Origin: Massilia sp. METH4
GTDB taxonomy: Bacteria > Pseudomonadota > Gammaproteobacteria > Burkholderiales > Burkholderiaceae_D
Direction of reading: 5' to 3'
Assembly: GCF_037094685.1 (NCBI RefSeq)
Contig: NZ_CP146614.1
Span: 3,472,001 to 3,536,000 of the forward strand
Length of the DNA stretch: 64,000 nucleotides
Positions 1 to 64,000 of the stretch are shown piece by piece. The notes below the pieces were generated by a model. That model saw nothing but the letters and a program-made list of their open reading frames with translations, was not told the origin of the DNA and ran no database searches. The translations under genes and the position numbers were made by a program. Position 1 is the stretch's first letter. Every line of letters begins with the position of its first letter.

Positions 1-1257
1 CACTTCGTGGTCGGCGATCCCACGCGGCTGCGGCAGGTACTCGTAAACCTGGTGGGCAACGCATTCAAGTTCACGCAGCGCGGCCATGTCACGCTGCGCG
101 TGGAGCGCGCCGGCAGCAGCGAACGAGGCTGCGCGGTGATCCGCTTCACGGTCGAGGATACGGGCATCGGCATTCCGCCCGCCGAGCTGCCGCGGCTGTT
201 CGAGAAATTCGAGCAGGCCGACGCGACCACCACGCGGCGCTACGGCGGCACCGGCCTGGGATTGGCGATCTGCCACCAGCTGGTGGACCTGATGGGCGGC
301 GACATCAGTGCCCACAGCACGCCGGGCGAGGGCAGCGTGTTTTCGTTCACGCTGCCGCTGTGCGACGGGGTGCCGCCGCCGCTTGCGCCGCAGGTGGCGC
401 GAACGCCGCATACGCACAGGCTGAAGGTGCTGTGCGCGGAAGACTTCCCGACCAACCAGATCATCATCCGCATGATGCTGGAAGACCTGGGGCACGGCGT
501 GGACATCGTGGGCAACGGCGCACTGGCGGTGGCGGCCTGCGCGCAGACCCGCTACGACCTGATCCTGATGGATGGCCGCATGCCGGAGCTGGATGGCGCT
601 ACCGCCACCCGTGCCATCCGTGCCGGTGGCCCGCCCGGTGCACCGGTGTGCGACCGCGACCTGATGATCGTGGCGTTGACGGCCAATGTCAGCGAGGAAG
701 ACCGCAGCCGCTACCTCGCCGCCGGCATGGACGATTTCCTGACCAAGCCGATCGACGAGGGCGCGCTGCACCGCCAGCTGGCGCGTGCCATCGAGCGCCA
801 GCTGGCGCGCGGCGTGGTGCTCGACCCGATGCCGTCGGTGGTGCCGCCGCACGGCGCCGGGGCGCGGCCCAGCGTGGCGGAGCTCGATGCCATGTTCGGC
901 ATCGACACTGGCTTGCCACCATTGCCCCCGGCGCAGCCGCTGCCGGGCGCGCCCGTCGACGCGGCAGTCGCGCTGCGCCTGCGGCTGCGCGACGCCTTCG
1001 TGGCCGACCTGCCCGGCAAGCTCAATGAACTCGATGCCGCCCTGGCCGCCGCCGACGCGGATGGGGCGGGACGGCTGTTCCACGGCCTCAAGGGCAGCGC
1101 CGCCTACTTGCAGGAGATGGAGCTGCACGCGCTGTGCGCCGAACTCGAACGCGCCGCCGACCGCGCGCTGTGGCCGGCGATCCGCCACAAGCTGCCGCGG
1201 CTCCATGCGCAACTGGGACGCCTGCTCGCACCGGTGGAAAACGGCGACGGCCGTTGA
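1..1257 (+). CDS. Hybrid sensor histidine kinase, C-terminal part (HATPase-REC-HPt), cut by window start
   Basis: The frame is open from base 1, so the sensor and dimerisation domains lie upstream. About 418 residues are visible. The ATPase domain comes first, with an N-box (LVNLVGNAFKF), G1 box (DTGIGIP), F-box (FEKFEQAD) and G2 box (GGTGLGLAI). A receiver domain follows: acidic residues in CAED, phospho-acceptor Asp in LILMDGRMPELDG near visible residue 191, and Lys in DFLTKP. An HPt domain closes the protein, with His in FHGLKGSA near residue 361. This ATPase-REC-HPt order is that of tripartite (BarA/ArcB-like) phosphorelay kinases. The signal sensed is unknown. The response regulator at 1941 could be a partner, but a PEP-CTERM gene lies between them, so that link is inference. 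Confidence 0.93.
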   Translation, partial: HFVVGDPTRLRQVLVNLVGNAFKFTQRGHVTLRVERAGSSERGCAVIRFTVEDTGIGIPPAELPRLFEKFEQADATTTRRYGGTGLGLAICHQLVDLMGGDISAHSTPGEGSVFSFTLPLCDGVPPPLAPQVARTPHTHRLKVLCAEDFPTNQIIIRMMLEDLGHGVDIVGNGALAVAACAQTRYDLILMDGRMPELDGATATRAIRAGGPPGAPVCDRDLMIVALTANVSEEDRSRYLAAGMDDFLTKPIDEGALHRQLARAIERQLARGVVLDPMPSVVPPHGAGARPSVAELDAMFGIDTGLPPLPPAQPLPGAPVDAAVALRLRLRDAFVADLPGKLNELDAALAAADADGAGRLFHGLKGSAAYLQEMELHALCAELERAADRALWPAIRHKLPRLHAQLGRLLAPVENGDGR

Positions 1258-1258
1258 G

Positions 1259-1276
1259 GCGCGCGGAGCGCGCTTT
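1259..1276 (+). terminator. Possible weak terminator after hybrid kinase
   Basis: A 6-bp all-GC stem (GCGCGC, loop GGA, GCGCGC) starts one base after the kinase stop codon and is followed by TTTGT. The U-tract is short, so termination is only plausible. Confidence 0.3.
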
Positions 1277-1324
1277 GTCCCTATTGGGTTTTCGCCACAG
1301 TTGGATATTTGCCGGTCGTGGCAG

Positions 1325-1352
1325 TTGACTCCGCTTGCACGGGTGTTATGCT
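1325..1352 (+). promoter_or_regulatory. Sigma70-type promoter of PEP-CTERM gene
   Basis: TTGACT (1325-1330), a 16-nt spacer and TATGCT (1347-1352) match the -35/-10 consensus at 5/6 and 4/6 positions. Transcription would begin near 1359, leaving a leader of about 27 nt that carries the AAGGAGA ribosome site before the start at 1386. Confidence 0.6.
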
Positions 1353-1385
1353 TTTTCGACAACAACCGTGTCCAAGGAGAGATGC

Positions 1386-1895
1386 ATGATGAAAGCGTTC
1401 CTGCACAAGCTGGTCGGCGCGATTTGCCTGTCCGTCTCCAGCATCGCATCGGCCGATATCGAGATTTCGATGTGGGGCGAATTCGAGCACGAGTTGAATC
1501 CTTCCGGCATGTTCAGTTTCACGATTCTCCTTCCCGACTTCCCGACCGCCCCCATCTACGATATGCCGGTCAGTTCCCCAGGATGCACCATCTGTTTCGA
1601 GGCCACCATCGTTCCGGACGTCAGGCAGACGCCGTGGTGGTCCGATGGACGGGAGGCATTGATCGCCGTTGCCATAGCGGAAGGGGAGGGCGAATGGGTA
1701 AGGCGGCGCTTCTATTACTTCGATGAAGGCGCGCTGGGCCAGTTCGGCACCTATCGCAGTCTCGACTCCTTCGATGCCACGCTCACCATCAGCCCCGTCG
1801 GCGCGGTCCCCGAGCCGGCATCCGCGTACCTGCTGCTGGCCGGCGCAGCCGGCCTGGCGGCATGGCGCCGGCATGCGGGAAAGCGCAGCGCCTGA
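1386..1895 (+). CDS. PEP-CTERM sorting domain protein
   Basis: A secreted protein of about 169 residues and unknown function, predicted to be processed by the exosortase. It has an N-terminal signal peptide (hydrophobic stretch ending near ASA-D, residue ~21), a roughly 120-residue middle domain that I do not recognise, and the tripartite C-terminal sorting signal: VPEPASA, a hydrophobic helix (LLLAGAAGLAA) and the basic tail WRRHAGKR. Two adjacent ATG codons (1386 and 1389) lie 6 and 9 nt after an AGGAG core; either could be used. It has its own promoter. The protein should be cleaved near PEP by an exosortase such as XrtB at 25385, 23 kb away, and exported with or anchored to the EPS; that is family knowledge, not shown here. 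Confidence 0.85.
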   Translation: MMKAFLHKLVGAICLSVSSIASADIEISMWGEFEHELNPSGMFSFTILLPDFPTAPIYDMPVSSPGCTICFEATIVPDVRQTPWWSDGREALIAVAIAEGEGEWVRRRFYYFDEGALGQFGTYRSLDSFDATLTISPVGAVPEPASAYLLLAGAAGLAAWRRHAGKRSA

Positions 1896-1940
1896 GTGGT
1901 TATAATCCCAGCGCTGGCACGGGGCCAGATTGGGAGAGTG

Positions 1941-2618
1941 ATGAAAGTCTTGGTAATCGACGACGACGTGGTGTCGCGCATGATGCTGATGCACCTGATC
2001 GACAGCTGCGGCACCTACGACATCGTGGAAGCGGAAGACGGCGCCGACGCGTGGCAGCAGCTCGCCGGCGGGCTGCGGCCGGCCGCCTGTTTCTGCGACC
2101 TGCGCATGCCGCGCGTATCCGGCCTGGAACTGCTGCAAAAAGTGCGCAACGATGCCGCCCTGGCTACGTTGCCGTTCGTGCTGGTGTCCTCCGCCAACGA
2201 CCGCGAGACGGTGGAGCGCGCGACCCTTGCCGGTGCCACCGGCTACATCGTCAAGCCATTCGAGCCGGCACAGGTGCGCGCGCAACTCGATGCGCTGGCG
2301 GCGCCGCTGCAAGCCGAGGAGCCGTCGGTCACGCTGGCCCGCCTCGGCATCGATGCCCGGCGCCTGGGCGCCTACCTCGCCGGGTTCGAGACGCAAGTGC
2401 TGGCCGCCGGGCCTGAGCTGGAAGCGCTGCTCCTGCGCGGCGCACGCGACGAAGCCACGGCGCGGCTGGAACGGCTGCGCGACGGCTGCGCCACGCTTGG
2501 CCTGACCGGGGCCGCCGGCACGCTGGCCGTACCGCCGTCCGACGCGGCCGCGCTGGCGCCGATGCTGGGCGCGGTGCGCGACGCCGTGCGCCGCCAGGCC
2601 CGGCGGTTGCAGGCGTGA
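1941..2618 (+). CDS. Response regulator, receiver domain with unassigned C-terminal region
   Basis: A 225-residue protein beginning MKVLVIDDD. The receiver domain spans residues 1-125: acidic pocket D7-D9, phospho-acceptor D53 in CDLRMP, SSAND as the Thr/Ser switch region and K105 in VKPFEP. The C-terminal ~100 residues are Ala/Leu-rich and helical, without a DNA-binding or enzymatic motif I recognise. It may therefore act by protein contact, as stand-alone CheY/Spo0F-type relays do. The ATG at 1941 is preceded by GGGAGAG (1932-1938); an in-frame upstream start lacks such a site. It lies 45 nt after the PEP-CTERM gene and 684 nt after the hybrid kinase, so it could be that kinase's HPt target (inference). 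Confidence 0.88.
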   Translation: MKVLVIDDDVVSRMMLMHLIDSCGTYDIVEAEDGADAWQQLAGGLRPAACFCDLRMPRVSGLELLQKVRNDAALATLPFVLVSSANDRETVERATLAGATGYIVKPFEPAQVRAQLDALAAPLQAEEPSVTLARLGIDARRLGAYLAGFETQVLAAGPELEALLLRGARDEATARLERLRDGCATLGLTGAAGTLAVPPSDAAALAPMLGAVRDAVRRQARRLQA

Positions 2619-2679
2619 CGGTGGCGCCGGCCGTTTTGTCGCGCGCGCACGTCGATCCCGGCCGCGCCTGCGCGGCGGC

Positions 2680-2708
2680 TTGTGCGCCAGATCGTTTAAG
2701 CTTAAAGT
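2680..2708 (+). promoter_or_regulatory. Candidate promoter of the aminobenzoyl-CoA operon
   Basis: TTGTGC (2680-2685), a 17-nt spacer and TAAAGT (2703-2708) lie 35 nt before the ligase start. The -35 match is weak (3/6) and the -10 moderate (4/6). The palindrome at 2695-2706 overlaps the spacer and most of the -10, as expected for a repressed promoter. Confidence 0.4.
2695..2706. promoter_or_regulatory. 12-bp perfect palindrome, candidate MarR operator
   Basis: TTTAAGCTTAAA is a perfect inverted repeat in an AT-rich patch within otherwise GC-rich sequence, 37 nt upstream of the ligase ATG. The operon encodes its own MarR-family regulator (6678-7178). MarR proteins bind short palindromes that overlap promoters, commonly released by an aromatic acid or its CoA thioester. 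The pairing of this site with that regulator is inference from position. Confidence 0.5.
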
Positions 2709-2743
2709 AAGTGGCCAGTCCAACCATCAACCACAAGGCGATC

Positions 2744-4360
2744 ATGGACCACTCCACGCAAGGCAGCGGCAGCGCGCACGTCGATCCGTTCGCGCGGGCC
2801 CACCTGCCGCCCCCGGAACTCTGGCCCGAACTCCTGTTCGAATTGCCCGAGTTGCACTACCCGCCCAGGATCAACTGCGTTGCCGAGCTGCTGGACCGCC
2901 ATGTGGCGGCCGGGCAGGGCGGGCGCACGGCGCTGTATGACGAGCACGAGCGCTGGAGCTACGTGCAATTGCAGGAGCGCGTCGACCGCATCGCCCACGT
3001 GTTGCGCGGGCCGATGGGCCTCGTGCCGGGCAACCGCGTGCTGCTGCGCGGCACCAATACGCCGCTGATGGCCGCCGCCATCCTGGCCGTGCTGAAGGCT
3101 GGACTGGTCGCCGTGCCCACCATGCCGCTGCTGCGCACGCGCGAACTGGCGACGATCGCCGCCAAGGCGAAGGTGGATGCCGTGCTGTGCGCCGCCTCGC
3201 TGCGCGCCGACCTCGACGCCGTGCCGGACTTGCCTCAGGTGCGCTATTTCGGCACCGATGCGCCAGACGGACTCGAAGCGTTGATGGCGCAGGCGCCGGG
3301 CGCCTTCACGGCCTGCGACACGGCGGCGGACGACGTGTGCCTGATCAGCTTCACCTCCGGCACCACTGGCGTACCGAAGGGGACGATGCACTTCCACCGC
3401 GACGTGCTTGCCATCTGCGACTGCTTCCCGCGGCACACGCTGCACACCCGTCCATCGGACGTGTTCATCGGCACGCCGCCGCTGGCCTTCACATTCGGGC
3501 TCGGCGGCCTGTTGCTGTTCCCGCTGCGCGTAGGCGCCTCTTCCGTACTGCTGGAAAGGCTCACGCCGGAAACGCTGCTGGCGGCGATCGCGCGTTACCG
3601 GGCGACCGTGTGCTTCACCGCGCCCACCTCGTACCGGCAGATGGCGGCGCTGGCCGACCGGTACGACCTGTCGAGTTTGCGCGAAACCGTGTCGGCGGGG
3701 GAAGCGCTGCCGGTCGCCACGCGCGAAGCGTGGCAGCGCGCCACGGGCCTGGCCATGATCGACGGCATCGGCTCGACCGAGATGCTGCACATCTTCATCT
3801 CGGCGGCTGGCGCCGAGGTGCGGCCGGGCGCCACCGGCAAGCCGGTGCCGGGCTACCGGGCCTGCGTGCTCGACGCGCAAGGCCAGCCGGTCGGGCCGGG
3901 CGTGGTGGGCCGGCTGGCCGTCAAGGGACCGACCGGGTGCCGCTACCTGGCCGATCCGCGGCAGAAGGATTATGTGTGCAACGGCTGGAACCTCACCGGC
4001 GACGCCTATGAAACGGATGCCGACGGCTATTTTTACTACCGCTCGCGCACCGACGACATGATCGTATCCGCCGGCTACAACATCGCCGGCCCGGAAGTGG
4101 AAGACGCGCTGCTGCGCCACCCGGCCGTGGCCGAGTGCGGCGTCGTCGGCCGCGAAGACGCCGAACGTGGGCAGCTCGTGGAAGCGCACGTGGTGCTGCG
4201 GCCGGGTTACGAGGCGGGACAGGGACTGGCGGCCGAGCTGCAGGAATTCGTCAAGGGCGAGATCGCGCCGTACAAGTATCCGCGCCGCGTGGTGTTCGCC
4301 ACGTCGCTGCCGCGCACGGAAACCGGCAAGCTGCAGCGCTTCCGGCTGCGCCAGCCATGA
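2744..4360 (+). CDS. Benzoate-CoA ligase family, probable 2-aminobenzoate-CoA ligase
   Basis: An adenylate-forming enzyme of 538 residues that would activate an aromatic acid with ATP and CoA. Visible ANL motifs are the P-loop [17 protein letters not shown], the [12 protein letters not shown] region (A5), [21 protein letters not shown] (A7-A8 hinge) and a C-terminal [10 protein letters not shown] with the catalytic Lys. The partner fusion enzyme immediately downstream argues for 2-aminobenzoate (anthranilate) as substrate; salicylate or another benzoate is the alternative. The ATG at 2744 was chosen over an in-frame GTG at 2711 because a purine-rich AAGG precedes it and the GTG lies against the promoter. 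It overlaps the next gene by ATGA, so the two are translationally coupled. Confidence 0.88.
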
Positions 4361-6681
4361 ACGTGCTGTGCATCGGCGGCGGCCCGGCCGGCCTGTACAG
4401 CGCGCTGCTGCTGAAGAAGGCTTCGCCGGCCCACCGCATCGTGGTCGTCGAGCGCAACCGGCCCTATGACACGTTCGGCTGGGGCGTCGTGTTCTCCGAC
4501 CAGACGCTGGACAACCTGCGCGCGGCGGACGAGCCGACAGCGCGCGAGATCCTCGCCGCGTTCAACCACTGGGACGATATCGAGGTGTTTTACCGGGGCC
4601 AGCGGGTGCGCTCCGGCGGCCACGGTTTCGCCGGGATCGGCCGCAAGCGGCTGTTGAACATCCTGCAGCGGCGCTGCGAGGAACTGGGCGTGGAACTCGT
4701 GTTCGACACCGAGGTGACCGACGACCGCGAGCTGGCCGCGCGCTACGGGGCCGACCTGGTGATCGCGGCCGACGGCTTGAACAGCCGCGTGCGCAGCCGC
4801 TACGCGGAGACGTTCCTGCCACAGGTGGAGGCGCGCCAGTGCCGCTTCGTGTGGCTGGGCACGACAAAACAATTCGACGCGTTCACCTTCAATTTCCGCG
4901 AAACGGAACACGGCTGGTTCCAGGCCCATATCTACCAGTTCGAGGAAGGGACCTCAACGTTCATCGTGGAGACACCGGAGACCGTGTGGCGCGCCGCCGG
5001 CCTGGAAGACATGACGCAGCAGGAATCGATCGCGTTCTGCGAGCGGCTGTTCGCCGACCGGCTCGAAGGGCACCCGCTGATGTCGAACGCGGCCCACCTG
5101 CGCGGATCAAGCATGTGGATCCGCTTTCCGCGCATCGTGTGCGAACGGTGGGTGCACGGGAACGGCGCGGTACCGGTCGTGCTGATGGGCGACGCCGCGC
5201 ACTCGGCGCACTTCTCCATCGGTTCCGGTACTAAGCTGGCGCTGGAGGATGCCATCGCGCTGGTCCGCTGCCTCGGTGCCTCCGGCGGCTTGAATGGGGC
5301 GCTGGCCGCCTATGAGGCGGAGCGTTCCATCGAGGTGCTCAAGCTGCAAAGCGCGGCGCGCAATTCGATGGAGTGGTTCGAGAACGTGGCGCGCTACGCC
5401 GCGCTGGACGCGCCGCAGTTCGCCTATGCGATGCTGGCGCGCAGCCAGCGGCTTTCCCATGAAAACCTGCGCCTGCGCGACCGCGATTACGTCGCCGACT
5501 ACGAGCGCTGGTTCGCGCGGCGGGCCTTCGCCGAGGCCGGCCTGCCGGCGCCCGCCGACTGCGCCATTCCGCCGATGTTCACGCCCCTGAAGGTGCGCGA
5601 TCTCGTGCTGAAGAACCGCATCGTCGTGTCGCCGATGGCACAGTACAGTGCCGTGGACGGCACCGTGGGGGACTGGCACCTGCTGCACCTCGGGGCGCGG
5701 GCAGTTGGCGGCGCGGCGCTGGTGATGGCGGAGATGACATGCGTTTCCGCCGATGCGCGGATCACGCCTCACTGTCCCGGCCTGTATGCGCCGGAACACA
5801 CGCAGGCATGGCAACGCATCGTCGCCACGGTGCATGCGACCAGCGATGCGAAGATCGGCATCCAGCTGGGCCATGCCGGCGCCAAGGGCTCGACGCGCGC
5901 GATGTGGGAGGGCATCGACCAGCCGCTGGAAGAGGGTAACTGGCCGCTGCTGTCGGCCTCGCCGCAGCAATACCTGGAAGGCGTGTCGCAGGTGGCGCGC
6001 GAGGCCACGCCGGAAGACCTGCTGCGCATCGCGGCTGACTTCGTGCGCGCCACGCTGGCGGCCGACGCGGCGGGCTTCGACTGGCTCGAGCTGCACTGCG
6101 CGCACGGCTACCTGCTGTCGTCGTTCATCTCGCCGCTGACGAACCGGCGTACCGACGAGTATGGCGGCAGCCTGGAGAACCGCTGCCGTTTCCCGTTGCG
6201 CGTGTTTGCGGCAATGCGCGCCGCCTGGCCGGCGCACAAGCCGATGAGCGTGCGCATTTCCGCGCACGACTGGGTGGAGGGCGGCATCACGCCGGACGAC
6301 GCGGTGCGCATCGCGCGCCTGTTCAAGGCGGAGGGCGCCGACATGATCGACTGTTCGTCCGGCCAGGTCAGCAAGCACGAGCAGCCCGTGTACGGCCGCA
6401 TGTACCAGGCGCCGTTCGCCGACCGCGTGCGCAACGAGGCCGGCATCGCGGCCATCGCCGTCGGTTCGATCTACGAAGCCGATCATGCCAACGGCATCAT
6501 TGCCGCCGGCCGCGCCGACCTGTGCGCGGTGGGGCGGCCGCACCTGGCCAATCCGGCCTGGACGCTGGCGGAGGCGGCACGCATCGGTTACCGTGCGATG
6601 CCGTGGCCGGTACAGTACCTGGCCGGGAAGAGCCAGCTGGAACGCGAGCTGGCACGCAACCTGGCGCGGGAGCGGGCTTGA
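4357..6681 (+). CDS. FAD monooxygenase / OYE-family reductase fusion (2-aminobenzoyl-CoA monooxygenase/reductase type)
   Basis: A two-enzyme fusion of 774 residues. The N-terminal half (about 1-390) is a flavin aromatic hydroxylase: GxGxxG dinucleotide fold in [17 protein letters not shown] motif in [14 protein letters not shown] and GD motif in [14 protein letters not shown]. The C-terminal half (about 405-774) is an Old Yellow Enzyme TIM barrel: [63 protein letters not shown] and [11 protein letters not shown]. In Azoarcus evansii this fusion hydroxylates and reduces 2-aminobenzoyl-CoA to a non-aromatic enamine product. Databases often label the same architecture salicylyl-CoA 5-hydroxylase/oxidoreductase. 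The RidA gene in the operon favours the amino substrate. Confidence 0.88.
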
Positions 6682-7178
6682 ACGACGGCGCCCGCCCACA
6701 GGTGCTGGACCTGGCCAGCCGCCTGACCGAGGATGATCACCAGTCGCTGAAGCTGTGGCTGCGCATGCTCTCGTGCACGGTGCGCATCGAGGACGAGATC
6801 CGCGCCCGGCTGCGCGAGCGTTTCGATGTCACGCTGCCGCGCTTCGACCTGATGGCCCAGCTGGAACGCTGTCCGGAAGGCATGCGCATGGGCGAGCTGG
6901 GCAAGCGCATGATGGTCACCGGCGGCAACGTCACCGGCATCGCCAACCAGCTCGAGCGCGAGAGGCTCGTGGTGCGCGTGCCCGACCCGCGCGACGGCCG
7001 CGCCTTCAGCGTGAAGCTCACGGCGGCCGGCCGGCGCGCGTTCGCGGCGATGGCGCGTGAGCACGAACAATGGGTGATCGAACTGCTGGGCGACATGCCC
7101 ACGGAAGACAAGGCGCGGCTGCTGGAACTGCTGTCGCGCATGAAAGGGCATCTCGAAGCCCGCAAGGAGAAACCATGA
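6678..7178 (+). CDS. MarR-family transcriptional regulator
   Basis: A 166-residue winged-helix regulator with the MarR pattern: helical N-terminus, [43 protein letters not shown] as the helix-turn-helix, and [19 protein letters not shown] as the wing with the conserved D-x-R-D. The start is placed at a TTG (6678) whose last two bases overlap the TGA of the fusion gene, with GGGAG just upstream. A GTG at 6702 is the alternative but lacks a ribosome site. It sits inside the operon it probably controls, with the palindrome at 2695-2706 as likely operator. The ligand is probably an aromatic CoA ester (inference). Confidence 0.85.
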
Positions 7179-8029
7179 AATACCTGCAAGGGCGGCCGCA
7201 CGCGCTGCCCGGCCACCGCACGCCGCTGGCCGGTCACGCGGCGCGGCACTTCCTGTTCGCCGTCGAAGCGGGTGTGGCCACCGTCACGCTGGACCGGCCC
7301 GAGCGCAAGAACCCGCTCACGTTCGACTCGTACGCCGAATTGCGCGACCTGTTTCGCGCGCTGGCGCATGCCGACGACGTGAAGGCCATCGTGATCGCCG
7401 GGGCCGGCGGGAATTTCTGTTCGGGTGGCGACGTGCACGACATCATCGGGCCGCTGACGCAGCTGGACATGCCGGGACTGCTGGCGTTTACGCGCATGAC
7501 GGGTGACGTGGTGAAGGCGATGCGCGCCTGCCCGCAGCCGGTGATCGCGGCGGTGGACGGCGTGTGCGCCGGCGCGGGCGCGATGCTGGCGCTGGCGTCG
7601 GATATCCGCTACGGGACCGCGCGCAGCAAGACCGCCTTCCTGTTCACGCGCGTCGGCCTGGCCGGCTGCGACATGGGCGCCTGCGCGCTGCTGCCGCGCG
7701 TGATCGGCCAGGGCCGGGCCGCCGAGCTGCTGTACACGGGCCGCTCCATGTCGGGCGCGGAAGGCGAGCGCTGGGGATTCTTCAATGCCCTGCACGAACC
7801 CGAGGCGCTGGCAGGGGCCGCGCTCGGGTTGGCTCGCGGCCTGGCGGACGGCCCCACGTTCGCCCACGCCATGACAAAGAAGATGCTGCAGCAGGAATGG
7901 AACATGGGCGTGGACGAGGCGATCGAGGCGGAGGCGCAGGCGCAGGCGATCTGCATGGCGACCAACGATTTCCATCGCGCGTATCACGCCTTCGTGGCGA
8001 AGCAAAAGCCGCAATTCGAAGGAGACTGA
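7175..8029 (+). CDS. Enoyl-CoA hydratase/isomerase family protein
   Basis: A crotonase-fold protein of 284 residues. The oxyanion-hole segments are [12 protein letters not shown] and [17 protein letters not shown], and the family helix ends in the AELLYTGR region. The usual catalytic Glu segment reads [15 protein letters not shown], so the acid/base may be arranged differently from a textbook hydratase. Within the operon it would act on the ring or ring-opened CoA intermediate after the fusion enzyme. The ATG at 7175 follows AAGGAGA with ideal spacing and overlaps the marR stop (ATGA). The exact reaction (hydration, isomerisation or ring hydrolysis) cannot be told from sequence. Confidence 0.87.
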
Positions 8030-8030
8030 C

Positions 8031-9197
8031 GTGGCGGACAAGGCATACCTGGACTGGCCCTTCCTCGAGCAGCGCCATCGCGACCTCGAGCACGAGCTCG
8101 ATGCCTGGGCGGCGCAGTACCTCGCCGATGCGCACGACCACGATGTCGACAACGCCTGCCGCGCGCTGGTGATGCTGCTGGGCGATGCCGGCTGGCTGCG
8201 GCACGCCGTGGGCGGCACGCAATACGGCGGTGCCGGCGACGCGCTCGATACCCGCGCGCTCTGCCTGATCCGCGAGACGCTGGCGCGGCACGAAGGCCTG
8301 GCCGATTTCGCGTTCGCCATGCAGGGGCTCGGCGCCGGCGCCATCAGCCTGTTCGGCAGCGCGGCGCAAAAAGAGGCTTACCTGCCGCGCGTGGCGCGCG
8401 GCGCGGCCATCGCGGCCTTTGCGCTCTCCGAGCCGCAGGCGGGGTCGGACGTGGCGGCGATGGCCTGCGCGGCGGTGCGTGATGGCGATCACTACGTGCT
8501 CGACGGCGAAAAGACCTGGATTTCCAACGGCGGCATCGCGGATTTCTACGTGGTGTTCGCCCGTACCGGCGAGGCGCCCGGCGCGCGCGGCATCAGCGCC
8601 TTCGTCGTCGATGCCGATGCGCCAGGACTGTCGATCGCCGAGCGGCTGCACGTGATCGCGCCGCACCCGCTGGCCCGCCTGCGCTTCGACGCTTGCCGCA
8701 TTCCGGCCGCGGCCCTGATCGGCGAGGCGGGGCAGGGCTTCAAGGTGGCGATGGCCACGCTGGACGTGTTTCGCACCTCGGTGGCCGCGGCGGCGCTCGG
8801 CTTCGCGCGACGCGCACTTGACGAGGCGCTGGAGCGTGCCACCTCGCGCGGCATGTTCGGCGGCGTGCTGGCGGACTTCCAGCTGACGCAGGCGAAGCTG
8901 GCGCAAATGGCGACCGGCATCGACGCCGCCGCGCTGCTCACTTACCGCGCGGCCTGGCTGCGCGACGCGGGATCGAAGGTGACGAAGGAGGCGGCGATGG
9001 CGAAGATGACGGCGACCGAAACGGCGCAACAGGTCATCGACGCGGCCGTGCAGATGTTCGGCGGACAGGGCGTGGCCAGCGGCGCGATGGTGGAGCGGCT
9101 GTACCGGGAAATCCGCGCGTTGCGCATCTACGAGGGGGCCACCGAAGTGCAGCAGCTGATCATCGCGCGCGAGCTGTTGCGCGCGGCAAAGGAGTAA
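8031..9197 (+). CDS. Acyl-CoA dehydrogenase
   Basis: An FAD-dependent dehydrogenase of 388 residues with the full family layout: helical N-terminus, middle beta domain with [16 protein letters not shown] and [19 protein letters not shown], and a C-terminal helical bundle ending in [18 protein letters not shown], where the Glu after Tyr is the usual catalytic base. It starts at GTG 8031, one base after the previous stop, with GAAGGAG upstream. In the aminobenzoyl-CoA pathway it would oxidise an alicyclic or ring-opened acyl-CoA intermediate, passing electrons to ETF. That substrate is inferred from the operon. Confidence 0.9.
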
Positions 9198-9199
9198 CG

Positions 9200-9610
9200 A
9201 TGGAAATCTTGCAGCCGCCCGGCTGGCCCCGGCCCAAGGGATACGCGAACGGTATTGCCGCGAGTGGACGCATGGTGTTCGTCAGCGGCATGGTGGGGTG
9301 GAATGCCGATGGGGTGTTCGAAAGCGACGACTTCGTGAGCCAGGCGCGCCAGGCCTTGCTCAACGCCGTGCAGGTGTTGGCCGAGGCGGGAGCGCGACCT
9401 GGGCATATCGTGCGGATGACATGGTACGTCGTCGACCGGGAGGAATACCTGGCCGCGGGCAAGCGGCTCGGGCAGGCGTATCGCGAGGTGATCGGTGAAC
9501 ACTATCCGGCCATGACGGCGGTGGCGGTGACGGCGCTGATCGAGGCGCGCGCCCGGGTCGAGATCGAGATCACCGCGGTGCTGCCGGAGGAACCCGCCGG
9601 CCGCGGCTGA
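9200..9610 (+). CDS. RidA/YjgF-family enamine/imine deaminase
   Basis: A RidA-family protein of 136 residues. Visible features are the N-terminal GYANGIAASGRMVFVSGMVGW beta-strand region, NAVQVLAEAGARPGHIVRMTWYV and the terminal EARARVEIEI segment carrying the Arg that binds the substrate carboxylate in active members. RidA proteins hydrolyse reactive enamines and imines to ketones and ammonia. The fusion enzyme of this operon should release an enamine from aminobenzoyl-CoA, so RidA would supply the deamination step. This supports the anthranilate assignment for the whole cluster. It begins three bases after the dehydrogenase stop and closes the operon. Confidence 0.88.
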   Translation: MEILQPPGWPRPKGYANGIAASGRMVFVSGMVGWNADGVFESDDFVSQARQALLNAVQVLAEAGARPGHIVRMTWYVVDREEYLAAGKRLGQAYREVIGEHYPAMTAVAVTALIEARARVEIEITAVLPEEPAGRG

Positions 9611-9630
9611 CGGGGCCGCGCGGCCGGCGG
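9594..9630. terminator. GC-rich hairpin between convergent genes
   Basis: CCGCCGGCCGCG and CGCGGCCGGCGG form a perfect 12-bp stem around a 13-nt loop, spanning the ridA-like stop codon and sitting between two convergent genes. There is no U-tract, so it is a stable 3'-end structure rather than a certain intrinsic terminator. Confidence 0.4.
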
Positions 9631-9643
9631 GCCGACCCTGGAC

Positions 9644-11632
9644 TTAATTGCCTGCCGCGACTGCCGCTTGCGGGCCAGGAACCAGCAGGGCGCAGTTCTT
9701 GCCGCTCGCCAGGGGAATCCGGACCATACCTGCCTCGGCGGCAGCCTGCTTTTCGCAGGTCAGCAATGTCACATCCTTGGCGGGCGCGGGAGCATGCTGG
9801 GTGATCGTGGTCGGGATGCCGCTCACCGTCAGGGCATGCGCGTAGAACAAGGTTGGCGCGACATAGTAAGGGAAGCCTGGAGCTACCGGGTAGCCGGGAT
9901 GCACCACGACCAGCGAGCCGATTTCGCGGTCGGTATTGACCAGCGAGCGCAAGGCGAAGCTGTGCTGGTCGTAAGGGTTTCTCTCCTTCTTCGCGATCGA
10001 GCGGTGGATCAGGGCCGCATTGGCCGTGAACACGGCTGCCGAGACGGCAACGCACAGCAGCAGGAGCGGCGCATTTCTCGTGGCCAGGGCACGGACGTTG
10101 AACTTGCCGACGAGTTCACCGATGCCGAGTGCGCAGATGATCGCGTAAAGCGGCACCAGCGGCATCGCGTACCATGCCAGCTTCGTGCTCGCCGACGAAA
10201 TGACGAAGAGGTAGAAGAGCGAGCAGGTGGTGAGGAAGGCGATCAGGCGCTTCAGCTCCGTGGAGCGCCGGAACAGCAGGTACGCTGCCATGCAGAAGCT
10301 TGGGATCAGCCAGGGGAAATACTTGATACGCATGACATACCACAGCGGTCCGCCGTGATGGCCCTCCAGCGCATTCGCATAACGCCCGCCGAGGTCGTTT
10401 GCCTGCACCGCGGCAAAATAGCCGGGATCGATCTCGTTCCTGAACCAGTAATAGGCGATGCATGCGCCGGCGGCCAGGATGCAACCCACGTAGAAATAAG
10501 GGGCGCGCAATACCGGAACGAGCCTGCGCGCAAACAGCGCATAGAGGAATATCGCCGGCATGAAGATGAACCCCTGGATCGTCTTCGTATAGAACGCCAG
10601 CACGATGGCGATCATCGTCACCGCGAACCAGGATTTCCTGGAGCGGGCATCGCCTTCGAGGAACACGAAGGCGGCGAGGACATACGCGGTGGTCAGCAGG
10701 GTCAGCAGTGCATCGTAGTTGCCGCTGCGCGCGCCGTGCACCAGTACATAGCCGGGGGAAGCAAGGAGGATGATGACCGCGAAGAATGCGTGTACCGGGC
10801 GCCGGAGTTGCGAGTTCACGAACCAGTAGACGAGCGCGACGGTTGCAATGGAGGCCAGCACGGACGGCAGGCGCACGCTGAACTCGTTCAGGCCAAACAG
10901 CTTCATCGACAGGGCCATCAGCCAGATCAGCAATGGCGGCTTGGTGTTCCAATGATCGGGGACCCAGTCGTAGGTCGTGATGAGCGACAGGCCGGTTCTC
11001 GACATTTCAAGCGCGTTGTTCGCCAGCCGCGCTTCATCCCACACCTCGAGCGTGGCATCGGTGATGCGATAGAAAAAGACGAGGGCCGACACGCCGATCG
11101 CCATGGCGAACAGGAAGAGATCGCGCGGGCTCATCCGCTGGGCGGCACCGCTGACCCCTTCCAGGCCGCGGCCCTGGCCAGCCTCCTGGGGGAGAATCGG
11201 CGAGGAGACCTCGCCAGCCTTGTCCCTGTTGAACTGTGCGAACACGATCGCCTTCGAGCCCAGGTAGAACACCAGGGTGTAGAACGGCATCGCCACGATA
11301 TGGCAAGCATAGGGATTCAAGCCCAGGCCCAGGAGCAGCTGCAACACGAGCAGGTTGACGAGATATGCCACCCCCGCCACCAGCACGAACCGGATCGCCG
11401 CCTGCACAGTGTCGCCGCGGTGGGAGAATGTCCAGGTCTTGTTCAGCACGAAACTGCAAACCATGCCGATGACATAGCCGAGGGCATTTGCCGGCACGTC
11501 TGCAAGACCGAACCAGGCCTTCGACACAAAGATGACCACCATTGTGAGGGCGGTGTTCAAGACCCCGACGGTCAGGAATTTGCCGAGCGTGAGCGTGAAA
11601 AGCCTGTTGAGTGAAGCGGCGGCGATATTCAT
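9644..11632 (-). CDS. GtrA-like flippase domain fused to ArnT/PMT-like glycosyltransferase
   Basis: A polytopic membrane protein of about 662 residues. Residues ~10-130 form a four-helix GtrA-like domain (LGKFLTVGVLNTALTMVV, NALGYVIGMVCSFVLNKTWTF). After a hydrophilic linker, the remaining ~490 residues resemble GT-C glycosyltransferases of the ArnT/PMT type: VWDEARLANNALEM carries the acidic pair of the first periplasmic loop, followed by WNTKPPLLIW and about ten hydrophobic helices. GtrA proteins move polyprenyl-phosphate sugars and ArnT-like enzymes use them, so the fusion may couple flipping to transfer. The GtrB-like gene at 11874 would make the lipid donor. The start is uncertain: ATG 11632 fits GtrA N-termini, while a GTG at 11698 would add 22 residues. 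Confidence 0.82.
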   Translation of the reverse strand: MNIAAASLNRLFTLTLGKFLTVGVLNTALTMVVIFVSKAWFGLADVPANALGYVIGMVCSFVLNKTWTFSHRGDTVQAAIRFVLVAGVAYLVNLLVLQLLLGLGLNPYACHIVAMPFYTLVFYLGSKAIVFAQFNRDKAGEVSSPILPQEAGQGRGLEGVSGAAQRMSPRDLFLFAMAIGVSALVFFYRITDATLEVWDEARLANNALEMSRTGLSLITTYDWVPDHWNTKPPLLIWLMALSMKLFGLNEFSVRLPSVLASIATVALVYWFVNSQLRRPVHAFFAVIILLASPGYVLVHGARSGNYDALLTLLTTAYVLAAFVFLEGDARSRKSWFAVTMIAIVLAFYTKTIQGFIFMPAIFLYALFARRLVPVLRAPYFYVGCILAAGACIAYYWFRNEIDPGYFAAVQANDLGGRYANALEGHHGGPLWYVMRIKYFPWLIPSFCMAAYLLFRRSTELKRLIAFLTTCSLFYLFVISSASTKLAWYAMPLVPLYAIICALGIGELVGKFNVRALATRNAPLLLLCVAVSAAVFTANAALIHRSIAKKERNPYDQHSFALRSLVNTDREIGSLVVVHPGYPVAPGFPYYVAPTLFYAHALTVSGIPTTITQHAPAPAKDVTLLTCEKQAAAEAGMVRIPLASGKNCALLVPGPQAAVAAGN

Positions 11633-11873
11633 CGGTGTTCGAACTGATCGTTTGACTAGAGAAACCACGGCGGCGTGTTCGGGGCAAGAGCTTGCCACCC
11701 CCTTCCATGCCGTGACGGTGTAATTAATTCGTATTTGCTGCGTTCGTAATTGCTGCGTTCGTAATTGCTGCGGCCGTCGTTACTGGGCCGTCATTACCAA
11801 GGCCGTCATGACCAGGGCCGATTGCTGCGGTGAGACTGGCAGGCCGGACCGGCCTGCTGGAAGCATTGTTTTT
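11633..11873. other. Intergenic spacer between the two minus-strand glycosyltransferase genes
   Basis: 241 nt with no convincing gene. It contains the degenerate tandem repeats at 11736-11820. If the GtrA fusion starts at the upstream GTG (11698) the spacer shrinks to 175 nt. Confidence 0.5.
11736..11820. repeat. Degenerate ~15-nt tandem repeats (two families)
   Basis: TGCTGCGTTCGTAAT occurs twice in exact tandem (11736-11750, 11751-11765), followed by a partial TGCTGCGG. Three related units beginning GGCCGTC (11772, 11786, 11802, spaced 14-16 nt) then run to GGGCCG near 11820. Units are short and diverged; they do not resemble CRISPR or known mobile-element ends. Confidence 0.6.
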
Positions 11874-12932
11874 CTACAGGCTGGAGCATTCGCCGTCGGG
11901 TACCCTGGACGCCCGCGTGGTCCTGCCGACGTCCTGCCCGGGCGACGACGTGACGGTGCGCTCGATGAAGTAGCGCGGCCGCGATTTCGTCTCGCCATAG
12001 ATTTTACCCATGTAGGCGCCGATGACGCCGAGGCACAGCAGCTGAATGCCGCCAAGCAGCGTCAACGGGAATACGGTCGACGCCCAGCCCGGGACTGCGC
12101 GGTCCGTGAAGAGTGCTGTCCAGATTACCCATGCGCCGACCAGCAGCGATAGCGCGAACACAATGAAGCCCAGCATCGTGATCATCTGCAGGGGTACCGT
12201 GGAGAACGACGTGATTGCCTCGCCAGCCAGCTTGAGCATCTTTTTCAGCGGATATTTCGTCTCGCCGGCGAAGCGCTCCTTGCGCACGTACTCGACCGTG
12301 GTGGCCTTGAAACCGATCAGCGGCACGATGCCACGCAGATAAAGATTGACTTCCTTGTATTCGCGCAGGGCATCGATGATCCGGCGGCTCATCAGCCTGA
12401 AATCGGCATGGTTATGGATGAGGTCGACACCGAACCACGCCAGCAGCTTGTAGAAGAACACGGCACTGTTCCGCTTGAACATGGAGTCGCTGGAACGGTC
12501 GTTGCGCACGCCATACACGATTTCATTGCCTTGCAGGTACTTGTCGACCATCGTCTCGATAACGTTGATATCGTCCTGTAAATCCGCGTCGATCGTGATG
12601 ACGATGTCGGCGCTGCTCCACAGCAGCCCGGCCAGCACCGCGTTCTGGTGCCCGCGGTTGCGCGAGAGCTTGATGCCGGCCACGTGGGCTCGTTTTTCGG
12701 ACTCTTCCTCGATCAGTGCCCACGTCTTGTCCCGGCTGCCATCGTCGACGAACACGACCTGGCTGGCCGGCGCTATTTTCCCTAGTTGAATCAGTCGCAG
12801 CAGCAAGTTCTCGAACTGGCGGGAAGACTCTGCCAATACCGCCTCTTCGTTATAACAAGGCACAACGATCTGCAGCGTATTCGGCAAGTCCCGTCGGAGA
12901 GGAGATTTTTCGCTAAGATCCAGATCTTGCAT
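11874..12932 (-). CDS. Family 2 glycosyltransferase, GtrB/DPM1-like polyprenyl-phosphate sugar synthase
   Basis: 352 residues: an N-terminal GT-A domain followed by two transmembrane helices. Motifs are IVVPCYNEEAVL, VVFVDDGSRDKTW, ADIVITIDADLQDD (metal-binding DxD region) and ADFRLMSRRIID. The C-terminal helices are MITMLGFIVFALSLLVGAWVI and LTLLGGIQLLCLGVIGAYMGK, then YGETKSRPRYF. Such proteins transfer a sugar from a nucleotide donor to undecaprenyl phosphate on the cytoplasmic face. The GtrA-ArnT fusion downstream on the same strand is the natural flippase/transferase partner. The ATG at 12932 follows an AAGG on the coding strand. Confidence 0.9.
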   Translation of the reverse strand: MQDLDLSEKSPLRRDLPNTLQIVVPCYNEEAVLAESSRQFENLLLRLIQLGKIAPASQVVFVDDGSRDKTWALIEEESEKRAHVAGIKLSRNRGHQNAVLAGLLWSSADIVITIDADLQDDINVIETMVDKYLQGNEIVYGVRNDRSSDSMFKRNSAVFFYKLLAWFGVDLIHNHADFRLMSRRIIDALREYKEVNLYLRGIVPLIGFKATTVEYVRKERFAGETKYPLKKMLKLAGEAITSFSTVPLQMITMLGFIVFALSLLVGAWVIWTALFTDRAVPGWASTVFPLTLLGGIQLLCLGVIGAYMGKIYGETKSRPRYFIERTVTSSPGQDVGRTTRASRVPDGECSSL

Positions 12933-13938
12933 TTATTTACCTTCAACTAGTTTTTTGAGCGAGTCAAACGATCCGGCCTCGGTCGAATGTTTGATATCGC
13001 GGAAATGATGTGTTGCGAACAGCTATCGACGTGCGCAAGGTGAGAACTAACCCAGGTTCAGCATTGTCAGAGAATAACGGTGATTTCGTAACTCCGGGTT
13101 ACAATGGTCACTCTGGCTTCGGCGGGCTTCCGAACGGACCCGTGTTGGATAGCACCACTCTCGACTGCAAGGACTTTGAGTGTTCGATGTACCTCGTAGA
13201 TGGCGATTGGCGCGCAGTAATCTTTGCAATCGCAACTTTACCATGGTTTTCCAAAATTGCAAGTTTCCGCGCGGTGCGTGCGCGGTTGAACGCTGTTGAC
13301 TTGATAAGACTAATTAAAGTGCGGCAACCAGCCAGCACGACTGGCCGCTCGTGCCAGCGGGCCCCTCGGCGCGGGCTCCCGCACCTCGGCACGCAGCCGT
13401 TCCGGGCGGCAGAGGGGGCCGCGGATTCAGGACTGGCGTCCACCAGGGATGCAGGCCCAGGAAGGCGCGGGCGCCGCATTCATCAGCGGCGCGGCTCCGT
13501 GACAGGTGCTTGCTGGTAGTTGCCCACGTGCCATCTCCATAGGGAGCGGCAGAGCACGGCATCGCGCCGCCGAAGACGCAAGCAGCTCGCGCTTGTGGTT
13601 TGCAGACAACTTATAATAAAATCACTATTCGCGTAACTCGACATTCGTCTTCATGCAGACTCGCTCTGGTCGTCGCTTCGACGGAGCTGTAGCTGGCGCC
13701 TGTAATCCAAAGTTGGCAAGGCAGTCGGTGAAATTGTCCGATCCGTTCGGTTCAACAAGGTCATGTAATCCAGTGCATTCTTCGATCCGTTCGCGGGCCG
13801 TTTGATTCAGTCTGACTCCCATTGCCTGGGATGTTGCGTTTCGAGGCCGGTCGGCCTCTGGCACGTGGTTTGTTGCGAATTCCTTCTTCCAGTATCCCGC
13901 GGATACTCCCTTGCTCAGTCTTCGATCATTATCCATAT
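12933..13938. other. 1-kb gene-free region between divergent gtrB-like and acyltransferase genes
   Basis: No frame here has a recognisable domain, a ribosome site and normal codon use together. The first ~390 nt and the last ~330 nt are AT-richer than the surroundings; the middle (about 13330-13560) is GC-rich. A perfect TATAAT at 13612-13617 (plus strand) lacks a good -35 but could start a ~310-nt leader for the acyltransferase at 13939. The rest may be regulatory DNA or decayed sequence. Confidence 0.5.
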
Positions 13939-15222
13939 ATGACAACCGTAACTCGCGCTCCTGATCGTACGGCAGGTGAAAGAACCCAGGACAAGGAAAA
14001 GGGTTTTTGGGCCCTGAACTGGCTTCGCTTCGTTCTTGCCATCTACCTGGTTCTTTTCCACACGCTGAAAGATAACTACGATGCAATCAGGGATACATGG
14101 ATCCAGGCTTCGCTGGGCCTGGGCAATCTGGCGACGAGCGTGTTCTTCGTGCTGTCGGGCTTCTTGCTGATGCATGCGTATGTGGTCGTCAAGGGTGGGC
14201 GGGCGGTCGACAAGCGCAAGTTCTGGGTGGCCCGGTTTTCCACCCTGTATCCGTTGCACATCGCGACCCTCCTGCTGGGCATCATTCCGGTGGCGCATGC
14301 GATCCTCGTGCGTGGCGAAATCAAGGTGCCGACCGAAGTGCAGGGAGCCGCGGTGCGGGCGCTCGGGTCCGGCGAGCTGGTCGGCGGCTTCTTCCTGAAC
14401 GCCGCGTTGCTGAGCGCCTGGAATCCCTTCTACCTGCTTTTCAATGGTCCCGCCTGGTCGCTGTCGGCCCTGGCGTGTTACTACCTGATCTTTCCCTTCA
14501 TCGCGCTCCGCATCTACGAAATGAAACGGCCGGTCGCGGCGCTCGTTTTCCTGGGCATTGCATTCGCGTTGCCGGGGGCGATCGCGGACCTGCTCCACCT
14601 GGACGATGTCGTCACGGCCGGGATATTGCACCGCAATCCGGTCATGCGGCTGCCCCTGTTCATCGCGGGGATGGTGCTGTGTGTCGCCTTCGCGCGCGCC
14701 CGGAATGCAGGTTCGCCGTTCCAGTTCTTCATTGCGGCGGCAACGACGGTCGCGACGCTGATCCTGGCGACGGAACTCCAGTACCTGGAAAGCGAGGCGC
14801 ACCTCATCAAGAATGGGCTGTATTACCCCGCCAGCCTGGCAATCCTGTGGCTGTGCGTCTGCCTGAAGACGAACCCGGGCAAGGGCGTCCAGTACTGGGG
14901 CGCCCGCCTGGGCTCCGCCTCGTTGCCGATGTTCCTGCTCCACGTACCCCTGTTCCCAGTGTTTCGCGCCGCCGAGAAATTCGTCAAGGCGCTGATCCAC
15001 AGCCCGGACTGGAGCATGTCCGCCATCATCGCGACCGGCAAGCAGATCGACCAGGGGCTGGAATGCTACTGGGTGTACCTGGTCGTGCTGACGGTGATCT
15101 GCGTGCTCGTGCAGGAGCGCTTCGTCGTCCCCATCCAGGGGAAGATCAGGAACCGGATGTTCGCCTCCAGCGCGGCGCCCGTGGAGGCGCCGAAGGCTTC
15201 GCGGGCAGGGCCGCTGCACTAA
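13939..15222 (+). CDS. Acyltransferase 3 family membrane protein (EPS/LPS O-acetylation type)
   Basis: 427 residues with about ten transmembrane helices and the acyltransferase-3 signature: LNWLRFVLAIYLVLFH (Arg and catalytic His in the first helix), SVFFVLSGFLLMHAY, RFSTLYPLHI and AWSLSALACYYLIFP. Such enzymes move acyl, often acetyl, groups onto sugars of extracellular or envelope polysaccharides. The protein is clearly paralogous to the one at 52693-53976; both share KEKGFWALNWLRF, LHRNP and AGMVLC segments. The ATG at 13939 has no clear ribosome site, but the first helix begins soon after it, and upstream in-frame codons encode unrelated sequence. Its substrate may be the EPS made further along. 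Confidence 0.87.
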   Translation: MTTVTRAPDRTAGERTQDKEKGFWALNWLRFVLAIYLVLFHTLKDNYDAIRDTWIQASLGLGNLATSVFFVLSGFLLMHAYVVVKGGRAVDKRKFWVARFSTLYPLHIATLLLGIIPVAHAILVRGEIKVPTEVQGAAVRALGSGELVGGFFLNAALLSAWNPFYLLFNGPAWSLSALACYYLIFPFIALRIYEMKRPVAALVFLGIAFALPGAIADLLHLDDVVTAGILHRNPVMRLPLFIAGMVLCVAFARARNAGSPFQFFIAAATTVATLILATELQYLESEAHLIKNGLYYPASLAILWLCVCLKTNPGKGVQYWGARLGSASLPMFLLHVPLFPVFRAAEKFVKALIHSPDWSMSAIIATGKQIDQGLECYWVYLVVLTVICVLVQERFVVPIQGKIRNRMFASSAAPVEAPKASRAGPLH

Positions 15223-15242
15223 CGCCGCGCAGGCGCGGTGCG

Positions 15243-15282
15243 CAAGCGAGGGTGGCCGCTCGATAGCGGCGCCCCTCGCTTG
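15243..15282. terminator. Stable two-part hairpin after acyltransferase gene
   Basis: An outer 10-bp stem (CAAGCGAGGG/CCCTCGCTTG) encloses an inner 6-bp stem (GCCGCT, loop CGAT, AGCGGC). It lies 20 nt after the acyltransferase stop and between that gene and the convergent tRNA. No U-run follows, so it may stop or stabilise transcripts without being a canonical terminator. Confidence 0.4.
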
Positions 15283-15480
15283 TCGCCCAATTACCTTGGC
15301 TTCATCGAATAGGGCGGGAGGCGGGGTGCGTGCCGATTGCTGTCGTATCGTCTTCGCCGCCGCGCCGTGCAACCGGTATGGGCGGAGCCGTGCCTGGGGT
15401 TAACCTGCCAATGACGAATCGATCTGAAGGGAAGTGGCCCGCATGGGCTGGGCGCGGAACGCGGCGTGCGACGAAGGGGA

Positions 15481-15555
15481 TGGTCCCCCCGACTGGAATC
15501 GAACCAGTATCCCACGCTTAGGAGGCATGTGCACTATCCATTGTGCTACGGGGAG
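15481..15555 (-). tRNA. tRNA-Arg (anticodon CCT)
   Basis: Read on the minus strand, 75 nt fold into a cloverleaf. The 7-bp acceptor stem is CTCCCCG/CGGGGGG, the D-arm GCAC...GTGC and the anticodon stem CATGC/GCGTG with loop CTCCTAA, giving anticodon CCT. The T-arm is ACTGG-TTCGATT-CCAGT, the discriminator is A, and CCA is encoded. This decodes the AGG arginine codon, rare in GC-rich genomes. I see no integrase or duplicated 3' end that would suggest use as an integration site. Confidence 0.93.
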
Positions 15556-15572
15556 GACGCAAGGCGAGCGCA

Positions 15573-15578
15573 ATTATA
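15573..15578 (-). promoter_or_regulatory. -10 element for tRNA-Arg
   Basis: On the minus strand a perfect TATAAT lies 17 nt before the mature tRNA 5' end. The -35 region is poor. The spacing suits a short processed leader. Confidence 0.45.
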
Positions 15579-15653
15579 GCCGACTGTGGTGCAAAAGTTA
15601 GTATTCCCTGCTGCCAGTCGGTACAATGCCCAATTCACGCTTCGATATCAGCC

Positions 15654-17567
15654 ATGGCAGTCATCTCCCTCTCTTCCGCGCAACTGGCATTCGGCCACCA
15701 CGCGCTTCTCGACCACGCAGAATTTTCCCTCGAAGCCGGCGAACGGGTCGGCCTGATCGGCCGCAACGGCACCGGCAAGTCTTCGCTTCTGAAGATCATC
15801 GCCGGCCGGCAAAAGCTCGACGATGGCCTGCTCGTCATGCAGCAGGGCCTGCGCATCACCTATGTGGAACAGGAGCCGCAATTCGAACCTGACATGTCGG
15901 TGTTCGATGCCGTGGCCGAAGGGCTGGGCGACATGCCCGCGTTGCTGAAGGAATACAACGCGCTGGCCGGCCGGCTGGGTTCGGGCGACGACGATGCGCT
16001 GATGGCCCGCATGCACGAGGTGCAGGTGCGCCTGGATGCCGGCGACGGCTGGGGCGTCGCCAACAAGGTCGAGCAGACGCTCGACCGCCTGAGCCTGGGA
16101 CCGGATGCGCAGATGAAGACGCTGTCGGGCGGCATGCAGAAGCGTGTCGCGCTGGCGCGTGCGCTGGTGGCGGGGCCTGACGTGCTGCTGCTCGACGAGC
16201 CCACCAACCATCTGGACTTCACCTCGATCCAATGGCTCGAGGGCCTGCTGCGCGATTTCCGCGGCAGCGTGCTGTTCATCACGCACGACCGTTCCTTCCT
16301 CGATAACGTCGCCACGCGGATCGTCGAGCTCGACCGCGGGGTGCTGATGTCCTACCCCGGCAACTTCAGCACCTACCAGGTGCGCAAGGCCGAGCAACTG
16401 GCAGTCGAGGCGGTGGAGAACGCGAAGTTCGACAAGGTGCTCGCCCAGGAAGAGGTGTGGATCCGCAAGGGCGTCGAAGCGCGGCGTACCCGCAACGAGG
16501 GGCGCGTGCGCCGCCTGGAGCGTTTGCGCGTCGAGCGCGCCGCCCGGCGCGACCAGCAGGGGCAGGTGCGGCTGGAAGTGGCATCCGGCGAGCGCTCGGG
16601 CAAGATCGTCGCGGAACTGGACGGCATCACCAAGCAGTATGGCGACAAGGTGATCGTGCGGGACTTTTCCGCGACGATCATGCGCGGTGACAAGATCGGC
16701 CTGATCGGCCCGAACGGCGCCGGCAAGTCGACGCTGCTGAAACTGATCCTCGGCGAGGAAGCGCCCGATGCCGGCACCGTAAAGCAGGGCACCCGCCTGC
16801 AGGTGGCGTACTTCGACCAGATGCGCTCGCAGCTGAACGAGGAAGCCAGCCTTGCCGACACCATTTCGCCAGGCAGCGAGTGGGTGGAAATCAACGGGCA
16901 GAAGAAGCATGTGATGAGCTACCTGTCCGATTTCCTGTTTGCTCCCGAGCGTGCGCGCTCGCCGGTGCGGACGCTGTCGGGCGGCGAGCGGAACCGCCTG
17001 CTGCTTGCCCGGCTGTTTGCCAAACCGGCCAATGTGCTGGTGCTGGACGAGCCGACCAACGACCTCGATATCGATACCCTCGAACTGCTGGAGGAATTGC
17101 TCGAGGATTACACCGGTACGGTCTTTCTCGTCAGCCATGACCGCATGTTCCTCGACAATGTCGTGACGCAGGTGATCGTGGCCGAAGGCGAGGGGCAATG
17201 GCGCGAGTACGTGGGTGGGTACACCGACTGGGAGCGCGTGCGCGCCACGGTCGCGGCGCCGCGCCCCGCGAAGGCCGAGGCGCGCCAGCCGAAACAGGAC
17301 CAGGCGCCGTCGGTTGCGGCGCCGGCGGCCGCCAGGCCGAAGAAGCTGAGCTTCAAGGAGCAGCGCGAACTGGACGGCTTGCCGGACGTGATCGCTGCCC
17401 TGGAGGCGGAGCAGGCGGACCTGAATGCCACGCTGGCCGATCCGGAGTTCTACCGCAAGACGCCGGCCGAGTCGCGCCGCGTGCACGAGCGTATCGGGAC
17501 GATCGAAAGCGAGCTGATGGCTGCATTGGAACGCTGGCAGGAACTGGAGGAGCGCTCGGCGAACTGA
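15654..17567 (+). CDS. uup: ABC-F ATPase, Uup type
   Basis: 637 residues with two ABC domains and no membrane segment. Domain 1 has Walker A GRNGTGKSS, signature LSGGMQKR and Walker B LLLDEPTNHLDF. Domain 2 has GPNGAGKST, LSGGERNR and VLDEPTNDLDI. They are joined by the charged ABC-F linker (about residues 240-320), and the protein ends in the coiled-coil C-terminal domain (KKLSFKEQRELDGLPDVIAA onward) that marks Uup. Uup proteins act on ribosomes or branched DNA intermediates and affect transposon excision. The ATG at 15654 was chosen because upstream in-frame codons overlap the tRNA and its promoter. Confidence 0.93.
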   Translation: MAVISLSSAQLAFGHHALLDHAEFSLEAGERVGLIGRNGTGKSSLLKIIAGRQKLDDGLLVMQQGLRITYVEQEPQFEPDMSVFDAVAEGLGDMPALLKEYNALAGRLGSGDDDALMARMHEVQVRLDAGDGWGVANKVEQTLDRLSLGPDAQMKTLSGGMQKRVALARALVAGPDVLLLDEPTNHLDFTSIQWLEGLLRDFRGSVLFITHDRSFLDNVATRIVELDRGVLMSYPGNFSTYQVRKAEQLAVEAVENAKFDKVLAQEEVWIRKGVEARRTRNEGRVRRLERLRVERAARRDQQGQVRLEVASGERSGKIVAELDGITKQYGDKVIVRDFSATIMRGDKIGLIGPNGAGKSTLLKLILGEEAPDAGTVKQGTRLQVAYFDQMRSQLNEEASLADTISPGSEWVEINGQKKHVMSYLSDFLFAPERARSPVRTLSGGERNRLLLARLFAKPANVLVLDEPTNDLDIDTLELLEELLEDYTGTVFLVSHDRMFLDNVVTQVIVAEGEGQWREYVGGYTDWERVRATVAAPRPAKAEARQPKQDQAPSVAAPAAARPKKLSFKEQRELDGLPDVIAALEAEQADLNATLADPEFYRKTPAESRRVHERIGTIESELMAALERWQELEERSAN

Positions 17568-17738
17568 GCACCGGGAGCGCGCGATTGCGCGGTCAGGATC
17601 GCCTCCGTGCAGGCATCAGCGCTCCTCTAATCGTTACTACAGTGCACGAAATCTGCAACGCCTGAGCTGATTTATTGTAAAATCTACAAATATGGCCCGT
17701 TGGGAGCGGCCACTTACGACCACGAGACGGGGATTGCG

Positions 17739-18473
17739 ATGCAACCGGACACTCCCAAGAACAGCAACCAACCGGCCACATCGGCAGGGCCAGTACGCGG
17801 CCACGGCTTCTTCAATCCCGATTCCCTGCCGCGTATCGTCCCATTCGGTATCTACATGGCGTTCATCGTCGTGGCGGACCTGCTGGCACGGGCCGGTTGG
17901 GAAGCGGCGGACCAGCTGTGGCTCTATCCGGTCAAGATTCTGGCAGTTTGCGCGGCGCTGTGGGTCTATCGTTCGAGCTACCGCGAACTGGCCTGGCAGG
18001 GCATGGCGGCACGCCATTGGATCGAGGCGATCGTCACGGGCATCGTCGTACTGGTCCTGTGGGTCAACCTCGACGCGCCATGGATGCAGGTCGGCAGTGC
18101 GGCGGGTTACGCGCCATTCGGCGCGGACGGCCGGATCGACTGGCTGCTGGTAGCCTGCCGGATCGCCGGTGCCGCGCTAGTCGTGCCGGTCATGGAGGAG
18201 CTGTTCTGGCGCTCCTTCCTCATGCGCTGGCTGGAGCGCAGCACTTTCCTGACGGTTTCGCCCGGCAGTGTGCGGCTGTTTGCTTTTTGCGTCACCGCGG
18301 TGCTGTTCGGTATCGAGCACACCCTCTGGCTGGCTGGCATTGTTGCAGGCATCGCTTATGGCGCGCTCTACATCCGTAGCGGCAACCTCTGGTCACCGAT
18401 CCTGGCGCACGCTGTCACCAACGGTTTGCTGGGAGGCTGGATTGTGCTCACGGAAAACTGGGCGTACTGGTAA
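17739..18473 (+). CDS. PEP-CTERM-associated CPBP-family intramembrane protease (CAAX protease-related)
   Basis: 244 residues, about seven hydrophobic helices. The CPBP/CAAX protease motifs are intact: EELFWR (E153, E154, R158), H194 in GIEHTLW and HAVTN (H224, N228). This branch, named CAAX prenyl protease-related, is known mainly from genomes with exosortase and PEP-CTERM proteins. Its exact substrate is not established. Here it heads the EPS-exosortase block, 40 nt before epsL. The ATG at 17739 has GGGGA five bases before it; a TTG at 17700 would add 13 unhelpful residues. A role in processing PEP-CTERM or matrix proteins is inference. Confidence 0.85.
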   Translation: MQPDTPKNSNQPATSAGPVRGHGFFNPDSLPRIVPFGIYMAFIVVADLLARAGWEAADQLWLYPVKILAVCAALWVYRSSYRELAWQGMAARHWIEAIVTGIVVLVLWVNLDAPWMQVGSAAGYAPFGADGRIDWLLVACRIAGAALVVPVMEELFWRSFLMRWLERSTFLTVSPGSVRLFAFCVTAVLFGIEHTLWLAGIVAGIAYGALYIRSGNLWSPILAHAVTNGLLGGWIVLTENWAYW

Positions 18474-18513
18474 TATTGTAATTTGAGTAATAAATTAGAT
18501 AGTCACTGCACCG

Positions 18514-19710
18514 ATGCATACAAAATTTCGCTTGCTGCCATTGGCATGTGCCGCGCTGATGTACAGCAATGGCGCCGTTGCTCAGATCAGCCAGACCATT
18601 CATCCGTTCGTCTCCGTCGGCTATACGTACGACGATAACCTCCTGCGTCTGCCGGATCAGGCCGTCGGCGTCGAGCAGCGTTCCGACCGCATGACGCAGG
18701 CGCTGGCGGGGGTGCAGATCGACCGCCCTGTCGGGCGGCAGAACTTCACCGCCACCGCCAAGGTCACCCGCGTGACGTTCGACCATTACGACCAGCTCGA
18801 CTACAACGGCAAGGACTTCAAGGCCGAGTGGGCCTGGCGAGTCGGTAACTATTTCGATGGGACACTGGGGGCGACCTATGAGCAGACGCTGACGCCCTTC
18901 ACCGATTACCACTCCGACGAGCGGAACCTGCGCACGCAGCGGCGCGAATACGTGTCGGGCGGGTGGCGGTTCCATCCGCGCTGGCGCGTGCGCACCGGGG
19001 CCGAGCGTTCCCGCTACACCTATGAGCTGTCCGTCCAGCGCGGCAACAACCGCGAGACCACGCTTGCCGAGCTCGGGGTCGATTACCTGGCGCCCAGCGG
19101 GGACCGGATCGGCCTCGTGGCCCGCCAGTTCGAGGGGAGCTACCGCAATGCCCGCAACGTCAACGGCGTTCTGTTGCAGGACGACTACAAGCAAGACGAA
19201 CTGAAGGCAAATATCTTGTGGACGCCTACCGGGGTCACGCAAGTGCAGGTGCTGGCCGGCTACGCACGCCGCCGCCACGATGCATTCACCGCGCGCGACA
19301 GCAGCGGGGCGAATGGCCGGATCACGGTCGCCTGGGCGCCGACCGGCAAGCTCAAGTTCACCGGTGCCGCGTGGCGCGAGTTTGCCGCGGTGGAGAGCTC
19401 GGTGGTGAATAACAGCCTCAACAGCGGGGGCAGCCTGGCGGCGACATGGAGTATCTCGGCCAAGGTGCAGGCGAACGCATCGGTGCGGCGCGAGACGCGC
19501 GAATTCGAGCGTCTCGCGGGCTCGACGCTGGCCAGCGATGATTTGAGCGACCGGATCCGTGGTGCCACGGTCGGCCTGACGTATGCCCCGATCCGTTCTG
19601 TCCAGTTGAGCTTGTCGGGCTTTGCCGATCGCCGCTCAGGGAATCCGATCATCGGCACTTCCGATTACAAAGCCAAGGGGGTCGCGGCCAACGTGACCCT
19701 GCAGTTCTGA
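18514..19710 (+). CDS. epsL: EpsL, exosortase-B-associated EPS outer-membrane protein
   Basis: 398 residues: a signal peptide (to about residue 23, AVA-QIS), then repeated amphipathic beta strands ending in an aromatic C-terminal residue (NVTLQF), typical of an outer-membrane barrel. Alternating patterns such as PFVSVGYTYDDNLLRLP and YKAKGVAANVTLQF fit the EpsL family found beside XrtB in beta-proteobacterial EPS operons. It probably forms the outer-membrane path for the polymer or a cap on it, analogous in place to AlgE/BcsC-type barrels (inference). Only 16 nt separate it from the sugar transferase gene. Confidence 0.87.
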   Translation: MHTKFRLLPLACAALMYSNGAVAQISQTIHPFVSVGYTYDDNLLRLPDQAVGVEQRSDRMTQALAGVQIDRPVGRQNFTATAKVTRVTFDHYDQLDYNGKDFKAEWAWRVGNYFDGTLGATYEQTLTPFTDYHSDERNLRTQRREYVSGGWRFHPRWRVRTGAERSRYTYELSVQRGNNRETTLAELGVDYLAPSGDRIGLVARQFEGSYRNARNVNGVLLQDDYKQDELKANILWTPTGVTQVQVLAGYARRRHDAFTARDSSGANGRITVAWAPTGKLKFTGAAWREFAAVESSVVNNSLNSGGSLAATWSISAKVQANASVRRETREFERLAGSTLASDDLSDRIRGATVGLTYAPIRSVQLSLSGFADRRSGNPIIGTSDYKAKGVAANVTLQF

Positions 19711-19726
19711 CATACCGGTAGCAGCA

Positions 19727-21109
19727 ATGACCATCAATGACATTCCTCTGATTGCCTTCTTCCAGCGCGTACTGGATCCCCTGATTATCATGGGCACCCT
19801 GTACGGTGCGTCCATGCTGTTCGGCGAGCCTTTCACCGGGTATTCGCTGGTACTGATGATACTGGCCTTCTTCATCTCCTCGGCGGTATACCAATATGTC
19901 GATCCGTACCGCACCTGGCGCAGCGGCAGGATGCTTGCCTTCGTGCGCGATACGGTGGTTGGCTGGGTCGCGACGGCGCTGATCCTGCTCGCGCTGGGCT
20001 CGGTCAGCGGCCTGTCGTATCACTACGACGAGAAAGTGGTGCTGACCTGGTTCATCGCCACGCCTGTCCTCATCCTGATCAGCCACCTCGCCGCGCGCAA
20101 GTTCGGCCTCGATCCGGGCCGCCCGAACGACATTCGCTCGGTGCTGATCGTCGGCGCCAACGACGTGGGCATCAAGTTCGCCCGCACCATCGAACGCTAC
20201 CCGAACCTGTTCATGCAGGTGCGCGGCTTCTTCGACGACCGGGCAGCGGAGCGGCGCCCGGAGGAGCTGCAGCATCCGATCCTCGGCAAGATGTGCGACG
20301 TTGCCGCATTCGTGCGGGAGAACAACATCAAGATGATCTTCGTCAGCCAGCCGATTTCAGCCCAGCCGCGCATCCGCCGCCTGCTCGACGAATTGCAGGA
20401 CACGACCGCATCGGTCTACTTCCTGCCGGACATCTACGTATTCGACCTGATGCAGGCCCGCTTCGACAATGTCGGCGGCATGCCCGTCATCGCCGTTTGC
20501 GAGTCGCCGTTCACGGGCTTCAACAGCTTGATCAAGCGGATCAGCGATATCGTGATTGCGACCATCATCCAGATCATGCTGTTGCCGGTGATGCTCGTCA
20601 TCGCCCTGGCCGTGAAGCTTACCTCGCCGGGACCGGTCATCTTCCGGCAGCGCCGCTACGGCCTCTATGGCGAAGAAATCATCGTGTACAAGTTCCGCTC
20701 GATGACCGTGGTGGAGGATGGTGCCGCGGTGGTCCAGGCACGCAAGAACGACCAGCGCCTGACCAAGGTCGGAGCGTTCCTGCGCAAGACTTCGCTCGAC
20801 GAATTGCCGCAGTTCTTCAATGTCATCCAGGGCAGGATGAGCATCGTCGGTCCGCGGCCGCACGCGGTTGCCCACAACGAGCAATACCGCAAGCTGATCA
20901 AGGGGTACATGCTGCGCCACAAGGCAAAGCCGGGCATTACCGGATGGGCGCAGGTCAATGGCTTCCGTGGCGAAACCGAAACCCTGGACAAGATGGAAGC
21001 GCGCATCCGCTATGACCTGGACTACCTGCGCAACTGGTCGTTCTGGCTGGACCTCTGGATCATTGTCAAGACGGTCAAGGTAGTGTTTGCGCGACAGAAC
21101 GCCTATTAA
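19727..21109 (+). CDS. Undecaprenyl-phosphate glucose phosphotransferase (initiating phosphoglycosyltransferase)
   Basis: 460 residues. The N-terminal half has four or five transmembrane helices and a CoA-binding-like domain (SVLIVGANDVGIKFARTI). The C-terminal half is the bacterial sugar transferase domain: SDIVIATIIQIMLLPVML re-entrant helix, KLTSPGPVIFRQRRYG, YKFRSM, TKVGAFLRKTSLDELPQFFNV (with the catalytic Asp-Glu pair) and MSIVGPRPHAV. It resembles WcaJ/PssY-type enzymes, which load the first sugar phosphate, usually glucose or galactose, on undecaprenyl phosphate in the cytoplasmic membrane. This would start the EPS repeat unit. Confidence 0.92.
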   Translation: MTINDIPLIAFFQRVLDPLIIMGTLYGASMLFGEPFTGYSLVLMILAFFISSAVYQYVDPYRTWRSGRMLAFVRDTVVGWVATALILLALGSVSGLSYHYDEKVVLTWFIATPVLILISHLAARKFGLDPGRPNDIRSVLIVGANDVGIKFARTIERYPNLFMQVRGFFDDRAAERRPEELQHPILGKMCDVAAFVRENNIKMIFVSQPISAQPRIRRLLDELQDTTASVYFLPDIYVFDLMQARFDNVGGMPVIAVCESPFTGFNSLIKRISDIVIATIIQIMLLPVMLVIALAVKLTSPGPVIFRQRRYGLYGEEIIVYKFRSMTVVEDGAAVVQARKNDQRLTKVGAFLRKTSLDELPQFFNVIQGRMSIVGPRPHAVAHNEQYRKLIKGYMLRHKAKPGITGWAQVNGFRGETETLDKMEARIRYDLDYLRNWSFWLDLWIIVKTVKVVFARQNAY

Positions 21110-21295
21110 AGTCCTTGTTGCTAAGCCAGGTCTAAGAGTTGCGCATGCAAACATTGTAAAATTACTATTAAGAACGTTTGCCTCGGCGGCCGCACGCGGG
21201 ATGGAAGTTTGTTGCCATAGAGGTTCTAATGTGATAACTTTTGCAAATATCTGTAGCGTGGACAAGCCTGCCCGCGACACTTCTAACACGTACTC

Positions 21296-21308
21296 AGGAG
21301 TAAAATTG
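21296..21308 (+). promoter_or_regulatory. Ribosome site fixing the TTG start of epsD
   Basis: AGGAG (21296-21300), five bases and TTG (21306). No ATG lies near, and the encoded protein from this TTG begins with a normal lipoprotein signal, so the site decides the start. Confidence 0.7.
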
Positions 21309-22244
21309 AAACCTTTCGACTTTGATCGCCCGTGGGCCACTCTGCGGTCTCGCTCGTTCCGGCTGCTGCCCGTCGCTGGCATCGTGATCGCTGCCGTTTC
21401 GTTGAGCGCCTGCGGCGACAAGACTGCCGAAAAGAAGCCGGGCCAGGCCCTGGCCAGCGTGAATGGTGAAGAGATCACCGTGCTGCAACTGAACGATGAG
21501 CTCAGCCGTGTGAATCCGCAGGTCGCCCAGCAGGAAGCAAGCCGGAAACGCCTGCTCGAAGCGCTGATCGACCGCCAGCTGCTGGTGACCGAGGCAACCA
21601 AGGAAAAGCTGGACCGCGATCCGAAGGTCGTGCAGTCGATCGAGCGCGCCAAGGCGACGCTGCTCGCCCAGGCTTACCTGCAACGCCGTATCGGCCAGCC
21701 GGCCAAGCCCGAACGTACCGAAGTCGAAGCGTACTACAACCAGAACCCGCAGTTCTTTGCGCAGCGCAAGCAGTTCGACCTGCGCCAGTTGGTCGTGCCG
21801 ACGTCGGCGGTCACCGACGAGGTGAAGAAGGTCATCGACAGCTCGAAATCGCTGGAAGAAGTGGCCGCCTGGCTCGCTTCCAAGCAGGTGAAGTTTGCTC
21901 GGGCCCAACTCGTGCGCAGCACCACCGATCTTCCGCCGCAGCTTTCCTCGAAGCTGCTGACCATGACGCCAGGCCAGATGTTCATCATCCGCGAGGGTGA
22001 CCGCAGCCTCTTGATGACGATCGCCGAAGTCAAGGATGCACCGCTGACGCTCGAAGTCGCGGCGCCCCAGATCGAACAGTTCCTGGCCAACAAGAAGAGC
22101 AAGGAAGCGGCCGATGCCGAAATCAAGCGCCTGCGCTCGTCGGCAAAGATCGAGTACCTGAACGGTGAAACCCCGGCAACGGGCAAGCCGGCAGGCGAGG
22201 GTGGCGAGGGCGCGCACGACCGTGGCGTCGCCGGATTGAAATAA
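21306..22244 (+). CDS. epsD: EpsD-family peptidyl-prolyl isomerase-like lipoprotein
   Basis: 312 residues from a TTG start. The signal peptide ends in a lipobox (LSAC, Cys near residue 33), so it should be a periplasmic lipoprotein. A SurA-like N-terminal region (ASVNGEEITVLQLNDELSR) is followed by helices and a degenerate PpiC-type rotamase region (KQFDLRQLVV to LLMTIAEVKD). EpsD proteins occur in EPS operons with EpsE-G and XrtB and are thought to fold or assemble export components. The 196-nt gap before it, rich in A/T, might hold a secondary promoter, but I found no convincing one. The acidic C-terminal tail is poorly conserved. Confidence 0.86.
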   Translation: MKPFDFDRPWATLRSRSFRLLPVAGIVIAAVSLSACGDKTAEKKPGQALASVNGEEITVLQLNDELSRVNPQVAQQEASRKRLLEALIDRQLLVTEATKEKLDRDPKVVQSIERAKATLLAQAYLQRRIGQPAKPERTEVEAYYNQNPQFFAQRKQFDLRQLVVPTSAVTDEVKKVIDSSKSLEEVAAWLASKQVKFARAQLVRSTTDLPPQLSSKLLTMTPGQMFIIREGDRSLLMTIAEVKDAPLTLEVAAPQIEQFLANKKSKEAADAEIKRLRSSAKIEYLNGETPATGKPAGEGGEGAHDRGVAGLK

Positions 22245-22269
22245 CCAACGTTAACTGACGAGAAAATCT

Positions 22270-23061
22270 ATGAAACGCTTACTCCTATCGATCTATCTCG
22301 CCTGCCTGTCGCTGTTCGTACTGCCATTCGCATCGGCTGCCGAGCTGACGCTCGGCCCGGGCGACATCGTCAAGATCTCCGTCTACAACAATCCGGATCT
22401 TGGCCTGGAAACCCGCATCGGCGATTCGGGCAACATCACCTTCCCGCTGATCGGGCAGGTACAGGTCGGCGGTCTCACCGTTCCCTCGGCGGAGCGCAAG
22501 ATCTCCGAGGCGCTGGACAAGGGCGGCTTCATCAAGCGTGCCCAGGTCAACATCATCGTCACGTCCATCCTCAGCCAGCAGGTATCCGTCCTGGGCCAGG
22601 TCAACCGTCCCGGCCGCTATCCGCTGGATGCGCGCCGCAGCCTGCTCGACGTCCTGGCCCTGGCCGGCGGCTTCGGTCCGGAAGCCGGCGATACGCTGAA
22701 CCTCATCCGTAACCGCGACGGCCAGGTCAGCAAGCAGGTCATCGATGTCGTGGAAATGGTCCGCAAGGGCGACCTGAACAAGGATGTCGAGCTGGCCGCC
22801 AACGACGTCATCTATGTCGAACGTTCGCCGCGCTTCTACGTCTACGGTGAAGTGCAGCGTCCCGGCAGCTTCCGCCTTGAACGCTCGATGACCGTGCTCC
22901 AAGCCCTCGCCGTGGGTGGCGGGCTCACGCCGCGCGGCACCGAACGGGGTATGATCATCAAGCGTCGTGACGCAAACGGCAATCTGCAGATGATCGAAGC
23001 CAAGAAGGATGAGCTGCTGCAGAACGACGACATCCTGTACATCAAGGAGAGCTGGTTCTGA
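22270..23061 (+). CDS. epsE: EpsE polysaccharide export protein (Wza/OPX family)
   Basis: 263 residues. Signal peptide to about residue 23 (SAA-E), then the polysaccharide export domain LTLGPGDIVKISVYNNPDL and two SLBB domains (VSVLGQVNRPGRYPLDARRS; FYVYGEVQRPGSFRLERSM). There is no lipobox and no obvious C-terminal amphipathic helix like that of Wza, so it would need a partner such as EpsL to cross the outer membrane. It would form the periplasmic part of the export channel with EpsF. It is 25 nt after epsD and 35 nt before epsF. Confidence 0.92.
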   Translation: MKRLLLSIYLACLSLFVLPFASAAELTLGPGDIVKISVYNNPDLGLETRIGDSGNITFPLIGQVQVGGLTVPSAERKISEALDKGGFIKRAQVNIIVTSILSQQVSVLGQVNRPGRYPLDARRSLLDVLALAGGFGPEAGDTLNLIRNRDGQVSKQVIDVVEMVRKGDLNKDVELAANDVIYVERSPRFYVYGEVQRPGSFRLERSMTVLQALAVGGGLTPRGTERGMIIKRRDANGNLQMIEAKKDELLQNDDILYIKESWF

Positions 23062-23096
23062 CCGCTGTCTTCAATATCGAAATGAAAGCCTGAAAC

Positions 23097-24500
23097 ATGA
23101 ATCTCCATCTTTTATTGCAGATACTGAAGGCGCGCCGGCGCGTCCTGATCGGCACCTTCCTGCTGACGGTCGTCTCGACGCTGATCGTCAGCTCTCTTCT
23201 GCCCAAGACCTACACCGCGACCAGTTCGGTGGTCATGAATTACAAGGGCGTCGATCCGCTGACGGGCCTGGCCCTGCCAGGGCAGTTGATGCCGGGCTAT
23301 ATGGCCACGCAACTCGACATCATCAGCAGCAAGAATGTCGCCCTGCGCGTGGTGGATCGCCTGCGCCTCGCCGAAAGCCCCGCCGTCAATGCGCAGTTCA
23401 TGGCCGCGACCGAAGGGCGCGGCAATGTGCGCGACTGGCTGGCCGGCTTGCTGATGAAGAAGCTGGAAGTGAAGCCGTCGCGCGAGAGCAGCGTCGTGAA
23501 CATCAGCTTCAACGGTTCCGACCCGCAATTCGCGGCAGCGGTGGCGAATGCCTATGCTGAGGAATACCAGAACGTCACGATCCAGTTGAAGGTCGACCCG
23601 ATGAAACGCGCCAGCAGTTTCTTCGATTCGCAAATGAAGACGCTGCGTGACAATGTCGAGGCCGCGCAGAGCCGCCTGTCGAAATACCAGCAGGAGCACA
23701 ATATCGTCAGCGTCGACAACCGTCTGGATGTCGAAACGAACCGCCTGAACGACCTGTCCGCACAGCTGGTGGCCGCGCAGGCCCAGTTGATGGAAGCGCA
23801 GTCCCGTCAGCGCATGGCGAGCTCGGGTGGCGCAGCCGCTCCGGACGTCGCTTCCAATCCGCTGATCCAGAACCTCAAGCTGAACTTGAACGCAGCCGAA
23901 GGCAGGCTGGCCGAAGCGGAGCAGCGCCTGGGCCGCAACCACCCGCAGTTCCAGAGCCTGCGTGCCGAGGTGGACAAGCTGCAGCGTGAACTGAACCGCC
24001 AGACGGCGCTGACGTCGCAAAGCGTCGGCAACAACGCCAGCGTGCTGCAGCAGCGTGAAGCCTCGCTGCGCGAAGCACTGGCCGAACAGCGCGCCAAGGT
24101 GCTGGAAATGAACCGCACGCGCGATGAACTGAACGTTCTCGCCAAGGATGTCGAGACGGCCCAGCGTGCCTTCGATACGGCAGCCCAGCGCTTCTCGCAG
24201 ACGCGCATCGAATCGCACGCCGAACAATCGGATGTGATGGTGCTGAACCCGGCGACGGCACCGACCGAGCCGTCGAGCCCGCGCATCCTGCTCAATACGC
24301 TGCTGGCTGTGCTGCTGGGCACCATGCTGGGTATCGGCTTCGCCATCCTGCTGGAGTTGCTCGATCGCCGCGTGCGCATGAACAGCGACATGGAAAGCCT
24401 TGGCATTCCGCTGCTGGGCACCGTCGACTGGCGCCCCGTCAAGCGCAGCCGCATGGGCGTGCTGGCCAAACTGGCGCCGCGCCGCCTCAGCCTGAATTAA
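23097..24500 (+). CDS. epsF: EpsF chain-length determinant (Wzz-type polysaccharide co-polymerase)
   Basis: 467 residues with the polysaccharide co-polymerase plan: an N-terminal transmembrane helix (RVLIGTFLLTVVSTLIVSSL), a long periplasmic coiled-coil region (about 170-400, Gln/Glu/Arg-rich) and a C-terminal helix (ILLNTLLAVLLGTMLGIGFA), preceded by the Pro-rich ATAPTEPSSP motif. It should set chain length and bridge polymerase and export channel. The cytoplasmic kinase-like partner is the separate gene epsG, immediately downstream. Confidence 0.92.
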   Translation: MNLHLLLQILKARRRVLIGTFLLTVVSTLIVSSLLPKTYTATSSVVMNYKGVDPLTGLALPGQLMPGYMATQLDIISSKNVALRVVDRLRLAESPAVNAQFMAATEGRGNVRDWLAGLLMKKLEVKPSRESSVVNISFNGSDPQFAAAVANAYAEEYQNVTIQLKVDPMKRASSFFDSQMKTLRDNVEAAQSRLSKYQQEHNIVSVDNRLDVETNRLNDLSAQLVAAQAQLMEAQSRQRMASSGGAAAPDVASNPLIQNLKLNLNAAEGRLAEAEQRLGRNHPQFQSLRAEVDKLQRELNRQTALTSQSVGNNASVLQQREASLREALAEQRAKVLEMNRTRDELNVLAKDVETAQRAFDTAAQRFSQTRIESHAEQSDVMVLNPATAPTEPSSPRILLNTLLAVLLGTMLGIGFAILLELLDRRVRMNSDMESLGIPLLGTVDWRPVKRSRMGVLAKLAPRRLSLN

Positions 24501-24512
24501 GAGATGACTATC

Positions 24513-25385
24513 ATGACTTTGCCTATCCACTCTATCCCGCCGGCGGCGAAAGTAACGGCGGCCTCCAGCATCGGCCATGTCTTGTTGGACATGGGGAAGA
24601 TCACCCCCGAGAATGCCGAAGCCGTGCTGCGTCTGCAAAAGGAGAAAGGCGTCCGGTTCGGTGAAGCCGCCGTGCAGCTTGGCTTCATCACGGAAGAAGA
24701 CATCCAGAAGGTACTCGCGCGCCAATTCGACTACCCGTACCTCCATTCGGCGGACAAGCGCTTTTCGTCCAAGCTCGTGGCCGCCTATGAGCCGTTCTCG
24801 CCGCAAGTCGAAGCGCTGCGCTCCGTGCGCAGCCAGCTGATGCTGCGCTGGTTTGCCCAGGCCCGGAAGTCGCTCACCGTCCTGTCGCTCGAGCCGGGCG
24901 ACGATGGCGCCAACCTGGCCTCGAACCTGGCAGTCGTGTTCTCCCAGCTGGGCGAGCGTACGCTGCTGGTGGACGCGAACATGCGCAATCCGCGCCAGCA
25001 GAATATCCTCAGCCTCGCCCAGCGCAACGGCCTGTCGGATGTGCTGGCCGGGCGTGCGGAACTGGACGTGATCGTGCCGGTCGACGCCTTCGTGTCGCTG
25101 TCGCTGCTGCCCGCCGGCACGGTGCCGCCGAACCCGCAGGAGCTGCTGGGGCGCGATGCCTTCCATCGCAATCGCGAGGCGCTCGAGCGGATGTTCGATG
25201 TCGTGCTGTACGACGCGCCGCCGCTGGCCGAGAGCACGGACGGCCTGACGCTGGCCGCCCGCACCGGCGGCGTGTTGCTTGTCCTGCGCAGGAATACCAC
25301 GCGCTATGAAGACGTGGCCCTTGTCGCCGACCGCATTGGACAGATGGGCGCGGCGCTGGTCGGCACTGTGATGGTGGACAACTAA
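24513..25385 (+). CDS. epsG: EpsG, BY-kinase-like chain-length protein with a degenerate Walker A
   Basis: About 290 residues. An N-terminal MshEN/GspE-N-like segment (HVLLDMGKITPENAEAVL to QFDYPYL) precedes a CpsD/CapB-type P-loop ATPase fold (ALRSVRSQLMLRWF, NLAVVFSQLGERTLLVD, FDVVLYDAPP). EpsG proteins normally carry a Walker A such as GEGRS/GEGKS; here the segment reads EPGDDGANLASNLA, without Lys/Arg and Ser/Thr. Walker A' reads LLVDANMR where the family has DADMR. No C-terminal tyrosine cluster is visible. ATP binding and autophosphorylation are therefore doubtful, and it may act only as a scaffold for EpsF. The ATG at 24513 has GAG nine bases upstream; 24504 is an alternative. Its stop overlaps xrtB by one base. 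Confidence 0.88.
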   Translation: MTLPIHSIPPAAKVTAASSIGHVLLDMGKITPENAEAVLRLQKEKGVRFGEAAVQLGFITEEDIQKVLARQFDYPYLHSADKRFSSKLVAAYEPFSPQVEALRSVRSQLMLRWFAQARKSLTVLSLEPGDDGANLASNLAVVFSQLGERTLLVDANMRNPRQQNILSLAQRNGLSDVLAGRAELDVIVPVDAFVSLSLLPAGTVPPNPQELLGRDAFHRNREALERMFDVVLYDAPPLAESTDGLTLAARTGGVLLVLRRNTTRYEDVALVADRIGQMGAALVGTVMVDN

Positions 25386-26302
25386 TGGCTGCCCCGCTGG
25401 TGCCCTGGACGGTTTCGCCCGCGCAGACGTTCCGCGCGGCGTTGCCTTCGTGGTGGCCGATCCTGCTCGGCATGGCGCTTCTTTTCGTGCCGACCCTGTA
25501 TACCCTGCTCACGGGTATCTGGTCGACGGAGGAACAGGCGCACGGCCCGATCATCCTCGTGCTGTCGATCTGGTTGAGCTTCCGCCTCTGGCCGTCCGTG
25601 CAAGCCTTGCCGGCTTACACCGGCAAGTCGGTCCTGGGCTGGGTGCTGACCGTGGCGGCGCTGCTGCTGTACATCCTGGGCCGCTCGCAGGCGATCACGG
25701 CATTCGAGATCCTGGGATGCATCATGCTCCTGATGGGAGTGCTGCTGATCAAGCGTGGCCCGGCCGCGCTGCGCACGCTGTGGTTCCCGTTCTTCTTCAT
25801 GATGTTCATGATCCCGCTACCGGGACCGGTGGTCAGCATGCTGACCATGCCGATGAAGATGGCGGTGTCCCATGTCACCGAACATATCCTGTATGCGGCG
25901 GGCCTGCCGATCGCCCGTAGTGGCGTGATCCTGCAGGTGGGCCAGTATCAGTTGCTGGTGGCCGATGCCTGCGCGGGCCTGCAGACGCTGCTGACCCTGG
26001 AATCGCTTGGATTGTTCTACCTGAACCTGGTGCGCCATCCTTCCGCTTTCCGTAACCTCGCGCTAGCAATTCTTATCATCCCGATCTCGTTCACGGCGAA
26101 TGTGATCCGCGTAACCGTGCTGTGCCTGATCACGTATTTCATGGGCGACGCGGCGGGGCAGGGTTTCCTGCACGGCTTTGCCGGCATGGTTCTGTTCATC
26201 ACGGCTCTCGTGCTGACCATCGCCGCCGACTCGGCGCTGCAATGGTATGTGCGCAGGAAAGAACGGCAAACGCCTGCTGCCGAAGTAAGGAAAATCGCAT
26301 GA
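25385..26302 (+). CDS. xrtB: Exosortase B
   Basis: 305 residues, about eight transmembrane helices. The exosortase catalytic triad is present: C196 in VADACAGLQTL, R242 in FTANVIRV and H263 in FLHGFAGM. Exosortases recognise the C-terminal PEP motif, hydrophobic helix and basic tail of exported proteins, and cleave and probably transfer them. Subtype B is the one linked to EpsL/D/E/F/G EPS operons in beta-proteobacteria. It starts at ATG 25385 inside the epsG stop (TAATG) and overlaps epsI by ATGA. Four PEP-CTERM proteins in this window are candidate substrates. Confidence 0.94.
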   Translation: MAAPLVPWTVSPAQTFRAALPSWWPILLGMALLFVPTLYTLLTGIWSTEEQAHGPIILVLSIWLSFRLWPSVQALPAYTGKSVLGWVLTVAALLLYILGRSQAITAFEILGCIMLLMGVLLIKRGPAALRTLWFPFFFMMFMIPLPGPVVSMLTMPMKMAVSHVTEHILYAAGLPIARSGVILQVGQYQLLVADACAGLQTLLTLESLGLFYLNLVRHPSAFRNLALAILIIPISFTANVIRVTVLCLITYFMGDAAGQGFLHGFAGMVLFITALVLTIAADSALQWYVRRKERQTPAAEVRKIA

Positions 26303-26979
26303 CTCGCACTTTAATGACCAGTCTTGTACTCGGCGCCCTGATGCTTTCCGCTGCCGCGACCACGCGCGTCGTGACGCCGACGGCGAAAATGGCCGACAAT
26401 ACGGTGAAATTCAATCTCGAGCAGATGATCCCGTCCCAGTTCGGGCAGTGGCAGGTCGATACGACGATCGTGCCGCTGAAGCTCGATCCGGAAACCGAGG
26501 CGAAGCTCAACAAGCTGTACAACCAGACCGTTACCCGCACCTATGTCAACCAGAACGGCGACCGCGTCATGCTGTCGATCGCTTATGGCGGTGACCAGAG
26601 CGAGGGACTGGGCGTGCACAAGCCCGAGGTCTGCTATGTCGCGCAAGGGTTCGACATGCGCACCAACAAGCCTGGCCAGTTGAACACGCAATACGGCAAC
26701 CTGCCCGTGCGCCGCCTGATGGCGGTGGCGGGCGAGCGCCACGAGCCGATCACCTACTGGCTCACGATCGGCAACAAGATTGCCCTTTCCGGGCTGGACT
26801 CGCGCCTGACGATGCTGCGTTACGGGCTCGGCGGTGTTATTCCGGACGGCATGCTGGTCAGGGTGTCGGCAATCGATCGCGATGCCGAGCATTCCTATCG
26901 AGTCCAGGATAGATTCGTGCAGGACATGCTGACTGCGGTGAGTCCCGAGGCAAGGAACCGTCTCATCGGTGTGTTCTGA
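26299..26979 (+). CDS. epsI: EpsI family protein
   Basis: 226 residues with an N-terminal hydrophobic anchor or signal (LMTSLVLGALMLSAAATT) and the EpsI domain, marked by GVHKPEVCYVAQGF and the later TYWLTIGNKIALSGLDSRL. EpsI is fused to or encoded beside many exosortases and is thought to cooperate with them in the periplasm; its biochemistry is not established. The conserved Cys in the CY motif is present. It overlaps xrtB by four bases (ATGA), indicating coupled synthesis. Confidence 0.9.
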   Translation: MTRTLMTSLVLGALMLSAAATTRVVTPTAKMADNTVKFNLEQMIPSQFGQWQVDTTIVPLKLDPETEAKLNKLYNQTVTRTYVNQNGDRVMLSIAYGGDQSEGLGVHKPEVCYVAQGFDMRTNKPGQLNTQYGNLPVRRLMAVAGERHEPITYWLTIGNKIALSGLDSRLTMLRYGLGGVIPDGMLVRVSAIDRDAEHSYRVQDRFVQDMLTAVSPEARNRLIGVF

Positions 26980-26993
26980 AGGGCGGTTCGGTA

Positions 26994-28583
26994 ATGAAGC
27001 TTTCCCTTGCATTTGGGCGCGGGGCCATGCCGGGCGCGCGCGCGGCGGGTACCCGCCAGGGTTCCCTGGCCGCGCTGATCCTGCTATTCCTGGGCATTGC
27101 GGCCATCGCGCTGCTGCTCGGCGCGGTCATCGGCCTCGGCTCTCCCGTGCTGGTCATTATCCTGGCCGGCGCCGTCTTCGGCATCATGGGTTTCCTGCTG
27201 CTCGATTCCTATCGCATGCTTGTCATTGTGTTTGTCTTGACATTCATCGTCCAGGGAAGCGTTGCGTCTTTCTTTGGTAACCGCCAGGCTGCCTGGGTAG
27301 TTATCGGTCTTGCTGTTCTATTCATTCTCCGGGCCGTTCTGGACCGGCAGTTCGCCAAGCGTCGCGAAGAGCCTGGCGTAAAAACGTTCGCCGATACGGC
27401 CGCGCTGGTGGCGCTGACCGGATACGCGATGATCTTCGCCGCGAGCACCATCTACAATCGTCCCGGTGTCGCGCAATTGGTCGTTGCGGTCAAGAGCGCG
27501 TGGCCGATGATCGGCGTGCTGCTGGCACTTGTATGGTTCAGATGGTCGATCGAGCGCCAGAAGACCTTGTGGCAAATCCTGCTCGGGGTTGCCATGCTGC
27601 AGTTGCCTGTTGTTGCGTACCAGCACTTCGTTGTCGCGAAAAGCCGCCTGGCGACCTCGCACGACGCCGTGGTCGGCACGTTCGGCGGCAGCATGGGCGG
27701 CGGGGGGAACAGCGCGCTGCTCGTGCTGTTCATGATCGGCCTCATGTGCTACGTCCTGGCCCGCTGGGACCGCGGGCTGATGTCGGGCAAGCGCGTTATC
27801 CTGTTCAGCATCGTCAGTATCGTTGTCATCCTCCTCGGCGAAGTCAAGGCGGCGTTCGTGTGGATGCCCATCGCGTTCTGTTTCGTCCTGCGCCGGCGCA
27901 TGATGCGCAACCTGTTCGCGTTCATCGGTTATTCGACGCTGATCGTGGTGGTGGCCGGCGCCATCTGGAGCACCTACAGCGCCCTGTACTGGAGCAAGGA
28001 CATCACGAACCAGAGCACGGTGACCGGTGCGCTCGAGGCCAGCGGCGGCTACTTCTTCGATCCCAACGAGATCAATCACAAGACTGGCGAGGTGGGCCGC
28101 GCGGCGGCGGTCGCCCTCTGGGTCGATGACAAGGCCGCGACGGTCGGAAGCCGGCTGATCGGGTACGGACCCGGCGCGGTCAAGGGCGGGCCGGGACTCG
28201 GATCCGGCAAGCTCGCCGCGCGCTTCGCGCCCTTGCACGTCGATCCGACCACGTTGGCAACGCTGCTGTGGGACGTTGGCGTCCTCGGCACCATCACCTA
28301 CATCGGCCTGTTCGTCTTCGTGCTGATGGCGGGCTCGCGCAGGCTGCGACAACGGGATGGTTCGCCGGAAGCGGCGGCGATGGTGGAGGCGGCGCAGGCC
28401 ATCCTCATCCTGATTACGTCCCTGATTATCTATAACCGTACGCTCATGGATGACCCTGCGACCCAGTTATTGTTTGTATTCGCTGCGGGTACGGTACTGC
28501 AGGCCGCCCGCTTCTCAAGCACGAGCAGTAAGCCGAAAGTCCATCCTGCGGTCGCGCGAGCACAGATCGCAGGCGCAGCATGA
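26994..28583 (+). CDS. Wzy-like EPS polymerase / O-antigen ligase-type membrane protein
   Basis: 529 residues with about eleven hydrophobic helices and a large hydrophilic loop (about 330-420), the layout of Wzy polymerases and WaaL-type ligases. The loop holds YFFDPNEINHKTGEVGRAAAV and SRLIGYGPGAVKGGP; an Arg-containing large periplasmic loop is typical of these enzymes. Sequence conservation in the family is poor, so the assignment leans on topology and on its place between epsI and the flippase. It would join lipid-linked repeat units at the periplasmic face. It overlaps the next gene by ATGA. Confidence 0.78.
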   Translation: MKLSLAFGRGAMPGARAAGTRQGSLAALILLFLGIAAIALLLGAVIGLGSPVLVIILAGAVFGIMGFLLLDSYRMLVIVFVLTFIVQGSVASFFGNRQAAWVVIGLAVLFILRAVLDRQFAKRREEPGVKTFADTAALVALTGYAMIFAASTIYNRPGVAQLVVAVKSAWPMIGVLLALVWFRWSIERQKTLWQILLGVAMLQLPVVAYQHFVVAKSRLATSHDAVVGTFGGSMGGGGNSALLVLFMIGLMCYVLARWDRGLMSGKRVILFSIVSIVVILLGEVKAAFVWMPIAFCFVLRRRMMRNLFAFIGYSTLIVVVAGAIWSTYSALYWSKDITNQSTVTGALEASGGYFFDPNEINHKTGEVGRAAAVALWVDDKAATVGSRLIGYGPGAVKGGPGLGSGKLAARFAPLHVDPTTLATLLWDVGVLGTITYIGLFVFVLMAGSRRLRQRDGSPEAAAMVEAAQAILILITSLIIYNRTLMDDPATQLLFVFAAGTVLQAARFSSTSSKPKVHPAVARAQIAGAA

Positions 28584-30136
28584 CGGTGAGTCCTTATCAC
28601 GCTTCCCGCCTGGTCCTTCAGGCGAAGCTCTTCACCGCGGCAAAATCCCTGGGGGCTATCGTTGCGCTCGCGTATCAATTTTTGCTGGTGCGGCACCTGA
28701 GCGTGAACGACTACGTGTCGTTCACCGTTCTCACCGCGGCAAACGGGATCCTGGTGTTCGCGACGATGTTCGGCATGGACAGGCTGGTCTACCGCTATGT
28801 CCCGCCGCTGCGCGAATCGGGACGGTGGCGCGAGATGTTTCTGCTGTTCGGTTCGCTGCTCCTGCTGAGGCAGCTGGCGATCGCTGCGCTGCTCTTCGTC
28901 CTTGGTTTTCTCACCCTCGAACTGCTGCCGAAGCAGATCGCCAGTGAAGTGACGCGCCTGCCCTGGCACTACGTCTGGTATGCCGTCGCGGTGGGTTTCA
29001 GCGATTCGCTCTCCACGTTCTGCAACAGCCTTGGCCGCCAGGGGCGCCAGGCCATGTACCTGTTGGTGATGACGACATTGCGTTTTGCGCTCAGTGCACT
29101 TGCCATCTGGCATTATGGCAACCTGGACGCAGTGATGATCGGCGATATTCTCGTTGGCACGGAGTTCTTGCTCGTTGCCGCGCTGCTGGTCACGCTGCTG
29201 GCCGAAATCAGGGCGCTGGCGCCGAAGGCGAGTGGCGGTCCCCTCCATTTTGGCTTCGACTGGCGCCGCATGATCTGGGAAAGCCTGAGCACCCAGATGA
29301 CTTACATGCTCACGCTGCCGTTCCGCGGCGGTGTCATGAAGCTCATCGTCGGCGCCGTGGCGACCCCGGTCGTCACCGCCTCCTTCGGCTTTTTCCAGAC
29401 CATCGCTGACCGTGCCTACCAGTTCATGCCAGCGTTCATGATGAAAGGTATCGTCGAGCCTGCGCTTGCAAATGGATATGCACGCAACCAGGATCTGTCG
29501 AGGGTGCGCCTCACGGCGTCGCTGCTCATCAGGTTGAATGTCGTCATCCTGGCGCTTGGGTTGGCTGTGCTGATCGGGTGCGGCGGCCCCCTGATCGATT
29601 TCGCCACGCGCGACCGCTACGGTACGGAAGTCGGTATTGCCGCCTTGCTGCTCGTCCAAATGGCGGCGTTGACCATCGGCGAGGCCCTGTGGATCGTTCT
29701 CAATCCGGTCGGCCGCATTGTTCACCATAACAAGGTATGGGTGTGGATTTCGATCCTCGGCTATGGCCTGCTGGCAGTGGGCGCGGCCTTGCGCAATCCG
29801 GAGGTGCTGATTATTGCGAGTGCCCTGCCATATTTCGCTGTTTATGCATGGTTACGATGGTTGACGCGTGAAACGGTGCTACAGGAAGGAATGGGATTTG
29901 GCTGGCTGGTACATCTGTTGCTGCCTGTCCTTATCAGCGCGGGCGTCGGCCGTGCGCTGGTGTGGCTGATCGGTGCCAATTCGATTGGCGCGCTCGTTGC
30001 CACGGCCGCGGTGGCAATCTGCTTTATCGCCATCCTCCGCACGCGCAACCTGATCACCAGGAACGAGGCCGCCGAGGTCAATGCGACTTCACCCAAACTC
30101 GCGCGGCTGTTGAAGCTGATTAGCGCAGGCAAGTAA
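28580..30136 (+). CDS. Wzx-like polysaccharide flippase
   Basis: 518 residues, twelve to fourteen predicted helices, of the MATE/MviN-like polysaccharide exporter superfamily. Helix starts resemble those of flippases (SLGAIVALAYQFLLVRHLSVNDYVSFTVL; GVMKLIVGAVATPVVTASFGFFQTI). It would turn undecaprenyl-diphosphate-linked repeat units to the periplasm for the adjacent polymerase. The wzy-like, wzx-like pair in overlapping frames supports a Wzx/Wzy-dependent pathway rather than a synthase pathway. Confidence 0.83.
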   Translation: MTVSPYHASRLVLQAKLFTAAKSLGAIVALAYQFLLVRHLSVNDYVSFTVLTAANGILVFATMFGMDRLVYRYVPPLRESGRWREMFLLFGSLLLLRQLAIAALLFVLGFLTLELLPKQIASEVTRLPWHYVWYAVAVGFSDSLSTFCNSLGRQGRQAMYLLVMTTLRFALSALAIWHYGNLDAVMIGDILVGTEFLLVAALLVTLLAEIRALAPKASGGPLHFGFDWRRMIWESLSTQMTYMLTLPFRGGVMKLIVGAVATPVVTASFGFFQTIADRAYQFMPAFMMKGIVEPALANGYARNQDLSRVRLTASLLIRLNVVILALGLAVLIGCGGPLIDFATRDRYGTEVGIAALLLVQMAALTIGEALWIVLNPVGRIVHHNKVWVWISILGYGLLAVGAALRNPEVLIIASALPYFAVYAWLRWLTRETVLQEGMGFGWLVHLLLPVLISAGVGRALVWLIGANSIGALVATAAVAICFIAILRTRNLITRNEAAEVNATSPKLARLLKLISAGK

Positions 30137-30158
30137 TAATAAACACGGGAATAAAGAA

Positions 30159-31106
30159 ATGCGTATCGCATACATGATACTGGCGCACGACCAGCCTGAA
30201 CTGTTCGGACGGCTGGTTCGCGCTGTTCACGCGGACAATGTGTCGATCTACGCGCACATCGATGCGAAGTTCGACGAGGCGCCATTTCGCGCGGCCGTGA
30301 ACGGCGTGCCGGTCGAGTTCGTTACCGACCGGATCAAGGTGAACTGGGGAGGCTATTCCCAGGTCGAATCCATGCTCAAGCTGCTGACGCTTGCCTCGCG
30401 AAGCGCACGGCATGATTATTTGATCTTCCTGAGCGGCAGGGATTATCCATTGCGGCCGCACCGGGAACTGGTGTCGCTGCTTTCTGGTGCGCCGACGCGC
30501 AGCTATATGAATTTCTACGCGCTGGCCGACGGGACGGACTTTGTCGCGAAAGTCAGGAATTATTGCTACTACGATCTTTATGCAAAAGTGCCGACCCGGT
30601 TCCTGAAGCGGGTGGCGAATCGTCTCGTAAAGGAAATCAGCGCAAGACTACCCGATCGTAAATTCGTCGCGGATATGCAGCCATATCGCGGCTCCACTTC
30701 CTGGTGCATAACCGGCGATATCGCGGAATATATCGTCGGCTTTGTCGAGAGCCCGGCCAATTCGGATTATCTCCGATTCTTCCGATCGGTCAGCTGTTGC
30801 GATGAGATATTCTTCCAGACTATTGTTCTCAATTCCCCGTATGCCTCCACCTTGAACAGGTTCGATATCGACGGTATCAAGCGGCCAGGTGAAATGAAAA
30901 ACGAGAATAAAGCGTCGCTTCATTATATCGACTGGGATCCTCGCCGCGAGGACCCCGCCATTCTCGATGAGCGCGACCTTGCCGCAATGCAGGCTTCAGG
31001 GAAGTATTTCGCCCGCAAGTTCGACGCCGTGCGGTCGGCAAAGGTGCTGGACACGCTGGATTCAGTTCGGCAGAGAAATAACGAGCCCGAGCATACTGAC
31101 GGTTAA
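30159..31106 (+). CDS. Beta-1,6-N-acetylglucosaminyltransferase-like (GT14, Branch domain)
   Basis: 315 residues. Family marks are MRIAYMILAHDQPELFGRLV at the N-terminus, YAHIDAK, VNWGGYSQVESMLKLL, HDYLIFLSGRDYPLRP and, later, GSTSWCITGDIAEYIVGF with SVSCCDEIFFQTI. GT14 enzymes of this type transfer GlcNAc or xylose in beta-1,6 or branching linkage. It would add a side residue to the EPS repeat. The gene has more A/T at wobble positions than its neighbours (for example 30540-30900), suggesting a different ancestry within the cluster. Confidence 0.86.
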   Translation: MRIAYMILAHDQPELFGRLVRAVHADNVSIYAHIDAKFDEAPFRAAVNGVPVEFVTDRIKVNWGGYSQVESMLKLLTLASRSARHDYLIFLSGRDYPLRPHRELVSLLSGAPTRSYMNFYALADGTDFVAKVRNYCYYDLYAKVPTRFLKRVANRLVKEISARLPDRKFVADMQPYRGSTSWCITGDIAEYIVGFVESPANSDYLRFFRSVSCCDEIFFQTIVLNSPYASTLNRFDIDGIKRPGEMKNENKASLHYIDWDPRREDPAILDERDLAAMQASGKYFARKFDAVRSAKVLDTLDSVRQRNNEPEHTDG

Positions 31107-31413
31107 GATTATATGGTGATTACCCGGTCCAGACTTGCGCTCCTGCATAATAAGCGAGGGCGGAGGTCTTGATAATTGTTGATTCAAATTAAGATACACA
31201 TGTGATAGGCACGACAACAAAAATGCGTGCAGAGTAATTAGATGCAAGTTTGGCATGGATTCTTATTGCCAAAGTTTGCCTGTGGTATTCTCGGCTTTTT
31301 TCTCGGGACCCGGGTGTTTTTCTACGGCAATATCGTATAATGGGCGCGTTCGGCCAGATCGCGGTGCTAAGATGCGGTACGGGCCAGTCTAAAATTCGTG
31401 TTCCGAGGCATTC
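31107..31413. other. 307-nt AT-rich spacer with candidate promoter
   Basis: No gene is seen. A perfect TATAAT at 31336-31341 sits 72 nt before the exported heparinase-like gene, but no good -35 lies 16-18 nt upstream. The low GC content marks a boundary between the core eps operon and the second EPS gene block. Confidence 0.45.
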
Positions 31414-33648
31414 ATGAAATTAAGTCAATTTATTCGCGCTACGCTCCTTATCGCGATTCCTGGATTGGTAGGCCATGCCCACGCTGATTGGGCACAATCC
31501 GCATCGCCGCTGGTTATCCGGCCCTTGCCGAACGATTACCAAACCCAGGTTCAGAACCCACCCACTTTCTCGTGGGCGCGTCATTCCAGTAATCCGTCGT
31601 CTTACGTCGTGGAGGTTCGCCAGGGTACCAACGTGGTGTACACCTACACCTCCACCCGCAACTGGCTGTTGCCCTCGGCACCGCTGGCGGTGGGCCAGTA
31701 TTCGTGGCGTGTTCGTCCGGCCGACCGGATCGAATGGTCCACGGACCGGTTCTTCACCATCGCGGAAAAATCGTCGACCTTCGTCGTTCCCGAGAATTCC
31801 ACGCTGCGCGGCAGGGTTCTGGCCAAGGCCCGCCCCCGTGGCCTGCCGACCAACTTCGTGAAGTACGCATCCTGGTCCGCCGAGATGAAGGCGGAGCGCG
31901 GCGCCGCGCTGACCACCTTGCAGAAGGAAGTCGACTGGTACATCACGAACCTGCCTGTGATCTCGGATTCGAAGTGGACGCTCAACACGGCGTCCGTGAC
32001 TACCGCGGCCCAGGCCGCGCAGCAAACCGATGTCCGCAAGCAGTTGAATACGCGCAAGCGCCAGCTCGAATCCGCCGCGCTGCTGTACCACCTGCTCGGC
32101 ACCCAGAAATACCTGACCGAGGCCCTGCGCCGCGGCGATGAGCTGGCGGCCATGAACCCCCTCGGCCCGACCAGCTATGCGCAACAGGACCAGGCGCCGT
32201 TCGGGATTGCGTCGGCCCTGAGCCGTGGGATCGATATCCTGGGCTCCGGCCTCGACTCCACGCGCCGGGCCAAATGGGTCGCGTCGATCCGCGCCTACGG
32301 TAGCCAGATCTACGCCGATCTTGCCAAGGACAACGTACGGACCGATGAGTTCCCGTTCGATTCGCACGGCATCAGCAATACCGCCGGTCTCGCCGAAATC
32401 GCCGTGCTGGCGCTTGGCGATGTCGACGAAGCGCAAACGTGGTTCGACTTCTCGCTGCGCTCGTATATCAGCTCGCTGAGCCCGTGGAGCGGCCCGGAGG
32501 GCGGTTTCGCGAACGGTACCGCCTACGCCGAATACGCGCTGGGTCTGTACTCGACCGTGTGGCAGCCGGTGCTGCATGCCATGGGATTGAATCTTTACGA
32601 CAAGCCGTGGTCCTACGGGTTCCTGCGATTCTTCATGTACTTCGTTCCGCCGGGTCAGAAGAGCCATGTGTTCGGCGACGGCCACGAGGTTACGCCCATG
32701 CAGTCGACGATGAAAGGCTATGCGACCAATTTCGCCGATCCGGCCGCCGCGTGGTACTCGAACGCGCTGCAAGGCCAGCATGACGCGCTCACGCTGCTGA
32801 AGTCGAGCTATCCGTTGCCTTCCGCGACCGTGGCGGCCGCTGGACCTGGTACGCCTTCCGCCGTCTTCCCGAGCATCGGCTGGGCGGCAATGCACAGCAA
32901 CCTGCGTGACATGAACCGTACGTCGGTCTATTTCAAGTCCAGCCCGTATGGCTCGTACAACCACAGCCACGGTGACCAGAATACCTTCGTGCTGTTCAAG
33001 GGCGGCATTCCACTGCTGGGCGAGGGTGGCTATTACGACTATTATGGCTCGCCGCTGTGGAAAGGTTACTATCGCAGCACCAGGTCGCATAACGGCATTA
33101 CGTTCGACGGCGGCATCGGCCAGGCGACGGACGTGGACAATTCCGCCCAGCTCGAGAACGACGGCAAGATCACGGCCTACTCCCATACGCCGGACATGGA
33201 CTACGTGGAAGGTATCGCCACCAAGGCGTACGGCGGCGCGTTGACGAACGCACAGCGCAAGCTGTGGTATCTCCGGGCCGAGGATGCGGTTGTGGTTCAC
33301 GACACGCTGGCGTCGGCGACTTCGCGGACTTATGAGTGGAATGTCCACGCGTTTGCCCCGATTACCGACCTGTCGTCGGGGGCGCTCCAGGTAACCAGCC
33401 AGGGTCAGACTGTCTGCATCCGGCCGGTGACTTCCGGATACCACGTTGTCCGGCCGACCAATACGCCACAGTTGAGCGGCCGTACCGAGTACCATGTCGT
33501 CCTGACCAAGACGGGCAAGGCGATGACCGGCGAGTTCCTGGTCGTGCTCGATGTCGGTTGCAAGAATCCGGCCATTTCGCTGACCACCACGTCCAGTGGA
33601 CGCGTGCTGAAAGTCGGCGCGCAGTCCCTGGTCCTGCCGGGGCGGTAA
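31414..33648 (+). CDS. Exported heparinase II/III-fold protein (DUF4962-type), putative EPS lyase
   Basis: 744 residues with a signal peptide ending near residue 24 (AHA-DW). An N-terminal beta-sandwich resembling DUF4962 (PPTFSWARHSSNPSSYVVEV, Fn3-like) leads to an alpha/alpha toroid (about 150-470) and a C-terminal beta domain. The heparinase II/III signature NHSHGDQN lies at residues 516-523, followed by the glycine- and tyrosine-rich LLGEGGYYDYYGSP and RSTRSHNGITFDG. Enzymes of this fold cleave uronic acid-containing polymers by beta-elimination. Inside an EPS locus with an AlgD-like dehydrogenase, it likely trims or releases the locus's own uronate polymer. It is followed by a strong terminator. 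Confidence 0.83.
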   Translation: MKLSQFIRATLLIAIPGLVGHAHADWAQSASPLVIRPLPNDYQTQVQNPPTFSWARHSSNPSSYVVEVRQGTNVVYTYTSTRNWLLPSAPLAVGQYSWRVRPADRIEWSTDRFFTIAEKSSTFVVPENSTLRGRVLAKARPRGLPTNFVKYASWSAEMKAERGAALTTLQKEVDWYITNLPVISDSKWTLNTASVTTAAQAAQQTDVRKQLNTRKRQLESAALLYHLLGTQKYLTEALRRGDELAAMNPLGPTSYAQQDQAPFGIASALSRGIDILGSGLDSTRRAKWVASIRAYGSQIYADLAKDNVRTDEFPFDSHGISNTAGLAEIAVLALGDVDEAQTWFDFSLRSYISSLSPWSGPEGGFANGTAYAEYALGLYSTVWQPVLHAMGLNLYDKPWSYGFLRFFMYFVPPGQKSHVFGDGHEVTPMQSTMKGYATNFADPAAAWYSNALQGQHDALTLLKSSYPLPSATVAAAGPGTPSAVFPSIGWAAMHSNLRDMNRTSVYFKSSPYGSYNHSHGDQNTFVLFKGGIPLLGEGGYYDYYGSPLWKGYYRSTRSHNGITFDGGIGQATDVDNSAQLENDGKITAYSHTPDMDYVEGIATKAYGGALTNAQRKLWYLRAEDAVVVHDTLASATSRTYEWNVHAFAPITDLSSGALQVTSQGQTVCIRPVTSGYHVVRPTNTPQLSGRTEYHVVLTKTGKAMTGEFLVVLDVGCKNPAISLTTTSSGRVLKVGAQSLVLPGR

Positions 33649-33660
33649 TCGTCCGCAAGG

Positions 33661-33698
33661 CAAAAAGGCCGCTGTCCGAGACAGCGGCCTTTTTTTTT
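33661..33698 (+). terminator. Intrinsic terminator after exported lyase
   Basis: An 11-bp stem AGGCCGCTGTC/GACAGCGGCCT with loop CGA is followed by nine T. Five A precede the stem, so it may also serve the convergent glycosyltransferase gene that ends at 33907. Confidence 0.9.
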
Positions 33699-33906
33699 GG
33701 GCGCTGTTCGCTGACGCCAAGCTTTCCCTTGAACGGGGAACTTGTTGAATTGGTCGATGTCAGTAGCGACCTGAGCCTTGCTTCTGCCACGGCAGCGTTC
33801 AGCCGATCTGCAAGCGAGGTAAGCGCGGCGGAGGCCGGGGGTGCCCACGGTCCGGGCATCGCGGGAGCTGGCCCCGCGATGCGATCGTTGTGCCGGGTAC
33901 CGCAGG

Positions 33907-35130
33907 TCAGGCGGTGGCCAGCACGCGGTAGCGCTGCGCCAGTGATTCGGCCAGCACCCGGTAGCTGCGATGCTGTTCAATGAAGGCGCGGCCCTGCCTG
34001 GCGCGGGCGCGTGCCGTTTCCACGTCGGCAAGGATTTCGTGCATCGCCTGGGCAAAGTCTTCGGCAGTACTGGCGGTGAGCCATCCAGCCGCGCTGGCCG
34101 TCAGCACGAAGTGCTGGTCGGGGCTGTCGTTGCCGATGGCCGGCAGACCCAGCGCAAGGTACTCAAGCAGCTTGGTGGGTGAACTGACGTCGAACAGCTT
34201 GTTCCGCGGGATATATGAGATCGCAGCATCCGCACCCAGCAGCAGGGACTGCGCTTCCGCCCCCGGCAGCCAGCCGGTGATGGCGACGGCTTCCTCGAGG
34301 CCGAGCCGCCGTGCGTGGGCGAGCCAGTCGTCGTGGTCGGACGGCGTCGGTGAGCTGCCGATCAGTAACAGGCGCGCCGCGGGTAACTTGCGGCGCAAGG
34401 CGGCAAGGGCGTCGATCAGGATGTTGATCTCGCGCGAGCGATCCAGCGTGCCCAGGTAGGCGACCACCGGAATATTCTCCCAGCCTGGAAGCCGTCGTGG
34501 CGCCAGCGCGTCCGCGCGCAGGAGTTCCGTGTCGATTCCCATCGGTACCGCTGTCAGGCGCTCGGCGCGAATCCCGTGGTTGACCATATGGCGCTTCATT
34601 GCCTCGCTCTGGACAAACACGTGGTTGGCATTACGCAACACAATTTTATAAAAAACAAACTTCTCCACGAGTCCCTTGCATAATGTAAGGAAGTAGTGAA
34701 TCCGGAACTTCTTCGCCAGTTCGGCCCTGCTGCGCTCGATCCGGCCATCACACATCAGGAACGAGGCCCAATAGGCGAAGGGGATGCCCCGCAGCTTCGC
34801 AATCAGCATGACGGCCAAGCCGATGGTGACCATGTCCCGCACCTGGATCACGTCGACTTGCTGCCGCGGCACTTGCCACGCGCGGCGCAGGCATAGCGCC
34901 AGGAAATCGAATTCCTGGCGCAGGCGTCCGCCCCGCCGCTCGGGCTTCGTTACCGATGCGAAGTCATGGGGGGGCGGCTCGCTGGTCTGCCCGGCTTTGC
35001 CGACGAGGTCGCATCGAACGCCGAAGCGGGGCAGGTACTTGCCGAACAGGGTGGAGACGTCGGCACGATAAGAGGGCAGGGGTTCTGGTACGAATTGCAA
35101 AACGCGCGTTGATTCAAAGTCTATACTCAT
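33907..35130 (-). CDS. Family 4 glycosyltransferase
   Basis: About 407 residues on the minus strand, the only EPS-block gene reading that way. The GT-B fold shows an N-terminal domain starting RVLQFVPEPLPSYRADVSTLF, a middle IPVVAYLGTLDRSREINILIDAL and the nucleotide-binding E-x7-E region in SPTKLLEYLALGLPAIGND. The donor is unknown. The ATG at 35130 gives an N-terminus that fits the fold, but no ribosome site is visible. The gene is divergent from the acetyltransferase at 35309. Inverted orientation and somewhat different base composition suggest it joined the cluster separately. Confidence 0.85.
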   Translation of the reverse strand: MSIDFESTRVLQFVPEPLPSYRADVSTLFGKYLPRFGVRCDLVGKAGQTSEPPPHDFASVTKPERRGGRLRQEFDFLALCLRRAWQVPRQQVDVIQVRDMVTIGLAVMLIAKLRGIPFAYWASFLMCDGRIERSRAELAKKFRIHYFLTLCKGLVEKFVFYKIVLRNANHVFVQSEAMKRHMVNHGIRAERLTAVPMGIDTELLRADALAPRRLPGWENIPVVAYLGTLDRSREINILIDALAALRRKLPAARLLLIGSSPTPSDHDDWLAHARRLGLEEAVAITGWLPGAEAQSLLLGADAAISYIPRNKLFDVSSPTKLLEYLALGLPAIGNDSPDQHFVLTASAAGWLTASTAEDFAQAMHEILADVETARARARQGRAFIEQHRSYRVLAESLAQRYRVLATA

Positions 35131-35178
35131 CGGAGTCTGATCGGCGGCTGCACCGCCCTGGGAAACACTAAAGTATTG

Positions 35179-35184
35179 ATTATA
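35179..35184 (-). promoter_or_regulatory. Candidate -10 of the minus-strand glycosyltransferase
   Basis: TATAAT on the minus strand, 48 nt before the ATG at 35130. No convincing -35 precedes it, so it rests on the perfect -10 only. Confidence 0.3.
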
Positions 35185-35219
35185 TGATAAAAGTTCCCGT
35201 GCGGCAGGGTGTGGCACGT

Positions 35220-35249
35220 TTGAAATCGCAGTTGACGTTTTGTTATGAT
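35220..35249 (+). promoter_or_regulatory. Sigma70-type promoter of the second EPS block
   Basis: TTGAAA (35220-35225), an 18-nt spacer and TATGAT (35244-35249); both hexamers match consensus at 5/6. It would drive the acetyltransferase at 35309 and the translationally coupled genes that follow. It is divergent from the glycosyltransferase at 35130. Confidence 0.6.
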
Positions 35250-35308
35250 TCCAGTTACCCTTGCGGTTGACCCCGGCCATCCGGCCGAGACATGCTTTTG
35301 GAAAGTAG

Positions 35309-35722
35309 ATGATTAAAATTTTTCGGCTTGCCGCCTGGTTGCATCGTTGCGGCATTCCGGTAGTGCCTCGCTTGCTGTACGGATTGAACCGAATTCTCTT
35401 CGCAGTGGTGCTGCCTCCGGGTGCGACGGTTGGTGCCCGCGTGCGTTTCGCATATAGCGGGCTTGGTGTCGTCGTTCACGCCCGGGCAAAGATCGGCAAC
35501 GACGTCAAGATTGCCCAAAATGTCACGATCGGCGGCCGGGCCGGCCGCTACGAGGTTCCCGTGATCGAAGATGATGTCGAGATCGGCGTCGGGGCCTGCG
35601 TCCTCGGGCCGGTGGTCATCGGGCGCGCCGCCCGCATCGGCGCCAATGCCGTCGTGCTCCATGATGTGCCTCCGGGAGCAATCGCCGTCGGCGTGCCTGC
35701 GACGTTGAAGGAGAAGCCATGA
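35309..35722 (+). CDS. Hexapeptide-repeat (left-handed beta-helix) acetyltransferase, serine acetyltransferase-like
   Basis: 137 residues. After a short helical N-terminus the sequence is built of hexapeptide turns (GATVGARVRFAYSGLGVVVH, ARIGANAVVLHDVPPGAIAVGVPA). The His in the LGVVVHARAKIG turn sits where serine acetyltransferase-like enzymes have a catalytic His. It is much shorter than CysE and lacks its N-terminal domain, like colanic acid or capsule acetyltransferases. It would move acetyl from acetyl-CoA to a nucleotide or lipid-linked sugar in the cytoplasm. It overlaps the next gene by ATGA. Confidence 0.83.
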   Translation: MIKIFRLAAWLHRCGIPVVPRLLYGLNRILFAVVLPPGATVGARVRFAYSGLGVVVHARAKIGNDVKIAQNVTIGGRAGRYEVPVIEDDVEIGVGACVLGPVVIGRAARIGANAVVLHDVPPGAIAVGVPATLKEKP

Positions 35723-36831
35723 CCGGTCGCGCAGGTATGCAGTCCTTTCACTTGCCGTCGCTCGATGGCGTCCGCGCCTTCGCGGCGCTGACGGTCTTCC
35801 TCAGCCATGCCGGCGCCGGCCGCTTTATCCCCGGCGCATTCGGCGTGACGGTGTTCTTCTTCCTGAGCGGCTACCTGATCACCACGCTGATGCGCCGTGA
35901 GATCGAGGAGAGCGGCCGGCTCGATTTCCGCGCGTTCTACCAGCGCCGGGCCTATCGGATCCTGCCGCCGCTCTACCTCGTTCTGGCGGTCATTTTCGTG
36001 GTTACCGAGATCATGCACTTCTCGGACTATACGACGACCGGTGGTGTGCTCTCGCTCTTGCTGCAATATAGTAATTATTACCTGCTGGATCACCATGGTT
36101 CGGAACTGCTGCCGACAACGGGAACTTACTGGTCCCTCGCCGTCGAAGAGCATTTTTACCTGGTCTTCCCCCTGCTCTTCGTATGGATTGCCCGGCGCGG
36201 GTCCGGCGCGCGCACTGCTGCCGTGTTCTTCTTCATCTGCCTTGCCGTCCTGCTCTGGCGGTGCGTACTGATCTATTTCCTGAACGCACCGAGCGATCGC
36301 ACGTACCTGGCCACCGACACGCGTTTCGACAGCATCCTGTTCGGTTGCATCATGGGCGTGTGGATGAACCCGGCGCTGGACCGCGATCCGTTCCCCTCGA
36401 AAGCTGCCAAGCTCTTGGCTCTCGCAGTCGGTGTGGCGCTGCTGGCCGCCAGCTTCATGGTGCGTGACGAGGATTTCCGCGATACGTGGCGGTATTCGAT
36501 GCAGGGTCTTGGCCTGTTCCCGCTGTTCTGGCTGGCGGTACGCCATCCGGAGTGGCCGATCTTCCGCCCCCTGAACACCCGTACGGCGCGTTTCCTGGGT
36601 GCGATTTCCTACACTTTCTATCTCAGCCACCTGCTGTGGATATCCGTCTCGCGCCGGACGTTGCCGGGCCAGCCTGAACTGCTGAGGGGAACGATAGCCC
36701 TGATCCTGACCATCGCCTTTTCCTATCTGGTGTATCGCACGGTCGAGCAGCCACTTGCCCGCATGAGGAAGCGCTTGCACGGAGGCGTCGCGCCCGTTGC
36801 CCCTTCGATTGTCAAGAAAGGACAGGTATGA
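35719..36831 (+). CDS. Acyltransferase 3 family membrane protein (OafA/ExoZ type)
   Basis: 370 residues, about ten helices. Signature parts: SLDGVRAFAALTVFLSH (Arg and catalytic His), GVTVFFFLSGYLITTLM, FYQRRAYRILPPLYLVL and TYWSLAVEEHFYLVFPLLF. It belongs to the OafA/YrhL branch, more distant from the two paralogous acyltransferases at 13939 and 52693. It would O-acetylate the EPS on the periplasmic side or at the lipid-linked stage. It is coupled by four-base overlaps to genes on both sides. Confidence 0.9.
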   Translation: MTGRAGMQSFHLPSLDGVRAFAALTVFLSHAGAGRFIPGAFGVTVFFFLSGYLITTLMRREIEESGRLDFRAFYQRRAYRILPPLYLVLAVIFVVTEIMHFSDYTTTGGVLSLLLQYSNYYLLDHHGSELLPTTGTYWSLAVEEHFYLVFPLLFVWIARRGSGARTAAVFFFICLAVLLWRCVLIYFLNAPSDRTYLATDTRFDSILFGCIMGVWMNPALDRDPFPSKAAKLLALAVGVALLAASFMVRDEDFRDTWRYSMQGLGLFPLFWLAVRHPEWPIFRPLNTRTARFLGAISYTFYLSHLLWISVSRRTLPGQPELLRGTIALILTIAFSYLVYRTVEQPLARMRKRLHGGVAPVAPSIVKKGQV

Positions 36832-37931
36832 AAAAAATCGTCATGATCGGTACTCGCTTCGACACGATGGGCGGTATCTCGTCGGTGGTCAACGTGTACC
36901 GGGCTGCCGGGCTGTTCGACCGATACAATATTCGCTACATCGCCACCCATTGCGACGGCGGCAAGTTCGCCAAGCTCCGCATCTCGGTCGGGGCCTTGCT
37001 GACTTTCCTGTGGCTGCTGATCAGCGGCCAGGTCGACCTTGCGCATATCCACGTGTCGTCGCGTGCGAGCTTCTGGCGCAAGCTGCCATTCTTCACGCTC
37101 GCCCATCTGGCGGGGAGGGCGACGATCGTGCACCTGCACAGCGGTGCGTTCCACCATTTCTATGACAAATGCTCGTCACGCGGGAAGGCGGCGATCCGCT
37201 ACATGTTCGACAATGCTTCCCGCGTCATCGTCTTGTCCGACACGTGGAAGACCTGGGCACAGACGATCAGCACGAACCGCGCAATTGTCGCCATCTACAA
37301 TCCGGTGCAGGTCCCGCCGGAGACGCGCTCGCTGCGCAATGCTGCGCCGGTGGTGCTGATGCTGGGCCGCATCGGCCAGCCAAAAGGCAGTTACGATCTG
37401 CTCGAAGCGACGGTGCCGCTGGCGGCGGCCGTTCCGGCGCTGCAACTGCGCCTCGGTGGCGACGGCGACCTGGAGCGGGCTTCCGCCCGGGCGGCCGAGC
37501 TGGGCATTGCCCGGAACGTGAATCTGCTGGGCTGGGTGGTCGGCGATGCCAAGCACCGCGAGCTTGCAACGGCCCGGGTGTATGTGCTGCCTTCCTATAA
37601 CGAAGGCTTGCCGATGAGCGTGCTCGAAGCGATGGCCGCGGGCTTGCCTGTGGTCACCACTCCGGTCGGCGGGATTCCGGAAGCGGTGACCGACGGCGTG
37701 GAAGGCTACCTGATTCAGCCAGGCGACCAGGAGGCCCTGCGCGCGCGCGTCGAAGCACTGCTGCGGGACGATGAACTTGCCGAGCGGATGGGCCAGGCGG
37801 CACGGCGCAAGATCCAGACCACTTTCTCCGTCGAAGCGATCTTGCCGCGCATCGAAGCCATTTATGCCGAACTGGGTATCACGCGCGCCGCGCCGGTACT
37901 CGCGACGCGGCCGTTGACGGAGAAGCAATGA
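36828..37931 (+). CDS. Family 4 glycosyltransferase
   Basis: 367 residues, GT-B fold. It starts KKIVMIGTRFDTMGGISSVV, a glycine-rich acceptor-side loop. The donor half has VVLMLGRIGQPKGSYDLLEA, LPSYNEGLPMSVLEAMAAGLPVV (E-x7-E) and TTPVGGIPEAV. It should add a hexose to the lipid-linked repeat unit in the cytoplasm; the donor sugar cannot be read from sequence. Four-base overlaps on both sides place it in the acetyltransferase-lyase operon. Confidence 0.9.
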   Translation: MKKIVMIGTRFDTMGGISSVVNVYRAAGLFDRYNIRYIATHCDGGKFAKLRISVGALLTFLWLLISGQVDLAHIHVSSRASFWRKLPFFTLAHLAGRATIVHLHSGAFHHFYDKCSSRGKAAIRYMFDNASRVIVLSDTWKTWAQTISTNRAIVAIYNPVQVPPETRSLRNAAPVVLMLGRIGQPKGSYDLLEATVPLAAAVPALQLRLGGDGDLERASARAAELGIARNVNLLGWVVGDAKHRELATARVYVLPSYNEGLPMSVLEAMAAGLPVVTTPVGGIPEAVTDGVEGYLIQPGDQEALRARVEALLRDDELAERMGQAARRKIQTTFSVEAILPRIEAIYAELGITRAAPVLATRPLTEKQ

Positions 37932-39901
37932 GTTCCCTGACTTGGAAAATGCGCCGGCTCAGTCTGATGAGCCCGGCAGAAATCGTGTGGCGCGTGCAGC
38001 AAATCGCCCAGAAGAAGGCGAGCAAGATCGGGCTCGGCCTGGCGATGGCGCCGCCCGCGCCGCGGCTGGACAAGACCGGCGCGGTCTTCATCGGCGAGGC
38101 GGCGGAAGGCGTGGATCTGCCGTCGCTGCGCGCCGCGGCGGACGCAATCCTGGCCGGACGGTGGAACGTCTTCGCCATGCATGGGCTGCAACTTGGTTTC
38201 CCGCCGCAATGGAATCGCGACCCGAAGACGGGCACCGTGGCGCCGATGAAGCTGGGCAAGGCCATCGACTATCGCCGCGAATCGGTCGTCGGCGACATCA
38301 AGTACTTGTGGGAACCCAGCCGGCACCTCGAGCTTGTGACGCTGGCGCTCGCCTGGCGCGCCACGAACGAGCAGCGTTACGCCGCCGGCGCCCGCCTGCT
38401 GCTCGAATCGTGGTTCGACCAGTGTCCTTATCCGCGCGGCGTGCATTGGACCAGCTCCCTGGAACTCGCGGTGCGGCTCTTGAACTGGGCGTTTGCCTGG
38501 CAATTGCTGGGTGGTGCCGGCAGCGCCATGTTCCGCGGCGAGGATGGCATGCGGTTCCAGCGGCGCTGGCTGGACAATATCTACCAGCATTGCCACTTCA
38601 TCCGCGGTTACCTGTCGCATCATTCCTCGGCCAACAATCACCTGTTCGGCGAGTACATGGGCCTGTTCGTAGCCAGCGTGCAATGGCCGTGCTGGACTGA
38701 AAGCGCTCGTTGGGAAGCCTTCGCGCGCCGCGGACTGGAGGTCGAGGCGCTCAAGCAGAACACTGCCGATGGCGTCAACAAGGAGCAGGCCATCTATTAC
38801 CAGCACGAAGTGATGGACATGATGCTGCTGTGCCATCATATCGGCGCGGCCAACGGCGCGGGGTTCTCCAGTGCCTTCCTGGGGCGCCTGGAGCGGCTCG
38901 CCGAATTCGTCGCAGCGATGATGGATGTCGGCGGCAACGTGCCGATGACGGGCGATGCCGACGATGCGCAAATGGTCAGGTTGTCCCACGAGGCGGGCTG
39001 GAGCCCTTATCGTTCGCTGCTGGCCAGTTGCGCCCTGCTGTTCCAGCGGGGCGACTTCAAGCGCAAGGCCGGCCGGCTCGACGACAAGAACCGCTGGCTG
39101 TTCGGTGCGAACGGCATGGCCGCATGGGCGGCGCTGGCCGAGGCTCCCGAGCAGCCGGTGCTGGCGTTTCCCGAGGGCGGGTACTACTTGTTGGGCAAGG
39201 ATTTCGGCACCCCCGACGAGGTCCGGATCGTCGTCGACTGTGCACCGCTCGGTTACCTGTCCATCGCGGCGCACGGCCATGCCGATGCGCTGGCCTTTAC
39301 CCTGTCAGCCGGCGGTGAAGAACTGCTGATCGATCCCGGCACCTATGCGTATCACACGCAGAAGGCCTGGCGTGACTATTTCCGCAGCACGGCCGCCCAC
39401 AATACGGTCCAGGTCGACGGGCAGGACCAGTCGGAAATCGGCGGCAATTTCATGTGGTTGAAAAAAGCCAACGCCAAGGCGCTGGCGCACGTGGCTTCCG
39501 GGGCCGTGCAGCAGTTCGAAGGGGAGCACGATGGTTACCGCCGGTTACAGGACCCCGTATTGCACCGCCGCAAAATACATTTTGATGCAACTTGTAATGC
39601 TATTGTTGTAAAAGATATACTAGAATGTCGGGGCGATCATGATATCGCCTTGCACTGGCACTTTGCCGAAGGCTGCCGGGTGGAGACAACTGGAACGGAA
39701 CTTGTCGTGAACGCCCGGAGCAAGGCGCTGCGCATGCAGTGCACCTTGCCTGGCGCCGCCGAATTGCTGCGCTGCAGCGAGGCACCGATCGGTGGGTGGA
39801 TCTCGCGCACGTTTGACGAAAAGGCGGCCATTACGACGGCCGTCTGGCGCGGCAAGATTCACGGCAAGACCGAAATCGAAACCCGGATCACGCTGGCGTG
39901 A
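37928..39901 (+). CDS. Heparinase II/III family protein (no signal peptide seen)
   Basis: 657 residues. An N-terminal alpha/alpha toroid (about 60-390, including HHSSANNHLFGEYMGLF and NKEQAIYYQHEVMDMMLL) leads to a heparinase II/III beta domain with AAHGHADALAFTLSAGGEELL (HGH at 449-451), LIDPGTYAYH and FRSTAAHNTVQVDG. This matches lyase-like proteins found in many EPS/capsule loci. Unlike the protein at 31414, the N-terminus (MSSLTWKMRRLSLMSPAEIVWRV) is not a cleavable signal, so its compartment is uncertain. An AT-rich patch at about 39570-39625, unlike the rest of the gene, contains a promoter-like element. Confidence 0.85.
   Translation: MSSLTWKMRRLSLMSPAEIVWRVQQIAQKKASKIGLGLAMAPPAPRLDKTGAVFIGEAAEGVDLPSLRAAADAILAGRWNVFAMHGLQLGFPPQWNRDPKTGTVAPMKLGKAIDYRRESVVGDIKYLWEPSRHLELVTLALAWRATNEQRYAAGARLLLESWFDQCPYPRGVHWTSSLELAVRLLNWAFAWQLLGGAGSAMFRGEDGMRFQRRWLDNIYQHCHFIRGYLSHHSSANNHLFGEYMGLFVASVQWPCWTESARWEAFARRGLEVEALKQNTADGVNKEQAIYYQHEVMDMMLLCHHIGAANGAGFSSAFLGRLERLAEFVAAMMDVGGNVPMTGDADDAQMVRLSHEAGWSPYRSLLASCALLFQRGDFKRKAGRLDDKNRWLFGANGMAAWAALAEAPEQPVLAFPEGGYYLLGKDFGTPDEVRIVVDCAPLGYLSIAAHGHADALAFTLSAGGEELLIDPGTYAYHTQKAWRDYFRSTAAHNTVQVDGQDQSEIGGNFMWLKKANAKALAHVASGAVQQFEGEHDGYRRLQDPVLHRRKIHFDATCNAIVVKDILECRGDHDIALHWHFAEGCRVETTGTELVVNARSKALRMQCTLPGAAELLRCSEAPIGGWISRTFDEKAAITTAVWRGKIHGKTEIETRITLA
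39592..39621 (+). promoter_or_regulatory. Promoter-like element inside the heparinase gene
   Basis: TTGTAA (39592-39597), an 18-nt spacer and TATACT (39616-39621), in an AT-rich island within a GC-rich coding region, 322 nt before the sugar dehydrogenase start. It could drive the precursor genes (dehydrogenase through manC) separately from the upstream operon. Confidence 0.4.
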
Positions 39902-39930
39902 CGATATCGCACGCGGAAACCAATCATTTA

Positions 39931-39945
39931 AGGAGCAGTATCTTG
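39931..39945 (+). promoter_or_regulatory. Ribosome site fixing the TTG start of the sugar dehydrogenase
   Basis: AGGAG (39931-39935, within TTTAAGGAG), seven bases and TTG (39943). The protein from this TTG begins LKISIFGLGYVGAV, exactly at the Rossmann fold, as in AlgD. The upstream in-frame codon at 39898 would add a non-conserved tail. Confidence 0.7.
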
Positions 39946-41253
39946 AAAATCAGCATCTTTGGCCTGGGCTACGTGGGGGCGGTGTCTGCCGGCTGCCTGG
40001 CAACCGACGGACATGAAGTGATCGGCGTCGACCCGAACCAGACGAAAGTCGACCTGATCAACAAAGGCACCACGCCGATCATCGAGAAGGACATCGGCGA
40101 GATGATCGCGAAGACCGTCAAGGAAGGCCAGCTGCGGGCCACCACCGACGTGCGCGATGCGGTGCTGAACAGCGACATGTCGCTGATCTGCGTGGGCACG
40201 CCGTCCCAGCTCAACGGTAACCTGGACCTGTCGCACGTGCGCAAGGTCTGCGAACAGATCGGTGCGGCCATCAAGGAAAAGGATGGCTTCCATGTCGTGG
40301 TGGCCCGCAGCACGATGCTGCCGGGCTCCATGACCTCGGTCGTGATCCCGTCGCTGGAACAGGCGTCGGGCAAGAAAGCCGGCGTCGACTTCGGCGTCTG
40401 CAACAACCCCGAATTCCTGCGCGAAGGCACCGCGGTCTACGATTACTACCACCCGCCGAAGACGGTCATCGGTGAAACCGACGAACGCGCCGGCGAGATG
40501 CTGGTGAAGCTGTACGAAAAAATGGACGCGCCGCTGGTGCGCACCGACGTGGCGACGGCCGAGATGGTCAAGTACACGGACAATACGTGGCACGCCGTGA
40601 AGGTGGCATTCGCCAACGAGATCGGCAATATCTGCAAGGCGGTCGGCATCGATGGCCACAAGGTCATGGAAATCTTCTGCCAGGACACCAAGCTGAACCT
40701 GTCGCCGTACTACATGAAGCCGGGCTTCGCCTTCGGCGGTTCGTGCCTGCCGAAGGACGTGCGCGCGCTGACCTACAAGGCCCGCTCGCTGGACCTGGAA
40801 CTGCCACTGCTGGACTCGATCCTGCCATCGAACCGCAAGCAGGTGGAGAAGGGCGTCAAGATGATCGTCGACAAGGGCACCCGCAAGATCGGCATCCTGG
40901 GCTTCTCGTTCAAGGCCGGCACCGACGACCTGCGCGAATCGCCGCTGGTCGACGTGATCGAGCACCTGCTGGGCAAGGGCTACGAACTGAAGCTGTACGA
41001 CAAGAACGTGAACCTGGCGGCCCTGACCGGCGCCAACCAGGACTACATCCTGAACCACATTCCGCACATCTCCAAGCTGATGGTCGATTCGATGGAAGAA
41101 GTGCTGGCATTCGCCGACACCGTCGTGATCGGCAACGGCGCGGCCGAGTTCAAGCAGGTGCCGGGCATGCTGAAGGATGGCCAGACCATCGTCGATCTCG
41201 TGCGCATCAGCAAGGAGCAGAGCGGAGGCCAGTACGATGGCATCTGCTGGTAA
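39943..41253 (+). CDS. GDP-mannose 6-dehydrogenase (AlgD-like nucleotide-sugar dehydrogenase)
   Basis: 436 residues from a TTG start. N-terminal NAD domain with GLGYVGAV, then VGTPSQLNGNLDL, a central helix linker and the catalytic Cys in FAFGGSCLPKDVRALTY. The second Rossmann domain has GILGFSFKAGTDDLRESPLV. The extreme C-terminus GICW and the overall spacing match AlgD rather than UDP-glucose dehydrogenase. It would oxidise GDP-mannose to GDP-mannuronate with two NAD+. ManC at 44672 supplies GDP-mannose. No alginate synthase gene (alg8/44-type) is seen, so the uronate probably enters a Wzy-type heteropolymer. It overlaps the next gene by 17 nt. Confidence 0.87.
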   Translation: MKISIFGLGYVGAVSAGCLATDGHEVIGVDPNQTKVDLINKGTTPIIEKDIGEMIAKTVKEGQLRATTDVRDAVLNSDMSLICVGTPSQLNGNLDLSHVRKVCEQIGAAIKEKDGFHVVVARSTMLPGSMTSVVIPSLEQASGKKAGVDFGVCNNPEFLREGTAVYDYYHPPKTVIGETDERAGEMLVKLYEKMDAPLVRTDVATAEMVKYTDNTWHAVKVAFANEIGNICKAVGIDGHKVMEIFCQDTKLNLSPYYMKPGFAFGGSCLPKDVRALTYKARSLDLELPLLDSILPSNRKQVEKGVKMIVDKGTRKIGILGFSFKAGTDDLRESPLVDVIEHLLGKGYELKLYDKNVNLAALTGANQDYILNHIPHISKLMVDSMEEVLAFADTVVIGNGAAEFKQVPGMLKDGQTIVDLVRISKEQSGGQYDGICW

Positions 41254-42490
41254 AGGCAAGAGCCGGCGTGTCCTGATCCTGGTCGAAAACCTGCCATCGC
41301 CGTTCGACCGGCGCGTATGGCAGGAAGCGACCACGCTGCATGCGAACGGCTACGAAGTCTCGATCATCTGCCCGACCGGCAAGGGGTACGAGAGCCGTTA
41401 CGAAGAAATCGACGGCATTCATATCTACCGCTACAAGCTGCCGCTGGAGGCGGAGGGCGCCAAGGGCTACGCGATCGAGTATTCGGCGGCGCTGTTCCAC
41501 ACCTTCCGCCTGGCGTGGAAGGTGTTGTTCCAGCGCGGCTTCGACGTGATCCACGCATGCAATCCGCCCGACCTGCTGTTCCTGATCGGCGGGTTCTTCA
41601 AGCTCACCATGGGCAAGAAGTTCCTGTTCGACCATCACGACATCAACCCGGAGCTGTATGAGGCAAAGTTCGGCCGCCGCGACTTCTTCTACAAGCTGAT
41701 GGTGCTGTTCGAGCGCTGGTCGTTCAAGACCTCCGACGTGTCGATCGCCACCAACGAGTCGTACAAGCGCATCGCGATCGAACGCGGCGGCATGGACCCG
41801 AACAAGGTCTATGTCGTGCGCAGCGGTCCGAAGCTTGACCGCCTGCGCGTGCTGCCGCCCGTGGAAGCGCTCAAGAAGGGCAAGCGCTACCTGGTCGGCT
41901 ACGTCGGCGTGATGGGCGCGCAGGAAGGCATCGACCTGCTGCTGGAAGCGGCGAAATACCTGATCGTGGACATGGGCCGCAAGGACGTGCACTTCGGTCT
42001 CGTCGGCGGCGGCACGTCGCTCGACCAGATGCGCGCGCTGGCCGTGAAGATGGGCATCGCCGACCATGTGACGTTCACCGGCCGGGTGCCGGACCAGGAC
42101 TTGCTGGAAATGCTGAACACGTCCGACGTGTGCGTGAACCCGGACGTGGCGAACGACATGAACGACAAGTCCACCATGAACAAGATCATGGAGTACATGG
42201 CGCTGGGCAAGCCGATCGTGCAGTTCGACCTGGCCGAAGGCAAGGTGTCGGCGCAGGAGGCATCGCTGTACGCGAACAAGAACGACCCGGTGGACATGGC
42301 GAAGAAAATCGCCGAACTGCTGGACGATCCTGCGCGCCGCGCACGCATGGGCGAGTACGGGCGCCACCGCGTGGTGAACGAGCTGGAATGGCAATACGAG
42401 GCGCCGAAGTTGCTGGCGGCGTACGAGCGGCTGTATTCGGCCAATGCTCCGCTGCCCGGCGCGGTACCCCCATCTTATAAAGGAAGCTGA
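41237..42490 (+). CDS. Family 4 glycosyltransferase (WbuB/WcaI-like)
   Basis: 417 residues, GT-B fold. Landmarks: VENLPSPFDRRVWQEATTL, DVIHACNPPDLLFLIG, KFLFDHHDINPELYEAKFG and, on the donor side, YVGVMGAQEGIDLLLEA, GGTSLDQM and NDKSTMNKIMEYMALGKPIV (E-x7-E variant). The ATG at 41237 follows GGAGG at good spacing inside the dehydrogenase gene; an earlier in-frame start would be embedded in it. It has no transmembrane segment. The donor may be the GDP-uronate made by the upstream gene, an inference from overlap only. Confidence 0.9.
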   Translation: MASAGKGKSRRVLILVENLPSPFDRRVWQEATTLHANGYEVSIICPTGKGYESRYEEIDGIHIYRYKLPLEAEGAKGYAIEYSAALFHTFRLAWKVLFQRGFDVIHACNPPDLLFLIGGFFKLTMGKKFLFDHHDINPELYEAKFGRRDFFYKLMVLFERWSFKTSDVSIATNESYKRIAIERGGMDPNKVYVVRSGPKLDRLRVLPPVEALKKGKRYLVGYVGVMGAQEGIDLLLEAAKYLIVDMGRKDVHFGLVGGGTSLDQMRALAVKMGIADHVTFTGRVPDQDLLEMLNTSDVCVNPDVANDMNDKSTMNKIMEYMALGKPIVQFDLAEGKVSAQEASLYANKNDPVDMAKKIAELLDDPARRARMGEYGRHRVVNELEWQYEAPKLLAAYERLYSANAPLPGAVPPSYKGS

Positions 42491-43489
42491 ATGAACATCC
42501 TTGTTACCGGCGGTATGGGTTACATCGGTTCTCACACTGTCGTGGAATTGCTCAATGCCGGCCATGATGTCCTGGTATTCGACAACCTGTCCAATTCGGA
42601 CCGCTCCGTGCAGGAGCGTGTGCAGCGCATCACCGGCAAGACCTTCGACTTCGTCGAGGGCGACATCCGCGACCGCGCCGCGCTGGAACGCGCGTTCTCG
42701 ACGCGCCAGTTCGATGCCGTCATCCATTTCGCCGGCCTGAAGGCGGTCGGCGAGTCCGTGGCGCAGCCGCTGCGCTACTACGACAACAACATCTCGGGCA
42801 GCGTCGCGCTGTGCGAGACGATGGCCAAGTTCAACTGCAAGTCGATCGTCTTCAGTTCCTCGGCAACCGTGTATGGCGATCCGGCCTCGGTGCCGATCAC
42901 CGAGGACTTCCCGCTGTCGGCCACCAATCCTTACGGCCGCAGCAAGCTGATGATCGAAGAAATCCTGCGCGACCTGTACAAGTCGGACAACGCCTGGCGC
43001 ATCGCATTGCTGCGCTATTTCAATCCGGTCGGTGCGCACGAAAGCGGCTTGATCGGCGAAGAGCCGAGCGGCATCCCGAACAACCTGATGCCTTACGTGG
43101 CGCAGGTGGCCGAAGGCAAGCGCGAATTCCTGTCCGTCTTCGGCGGGGATTACTCGACGCCCGACGGCACGGGGGTGCGCGATTACATCCACGTGGTCGA
43201 CCTCTCGATCGGCCACGTCAAGACCCTGGACAAGCTGGCGACAGGTCCTGGTGTTTATACCTACAATCTGGGGACCGGCCGAGGCAACAGCGTGCTCGAG
43301 ATGGTGCGCGCGTTCGAAGCCGCGAGTGGCCGGAAAGTTCCTTACAAGATCGTCGACCGACGACCCGGAGATGTCGCCGCCTGCTATGCGGATACGGCGA
43401 GGGCCGAGCGCGAGCTCGGCTGGAAAGCACAGTTCGACATTGCCCGCATGTGCACCGACACATGGCGTTGGCAATCTTCATCGAAATAA
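42491..43489 (+). CDS. galE: UDP-glucose 4-epimerase
   Basis: 332 residues, extended short-chain dehydrogenase. NAD-binding [10 protein letters not shown] at the N-terminus, catalytic Ser in FSSSATVYG, Tyr-x3-Lys in NPYGRSK, and substrate-side [23 protein letters not shown] and [13 protein letters not shown]. It interconverts UDP-glucose and UDP-galactose (possibly the GlcNAc forms), supplying EPS precursors. It begins at the base after the previous stop codon, with AAGGAAG as ribosome site, so it belongs to the dehydrogenase operon. Confidence 0.94.
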
Positions 43490-43508
43490 CTATCCAGGGG
43501 GTCTGCAC

Positions 43509-44675
43509 ATGAAAGCAATGATACTCGCGGCCGGCAAAGGCACGCGCGTACGGCCATTGACGTACGAATTACCGAAGCCGATGATTCCTATCCTCGGCAA
43601 GCCCGTGATGGCCTACCTGGTCGAGCATCTGGCCCGGTATGGCGTGACCGAAATCATGGTCAACGTCAGTTACCTGCACGAAAAGATCGAGGAATATTTC
43701 GGCGAAGGCCACCAGTTCGGCGTGCAGATCGGCTATTCGTTCGAGGGTTACACGAACGATCAGGGCGAAGTGGTACCCGAGCCGCTCGGTTCGGCGGGCG
43801 GCATCAAGAAAATCCAGGAATTCGGCGGTTTCTTCGATGAGACCACGATCGTGCTGTGCGGCGATGCCCTGATCGACCTCGATCTGAAGTCGGCGCTGTT
43901 CGAGCACCGGCGCAAGGGCGCGCTGGCCACCGTCATCACCCGCGAAGTCCCTTGGGACAAGGTCGCCAGCTATGGCGTCGTGGTCAGCGACAACGATGGC
44001 CGCATCCGCGAATTCCAGGAAAAGCCGGATCCTTCGGTGGCCAAGTCCAATTGCGTCAGCACCGGCATCTATATCTTCGAGCCCGAAGTCATCGACCTGA
44101 TTCCGGCCGACCGCCCCTTCGACATCGGTTCCGAACTGTTCCCGCTGCTGGCTGAAAAGGGCATGCCGTTCTACAGCCAGACGCGCAAGTTCAACTGGAT
44201 CGACATCGGCAGCGTCAAGGACTACTGGGAAGTATTGCAGGGCGTGTTGCTGGGCGAGGTCGCCAATATGGCCGTGCCGGGCATCCAGGTCGATGAAGGA
44301 CTCTGGCTCGGCCTGAACACCAGCATCGACTGGAGCGGCGGCACCAAGATCGAAGGGCCGGTCTACATCGGTTCCGGCGTGAAGGTCGATGCGGGCGCGC
44401 ACATCGTCGGCCCGACCTGGATCGGTCACGGCAGCCACATCTGTGCAGGCGCGACGGTACGCCGCAGCGTTCTTTTCGAATATACTCGTGTGTTGCCAGA
44501 TGTTACTCTCGACGAATTGATCGTCTTTAAGGACTATAGTGTTGACCGCGCGGGCGAAATGAAGCATGTTTCGCAGTACGAATCCGACGAGTGGGCCAAC
44601 GCACGCGACCGCCGCGCGGCCCGCCGCCGTGAGACTGAACAAGAATTAACCCCTCCAGAACAGAAAAAAGCATGA
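43509..44675 (+). CDS. Sugar-phosphate nucleotidyltransferase with C-terminal left-handed beta-helix
   Basis: 388 residues. N-terminal nucleotidyltransferase domain with MKAMILAAGKGTRVRPLT, KPMIPILGKPVM, VLCGDALIDLDL (metal Asp) and SGIYIFEP-like STGIYIFEPEV. A hexapeptide region (about 270-340) has GTKIEGPVYIGSGVKVDAGA and GPTWIGHGSHICAGATV. A charged tail of about 30 residues (RDRRAARRRETEQE) is poorly conserved. The layout fits mannose-1-phosphate guanylyltransferase or glucose-1-phosphate nucleotidyltransferase; the nucleotide cannot be read with confidence. GGGGG lies just upstream of the ATG at 43509. It overlaps manC by ATGA. Confidence 0.88.
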   Translation: MKAMILAAGKGTRVRPLTYELPKPMIPILGKPVMAYLVEHLARYGVTEIMVNVSYLHEKIEEYFGEGHQFGVQIGYSFEGYTNDQGEVVPEPLGSAGGIKKIQEFGGFFDETTIVLCGDALIDLDLKSALFEHRRKGALATVITREVPWDKVASYGVVVSDNDGRIREFQEKPDPSVAKSNCVSTGIYIFEPEVIDLIPADRPFDIGSELFPLLAEKGMPFYSQTRKFNWIDIGSVKDYWEVLQGVLLGEVANMAVPGIQVDEGLWLGLNTSIDWSGGTKIEGPVYIGSGVKVDAGAHIVGPTWIGHGSHICAGATVRRSVLFEYTRVLPDVTLDELIVFKDYSVDRAGEMKHVSQYESDEWANARDRRAARRRETEQELTPPEQKKA

Positions 44676-46090
44676 AAATTTATCCCGTCATCCTGTCCGG
44701 CGGTGCCGGCACCCGGTTGTGGCCGTTGTCGCGCGCGGCACTGCCAAAGCAATTGCTTCCAGTGGTGGCCGACAAGACGATGTTGCAGGACACGGCGCTG
44801 CGCCTGAGCGGCCGGCCGGAGCTGATGCAGCCGCTGATCGTGTGCGGCAACGAGCACCGTTTCCTGGTTGCCGAGCAGCTTCGCGAAATCAATATCAAAC
44901 CGCTGGGGATCCTGCTTGAGCCGGAAGGCCGCAATACGGCGCCGGCCGTGGCCGCGGCTGCCCATTTCCTGAAGGCGATCGACGCCGAGGCAGTAATGCT
45001 GGTACTACCGGCCGACCACGTCATCAGCGATACGGAAGCGTTCTATGGCGCCATCGTGCGCGCCACCCAGCTGGTCGAGCACGGCGCGCTGGCCACGTTC
45101 GGCATCGTGCCGACCGCGCCCGAGACGGGTTATGGCTACATCCGCAGCGGCGAACCGCTGCCGGTGGGGGATAAGTGCTTCAAGGTCGACCGTTTCGTCG
45201 AGAAGCCCGACCGGGCCACGGCCGAGGAGTTCGTCAAGGCCGGTAATTACTTCTGGAACAGCGGCATGTTCCTGTTCCGTGCCGATGGCTACCTGAAGGA
45301 ACTGGAACAATTCCAGCCCACGATCGCCAGCGCCACGGCCGAAGCCGTATCGAAGGGCTACCGCGACCTCGATTTCTGCCGTCTGGACGAGCAGGCCTTC
45401 GCGGCCAGCCCATCGGACTCGATCGACTACGCCGTCATGGAACACACGCGCCACGCCGTCGTGGTGCCGGCTTCGATCGGCTGGAACGACGTTGGTTCCT
45501 GGTCGGCCCTGTGGGAAGTGCAGCAGCGTGACGAGAACGGCAACGTCGCCCGTGGCGACGTTTACCTGGATGGCGTGAAGAACTCGCTCGTGCGCGCCGA
45601 GAGCCGCTGCGTGGCCGTGATCGGCGTCGAGGACGTGGTCGTCGTCGAAACGAACGACGCGGTGCTGGTGGCACACAAGGACCAGGTCCAGCGTGTCAAG
45701 CAGGTGGTCGATCACCTGAAGTGCCAGGATCGCACGGAGCACTTGCACCACACCAAGGTCTACCGTCCGTGGGGTTGCTACGAGGGCATCGACATCGGCG
45801 ATCGTTTCCAGGTGAAGCGCATCACGGTCAACCCGGGCGGCAAGCTCTCGCTGCAGATGCACCATCACCGCGCCGAGCACTGGATCGTCGTGTCCGGCAC
45901 GGCCAAGGTCACTTGCGGTGACAAGGTTGAACTGTTGACGGAAAACGAATCGACCTATATTCCGATCGGCATGAACCACCGTCTCGAGAATCCGGGCAAG
46001 CTGCCGCTGCACCTCATCGAAGTACAGTCGGGCAGTTATCTGGGCGAAGATGATATCGTTCGCTTCGAAGACGTGTATCAGCGCACCTGA
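44672..46090 (+). CDS. manC: Mannose-1-phosphate guanylyltransferase / mannose-6-phosphate isomerase
   Basis: 472 residues, a bifunctional type II enzyme of the ManC/AlgA/XanB family. The guanylyltransferase half has LSGGAGTRLWPLSRAALPKQ, LLEPEGRNTAPAV, VLPADHVI and FVEKPDRATAEEFV. The isomerase half (cupin, about 355-472) has VYRPWGCYEGID, FQVKRITVNPGGKLSLQMHH and RAEHWIVVSGTA. It would make GDP-mannose for the AlgD-like dehydrogenase and for mannosyl transfer. It is the last gene of the operon and is followed by a textbook terminator. Confidence 0.94.
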   Translation: MKIYPVILSGGAGTRLWPLSRAALPKQLLPVVADKTMLQDTALRLSGRPELMQPLIVCGNEHRFLVAEQLREINIKPLGILLEPEGRNTAPAVAAAAHFLKAIDAEAVMLVLPADHVISDTEAFYGAIVRATQLVEHGALATFGIVPTAPETGYGYIRSGEPLPVGDKCFKVDRFVEKPDRATAEEFVKAGNYFWNSGMFLFRADGYLKELEQFQPTIASATAEAVSKGYRDLDFCRLDEQAFAASPSDSIDYAVMEHTRHAVVVPASIGWNDVGSWSALWEVQQRDENGNVARGDVYLDGVKNSLVRAESRCVAVIGVEDVVVVETNDAVLVAHKDQVQRVKQVVDHLKCQDRTEHLHHTKVYRPWGCYEGIDIGDRFQVKRITVNPGGKLSLQMHHHRAEHWIVVSGTAKVTCGDKVELLTENESTYIPIGMNHRLENPGKLPLHLIEVQSGSYLGEDDIVRFEDVYQRT

Positions 46091-46112
46091 TTACTGCAAG
46101 ACAAGTTTGAGG

Positions 46113-46149
46113 AGGCCACGCAACACTTCGGTGTTGCGTGGCCTTTTTT
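46113..46149 (+). terminator. Intrinsic terminator of the EPS locus
   Basis: A perfect 14-bp stem AGGCCACGCAACAC/GTGTTGCGTGGCCT, UUCG tetraloop and a run of six T, 22 nt after the manC stop. It marks the end of the EPS gene block. Confidence 0.95.
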
Positions 46150-46179
46150 GTTGTAAATTCGAAATGTGAGTTGCTCTTC

Positions 46180-46188
46180 TGATATACT
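46180..46188 (+). promoter_or_regulatory. Extended -10 promoter of the tandem PEP-CTERM genes
   Basis: TGATATACT (TGn followed by TATACT, 5/6 of consensus), 55 nt before the ATG at 46244 and just after the EPS terminator. The -35 region is weak, as is usual for extended -10 promoters. Confidence 0.4.
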
Positions 46189-46243
46189 GCTCATAGGTAT
46201 TAAAATTTGGCCAACTACCACTTTCTTTTCCTGTGACCATTAT

Positions 46244-46783
46244 ATGAAATATATCTCCCTTGCTGCCGCTGCGCTGTTGCTCGCCGCGCCGGCCGTCCAT
46301 GCGCGCGACATCAGCTCGCCGGTGGAAACCCTGACGCTGGCAACCGGCGCAAACTCCGTCGGCTTCAACAATGCATTCGCCGCCGTTACCCGCGGAGACA
46401 CGTTCGCCGACCGTTTCGCGTTTGTCCTGAATGGCGTTGCAACGCTGGACTTTACCGCCACGTCGAGCGCAGCACGGGTCAACTCCGGACTGGATCTGAC
46501 GGGCTTCGGGCTCTACAACGCTGTAACGGGCGCACTGGTGCTCGGCGGCACGAAGGATTATGTGAACCTGGGCGGCAAGTACGACCAGTACTCGCTGGCT
46601 TATTCCGACCTGGCCGCCGGAGAGTACTTCTTGCACGTGTCGGGCAAGATGCTGTCGGGTTCGGGCTCGTTCGCCGGCAATGGCGTGATCACGGTATCGC
46701 CCGTACCCGAGCCGGCCACGCCGTTCCTGCTGCTGGGCGGCCTGGCCGTGCTGGCAATCGGCGCTCGCCGTAAAACCCAATAA
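46244..46783 (+). CDS. FxDxF-type PEP-CTERM protein
   Basis: 179 residues with a signal peptide (LAAAALLLAAPAVHA-RD), the FxDxF element FADRFAF near residue 50 and a C-terminal VPEPATP, hydrophobic helix and RRKTQ sorting signal. The middle is a beta-rich repeat-poor domain. FxDxF PEP-CTERM proteins are secreted, function unknown, and typically multi-copy in PEP-CTERM genomes. It is the first of two tandem, distantly similar genes; the second follows 18 nt later. The ATG at 46244 fits the signal peptide; an upstream in-frame start would add 26 unlikely residues. XrtB is the probable processing enzyme. Confidence 0.87.
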   Translation: MKYISLAAAALLLAAPAVHARDISSPVETLTLATGANSVGFNNAFAAVTRGDTFADRFAFVLNGVATLDFTATSSAARVNSGLDLTGFGLYNAVTGALVLGGTKDYVNLGGKYDQYSLAYSDLAAGEYFLHVSGKMLSGSGSFAGNGVITVSPVPEPATPFLLLGGLAVLAIGARRKTQ

Positions 46784-46801
46784 CCCGAATCAGGTCCGAC
46801 C

Positions 46802-47347
46802 ATGAAAAAACTGCTTCAATTCTGCCTCGTCGCAGCCCTGGCAATTGGTGCCCAGGCGCACGCCAGCTACATCGACAACAGCCAGACCTTCAACCAGACC
46901 GTGGTGCAGGACGGCAGCGAGGGTGCTTTCGCCTTCGACCGTACCATCGTGACCGATGCCGGTTCGCTGGGCGCCTCCAGCAACGGTTTCGCCGATCGTT
47001 ATGCGTTCTCGCTGGATGCCGCATCGTATTTCGGTGGCGATCTGTCCTCCGTCCTGTACCCCAACGGGACCGGTCTCGTCATCACCAGCTTCACCTTGCA
47101 TGAGGCCGATGGCGACCTGCTGTATTCCGCGTCCCTCGTCGACGCGCGCCGTCAGGCGTGGGCGTTCCTGGACGACGCGACCCTGAGCAATGGATCGTAC
47201 TTCCTGCAAGTGAACGGCTACGCAACGGCAGCCAGCGGCAGCTACAGCGGCAACCTGGCCGTGTCGGCGGTGCCGGAGCCGGGTTCGCTGGCGCTGATGT
47301 TCGGCGGCCTGACCGTCCTGGGCGTGGCGCTGCGCCGCCGCGCCTGA
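46802..47347 (+). CDS. FxDxF-type PEP-CTERM protein
   Basis: 181 residues, same plan as the preceding protein: signal peptide (FCLVAALAIGAQAHA-SY), FADRYAF near residue 62, beta-rich body ending in SYFLQVNGYATAASGSYSGN, then VPEPGSL, hydrophobic helix and RRRA tail. The shared FADR[FY]AF and the YFLxV motif before the Gly/Ser-rich end show the two genes are duplicates that have diverged. The 18-nt gap and shared terminator make them one operon. Function unknown; export and exosortase processing are expected. Confidence 0.87.
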   Translation: MKKLLQFCLVAALAIGAQAHASYIDNSQTFNQTVVQDGSEGAFAFDRTIVTDAGSLGASSNGFADRYAFSLDAASYFGGDLSSVLYPNGTGLVITSFTLHEADGDLLYSASLVDARRQAWAFLDDATLSNGSYFLQVNGYATAASGSYSGNLAVSAVPEPGSLALMFGGLTVLGVALRRRA

Positions 47348-47364
47348 TCGTACTGGCTGTAAAG

Positions 47365-47397
47365 AAAACGGAAGCTGCGGCTTCCGTTTTTTTTTTT
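47365..47397 (+). terminator. Intrinsic terminator after tandem PEP-CTERM genes
   Basis: CGGAAGC/GCTTCCG stem with TGCG loop, flanked by AAAA upstream and eleven T downstream, 18 nt after the stop codon. Likely bidirectional in shape, but no minus-strand gene is nearby. Confidence 0.9.
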
Positions 47398-47534
47398 GCG
47401 CGGTCGCCATACCGGCCGCAGCCGACATCGATGGCGCGGATACGGCCTCGGCCGGGCGGGCCGCGCAGGAGTTGCAGGCTGCGCACAAGAGACGATCGGT
47501 TACACTGACCGCTTATCCCGACCATCCCGACCGA

Positions 47535-48560
47535 ATGCGTCGCCTTCCGGAGCCTGTCCTTTTGCGATCCGTACTATTGCTGCCAATCCTGTTTGCCACC
47601 GCCACCGCAAGCGCCGCCACGGCCCTTCAGCCTGCCCAACTGGGGGTGGTGATCAATGATGACGAGCCCAACAGTGTCGAGCTGGGCGAGTACTATGTCG
47701 CGGCACGGGGCATCCCGAAAGAAAACGTCGTGCATGTGCGGATTCCTGGCAAGCCGCGCAAGCTCACCGGCGAGCAGTTCGCGAAGCTGAAGGCCGAAAT
47801 CGACGCCAGGCTGAAATCCGAGGTGCAGGCCGTGCTGATGGTGTGGACGGCACCTTACGCTGTCGGGTGCAATGGCATTACCGCCGCCTTGGCGCTGGGG
47901 TTCGATGGCGACCAGTGCTCGAATTCCTGCGCTCCTGGAAAGCCGAGTCCATATTTCAACGCAACCGCCATGCCCGGGCAGGTGCAGCAGGGATTGCGCC
48001 TGGCCATGCTGTTGCCGACCGACTCCATTGCCGAGGGCAAGGCGCTGATCGACCGCGGCAAGGCAAGCGGCTTCCGTACACCCGCCGCCGGCGCCTACTA
48101 CCTCGTGACGAGCGAGAAGGCGCGAAACAGCCGCGCACCATTCTTCCCCAGGGCAGGGGCGATCCCGCAACGCAAGCTGACCATCCATAACCTGCGCCAG
48201 GAGGCGATCGAGGACAAGCGCGACGTCATGGTCTACCAGACGGGCAAGGCGCGGGTCGACAAGCTCGATACCTTGCAATTCCTGCCCGGCGCGCTGGCCG
48301 ACCACCTGACGTCGCTCGGCGGCGATCTCCTCGGCGACGGGCAGATGAGCAGCCTGCGCTGGCTGGAAGCGGGCGCGACCGCCAGCTATGGCACCGTCAG
48401 CGAGCCCTGCAATTACTGGCAGAAGTTCCCGCAACCGGCCGTATTGCTGCGTCACTATCTGGGCGGCGCCACGGCGATCGAAGCCTATTGGCGCAGCGTC
48501 GCCTGGCCGACGCAGGGCGTTTTTATCGGCGAGCCGCTCGCCGCGCCGTACCAGCGCTGA
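47535..48560 (+). CDS. TIGR03790-type family protein, exported, function unknown
   Basis: 341 residues with a signal peptide (LLLPILFATATASA-A) and the start of the TIGR03790 family: QLGVVINDDEPNSVELGEYY and ARGIPKENVVHVRIP, then VLMVWTAPYAVGCNGITAALA. Cysteines cluster in the region around CNGITAALALGFDGDQC and SNSCAPG. The later SYGTVSEPCNYWQKFPQP and GATAIEAYWRSVAWP are also typical of the family as I recall it. Members are exported and have no established activity. It stands alone between two PEP-CTERM groups. Confidence 0.75.
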   Translation: MRRLPEPVLLRSVLLLPILFATATASAATALQPAQLGVVINDDEPNSVELGEYYVAARGIPKENVVHVRIPGKPRKLTGEQFAKLKAEIDARLKSEVQAVLMVWTAPYAVGCNGITAALALGFDGDQCSNSCAPGKPSPYFNATAMPGQVQQGLRLAMLLPTDSIAEGKALIDRGKASGFRTPAAGAYYLVTSEKARNSRAPFFPRAGAIPQRKLTIHNLRQEAIEDKRDVMVYQTGKARVDKLDTLQFLPGALADHLTSLGGDLLGDGQMSSLRWLEAGATASYGTVSEPCNYWQKFPQPAVLLRHYLGGATAIEAYWRSVAWPTQGVFIGEPLAAPYQR

Positions 48561-48675
48561 TCCTCGCTGCGTTTTCCGGTCCTGCCGGATAAAAGTGTCA
48601 CCAAGGGGTCATATCAATTGGTTAATATGTAGACGGCAATTTTCGATTCGCTTCTTCAATACAACAGGGATAACA

Positions 48676-51669
48676 ATGACACGACACGCTCCGCTTCGGG
48701 GACAGAGGACCGTATTGGCAACGGCTCTTGCCGCCGTATTGGCCTCATTGTCAGCCGCGCCGGCCTTCGCCGCGTCCGATATCGTCATCAGCCAGGTCTA
48801 TGGTGGCGGCGGGAACAGCGGCGCGACGCTGAAGGCCGACTTCATCGAACTGTTCAACCGCAGCGGCGCGACAGTCACGATGACCGACTGGAGCGTGCAA
48901 TACGCGAGCGCCGGCGGCAGCAGCTGGCAGGTGACGCGCCTGCCGGCGGTCACGCTGGAGCCCGGCAAGTATTTCCTTGTCCAGCAGGCGACCGGCAGCG
49001 GCGGCTCGGTCGCGCTCGAGCCGGACGCGACGGGCACGATTCCGATGAGCGGCAGCGGCGCCAAGGTGGCGCTGGTCAGTTCGACGGTCGCCCTGTCTGG
49101 AGCGACCCCGAGCGGTAGCGCACTGGTCGACCTGGTGGGCTGGGGCAGCGCCGGCCATTTCGAAGGCAGCGCGCCCGCTGGCGGCACGTCCAATACGACG
49201 GCCGTGCTGCGCAATGACGCCGGCTGCACCGATACCGACGACAATGGGGCCGACTTCACCGTGGCCGAGCCCACGCCACGCAACCAGGCCGCGCCGGCGC
49301 ACGTGTGCGGCGCGCCGGTCGTCAAGCCGATCGTGCTGCAATGCCCGGCCAGCCTCGGTGTGGCGTTCGGCTATCCGGGAACCGCGCTGCTTGCCGCAAG
49401 CGACGCCGACAGCATCGTCAACGCCGCCGCGATCGCCTCGAGTCCGGTACCGGGAATCAGCCTGGCGTTCACCGCCGCCAGCGAAGCGGGCGGCAGCGCC
49501 TCCGGCAGCCTGACGGTAGGCGGCAACGTTCCGGTGGGCGACTACCCGGTCGTCATCCGCTTCAGCAACAACGACGCGCAGGAAGCCAGCTGCACCGTGA
49601 ATGTATCGGTACGCCCGCTCCCCGCCGTCACCCATACGATTCCGCAGATCCAGGGAAGCGGTGCTGCCAGCCCGTATGCGAATACGGTGCAGACCACGGA
49701 GGGCATCGTCACCGCCAAGGTGGCCGGCGGCTTCTACCTGCAGGACGCGAATGGCGACGGCGATCCGACCACCTCCGATGGCCTGTATATCTACAGCGCG
49801 GCCGCGGCGAACAGCGTGGCCGTTGGCCAGCGCGTGCGCGTCACCGGCAAGATCATCGAATACACGCCGAGCGGCGCGGGCCGTTCGTTCACCGAGATGA
49901 CGGAGGTGTCCGCCACGTCGGTACTGGCAGCCGGACAAGGGGTGGCCCCCACCAATATCGTGCTGCCGAACGCGCGCCTGGACCAGGTCGAGGGCATGCT
50001 GGTGCGCTTCGCCAACCCGCTGACGATCTCGCAAACCACGTACCTGGGTGCGCGCGGCGAATTGTCGCTGTCTTCCGGTCGCCTGGAAATCCCGACCAAC
50101 CGCTACTCGCCACGTTCTCCGGAAGCGGTGGCGCTGGCTGCCGCCAACGCGGCCAATCGCATCGTGCTGGACGACGGGATCTTCACCACGCCGGCCACCA
50201 TTCCCTACGTCGGCGAAAACCGCACGGTGCGCGCCGGGGACACGGTACGTGACCTGACCGGCGTGATCGATTTCGGCGCACTGGGCGGCGGCGGGGCGGG
50301 CTTCAAGCTGCAGCCGACCGTTGCGCCGACCATCACGCGCGACAACGCGCGTTCCGACGCACCGCGCCTGGCGGCAGGGAACGTGAAGGTGGCCAGTGCC
50401 AATGTGCTGAACTTCTTCACGACCTTTACCAACGGCGCCACCGCGACGGGGCAGAGCGGGCAGGGGTGCACCATCGGTTCCACGACCAGCCAGGGCAATT
50501 GCCGCGGCGCCGACAACCTGGCCGAGTATGTGCGCCAGCGCGACAAGATCGTCAACCAGCTGAAAGGCCTCGACGCGGACGTCGTGGGCCTGATGGAGAT
50601 CCAGAATAACGGCGACACGGCCGTGGGCCTGCTGGTGGACAGCCTCAACGCCGCGTACGGAGCACCAGTGTATGCCGTGGTGCCGAAGCCGGCCGCCACC
50701 GGCACGGATGCCATCCGCGTGGCCATGATCTACAAACCCGCCAATGTCACGCTGGTGGGTGGCGCCCTGGCCGACGCGGACAGTGTCAACAACCGCCCGC
50801 CGATGGCACAGACGTTCCGCGCCAACAACGGCGAGAAGTTCTCCGTCGTCGTGAACCACCTGAAGTCGAAGGGGAGCTGCCCGTCCGGCACCGGCACGGA
50901 TGCGGACAATGGCGACGGCCAGAGCTGCTGGAACGCCACGCGGGTCGCCCAGGCGCAGCGCCTGGTCGACGTCTTCGTGCCGCAGGTGCAGGCTGCCGCG
51001 GGCGACCAGGATGTGCTGCTGATCGGCGACTTCAACTCCTACGGCATGGAAGATCCGATTGCCGCCATCACGGCCAAGGGCTTCGTCAACCAGCTCGAGC
51101 GCTTCGTGCGGCCGGCCGGCCTGCCGTATTCCTACGTATTCGGCCATGAAGCCGGCTACCTCGACCATGCGCTGGCGAGCGCGTCGCTGAGCGCGCAGAT
51201 CGTGGACGCTGCCGAGTGGCACGCCAATGCGGACGAGCCGGAAGTCATCGACTACAACACCGACGGCAAGCCGCAGGATCTGTACGATGCGCAGCCGTAC
51301 CGGGCATCGGACCACGATCCGCTCGTTGTCAGCCTGGCGCTGCAGCCGTCGCTCGTCGACGTGACGGCCAGTGTGCAAGTCAATGCCACGGGCCTGAGCT
51401 ATAACCGCGTCACGCAGCTGTTTTCCGGTTCGGTCACGCTGGTGAACCGCTCGGCAACCGCGCTGGCGGGGCCGCTGGCACTGCAACTGAATGGCCTGCC
51501 GGCCGGCGTTACCGTGGTCAACGCGACTGGTACGCACATGGGCTCGCCATACATCCGCGTCGCCAGCGGCCTGGCGCCGGGCGCCTCGGTCACCGTGCCG
51601 CTCACGCTGCGCAACCCTGCCAAGGTCAACGCAACCTATACGGCAACCATCTACAGCGGTACTTTCTAA
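48676..51669 (+). CDS. ExeM/NucH-family extracellular endonuclease with LTD domain
   Basis: 997 residues with a signal peptide (AAVLASLSAAPAFA-AS). An N-terminal lamin-tail domain (IVISQVYGGGGNSGATLKAD) leads to an OB-like/ExeM domain (GIVTAKVAGGFYLQDANGDG). The endonuclease/exonuclease/phosphatase domain (about 570-885) has NVLNFFTTF, VVGLMEIQNNG (metal Glu near 642), VVVNHLKSKGS, VLLIGDFNSYGMEDP (near 780) and ASDHDPLVVS (catalytic Asp-His near 878). A beta-sandwich tail follows. It would degrade extracellular DNA for nutrients, phosphate or matrix turnover. It has no PEP-CTERM signal itself, but a PEP-CTERM gene follows 9 nt later. Confidence 0.9.
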   Translation: MTRHAPLRGQRTVLATALAAVLASLSAAPAFAASDIVISQVYGGGGNSGATLKADFIELFNRSGATVTMTDWSVQYASAGGSSWQVTRLPAVTLEPGKYFLVQQATGSGGSVALEPDATGTIPMSGSGAKVALVSSTVALSGATPSGSALVDLVGWGSAGHFEGSAPAGGTSNTTAVLRNDAGCTDTDDNGADFTVAEPTPRNQAAPAHVCGAPVVKPIVLQCPASLGVAFGYPGTALLAASDADSIVNAAAIASSPVPGISLAFTAASEAGGSASGSLTVGGNVPVGDYPVVIRFSNNDAQEASCTVNVSVRPLPAVTHTIPQIQGSGAASPYANTVQTTEGIVTAKVAGGFYLQDANGDGDPTTSDGLYIYSAAAANSVAVGQRVRVTGKIIEYTPSGAGRSFTEMTEVSATSVLAAGQGVAPTNIVLPNARLDQVEGMLVRFANPLTISQTTYLGARGELSLSSGRLEIPTNRYSPRSPEAVALAAANAANRIVLDDGIFTTPATIPYVGENRTVRAGDTVRDLTGVIDFGALGGGGAGFKLQPTVAPTITRDNARSDAPRLAAGNVKVASANVLNFFTTFTNGATATGQSGQGCTIGSTTSQGNCRGADNLAEYVRQRDKIVNQLKGLDADVVGLMEIQNNGDTAVGLLVDSLNAAYGAPVYAVVPKPAATGTDAIRVAMIYKPANVTLVGGALADADSVNNRPPMAQTFRANNGEKFSVVVNHLKSKGSCPSGTGTDADNGDGQSCWNATRVAQAQRLVDVFVPQVQAAAGDQDVLLIGDFNSYGMEDPIAAITAKGFVNQLERFVRPAGLPYSYVFGHEAGYLDHALASASLSAQIVDAAEWHANADEPEVIDYNTDGKPQDLYDAQPYRASDHDPLVVSLALQPSLVDVTASVQVNATGLSYNRVTQLFSGSVTLVNRSATALAGPLALQLNGLPAGVTVVNATGTHMGSPYIRVASGLAPGASVTVPLTLRNPAKVNATYTATIYSGTF

Positions 51670-51678
51670 GGGACGAAC

Positions 51679-52314
51679 ATGCTTGTAACTATCTTGAAAC
51701 TGCGCACCGGCGTTGCCGCCCTGGCGCTCGTCTTCGGCAGCAGCGCGGCGCTGGCCGACAGCACGCTGGCCGTCAGCATCGATACCAGCTCGTTCGGCGA
51801 TGCGGGCTGGCTCGACTTCCAGTACAACCCGGCGAACCCGGGCGTTTCTCCAGCCACTACGGTGACGCTGAGCGGCTTCGAAGGGTTCTCGGCGGCTGCG
51901 CCGGTGGAAACGGCCGGCCAGGTGTCCGGCTCGCTCGCGGCAGGTTACGTGATCGGCAATGGCAACAGCTGGAACAGCCTGTTCCATGCTGTCGACTATG
52001 GCGGCATCTTGCGGTTCACCGTCACGTTCAGTGGCGACAATGTCGACCTGTCCGGTGGTGCCTATGGCTCCCGCTTCGCCGTGTTCGCGTATGACGCGGC
52101 CGGTACCGCGTTGCTGGGCAACTCGACGGCCGATGACGGCCGCCTGATCGGCATCGACCTGGCGCCGGCCACCGCGATTGGCGAAGTAGTCCCGCCTACA
52201 CCGATCAGTTATTCGGATGTCGCAACGATTTCCGCCGTGCCGGAACCATCGTCCTGGTTGATGCTGGGTGTCGGTGCGATGCTGCTCGCCGGTGCTGCCC
52301 GGCGCCGCGCCTGA
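51679..52314 (+). CDS. PEP-CTERM protein in operon with the nuclease
   Basis: 211 residues: signal peptide (VAALALVFGSSAALA-DS), a beta-rich body (LDFQYNPANPGVSPATTVTLSG, RFTVTFSGDNVDLSGGAYGS) and VPEPSSW, hydrophobic helix, RRRA. Its pattern recalls the NF038129-type PEP-CTERM group, a recollection I could not check. AAGGGA lies before the ATG, nine bases after the nuclease stop, so the two are co-transcribed. It could hold the nuclease or matrix material at the cell surface after exosortase processing (inference). Confidence 0.85.
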   Translation: MLVTILKLRTGVAALALVFGSSAALADSTLAVSIDTSSFGDAGWLDFQYNPANPGVSPATTVTLSGFEGFSAAAPVETAGQVSGSLAAGYVIGNGNSWNSLFHAVDYGGILRFTVTFSGDNVDLSGGAYGSRFAVFAYDAAGTALLGNSTADDGRLIGIDLAPATAIGEVVPPTPISYSDVATISAVPEPSSWLMLGVGAMLLAGAARRRA

Positions 52315-52692
52315 CCGGTATTGGAATGCCGCCAGCCGACTGCGCAGAGCATCGGCTGGCGGAATCCATCGCGCGACTGCGCAAGGCGATTTCACAGCCA
52401 ATCGCGGCTGTGCTTCGCTGCCATTCTTCCCAAGCCGACCCCACCCGTACTGCGCCCGCCCTTGGGCCAGGCCATCAACCTGCGCCGGGCGCCGAAATCA
52501 GCGCACTTCACAAGCAGCGACCACGGCCCAGCTTGCCAGCGGGATATCGCATGAATATTGGGAGGAACGCACCGCGGTGCGCATGACTGCCGCGCCGCTG
52601 GCGGGAGAGGCGACATGCTCGCCGGCGCGTTTCCTGCGCCGGTTCGACATCGCATGCGGCGTTCGTGTGGACGCGCGGCGCCCACACGATCA
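52315..52692. other. 378-nt gene-free spacer between convergent genes
   Basis: No gene is recognised. A perfect 11-bp inverted repeat, CCGCCAGCCGA/TCGGCTGGCGG at 52329-52362 with a 12-nt loop, lies 15 nt after the PEP-CTERM stop and may be a 3'-end structure, although no U-tract follows. The remainder is unremarkable. Confidence 0.5.
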
Positions 52693-53976
52693 TCAGGAGC
52701 CGGTTTCGGCTTGAGGCGCCACGGCAGGCTTTTTCGCCATGTCGCGCGCGGAGAAACGGTTGCGTATCGCAGCTTGCAGGCGTGTCACGAACCGTTCCTG
52801 GACGACGACGCAAGTGATCACGAGCAGCACGAGGTACAGGGGGTAGAGCGCCATCGATTGTTCCACATGACGGGCCGAGGCAAGCACCGAGGACAGGCCG
52901 CCGGACGCCGACGGCCAGACAGCCACGACCTGCTCGGTCTTGCGGAACAGCGTGAACAGCGGAACGTGCAGCAGGAACATCGGCAGCGACGCAGCGCCAA
53001 GCCGGTCTCCCCAGTACCGAAGCTTGGGATGCAAGCTCGGCCTGGCCGCGGCGCAGAGCCAGATGATGGCAAGGCTCGCCGGGAAATACAGGCCGTTTTG
53101 TATGATATGCAGGTGCACTTTCCGGTAATCCAGGACGATGGCAAGGGCCGCCGTGGCGACAATCAGCAGTCCGTACAGCATCTGTTGCCGGCGGCTGGCA
53201 ATGGTCGGATTGCGGGCGAAAAGCACGCACAAGACCATGCCTGCCACGAACAAGGGCAGCCGCACGATGGGATTCCTGTGCAGGAGACCGGTCGTGAACG
53301 CATCGGTACGATAAGGCAGGTCAGCGATCACGCCTGGCAAGAAAAATGCGATCCCGAGAAACAGCAGCGCCGCCTTCAGCGACTTCATCCGGTAGATCTT
53401 CAATGCGATCATCGGGAATATCAGGTAATAAAACCCGAGCGCCGACAGCGACCAGGACGGGCCGTTGAACACCAGATAGAACGGATTCCACGCGTTTGTC
53501 AGCGTGACCGTCATGAACAGCGAAAGCGCCACCTCCCACTGCTCGAGGATCCTCGTTTCGAATCCAAGCGCGTCGACGGCAACCGTGATGCCGCCCTTGG
53601 CAAAGATCGTCGCGGCAGCGGGGCCGATCGTGAGAAACAGGGCAACGACATGGAGCGGATATAGCGTGGAAAAACGGGCGATCCAGAAATTTCGCCGGTT
53701 GATCTCGCGGCCCTTCTTCATGACCACGTAGGCGTGCGTGAGCAGGAAGCCCGATAGCACGAAGAATATGCTGGTTGCCATATTCCCCAGACTTAAGACA
53801 GAATCGAGCCAGCTGTCCTTGATCGGCGTGTACGTAACGCGCAGCGTATGGAAGAGCACGAGATAGAGCGCGAGGGCAAAGCGGAGCCAGTTCAGCGCCC
53901 AAAATCCTTTTTCCTTGGCGGTCGAGGGCGTTGGTTCGACTCCGGCGGGTCCGGGCCGCAGATTCTTCATTTCCAT
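52693..53976 (-). CDS. Acyltransferase 3 family membrane protein, paralog of the 13.9-kb gene
   Basis: 427 residues, about ten helices, same family parts as its paralog: LNWLRFALALYLVLFH, SIFFVLSGFLLTHAY, RFSTLYPLHV and SWSLSALGFYYLIFP. Stretches identical to the paralog include KEKGFWALNWLRF, LHRNP and AGMVLC, and the lengths are equal (427). It is a stand-alone gene on the minus strand beyond the EPS locus. The start at 53976 (MEMKNL) or 53970 is not fixed by a ribosome site. It probably acylates an envelope glycan; the substrate is unknown. Confidence 0.87.
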   Translation of the reverse strand: MEMKNLRPGPAGVEPTPSTAKEKGFWALNWLRFALALYLVLFHTLRVTYTPIKDSWLDSVLSLGNMATSIFFVLSGFLLTHAYVVMKKGREINRRNFWIARFSTLYPLHVVALFLTIGPAAATIFAKGGITVAVDALGFETRILEQWEVALSLFMTVTLTNAWNPFYLVFNGPSWSLSALGFYYLIFPMIALKIYRMKSLKAALLFLGIAFFLPGVIADLPYRTDAFTTGLLHRNPIVRLPLFVAGMVLCVLFARNPTIASRRQQMLYGLLIVATAALAIVLDYRKVHLHIIQNGLYFPASLAIIWLCAAARPSLHPKLRYWGDRLGAASLPMFLLHVPLFTLFRKTEQVVAVWPSASGGLSSVLASARHVEQSMALYPLYLVLLVITCVVVQERFVTRLQAAIRNRFSARDMAKKPAVAPQAETGS

Positions 53977-54767
53977 TTCGCGCGTGCGTTCTTAAATTTT
54001 TGCCTGGTAAGTGATAGGAGCTCCGCAAGCTGGAGTGCGGTTGCGAAGAACTTGAACAGGTACCGCGCCGGCCGGGATCGAGGCTGTTGAGCTGCGCGCA
54101 TCCAGAAACGTTGGCTGCAGGAGGTCACACATCGTGGGTCACGTCGAGGTGCCTGCCTGGCTGGCGAGCGCCCATGCGTGCAGAAGGTCGCTCAGGATTC
54201 CTGTAACACTGATGCTTGGGGATGACTCGCTGTCTGAACTGCACTGTTTGCACTGAGCTGTTTGCACTGAGCTGTTTGCACTGAGCTGTTTGCACTGAGC
54301 TGTATGCAACGCCTGTAATGCAGGGGCGCAGGAGACCGCGTGTTCAATTGCGCCGCGCCAGTACCACAAGTTGTTCATATTTTAACCCTGTTGTCGTGAT
54401 ATGTATAGCAAAGAGTGGGGAGGGGAGCCATCGGCAAGCCGTTGAGCCTTCGATTTCCTGTCGCGGGACGCGCGAGTGTTGAAGGCTGGCAAGTGATACG
54501 CATCGGCATTCGCAGCAGCGCATCGGTTCCCGGCATTGAACGCGGCCTTTCCGTCTGGCGTGCGAAGCCGCGGCAAGGACGATGCCGACCGTTGCATTCA
54601 GGTTGCATCCGTCGCACAGTGTCAATAATGTGGCGCTAAAAATGAGGAAAAAACCGGCTCGGCCGATGGCGTGCCGGGCACCCGCCGGGGTATAAATAAA
54701 AAATTGTCCAAACCATAAGCGGCGTGGTAGCCTTCACCGTCAACTCGGCAATCGGAGGTCGTTACGG
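53977..54767. other. 791-nt gene-free region before the secretion cluster
   Basis: No convincing gene. It contains the 14-nt tandem repeats (54245-54310). A low-GC segment just before gspG holds TATAAA near 54691 without a clear -35. GGAGG at 54755-54759 is the gspG ribosome site. A 79-codon minus-strand frame across the repeats is not accepted as a gene. Confidence 0.5.
54245..54310. repeat. 14-nt direct tandem repeat, four exact copies plus a partial
   Basis: TGTTTGCACTGAGC runs in exact tandem at 54245, 54259, 54273 and 54287, followed by a variant TGTATGCAAC at 54301. GCAC before the first unit looks like a worn copy. The period is not a multiple of three, so it would shift frame in any coding reading. 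Exactness suggests recent slippage expansion. Confidence 0.9.
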
Positions 54768-55241
54768 ATGTTCGCAGCAAAGTGTATTAAGCGGTCGGGT
54801 AAAAAGCACGCACAGGGCTGCGCTGCCAGTCATCGGCGCGGGCGCGGCTTCACGCTGCTCGAGCTGCTGGTCGTGATCGTCATCATCGGCCTGTTGGCAG
54901 CCTATGTCGGCCCCAAGTATTTCTCGCAACTGGGCAAGTCGGAAGTCACGGTCGCCAAGGCGCAGATCGAAGCGTTTGAAAAGTCGCTCGACACGTATCG
55001 CCTCGATGTGGGGCGCTATCCCACCACCGAAGAGGGCCTGAGCGCTCTGCTGGCGGCACCGCCCACCGCGGGCGCCAAGTGGAACGGCCCATACCTGAAG
55101 AAAGGCGTGCCGCCCGATCCGTGGGGCCGCCCCTACCAGTACAAGGCACCCGGCACGAATGGTGAATACGAAATCACCTCGCTGGGCAAGGATGGCCAAC
55201 CCGGCGGCACTGCCGACAACGCCGATATCTCTTCGCAATAA
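54768..55241 (+). CDS. gspG: Major pseudopilin GspG
   Basis: 157 residues. Type III signal peptide with an unusually long leader (27 residues), prepilin cleavage at RGRG/FTLLE with Glu+5, then the hydrophobic helix LLVVIVIIGLLAAYVGPKYF. The GspG-specific body has YPTTEEGLSALLAAPP, WNGPYLKKGVPPDPWGRPYQYKAPG and the terminal EYEITSLGKDGQPGG. It is the main pseudopilus subunit, cleaved by a prepilin peptidase not encoded here. It opens a co-directional cluster with gspF 20 nt later. Confidence 0.94.
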   Translation: MFAAKCIKRSGKKHAQGCAASHRRGRGFTLLELLVVIVIIGLLAAYVGPKYFSQLGKSEVTVAKAQIEAFEKSLDTYRLDVGRYPTTEEGLSALLAAPPTAGAKWNGPYLKKGVPPDPWGRPYQYKAPGTNGEYEITSLGKDGQPGGTADNADISSQ

Positions 55242-55261
55242 CCCGTCCCAGGCCGCGATCC

Positions 55262-56442
55262 ATGCAGTTCGACGTCCGCACCTTGTCGCCGGAAATGGTG
55301 ATCGGCCACCTCGTGGTCGACGGCCGCGACGAGGCCGACGCGCGGCGCCAGGTCGAGGCGCGCGGATTGTTTGTCAGCGCAATCCATCCGGTGCGGGGCG
55401 CGCTGCGGCGGGGCAAGGGAAAAGCACTGTCGCTGGTGCTCTTCAGCCAGGAACTGCTGGCGCTGCTCAGGGCCGGCCTGGGCATCGTCGAGGCGCTCGA
55501 AGCCCTGCTGGAAAAGGAAGCGAACCCGGCCACGCGCAGCGTGCTGGAGCGCCTGCTGGCCGGCCTGCGCGAAGGGCAACGCTTCTCCACTGTCCTGGCG
55601 GAGCAGCCGCAATTGTTCCCGCCGCTGTACGTGGGCATCGTGCGCGCGGCGGAGGGCACCAGTGACCTGCCGCGTTCGCTCGAGCGCTATATCGATTATC
55701 AGCAGCGCATCGACACGGTGCGCGCCAAGATCGTATCCGCGGCCATCTACCCATGCATCCTGCTGCTGGTCGGGGGCGGCGTGTCGATGTTCCTGATCGG
55801 CTACGTGGTGCCCCGTTTCGCGGAGGTCTACCAGGGGGCTGGCCGCAACCTGCCATGGCTGTCGCAGGTGATGCTGTCGTGGGGGCAGTTCGCCGGCGAA
55901 CATGCCACTGCCCTGTTTGCCGGCTTCGTGCTTGCCGTGGCCGCGGCCATCGCCGGCGTGCGCCGCTTGATGGCCAATGGCGGACTGGTGCGCCTGTTCG
56001 CGAAACTGCCCGGCATCGGCGAACGGGTGAAGATCTATGAACTGTCGCGGCTGTACCTCACGCTGGGCATGCTGAACGAGGGCGGCATCACGATCGTGCA
56101 GGCGATCGACACCGTGCAGGGCATGGTGTCGGCCAATGTGAAGAGCGGCCTGCAGCTGGCCAAGGGCGCGGTGGAATCGGGCCTGCCGCTGTCCACCGCC
56201 TTTGAAGCCCACGGCCTTACCACCCCGATTTCGCTGCGCATGCTGCGGGTGGGCGAGCGCACCGGGGACCTGGGGCCGATGCTCACGCAGTCGGCCGCGT
56301 TCTATGACGGCGAGATCACCCGCTGGATCGACCGTTTCACGCGCACTTTCGAGCCGTTGCTGATGGCAGGCATCGGCTTGATCGTGGGCGCCATCGTGGT
56401 ACTGCTCTACATGCCCATCTTTGACCTTGCCGGAGAAATGTC

Positions 56443-56446
<4 letters not shown>
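55262..56446 (+). CDS. gspF: Type II secretion inner-membrane platform protein GspF
   Basis: 394 residues with two GspF/PilC cytoplasmic domains (LFSQELLALLRAGLGIVEAL; LSRLYLTLGMLNEGGITIVQAI) and three transmembrane helices (AAIYPCILLLVGGGVSMFLIG; ALFAGFVLAVAAAIAG; PLLMAGIGLIVGAIVVLLYMP). It anchors the ATPase and pseudopilus assembly in the inner membrane. The 3' end overlaps gspE by four bases. Confidence 0.93.
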
Positions 56447-58132
<1,686 letters not shown>

Positions 58133-58140
<8 letters not shown>

Positions 58141-58942
58141 AGCGATCGGACAGGTATTGCGCCTTGGCGTCGCCACCGGTGCCGTCAGTCTCCTCGCGGC
58201 CTCGCGCTGGCGCCGCGACAAGTTCGAGGTGCTGGCCGAGCGGCCGGTGGCCGGCCCCGGCGGCGAGGCGCTGGGCCAGGCGCTGCGCGCGCTGCTGGCG
58301 GAACAGGACGTGGCGGGCTGGCCCGTGACGGTGGTACTGGCCGACGAACTGTGCCGCCTGTGGCAGGTCGCGCCGCCGCCGGGGGCCGCGCGGCTGCCCG
58401 ATATCGAGGCGGCGGCCGCGCTGCGCTTCCACGCGTTGTACGGCGAGGGCCCGGCCGCCTGGCAAGTCACGGCCGACTGGCATTCGACCGAACCGTTCTT
58501 CGCTGCCGCCGTGCCGCGCGCGCTGCTCGCGCTGGTGGAAGCGGTGGCGCTGGAAAACCGGCTGCACGTGGTGCAGGTGGTACCGCATTTCGTCACCGCC
58601 TGGAACCGGTGGTGCAGGGCGATCCGTCCGGGTGCCTGGTTCGGCCAGGTGCACGATGGCCTGCTGACAGTGGCCGCGATCGAGGAACGGCAGCTGCGTG
58701 CGGTGCGCGCGCTGCAGGTGCCGCCCGGCGCCGACCATTATTGGTTGACGCAGATGATGCAGCGCGAGGCGCTGTTGCTGGGGCTCGGCATGCCGGCGTC
58801 GCTGCAGCTGTGCGGCGCGCTTCCCGGTCCGCTGGCCAGGCCGGCCGCCGAAGGGCAGGTACCTGTGCTTCGCCTGGATGCGGGGCAGGGTGACGAACTC
58901 TCCGCCATCGGGCGCCTGGCCTTCGCGGGGAGCGCGGGATGA
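58133..58942 (+). CDS. PilM/GspL-like assembly protein (divergent)
   Basis: 269 residues, no membrane helix at the C-terminus. Position between gspE and pilN/pilO-like genes, plus an actin-like fold pattern (VTVVLADELCRLWQVA, ALRFHALYGEGPAAWQVTADWH, VHDGLLTVAAIEERQLR), suggest the cytoplasmic PilM or GspL cytoplasmic domain. Canonical PilM nucleotide motifs are not evident. The call rests mainly on synteny. It starts within the 3' end of gspE and overlaps the next gene by four bases. Confidence 0.6.
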
Positions 58943-59484
58943 AACCCATGCAGATAGATTTCGCGCAAGCCACCTGGCGCCGCGCGCTGTACCGGCTGCA
59001 TCCGGCCTTGCTGGCGGCCGGCGTTGCCGGCATCGTGCTGTGCGCCGCCAGCCTGTGGTTCGCCATGCAGATGGCCGAGCAGCGTGCCGACCGTGAACGG
59101 CAGATCGAGCAATTGCGCGCCAGCCAGGCGGCGCTGTCGAAGCGGCCGGCGCGCGTGGCCGAGGTGGCGATCCCGGAAGCGCAGGCCAGTGCCGTGAATG
59201 CCGCGATCCTGCGTTTGAACGTGCCCTGGCGCTCGCTCGAGGATGCGATCGGCAGCGCCACGCCGGCCAATATCGCGCTGCTGGCGCTCGATCCCGATCC
59301 GAAGAAGCAACTGCTCAAGATCACGGCCGAGGCGCGCAACAGCGACGACATGGTCGGCTATGTGCAGGTGCTGAAGCAGCAGGAACTGTTCGTGTCGGCG
59401 GCGCTGGTGCGCCATGAGATCGGCGAGCAGGATCCGGGCCGGCCGATCCGCTTCCAGGTCGAAGCGCAATGGAGGGCGCCATGA
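58939..59484 (+). CDS. PilN-like inner-membrane assembly protein
   Basis: 181 residues with one N-terminal transmembrane helix (HPALLAAGVAGIVLCAASLWFAM), a coiled-coil segment (QRADRERQIEQLRASQAAL) and a ferredoxin-like periplasmic domain (NIALLALDPDPKKQLLKITAEA, VGYVQVLKQQELF). This matches PilN or the periplasmic part of GspL. It would link the cytoplasmic PilM-like protein with the PilO-like one. Four-base overlaps join it to both neighbours. Confidence 0.75.
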   Translation: MKPMQIDFAQATWRRALYRLHPALLAAGVAGIVLCAASLWFAMQMAEQRADRERQIEQLRASQAALSKRPARVAEVAIPEAQASAVNAAILRLNVPWRSLEDAIGSATPANIALLALDPDPKKQLLKITAEARNSDDMVGYVQVLKQQELFVSAALVRHEIGEQDPGRPIRFQVEAQWRAP

Positions 59485-60029
59485 AGGACATTCAATTGGC
59501 TCCGCTGATGCTGGCGCTGCGCCTGTACGCGATGCGTGCCGGCGGCGGAGCTTGCCTGGCCGTGGCACTGCTCGCCGCGGGCCTCGGCACATGGGCGTGG
59601 CTGCTGCCGCAACGCGCCGCGCTGCAGGAGGAACTGGCGCGCCCGCTCCCGACCGCGGCGTCGCTGGCGGAAGCGCCGCCGCCGCCCTCGGCCAATGAAA
59701 ACCTGTCGCTGTTCTATGCGACGCTGGGCGAGAAGCACCACGCCGAGCAGCAGGTCAAGACGCTGTTCGACCTGGCGGGCAAGGCCGGCCTGACGCTCAA
59801 TCACGGCGAGTACAAGTTCGCCCATGACAAGGCCAGCGGCGTGACCACGTACCAGATCACGCTGCCCGTCAAGGGCGCTTACCGCAACATCTGGCAATTC
59901 GCACTGGAGGCCCTGGCCGCGCTGCCGTTCGCCGCGCTGGACGAGGTGAGCTTCCGCCGCGACACGATCGCCGACCCGGTCGTGGAGGCGCGCTTGCGCA
60001 TCACGCTGTTCCTGAAGGAGGCCCCATGA
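59481..60029 (+). CDS. PilO/GspM-like inner-membrane assembly protein
   Basis: 182 residues from the ATG at 59481, with GGAGGG upstream inside the previous gene. One transmembrane helix (GACLAVALLAAGLGTWAWLLP) and a periplasmic ferredoxin-like domain (TLNHGEYKFAHDKASGVTTYQITLPV, YRNIWQFALEALAALPFAAL). It fits PilO or GspM by topology and gene order. Four-base overlaps on both sides. Confidence 0.72.
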   Translation: MKDIQLAPLMLALRLYAMRAGGGACLAVALLAAGLGTWAWLLPQRAALQEELARPLPTAASLAEAPPPPSANENLSLFYATLGEKHHAEQQVKTLFDLAGKAGLTLNHGEYKFAHDKASGVTTYQITLPVKGAYRNIWQFALEALAALPFAALDEVSFRRDTIADPVVEARLRITLFLKEAP

Positions 60030-60583
60030 AGCCGCGGCACCTGCTCATGGGCGGCGCGCTGGTGCTCGCCGCCGGCCTGGTGCTGTTCGGCGACAATGCG
60101 CCGGAAGTCGAGGTGGCCGAGCCGGTCGAGCGCGCGCAGGCACCCGTGGCCGCGCCGCGTCCCGCCGGCCGCGGCGCCGCCGCGCAGCCGGCCGCGCCGT
60201 TGGCCGACCCCACGATCCTGCGGCTGATCCCGCGCGCGGAACTGATCGGCGCCACGGGCGAGGGCGCATTCCAGGGCAGCGATGGCGTGTTCGCCGGCCA
60301 GAACCTGAATCCGGCGCCACCGCCTCCGCAGGCGCCGAGCGGCCCGCCGCCGGCACCGCCGGCGCCGACCGCGCCGCCGGTTCCGTTCACCGTGCTGGGT
60401 AAGGGCGTGGCCGACGGTGCCTGGGAAGTCTACCTGGCCCGCCCGGACCGTACCTATGTGGCGCGCGTGGGCACCGTCATCGACGGCATGTACCGCGTCG
60501 ACAATATCGCGCCGCCGACGCTGACGGTGACGTATCTGCCCCTCAATCAGGTGCAACAGCTAAATATTGGAGTCATGGATTGA
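60026..60583 (+). CDS. GspC/PilP-like periplasmic linker protein
   Basis: 185 residues: an N-terminal helix (LLMGGALVLAAGLVLFG), an Ala/Pro-rich linker (about 30-60 and 95-118) and a small C-terminal beta domain (PFTVLGKGVADGAWEVYLARPDRTYVARVG, DGMYRVDNIAPPTLTVTYLPL) like the homology region of GspC/PilP. It should bridge the inner-membrane complex to the secretin. I recall database names of the form secretion system X for such proteins; the name has no functional content here. It overlaps gspD by four bases. Confidence 0.65.
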   Translation: MKPRHLLMGGALVLAAGLVLFGDNAPEVEVAEPVERAQAPVAAPRPAGRGAAAQPAAPLADPTILRLIPRAELIGATGEGAFQGSDGVFAGQNLNPAPPPPQAPSGPPPAPPAPTAPPVPFTVLGKGVADGAWEVYLARPDRTYVARVGTVIDGMYRVDNIAPPTLTVTYLPLNQVQQLNIGVMD

Positions 60584-62634
60584 ACACGCACGGTAATGTA
60601 GGCTCGATACGTGGCGGCCGGGTGAGCCGCGTGCTGGCGTTGTCGGCGCTGGCGCTGGCATTGGCGGGTTGCGCCGGGCAGATGGCGTATCGCGACGGCA
60701 CCAACCTGATCGAGAAGGACCAGGTCGAAGCGGGCTTGCTGAAGCTGCAGGAAGCGATCGCCAAGGACCCGGCCAATGCGCAATACCGCGCCACGTACCT
60801 GCAGGCGCGCGACCGCGCAATCATGCGCTACATGGACCAGGCCGAACGGCAAATGGTCGAAGGGCAGCGCGAACTGGCGCTGCAGAACATCCAGCGCGTG
60901 CTTGCCCTCAATCCGCAGAACGAGCGTGCCCGCATGGCGCTGCGCTCGCTCGACATGGCCGAACGCCACGACAGGCTGCTGGCCGACGCTGCCGCGCTGG
61001 TGGAGAAAAAGGAGTTCGAGCAGGCCAGGGCGAAGCTCGCCCTCGTGCTGACCGAAAAACCCGACCAGCCGCGCGCGTTGCAGCTGCAGCGCGAGATCGC
61101 CGACAAGAACCCGCCGAACGGCGGCGAGACCGCGCTGGCGAAGGCGTACAAGCAGCCGATCACGATCGAGTTCCGCGACGCGCCGCTCAAGCAGGTGTTC
61201 GACGTGATCTCGCGTCGCTCGGGCTTGAATTTCGTGTTCGACAAGGACGTCAAGACCGACACGCGCACCACCATCATGCTGAGGAACAGCACAGTGGAAT
61301 CGGCGGTGTACTACCTGTTGATGACCAACCAGATGGAACAGCAGGTCATGGATGCGAACACGATCCTGATCTACCCGAACATCGCCGCCAAGCTGAAGGA
61401 GTACCAGGAAACCGTCGTCAAGACATTCTTCCTGGCGAACGCGGAAGCGAAGCTGGTGGCGAACACCTTGAAGACGATCCTCAAGTCGCGCGACGTGGTG
61501 GCCGATGAAAAGCTGAACCTCGTGATCATGCGCGACAATGCCGACGCGATCCGCCTGGCCGAAAAGATCGTGGCGGTGCAGGACATGGCCGAGCCGGAAG
61601 TGATGCTGGAAGTGGAGATCCTCGAGGTCAAGCGCAGCAGCTTGATGCAGCTGGGTGTGGCCTGGCCCACCAGCGTGACGCTGGCGCCGCTCGTCACCGG
61701 CGAAGGCGCGAAAGTGACGCTGAACGACCTGGACAACCTGAACCGGCGCACGCTGAGCATCACCGGCATCAGCGCCACGGCGACGGCCAACCGGAACGCT
61801 TCCGATTCGAACCTGCTGGCCAATCCGCGCATCCGCGTGCGCAACAAGGAAAAGGCCAAGATCCTGATCGGCGACAAGGTACCCGTCATCACCACGACCG
61901 TTTCGCCAGGCACTGCCGGTTTCGCGCAGGAGAGCGTCAGCTATGTTGACGTGGGCCTGACCCTGAACGCCGAGCCGACGATCTACCTGAACAATGAAGT
62001 GGCGATCCGCATTTCGCTCGAGGTGTCCAACCTGGTCAGCACGATCAAGACGAATTCGGGCACCACGGCCTACCAGATCGGTACCCGGCAGGCCGCCACG
62101 ATGCTGCAACTGAAGGATGGCGAAAACCAGGTGCTGGCCGGCCTGATCAACAACGAGGAACGCAGCGGCGGCAACCGGGTGCCGGGCCTTGGCGACCTGC
62201 CCATCGTCGGTCGCCTGTTCGGCACGCAATCGGACGACTCGCAGAAGACGGAGATCGTGCTGTCGATCACGCCGCGCCTCGTGCGCAACCTGCAGCGGCC
62301 CGAGGCCAGCGCCACCGAGTTCTCGGCCGGGACCGAGGCGAACTTCCGCCGCAAACCGGAGCTGGGCGTGCGCGCGCCCGTCGCGCTGCCGCAGCGTGGG
62401 ACGCCCGTGCCGGGAGCGCCGGCGACCGGCACACCGGCGCAACCGGCTTCACAGCCGGGCCTGCAGCCGACCCCGCAGGAGTCCGGCACCCCGGTCGGCG
62501 TGCCGCTGTCGACATCGCAGCCGGGCCCGGCGTCGAGCGTCACGCAGGACCCGTTGCAGGTGCTCCCGGTCACGCCGCCGGCGCCAACCGTGCCGCCGGC
62601 GCCGACCACGACGCCGCCCACGCAGAACCAGTAA
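60580..62634 (+). CDS. gspD: Secretin (GspD-like) lipoprotein with N-terminal TPR-like region
   Basis: 684 residues from a TTG start that overlaps the previous stop (GGAG eight bases upstream). The signal ends in a lipobox (LALAGC, Cys near residue 28). A TPR-like helical region (about 35-175), a secretin N-terminal domain ([21 protein letters not shown]) and N1-type domain ([19 protein letters not shown]) precede the beta-barrel secretin ([60 protein letters not shown]). A Pro/Thr-rich tail of about 80 residues follows the pore. TPR plus lipid anchor recalls MshL/PilQ-like self-targeted secretins and could remove the need for a pilotin. Confidence 0.9.
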
Positions 62635-63119
62635 TGGACGGATCGCTCAGCCGCCGCCGCGGCTTCACGCTGATCGAGCTGCTGGTCACCGTGGCCATCC
62701 TCGGCCTGCTGGCGGCGCTCGTGATTCCGACGGCGCAAGTGACGGTCCAGCGGCGCAACGAGCAGGAATTGCGCACCGCGCTATACCAGATCCGCAAGGC
62801 CATCGACGACTACAAGCAGGCCTATGACGACGGCCGCATCGCCAAGACGATCGGCGGCACCGGTTATCCGAAGAACCTGGAAACGCTGGCCGAGGGCGTG
62901 GTCGACCTGCGCGATCCGAAACGTGGCAAGATCTTCTTCCTGCGCCGCGTGCCGCGCGATCCCTTCGCGCCGGACAGCGAGCTCTCCAACGCGCAAACGT
63001 GGGGCAAGCGCAGTTACGCCAGCGAGCCGGAAGAGCCGCGCGAAGGCGAGGACGTCTATGACGTGTATTCGAATTCCGACAGGGTGGGGCTGAACGGCAT
63101 CCCCTATCGAAAATGGTAG
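62634..63119 (+). CDS. Pseudopilin (GspG/PulG-like)
   Basis: 161 residues; prepilin cleavage at RRRG/FTLIE with Glu+5 and helix [21 protein letters not shown]. Body: [21 protein letters not shown], then [19 protein letters not shown]. It ends in PYRKW. It starts at ATG 62634, one base into the gspD stop (TAATG). Longer than a minor GspH/I type leader, it is more like a second GspG. Its place in the fibre is unknown. Confidence 0.87.
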
Positions 63120-63125
63120 GCAATC

Positions 63126-63512
63126 GTGAACAAGTCTGACAAGCCCGGCAAGGGTTTCACGCTGATCGAACTGCTGGTGGTGCTGGGCATCGTGGCGCTG
63201 CTGCTCACGCTGGCGGTGCCCCGCTATTTTCCCAGCGTCGACAAGACGAAGGAAACGATCCTGGCCGACAACCTGCGCAATACGCGCATGATCATCGACC
63301 AGTTCTATGGCGATACGGGCCGCTACCCGGAATCGCTGGAACAGCTCGTCGAGAAAAAATACCTGCGCGCGGTGCCAGTCGACCCGATCACGGAAACCAG
63401 CTCGAGCTGGCAGTTGCTGCCGCCGGAAGACCCGGCCCAGGGCGGCATCGCCGACATCAAGAGCGGCGCCCCCGGCAACGACCGCAGCGGCAAGCCGTAT
63501 GCAGAATGGTAA
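63126..63512 (+). CDS. Pseudopilin (GspG-like)
   Basis: 128 residues from a GTG start. Prepilin site GKG/FTLIE with Glu+5, helix LLVVLGIVALLLTLAVPRYF, then TRMIIDQFYGDTGRYPESLEQLVE and the terminal DIKSGAPGNDRSGKPYAEW. The conserved YPESLEQL segment and Gly-rich end resemble the calcium-loop region of GspG. Third pseudopilin gene of the cluster. The following gene starts inside its 3' end. Confidence 0.87.
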   Translation: MNKSDKPGKGFTLIELLVVLGIVALLLTLAVPRYFPSVDKTKETILADNLRNTRMIIDQFYGDTGRYPESLEQLVEKKYLRAVPVDPITETSSSWQLLPPEDPAQGGIADIKSGAPGNDRSGKPYAEW

Positions 63513-64000
63513 CGCCGGTAAGCAAGTGCCCGCGGCCGGCGGCTTCACCTATGTGGGCCTGGTCATCCTGGTCGCCATCATCGGGCTCGTCGCCGCCACG
63601 ACGGTGCGGGTCGGTGTCACGTTGCAGCGGGCGCAGGCCGAACGCGACCTGCTGCACATCGGCGAACAGTTCAGCAACGCGCTGAAAAGCTACGCCGCCG
63701 CCACGCCGGCCGGCCAACCGCAGCAGCCGCCGACCTTGAAGGAGTTGCTGAAGGACCCGCGCTTTCCGGGCACGCGCCGCCACCTGCGCAAGATATTCAT
63801 CGATCCAATGACGGGCAAGGCGGAGTGGGGCATTCTCTACATGGCCGACAACAAGGGCATCCTGGGCATCCACAGCCTGTCGAAGGCCATGCCGATCAAG
63901 ATCAGCAATTTCCCGGCGCGCTTCCAGTCGTTCAGCGGCAAGCAAAAGGTGTCGGAATGGGTGTTCACGTTCGATGGCCAGGAACCGTTGCCGCCGGGCC
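63499..64000 (+). CDS. Atypical pseudopilin lacking Glu+5, cut by window end
   Basis: The frame opens at ATG 63499, overlapping the previous gene by 14 nt, and stays open to the last base (167 codons visible). A prepilin-like site AAGG/FTYVG precedes the helix LVILVAIIGLVAATTVRVGV, but residue +5 is Gly, not Glu. Then LQRAQAERDLLHIGEQFSNAL, LKELLKDPRFPGTRRHLRKIF and DPMTGKAEWGILYMADNKGI, a pseudopilin-like body. Loss of Glu+5 is known for GspK, which sits at the fibre tip. The role here is inferred from that. Confidence 0.85.
   Translation, partial: MQNGNAGKQVPAAGGFTYVGLVILVAIIGLVAATTVRVGVTLQRAQAERDLLHIGEQFSNALKSYAAATPAGQPQQPPTLKELLKDPRFPGTRRHLRKIFIDPMTGKAEWGILYMADNKGILGIHSLSKAMPIKISNFPARFQSFSGKQKVSEWVFTFDGQEPLPPG

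Follow-up and report, generated by a model that had tools for sequence, protein, structure and literature searches.

Clade-wide loss of Walker A residues in EpsG of exosortase B operons suggests a BY pseudokinase acting with EpsF

Results

The locus lies in a 64,000-nucleotide stretch of the Massilia sp. METH4 genome (hereafter the window) and shows, by profile matches, the gene order epsE-epsF-epsG-xrtB-epsI, with these five genes and the EpsG features described below on the + strand. The polysaccharide export gene epsE (22270..23061; TIGR03028, 336.6 bits) precedes epsF (23097..24500), whose 467-residue product matches TIGR03017 with 620.6 bits over residues 1-444. The epsG gene (24504..25385) is an open ORF encoding 293 residues, sits between epsF and xrtB and scores 346.6 bits against TIGR03029, above the curated cut-off of 313.8. 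The exosortase B gene xrtB (25385..26302; TIGR03113, 372.3 bits) shares its first base with the epsG stop, and is followed by a B-type epsI (26287..26979, start chosen by hand; NF045609, 303.8 bits). The polysaccharide region also encodes two proteins with heparinase II/III-like C-terminal domains (window positions 31414-33648 and 37928-39901).

EpsG combines an MshEN-like N-terminal domain with a BY-kinase-fold (BYK) domain devoid of catalytic residues. The N-terminal domain carries an MshEN-type c-di-GMP motif pair at residues 22-45 and 51-74, separated by a 5-residue spacer (24567..24725; NF053729, 52.8 bits, cut-off 38). The BYK fold is recognised both in the sequence and in the AlphaFold model (pLDDT 90.2); the structure comparison, made through VIA-align lists, barely covers MshEN. 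By alignment, an ExxRxxR motif is retained at residues 103-109 (24810..24830). The P-loop reads VLSLEPGDDGANLASNLAVVFSQLGERTLLVDANMRNP, and the stretch from it to Walker A' reads EPGDDGANLASN...LVDANMRNP. At residues 132-136 (24897..24911), GDDGA replaces the G[DE]G[KR]S core and aligns gap-free with the GDGAS and GDGRS of relatives, which puts Asp at the Gly preceding the Lys, Gly at the Lys/Arg position and Ala at the Ser/Thr position. The sequence-only reading, which had announced the loss of the Walker A lysine and serine, was thus right on the residues, although its P-loop register was off by one residue. It was also right that Walker A' (VDANMR, residues 156-161, 24969..24986) is D-A-N rather than D-A-D, the second Asp being replaced by Asn, and that Walker B (VVLYDAPP, residues 233-240, 25200..25223) and the fold are kept. 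The C-terminus, LVGTVMVDN, has no tyrosine cluster. EpsG therefore shares with active BY-kinases the fold and the Walker B Asp, and lacks their Walker A Lys, D-x-D and tyrosine tail. With a BYK fold deprived of Walker A, of the second A' Asp and of the tail it corresponds to the BY pseudokinase of a two-part PCP-2 system, and EpsF provides the PCP-2 partner without a BYK domain that is expected there.

A homologue search, in which 8000 candidates were scored, gave 7956 homologues. The G-x-G-[KR]-[ST] core was present in none of the 120 listed among them, own entry included. The commonest forms in this list are of the GDGAS...VDANLR type, under names that include Duganella, Janthinobacterium, Massilia and Rugamonas. 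The GDDGA step (GEDGA in P0003) is common, among the rows checked, only to the window and to four homologues, P0002-P0005. Since these proteins are 78-87% identical to the window's EpsG, lie on other contigs and have the same residues at the three Walker A positions, a sequencing error is very unlikely.

We then enlarged the comparison with loci taken from genome searches of relatives, class-wide and order-wide, and with 80 named loci. EpsG scored above the cut-off in 89 of 148 relatives and reached E <= 1e-60 in 20 of 369 genomes class-wide and 95 of 399 order-wide. It was found in 287 loci, which, once repeated cores were collapsed, left 267 rows (the window, 262 loci and the four P proteins); as the loci were drawn by relatedness and score, counts over these rows do not represent a prevalence. 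The Walker A Lys/Arg is absent in 146 rows (lost class) and present in 121 (kept class), where it is Arg in 103 and Lys in 18. In the lost class the position is occupied by A (67), V (25), T (19), C (12), S (11), G (8), I (3) or L (1). The second A' Asp is Asn in 131/146 lost-class rows and Asp in 110/121 kept-class rows; an independent-pair test of whether A' loss tracks Walker A loss found 3 supported pairs, too few for significance. Other residues persist in the lost class: the Gly preceding the Lys in 129/146 rows, the Ser/Thr in 125/146, and the first A' Asp together with the Walker B Asp in 134/146. Nucleotide binding may consequently persist in most of the clade. The window's own subclade has, in addition, lost the Gly and the Ser. 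The ExxRxxR motif, which we take to be the BY-kinase ring-interface motif, is retained in 145/146 lost-class and 119/121 kept-class rows. A C-terminal tyrosine cluster was found in neither class over the 267 rows, with no C-terminal Tyr in 224 (one of them truncated), one in 41 and two in 2.

The loss announced by the sequence-only reading is therefore real; it is not specific to this operon, as neither the 120 listed homologues nor the 146 lost-class rows carry the Lys/Arg. That reading had named orthologs with the same residues and with activity as evidence against itself, and the first half of this, a widely common loss of Walker A K/R, is what the alignment gave. One genome, G035, holds both classes (L084 and L106). 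Three others (G043, G023 and G021) have, besides a GDGRS EpsG, ORFs of 828, 828 and 782 residues (L316, L317 and L325) with a BY-kinase-type domain in which VGAS or VGAA stands for the Walker A Lys, DAD is retained and the last 26 residues are free of Tyr; from their sequences, these are possibly a separate, fused pseudokinase.

For the trees, which are drawn midpoint-rooted, the motif columns were taken out of the alignment. FastTree groups 133 rows, 131 lost-class and 2 kept-class, in a single clade with a support of 97, and the whole tree requires at least 8 changes. A quick IQ-TREE run on 121 representatives below 66% identity, from which L296, L109, L294, L108, L291 and L290 had been excluded by hand, gave a clade with 41 lost-class rows of 45 (SH-aLRT 91) and at least 7 changes. 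Among the named members of the FastTree clade are Massilia, Janthinobacterium, Oxalicibacterium, Nitrosomonas, Methylotenera, Methylophilus, Methylobacillus, Thiobacillus and a Hydrogenophilales MAG, and Methylophilaceae are within the main lost-class clade; smaller separate losses occur elsewhere, for example at L137, L140 and L263/L099/L286. We consider the K/R loss as the derived state, because BY-kinases outside the family, such as the two of this genome, have Lys and because K- and R-bearing rows surround the clade. The simplest order would be loss of the Tyr tail, then Lys to Arg, then loss of the Arg along with the second A' Asp. Both trees place within the lost clade two EpsG of Methylococcales, L178 and L204, that have GEGRS and DxD, through reversal, transfer or misplacement.

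The two classes differ in where the protein is constrained. Within Oxalobacteraceae, the lost class (279 overlapping pairs of 72 rows) has a dN/dS of 0.07 over MshEN against 0.32 over the BYK core; the kept class (41 overlapping pairs of 19 rows) has 0.27 over each of the two, and its GDGxS core shows zero non-synonymous changes. This absence of change points to some function for the core in kept-class Oxalobacteraceae. Over all rows, with non-overlapping pairs, the MshEN/core distance ratio is 0.57 in 61 lost pairs vs 0.91 in 43 kept pairs (MshEN index, Mann-Whitney p 6.5e-4), and the P-loop/core ratio is 1.17 vs 0.74. At matched divergence the MshEN contrast shrinks (0.51 vs 0.62, 0.52 vs 0.88 and 0.77 vs 1.02, lost vs kept), and it is larger within Oxalobacteraceae (0.48 vs 0.81) than outside (0.81 vs 0.93). 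The lost class is thus under weaker P-loop and stronger MshEN constraint than its K/R-bearing relatives, chiefly in Oxalobacteraceae, to judge from these sequence ratios, which indicate a relaxed catalytic loop in a protein that is otherwise retained, most of all in its N-terminal domain.

The window's MshEN domain fits 18 of 22 key ligand positions by our own count, and deviates from the published motif at motif-I positions 1, 11 and 17 and motif-II position 6 (Ser for the motif-I Arg, Lys at 11, Ala at 17; Ala at 6). It resembles the MshEN/GSPII c-di-GMP receptors, as described in PMC5013675 and PMC11731258, in having a tandem pair of 24-residue motifs set 5 residues apart. In most rows of either EpsG class the motif-I Arg is missing and position 11 holds Lys or Arg; according to PMC11731258, PilF GSPII-B binds c-di-GMP tightly without the Arg, and PMC5013675 stresses hydrophobic positions. 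Stronger MshEN motifs in the lost class were considered and rejected on the key-position count, which shows no class difference over the 22 positions (17.12 lost vs 16.98 kept, p 0.95). NF053729 was matched at E <= 1e-9, a level judged by interpolation to be near its cut-off, by 26/34 lost-class rows (window included) vs 14/39 kept-class rows (Fisher p 0.00085, the rows being related). This comparison covered the window and 72 of the 80 named loci, L133, L143, L149, L163, L168, L173, L184 and L196 being omitted. With 79 GGDEF matches in its genome, METH4 very likely produces c-di-GMP. A c-di-GMP control of EpsG may be envisaged. An MshEN protein is cited for EPS in Methylobacillus in PMC5013675; we infer that this protein is EpsG.

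The EpsF C-terminal tail (24366-24497) ends in APRRLSLN. In Oxalobacteraceae, an [IVL]xW motif occurs in the tail of 73/79 lost vs 0/24 kept loci and a basic LRLN-like end in 48/79 vs 0/24; in other families, the figures are 5/62 and 12/62 for lost loci, with 0/94 kept for both. A stricter first pattern was present in 21/63 lost rows of the window's genus, 5/78 other lost rows and 1/118 kept rows. All these patterns were picked after viewing the tails, so that the counts are descriptive and, as the classes follow phylogeny, speak for operon lineages with matched partners, not for causation.

A search for an intact BY-kinase elsewhere in the genome, proposed by the sequence-only reading, yielded two stand-alone ones with GEGKT, VDAD and the tails KYDYHYG and HHYAYYDQG. 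Both are TIGR03018, XrtA-associated proteins encoded directly after a TIGR03007 chain-length gene of their own. We also surveyed 16 relatives rated 100% complete, 12 lost-class and 4 kept-class. EpsG was the sole match at 1e-18 in G031, G074 and G008. In the first two, which are lost-class, the other matches at 1e-3 did not exceed 43.2 bits, vs 115 and 130 for EpsG; lost-class EpsG therefore occurs in species without a recognisable BY-kinase. With two query proteins, no tyrosine phosphatase was found beside epsG in the fetched flanks of either class, many of which are short. For LMW tyrosine phosphatase there are three Pfam matches in the METH4 genome and zero in the window; an XrtA-associated BY-kinase is found some 14 kb from one of them, at C1:1997857-1998261.

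Discussion

Length control of capsule and EPS is modelled chiefly on tyrosine phosphorylation cycles. To judge from the alignments and the model, EpsG keeps the BY-kinase fold and ExxRxxR, has neither K/R nor S/T in Walker A, no second A' Asp and no Tyr tail, and shares this loss with a large clade. EpsG is thus probably a BY pseudokinase that makes up, on the cytoplasmic side, one half of a two-part PCP-2 co-polymerase; the other half, in the membrane, would be EpsF. Several observations weigh against this reading: the Asp and Ser/Thr residues retained in most lost-class rows, with which nucleotide could still be bound, the two nested Methylococcales rows, the weaker constraint contrast at matched divergence and outside Oxalobacteraceae, and the equal MshEN key-position counts of the two classes. 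The idea of a silent EpsG partnering EpsF, advanced by the sequence-only reading, remains the best one; what does not stand is an operon-specific loss, and the kinase baseline had been assumed. With Arg prevailing over Lys in the kept class and a Tyr cluster in neither class, there is no sign of any EpsG autokinase. EpsG would dock the EpsF C-terminal tail, as the PCP C-terminal tail docks on the kinase-fold protein in CapAB and in EcpK/EpsV (PMC12004946). It might then, with no need of tyrosine phosphotransfer, stabilise a ring of EpsF and EpsG that surrounds the polymerase, in parallel with the artificial Walker-Lys mutant Wzc K540M, which is still octameric. With less support, the ring-switching signal may pass through the N-terminal MshEN domain instead of phosphotyrosine.

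Several other explanations were weighed. The autokinase role may have gone from the EpsG family before the Lys/Arg, with K/R-bearing EpsG as ATPase-type switches and the later loss removing a remnant. This is quite possible, if somewhat short of an even chance: it accounts for the Arg-rich, Tyr-free kept class, whereas the unchanged GDGxS in kept-class Oxalobacteraceae speaks against it. It differs from the pseudokinase reading in timing only. It is unlikely that EpsG is a nucleotide-sensing pseudokinase, which would bind ATP or ADP without the Lys and use binding alone as the switch. The Gly, Ser/Thr and Asp residues retained in most of the lost class and the Wzc K540M with MgADP among PDB titles would suit it, but the window's own subclade has lost the Gly and the Ser, and the lost-class P-loop is less constrained than the core, contrary to that of the kept class.

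Phosphorylation in trans by the two intact XrtA-associated BY-kinases of METH4 appears quite improbable, as each is part of an XrtA system and adjoins a chain-length gene of its own, G031 and G074 have lost-class EpsG and no other match above 43.2 bits, and EpsG has no tyrosine cluster to serve as substrate. A non-canonical but active kinase, in which a substitute residue replaces the Lys, could be imagined because the first A' Asp, and in most rows also the Walker B Asp, is retained; it is highly improbable in view of the varied residues at the Lys position, the less constrained P-loop and the absent Tyr tail. The restriction of the full GDDGA-type step to the window and P0002-P0005 could recall local decay, a pseudogene or a sequencing error in METH4 epsG, but the loss is common to independent homologues, the ORF is open and dN/dS is low in lost-class Oxalobacteraceae, which leaves it a negligible chance.

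The probable pseudokinase EpsG has known counterparts. The closest is EcpK/EpsV of Myxococcus xanthus, where a stand-alone BYK-fold protein that has neither the Lys nor a Tyr tail likewise goes with a PCP-2 without BYK domain, and where EPS is phosphorylation-independent (PMC12004946). EcpK is reported to lack all three Walker motifs, whereas EpsG, with the first A' Asp and the Walker B Asp, shows a less complete loss; EpsG further differs from EcpK in its place next to epsF, its MshEN domain and the K/R-bearing sisters within its named family. HfsB/HfsA of Caulobacter crescentus, compared here by description, is likewise a stand-alone pseudokinase needed with a PCP-2 partner, but in the holdfast pathway; neither EpsG nor MshE is mentioned in the main text of the paper describing these systems (PMC12004946). 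The BY-kinases CapB/CapA and Wzc differ from EpsG by having the Walker A Lys, DxD and Tyr tail. No EpsG pseudokinase was in print among the matches listed from the open-access literature. Relative to known BY pseudokinases, what appears new is the scale of a clade within a 'tyrosine kinase' family, the MshEN fusion, the XrtB operon and the K/R-bearing sisters, and likewise the apparent shift of constraint from P-loop to MshEN.

More tentatively, XrtB-type EpsF/EpsG may have given up nucleotide and phosphotyrosine control and now be c-di-GMP-gated through the fused MshEN. If so, one named family would span enzyme-like and second-messenger-gated states. A family named 'tyrosine kinase' at NCBI holds a large clade for which phosphotyrosine chemistry is unlikely and whose members are in part environmental bacteria that can be cultured. 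Lost-class EpsG is probably a scaffold, not an enzyme. K/R-bearing EpsG in the same genus offers a natural control for the lost class, and the two complete lost-class genomes without another BY-kinase-level match are clean test systems. The label 'tyrosine kinase EpsG' is no proof of activity. The gene name is itself inconsistent, epsG being described as a glucosyltransferase gene in a Herbaspirillum seropedicae paper (PMC4195743).
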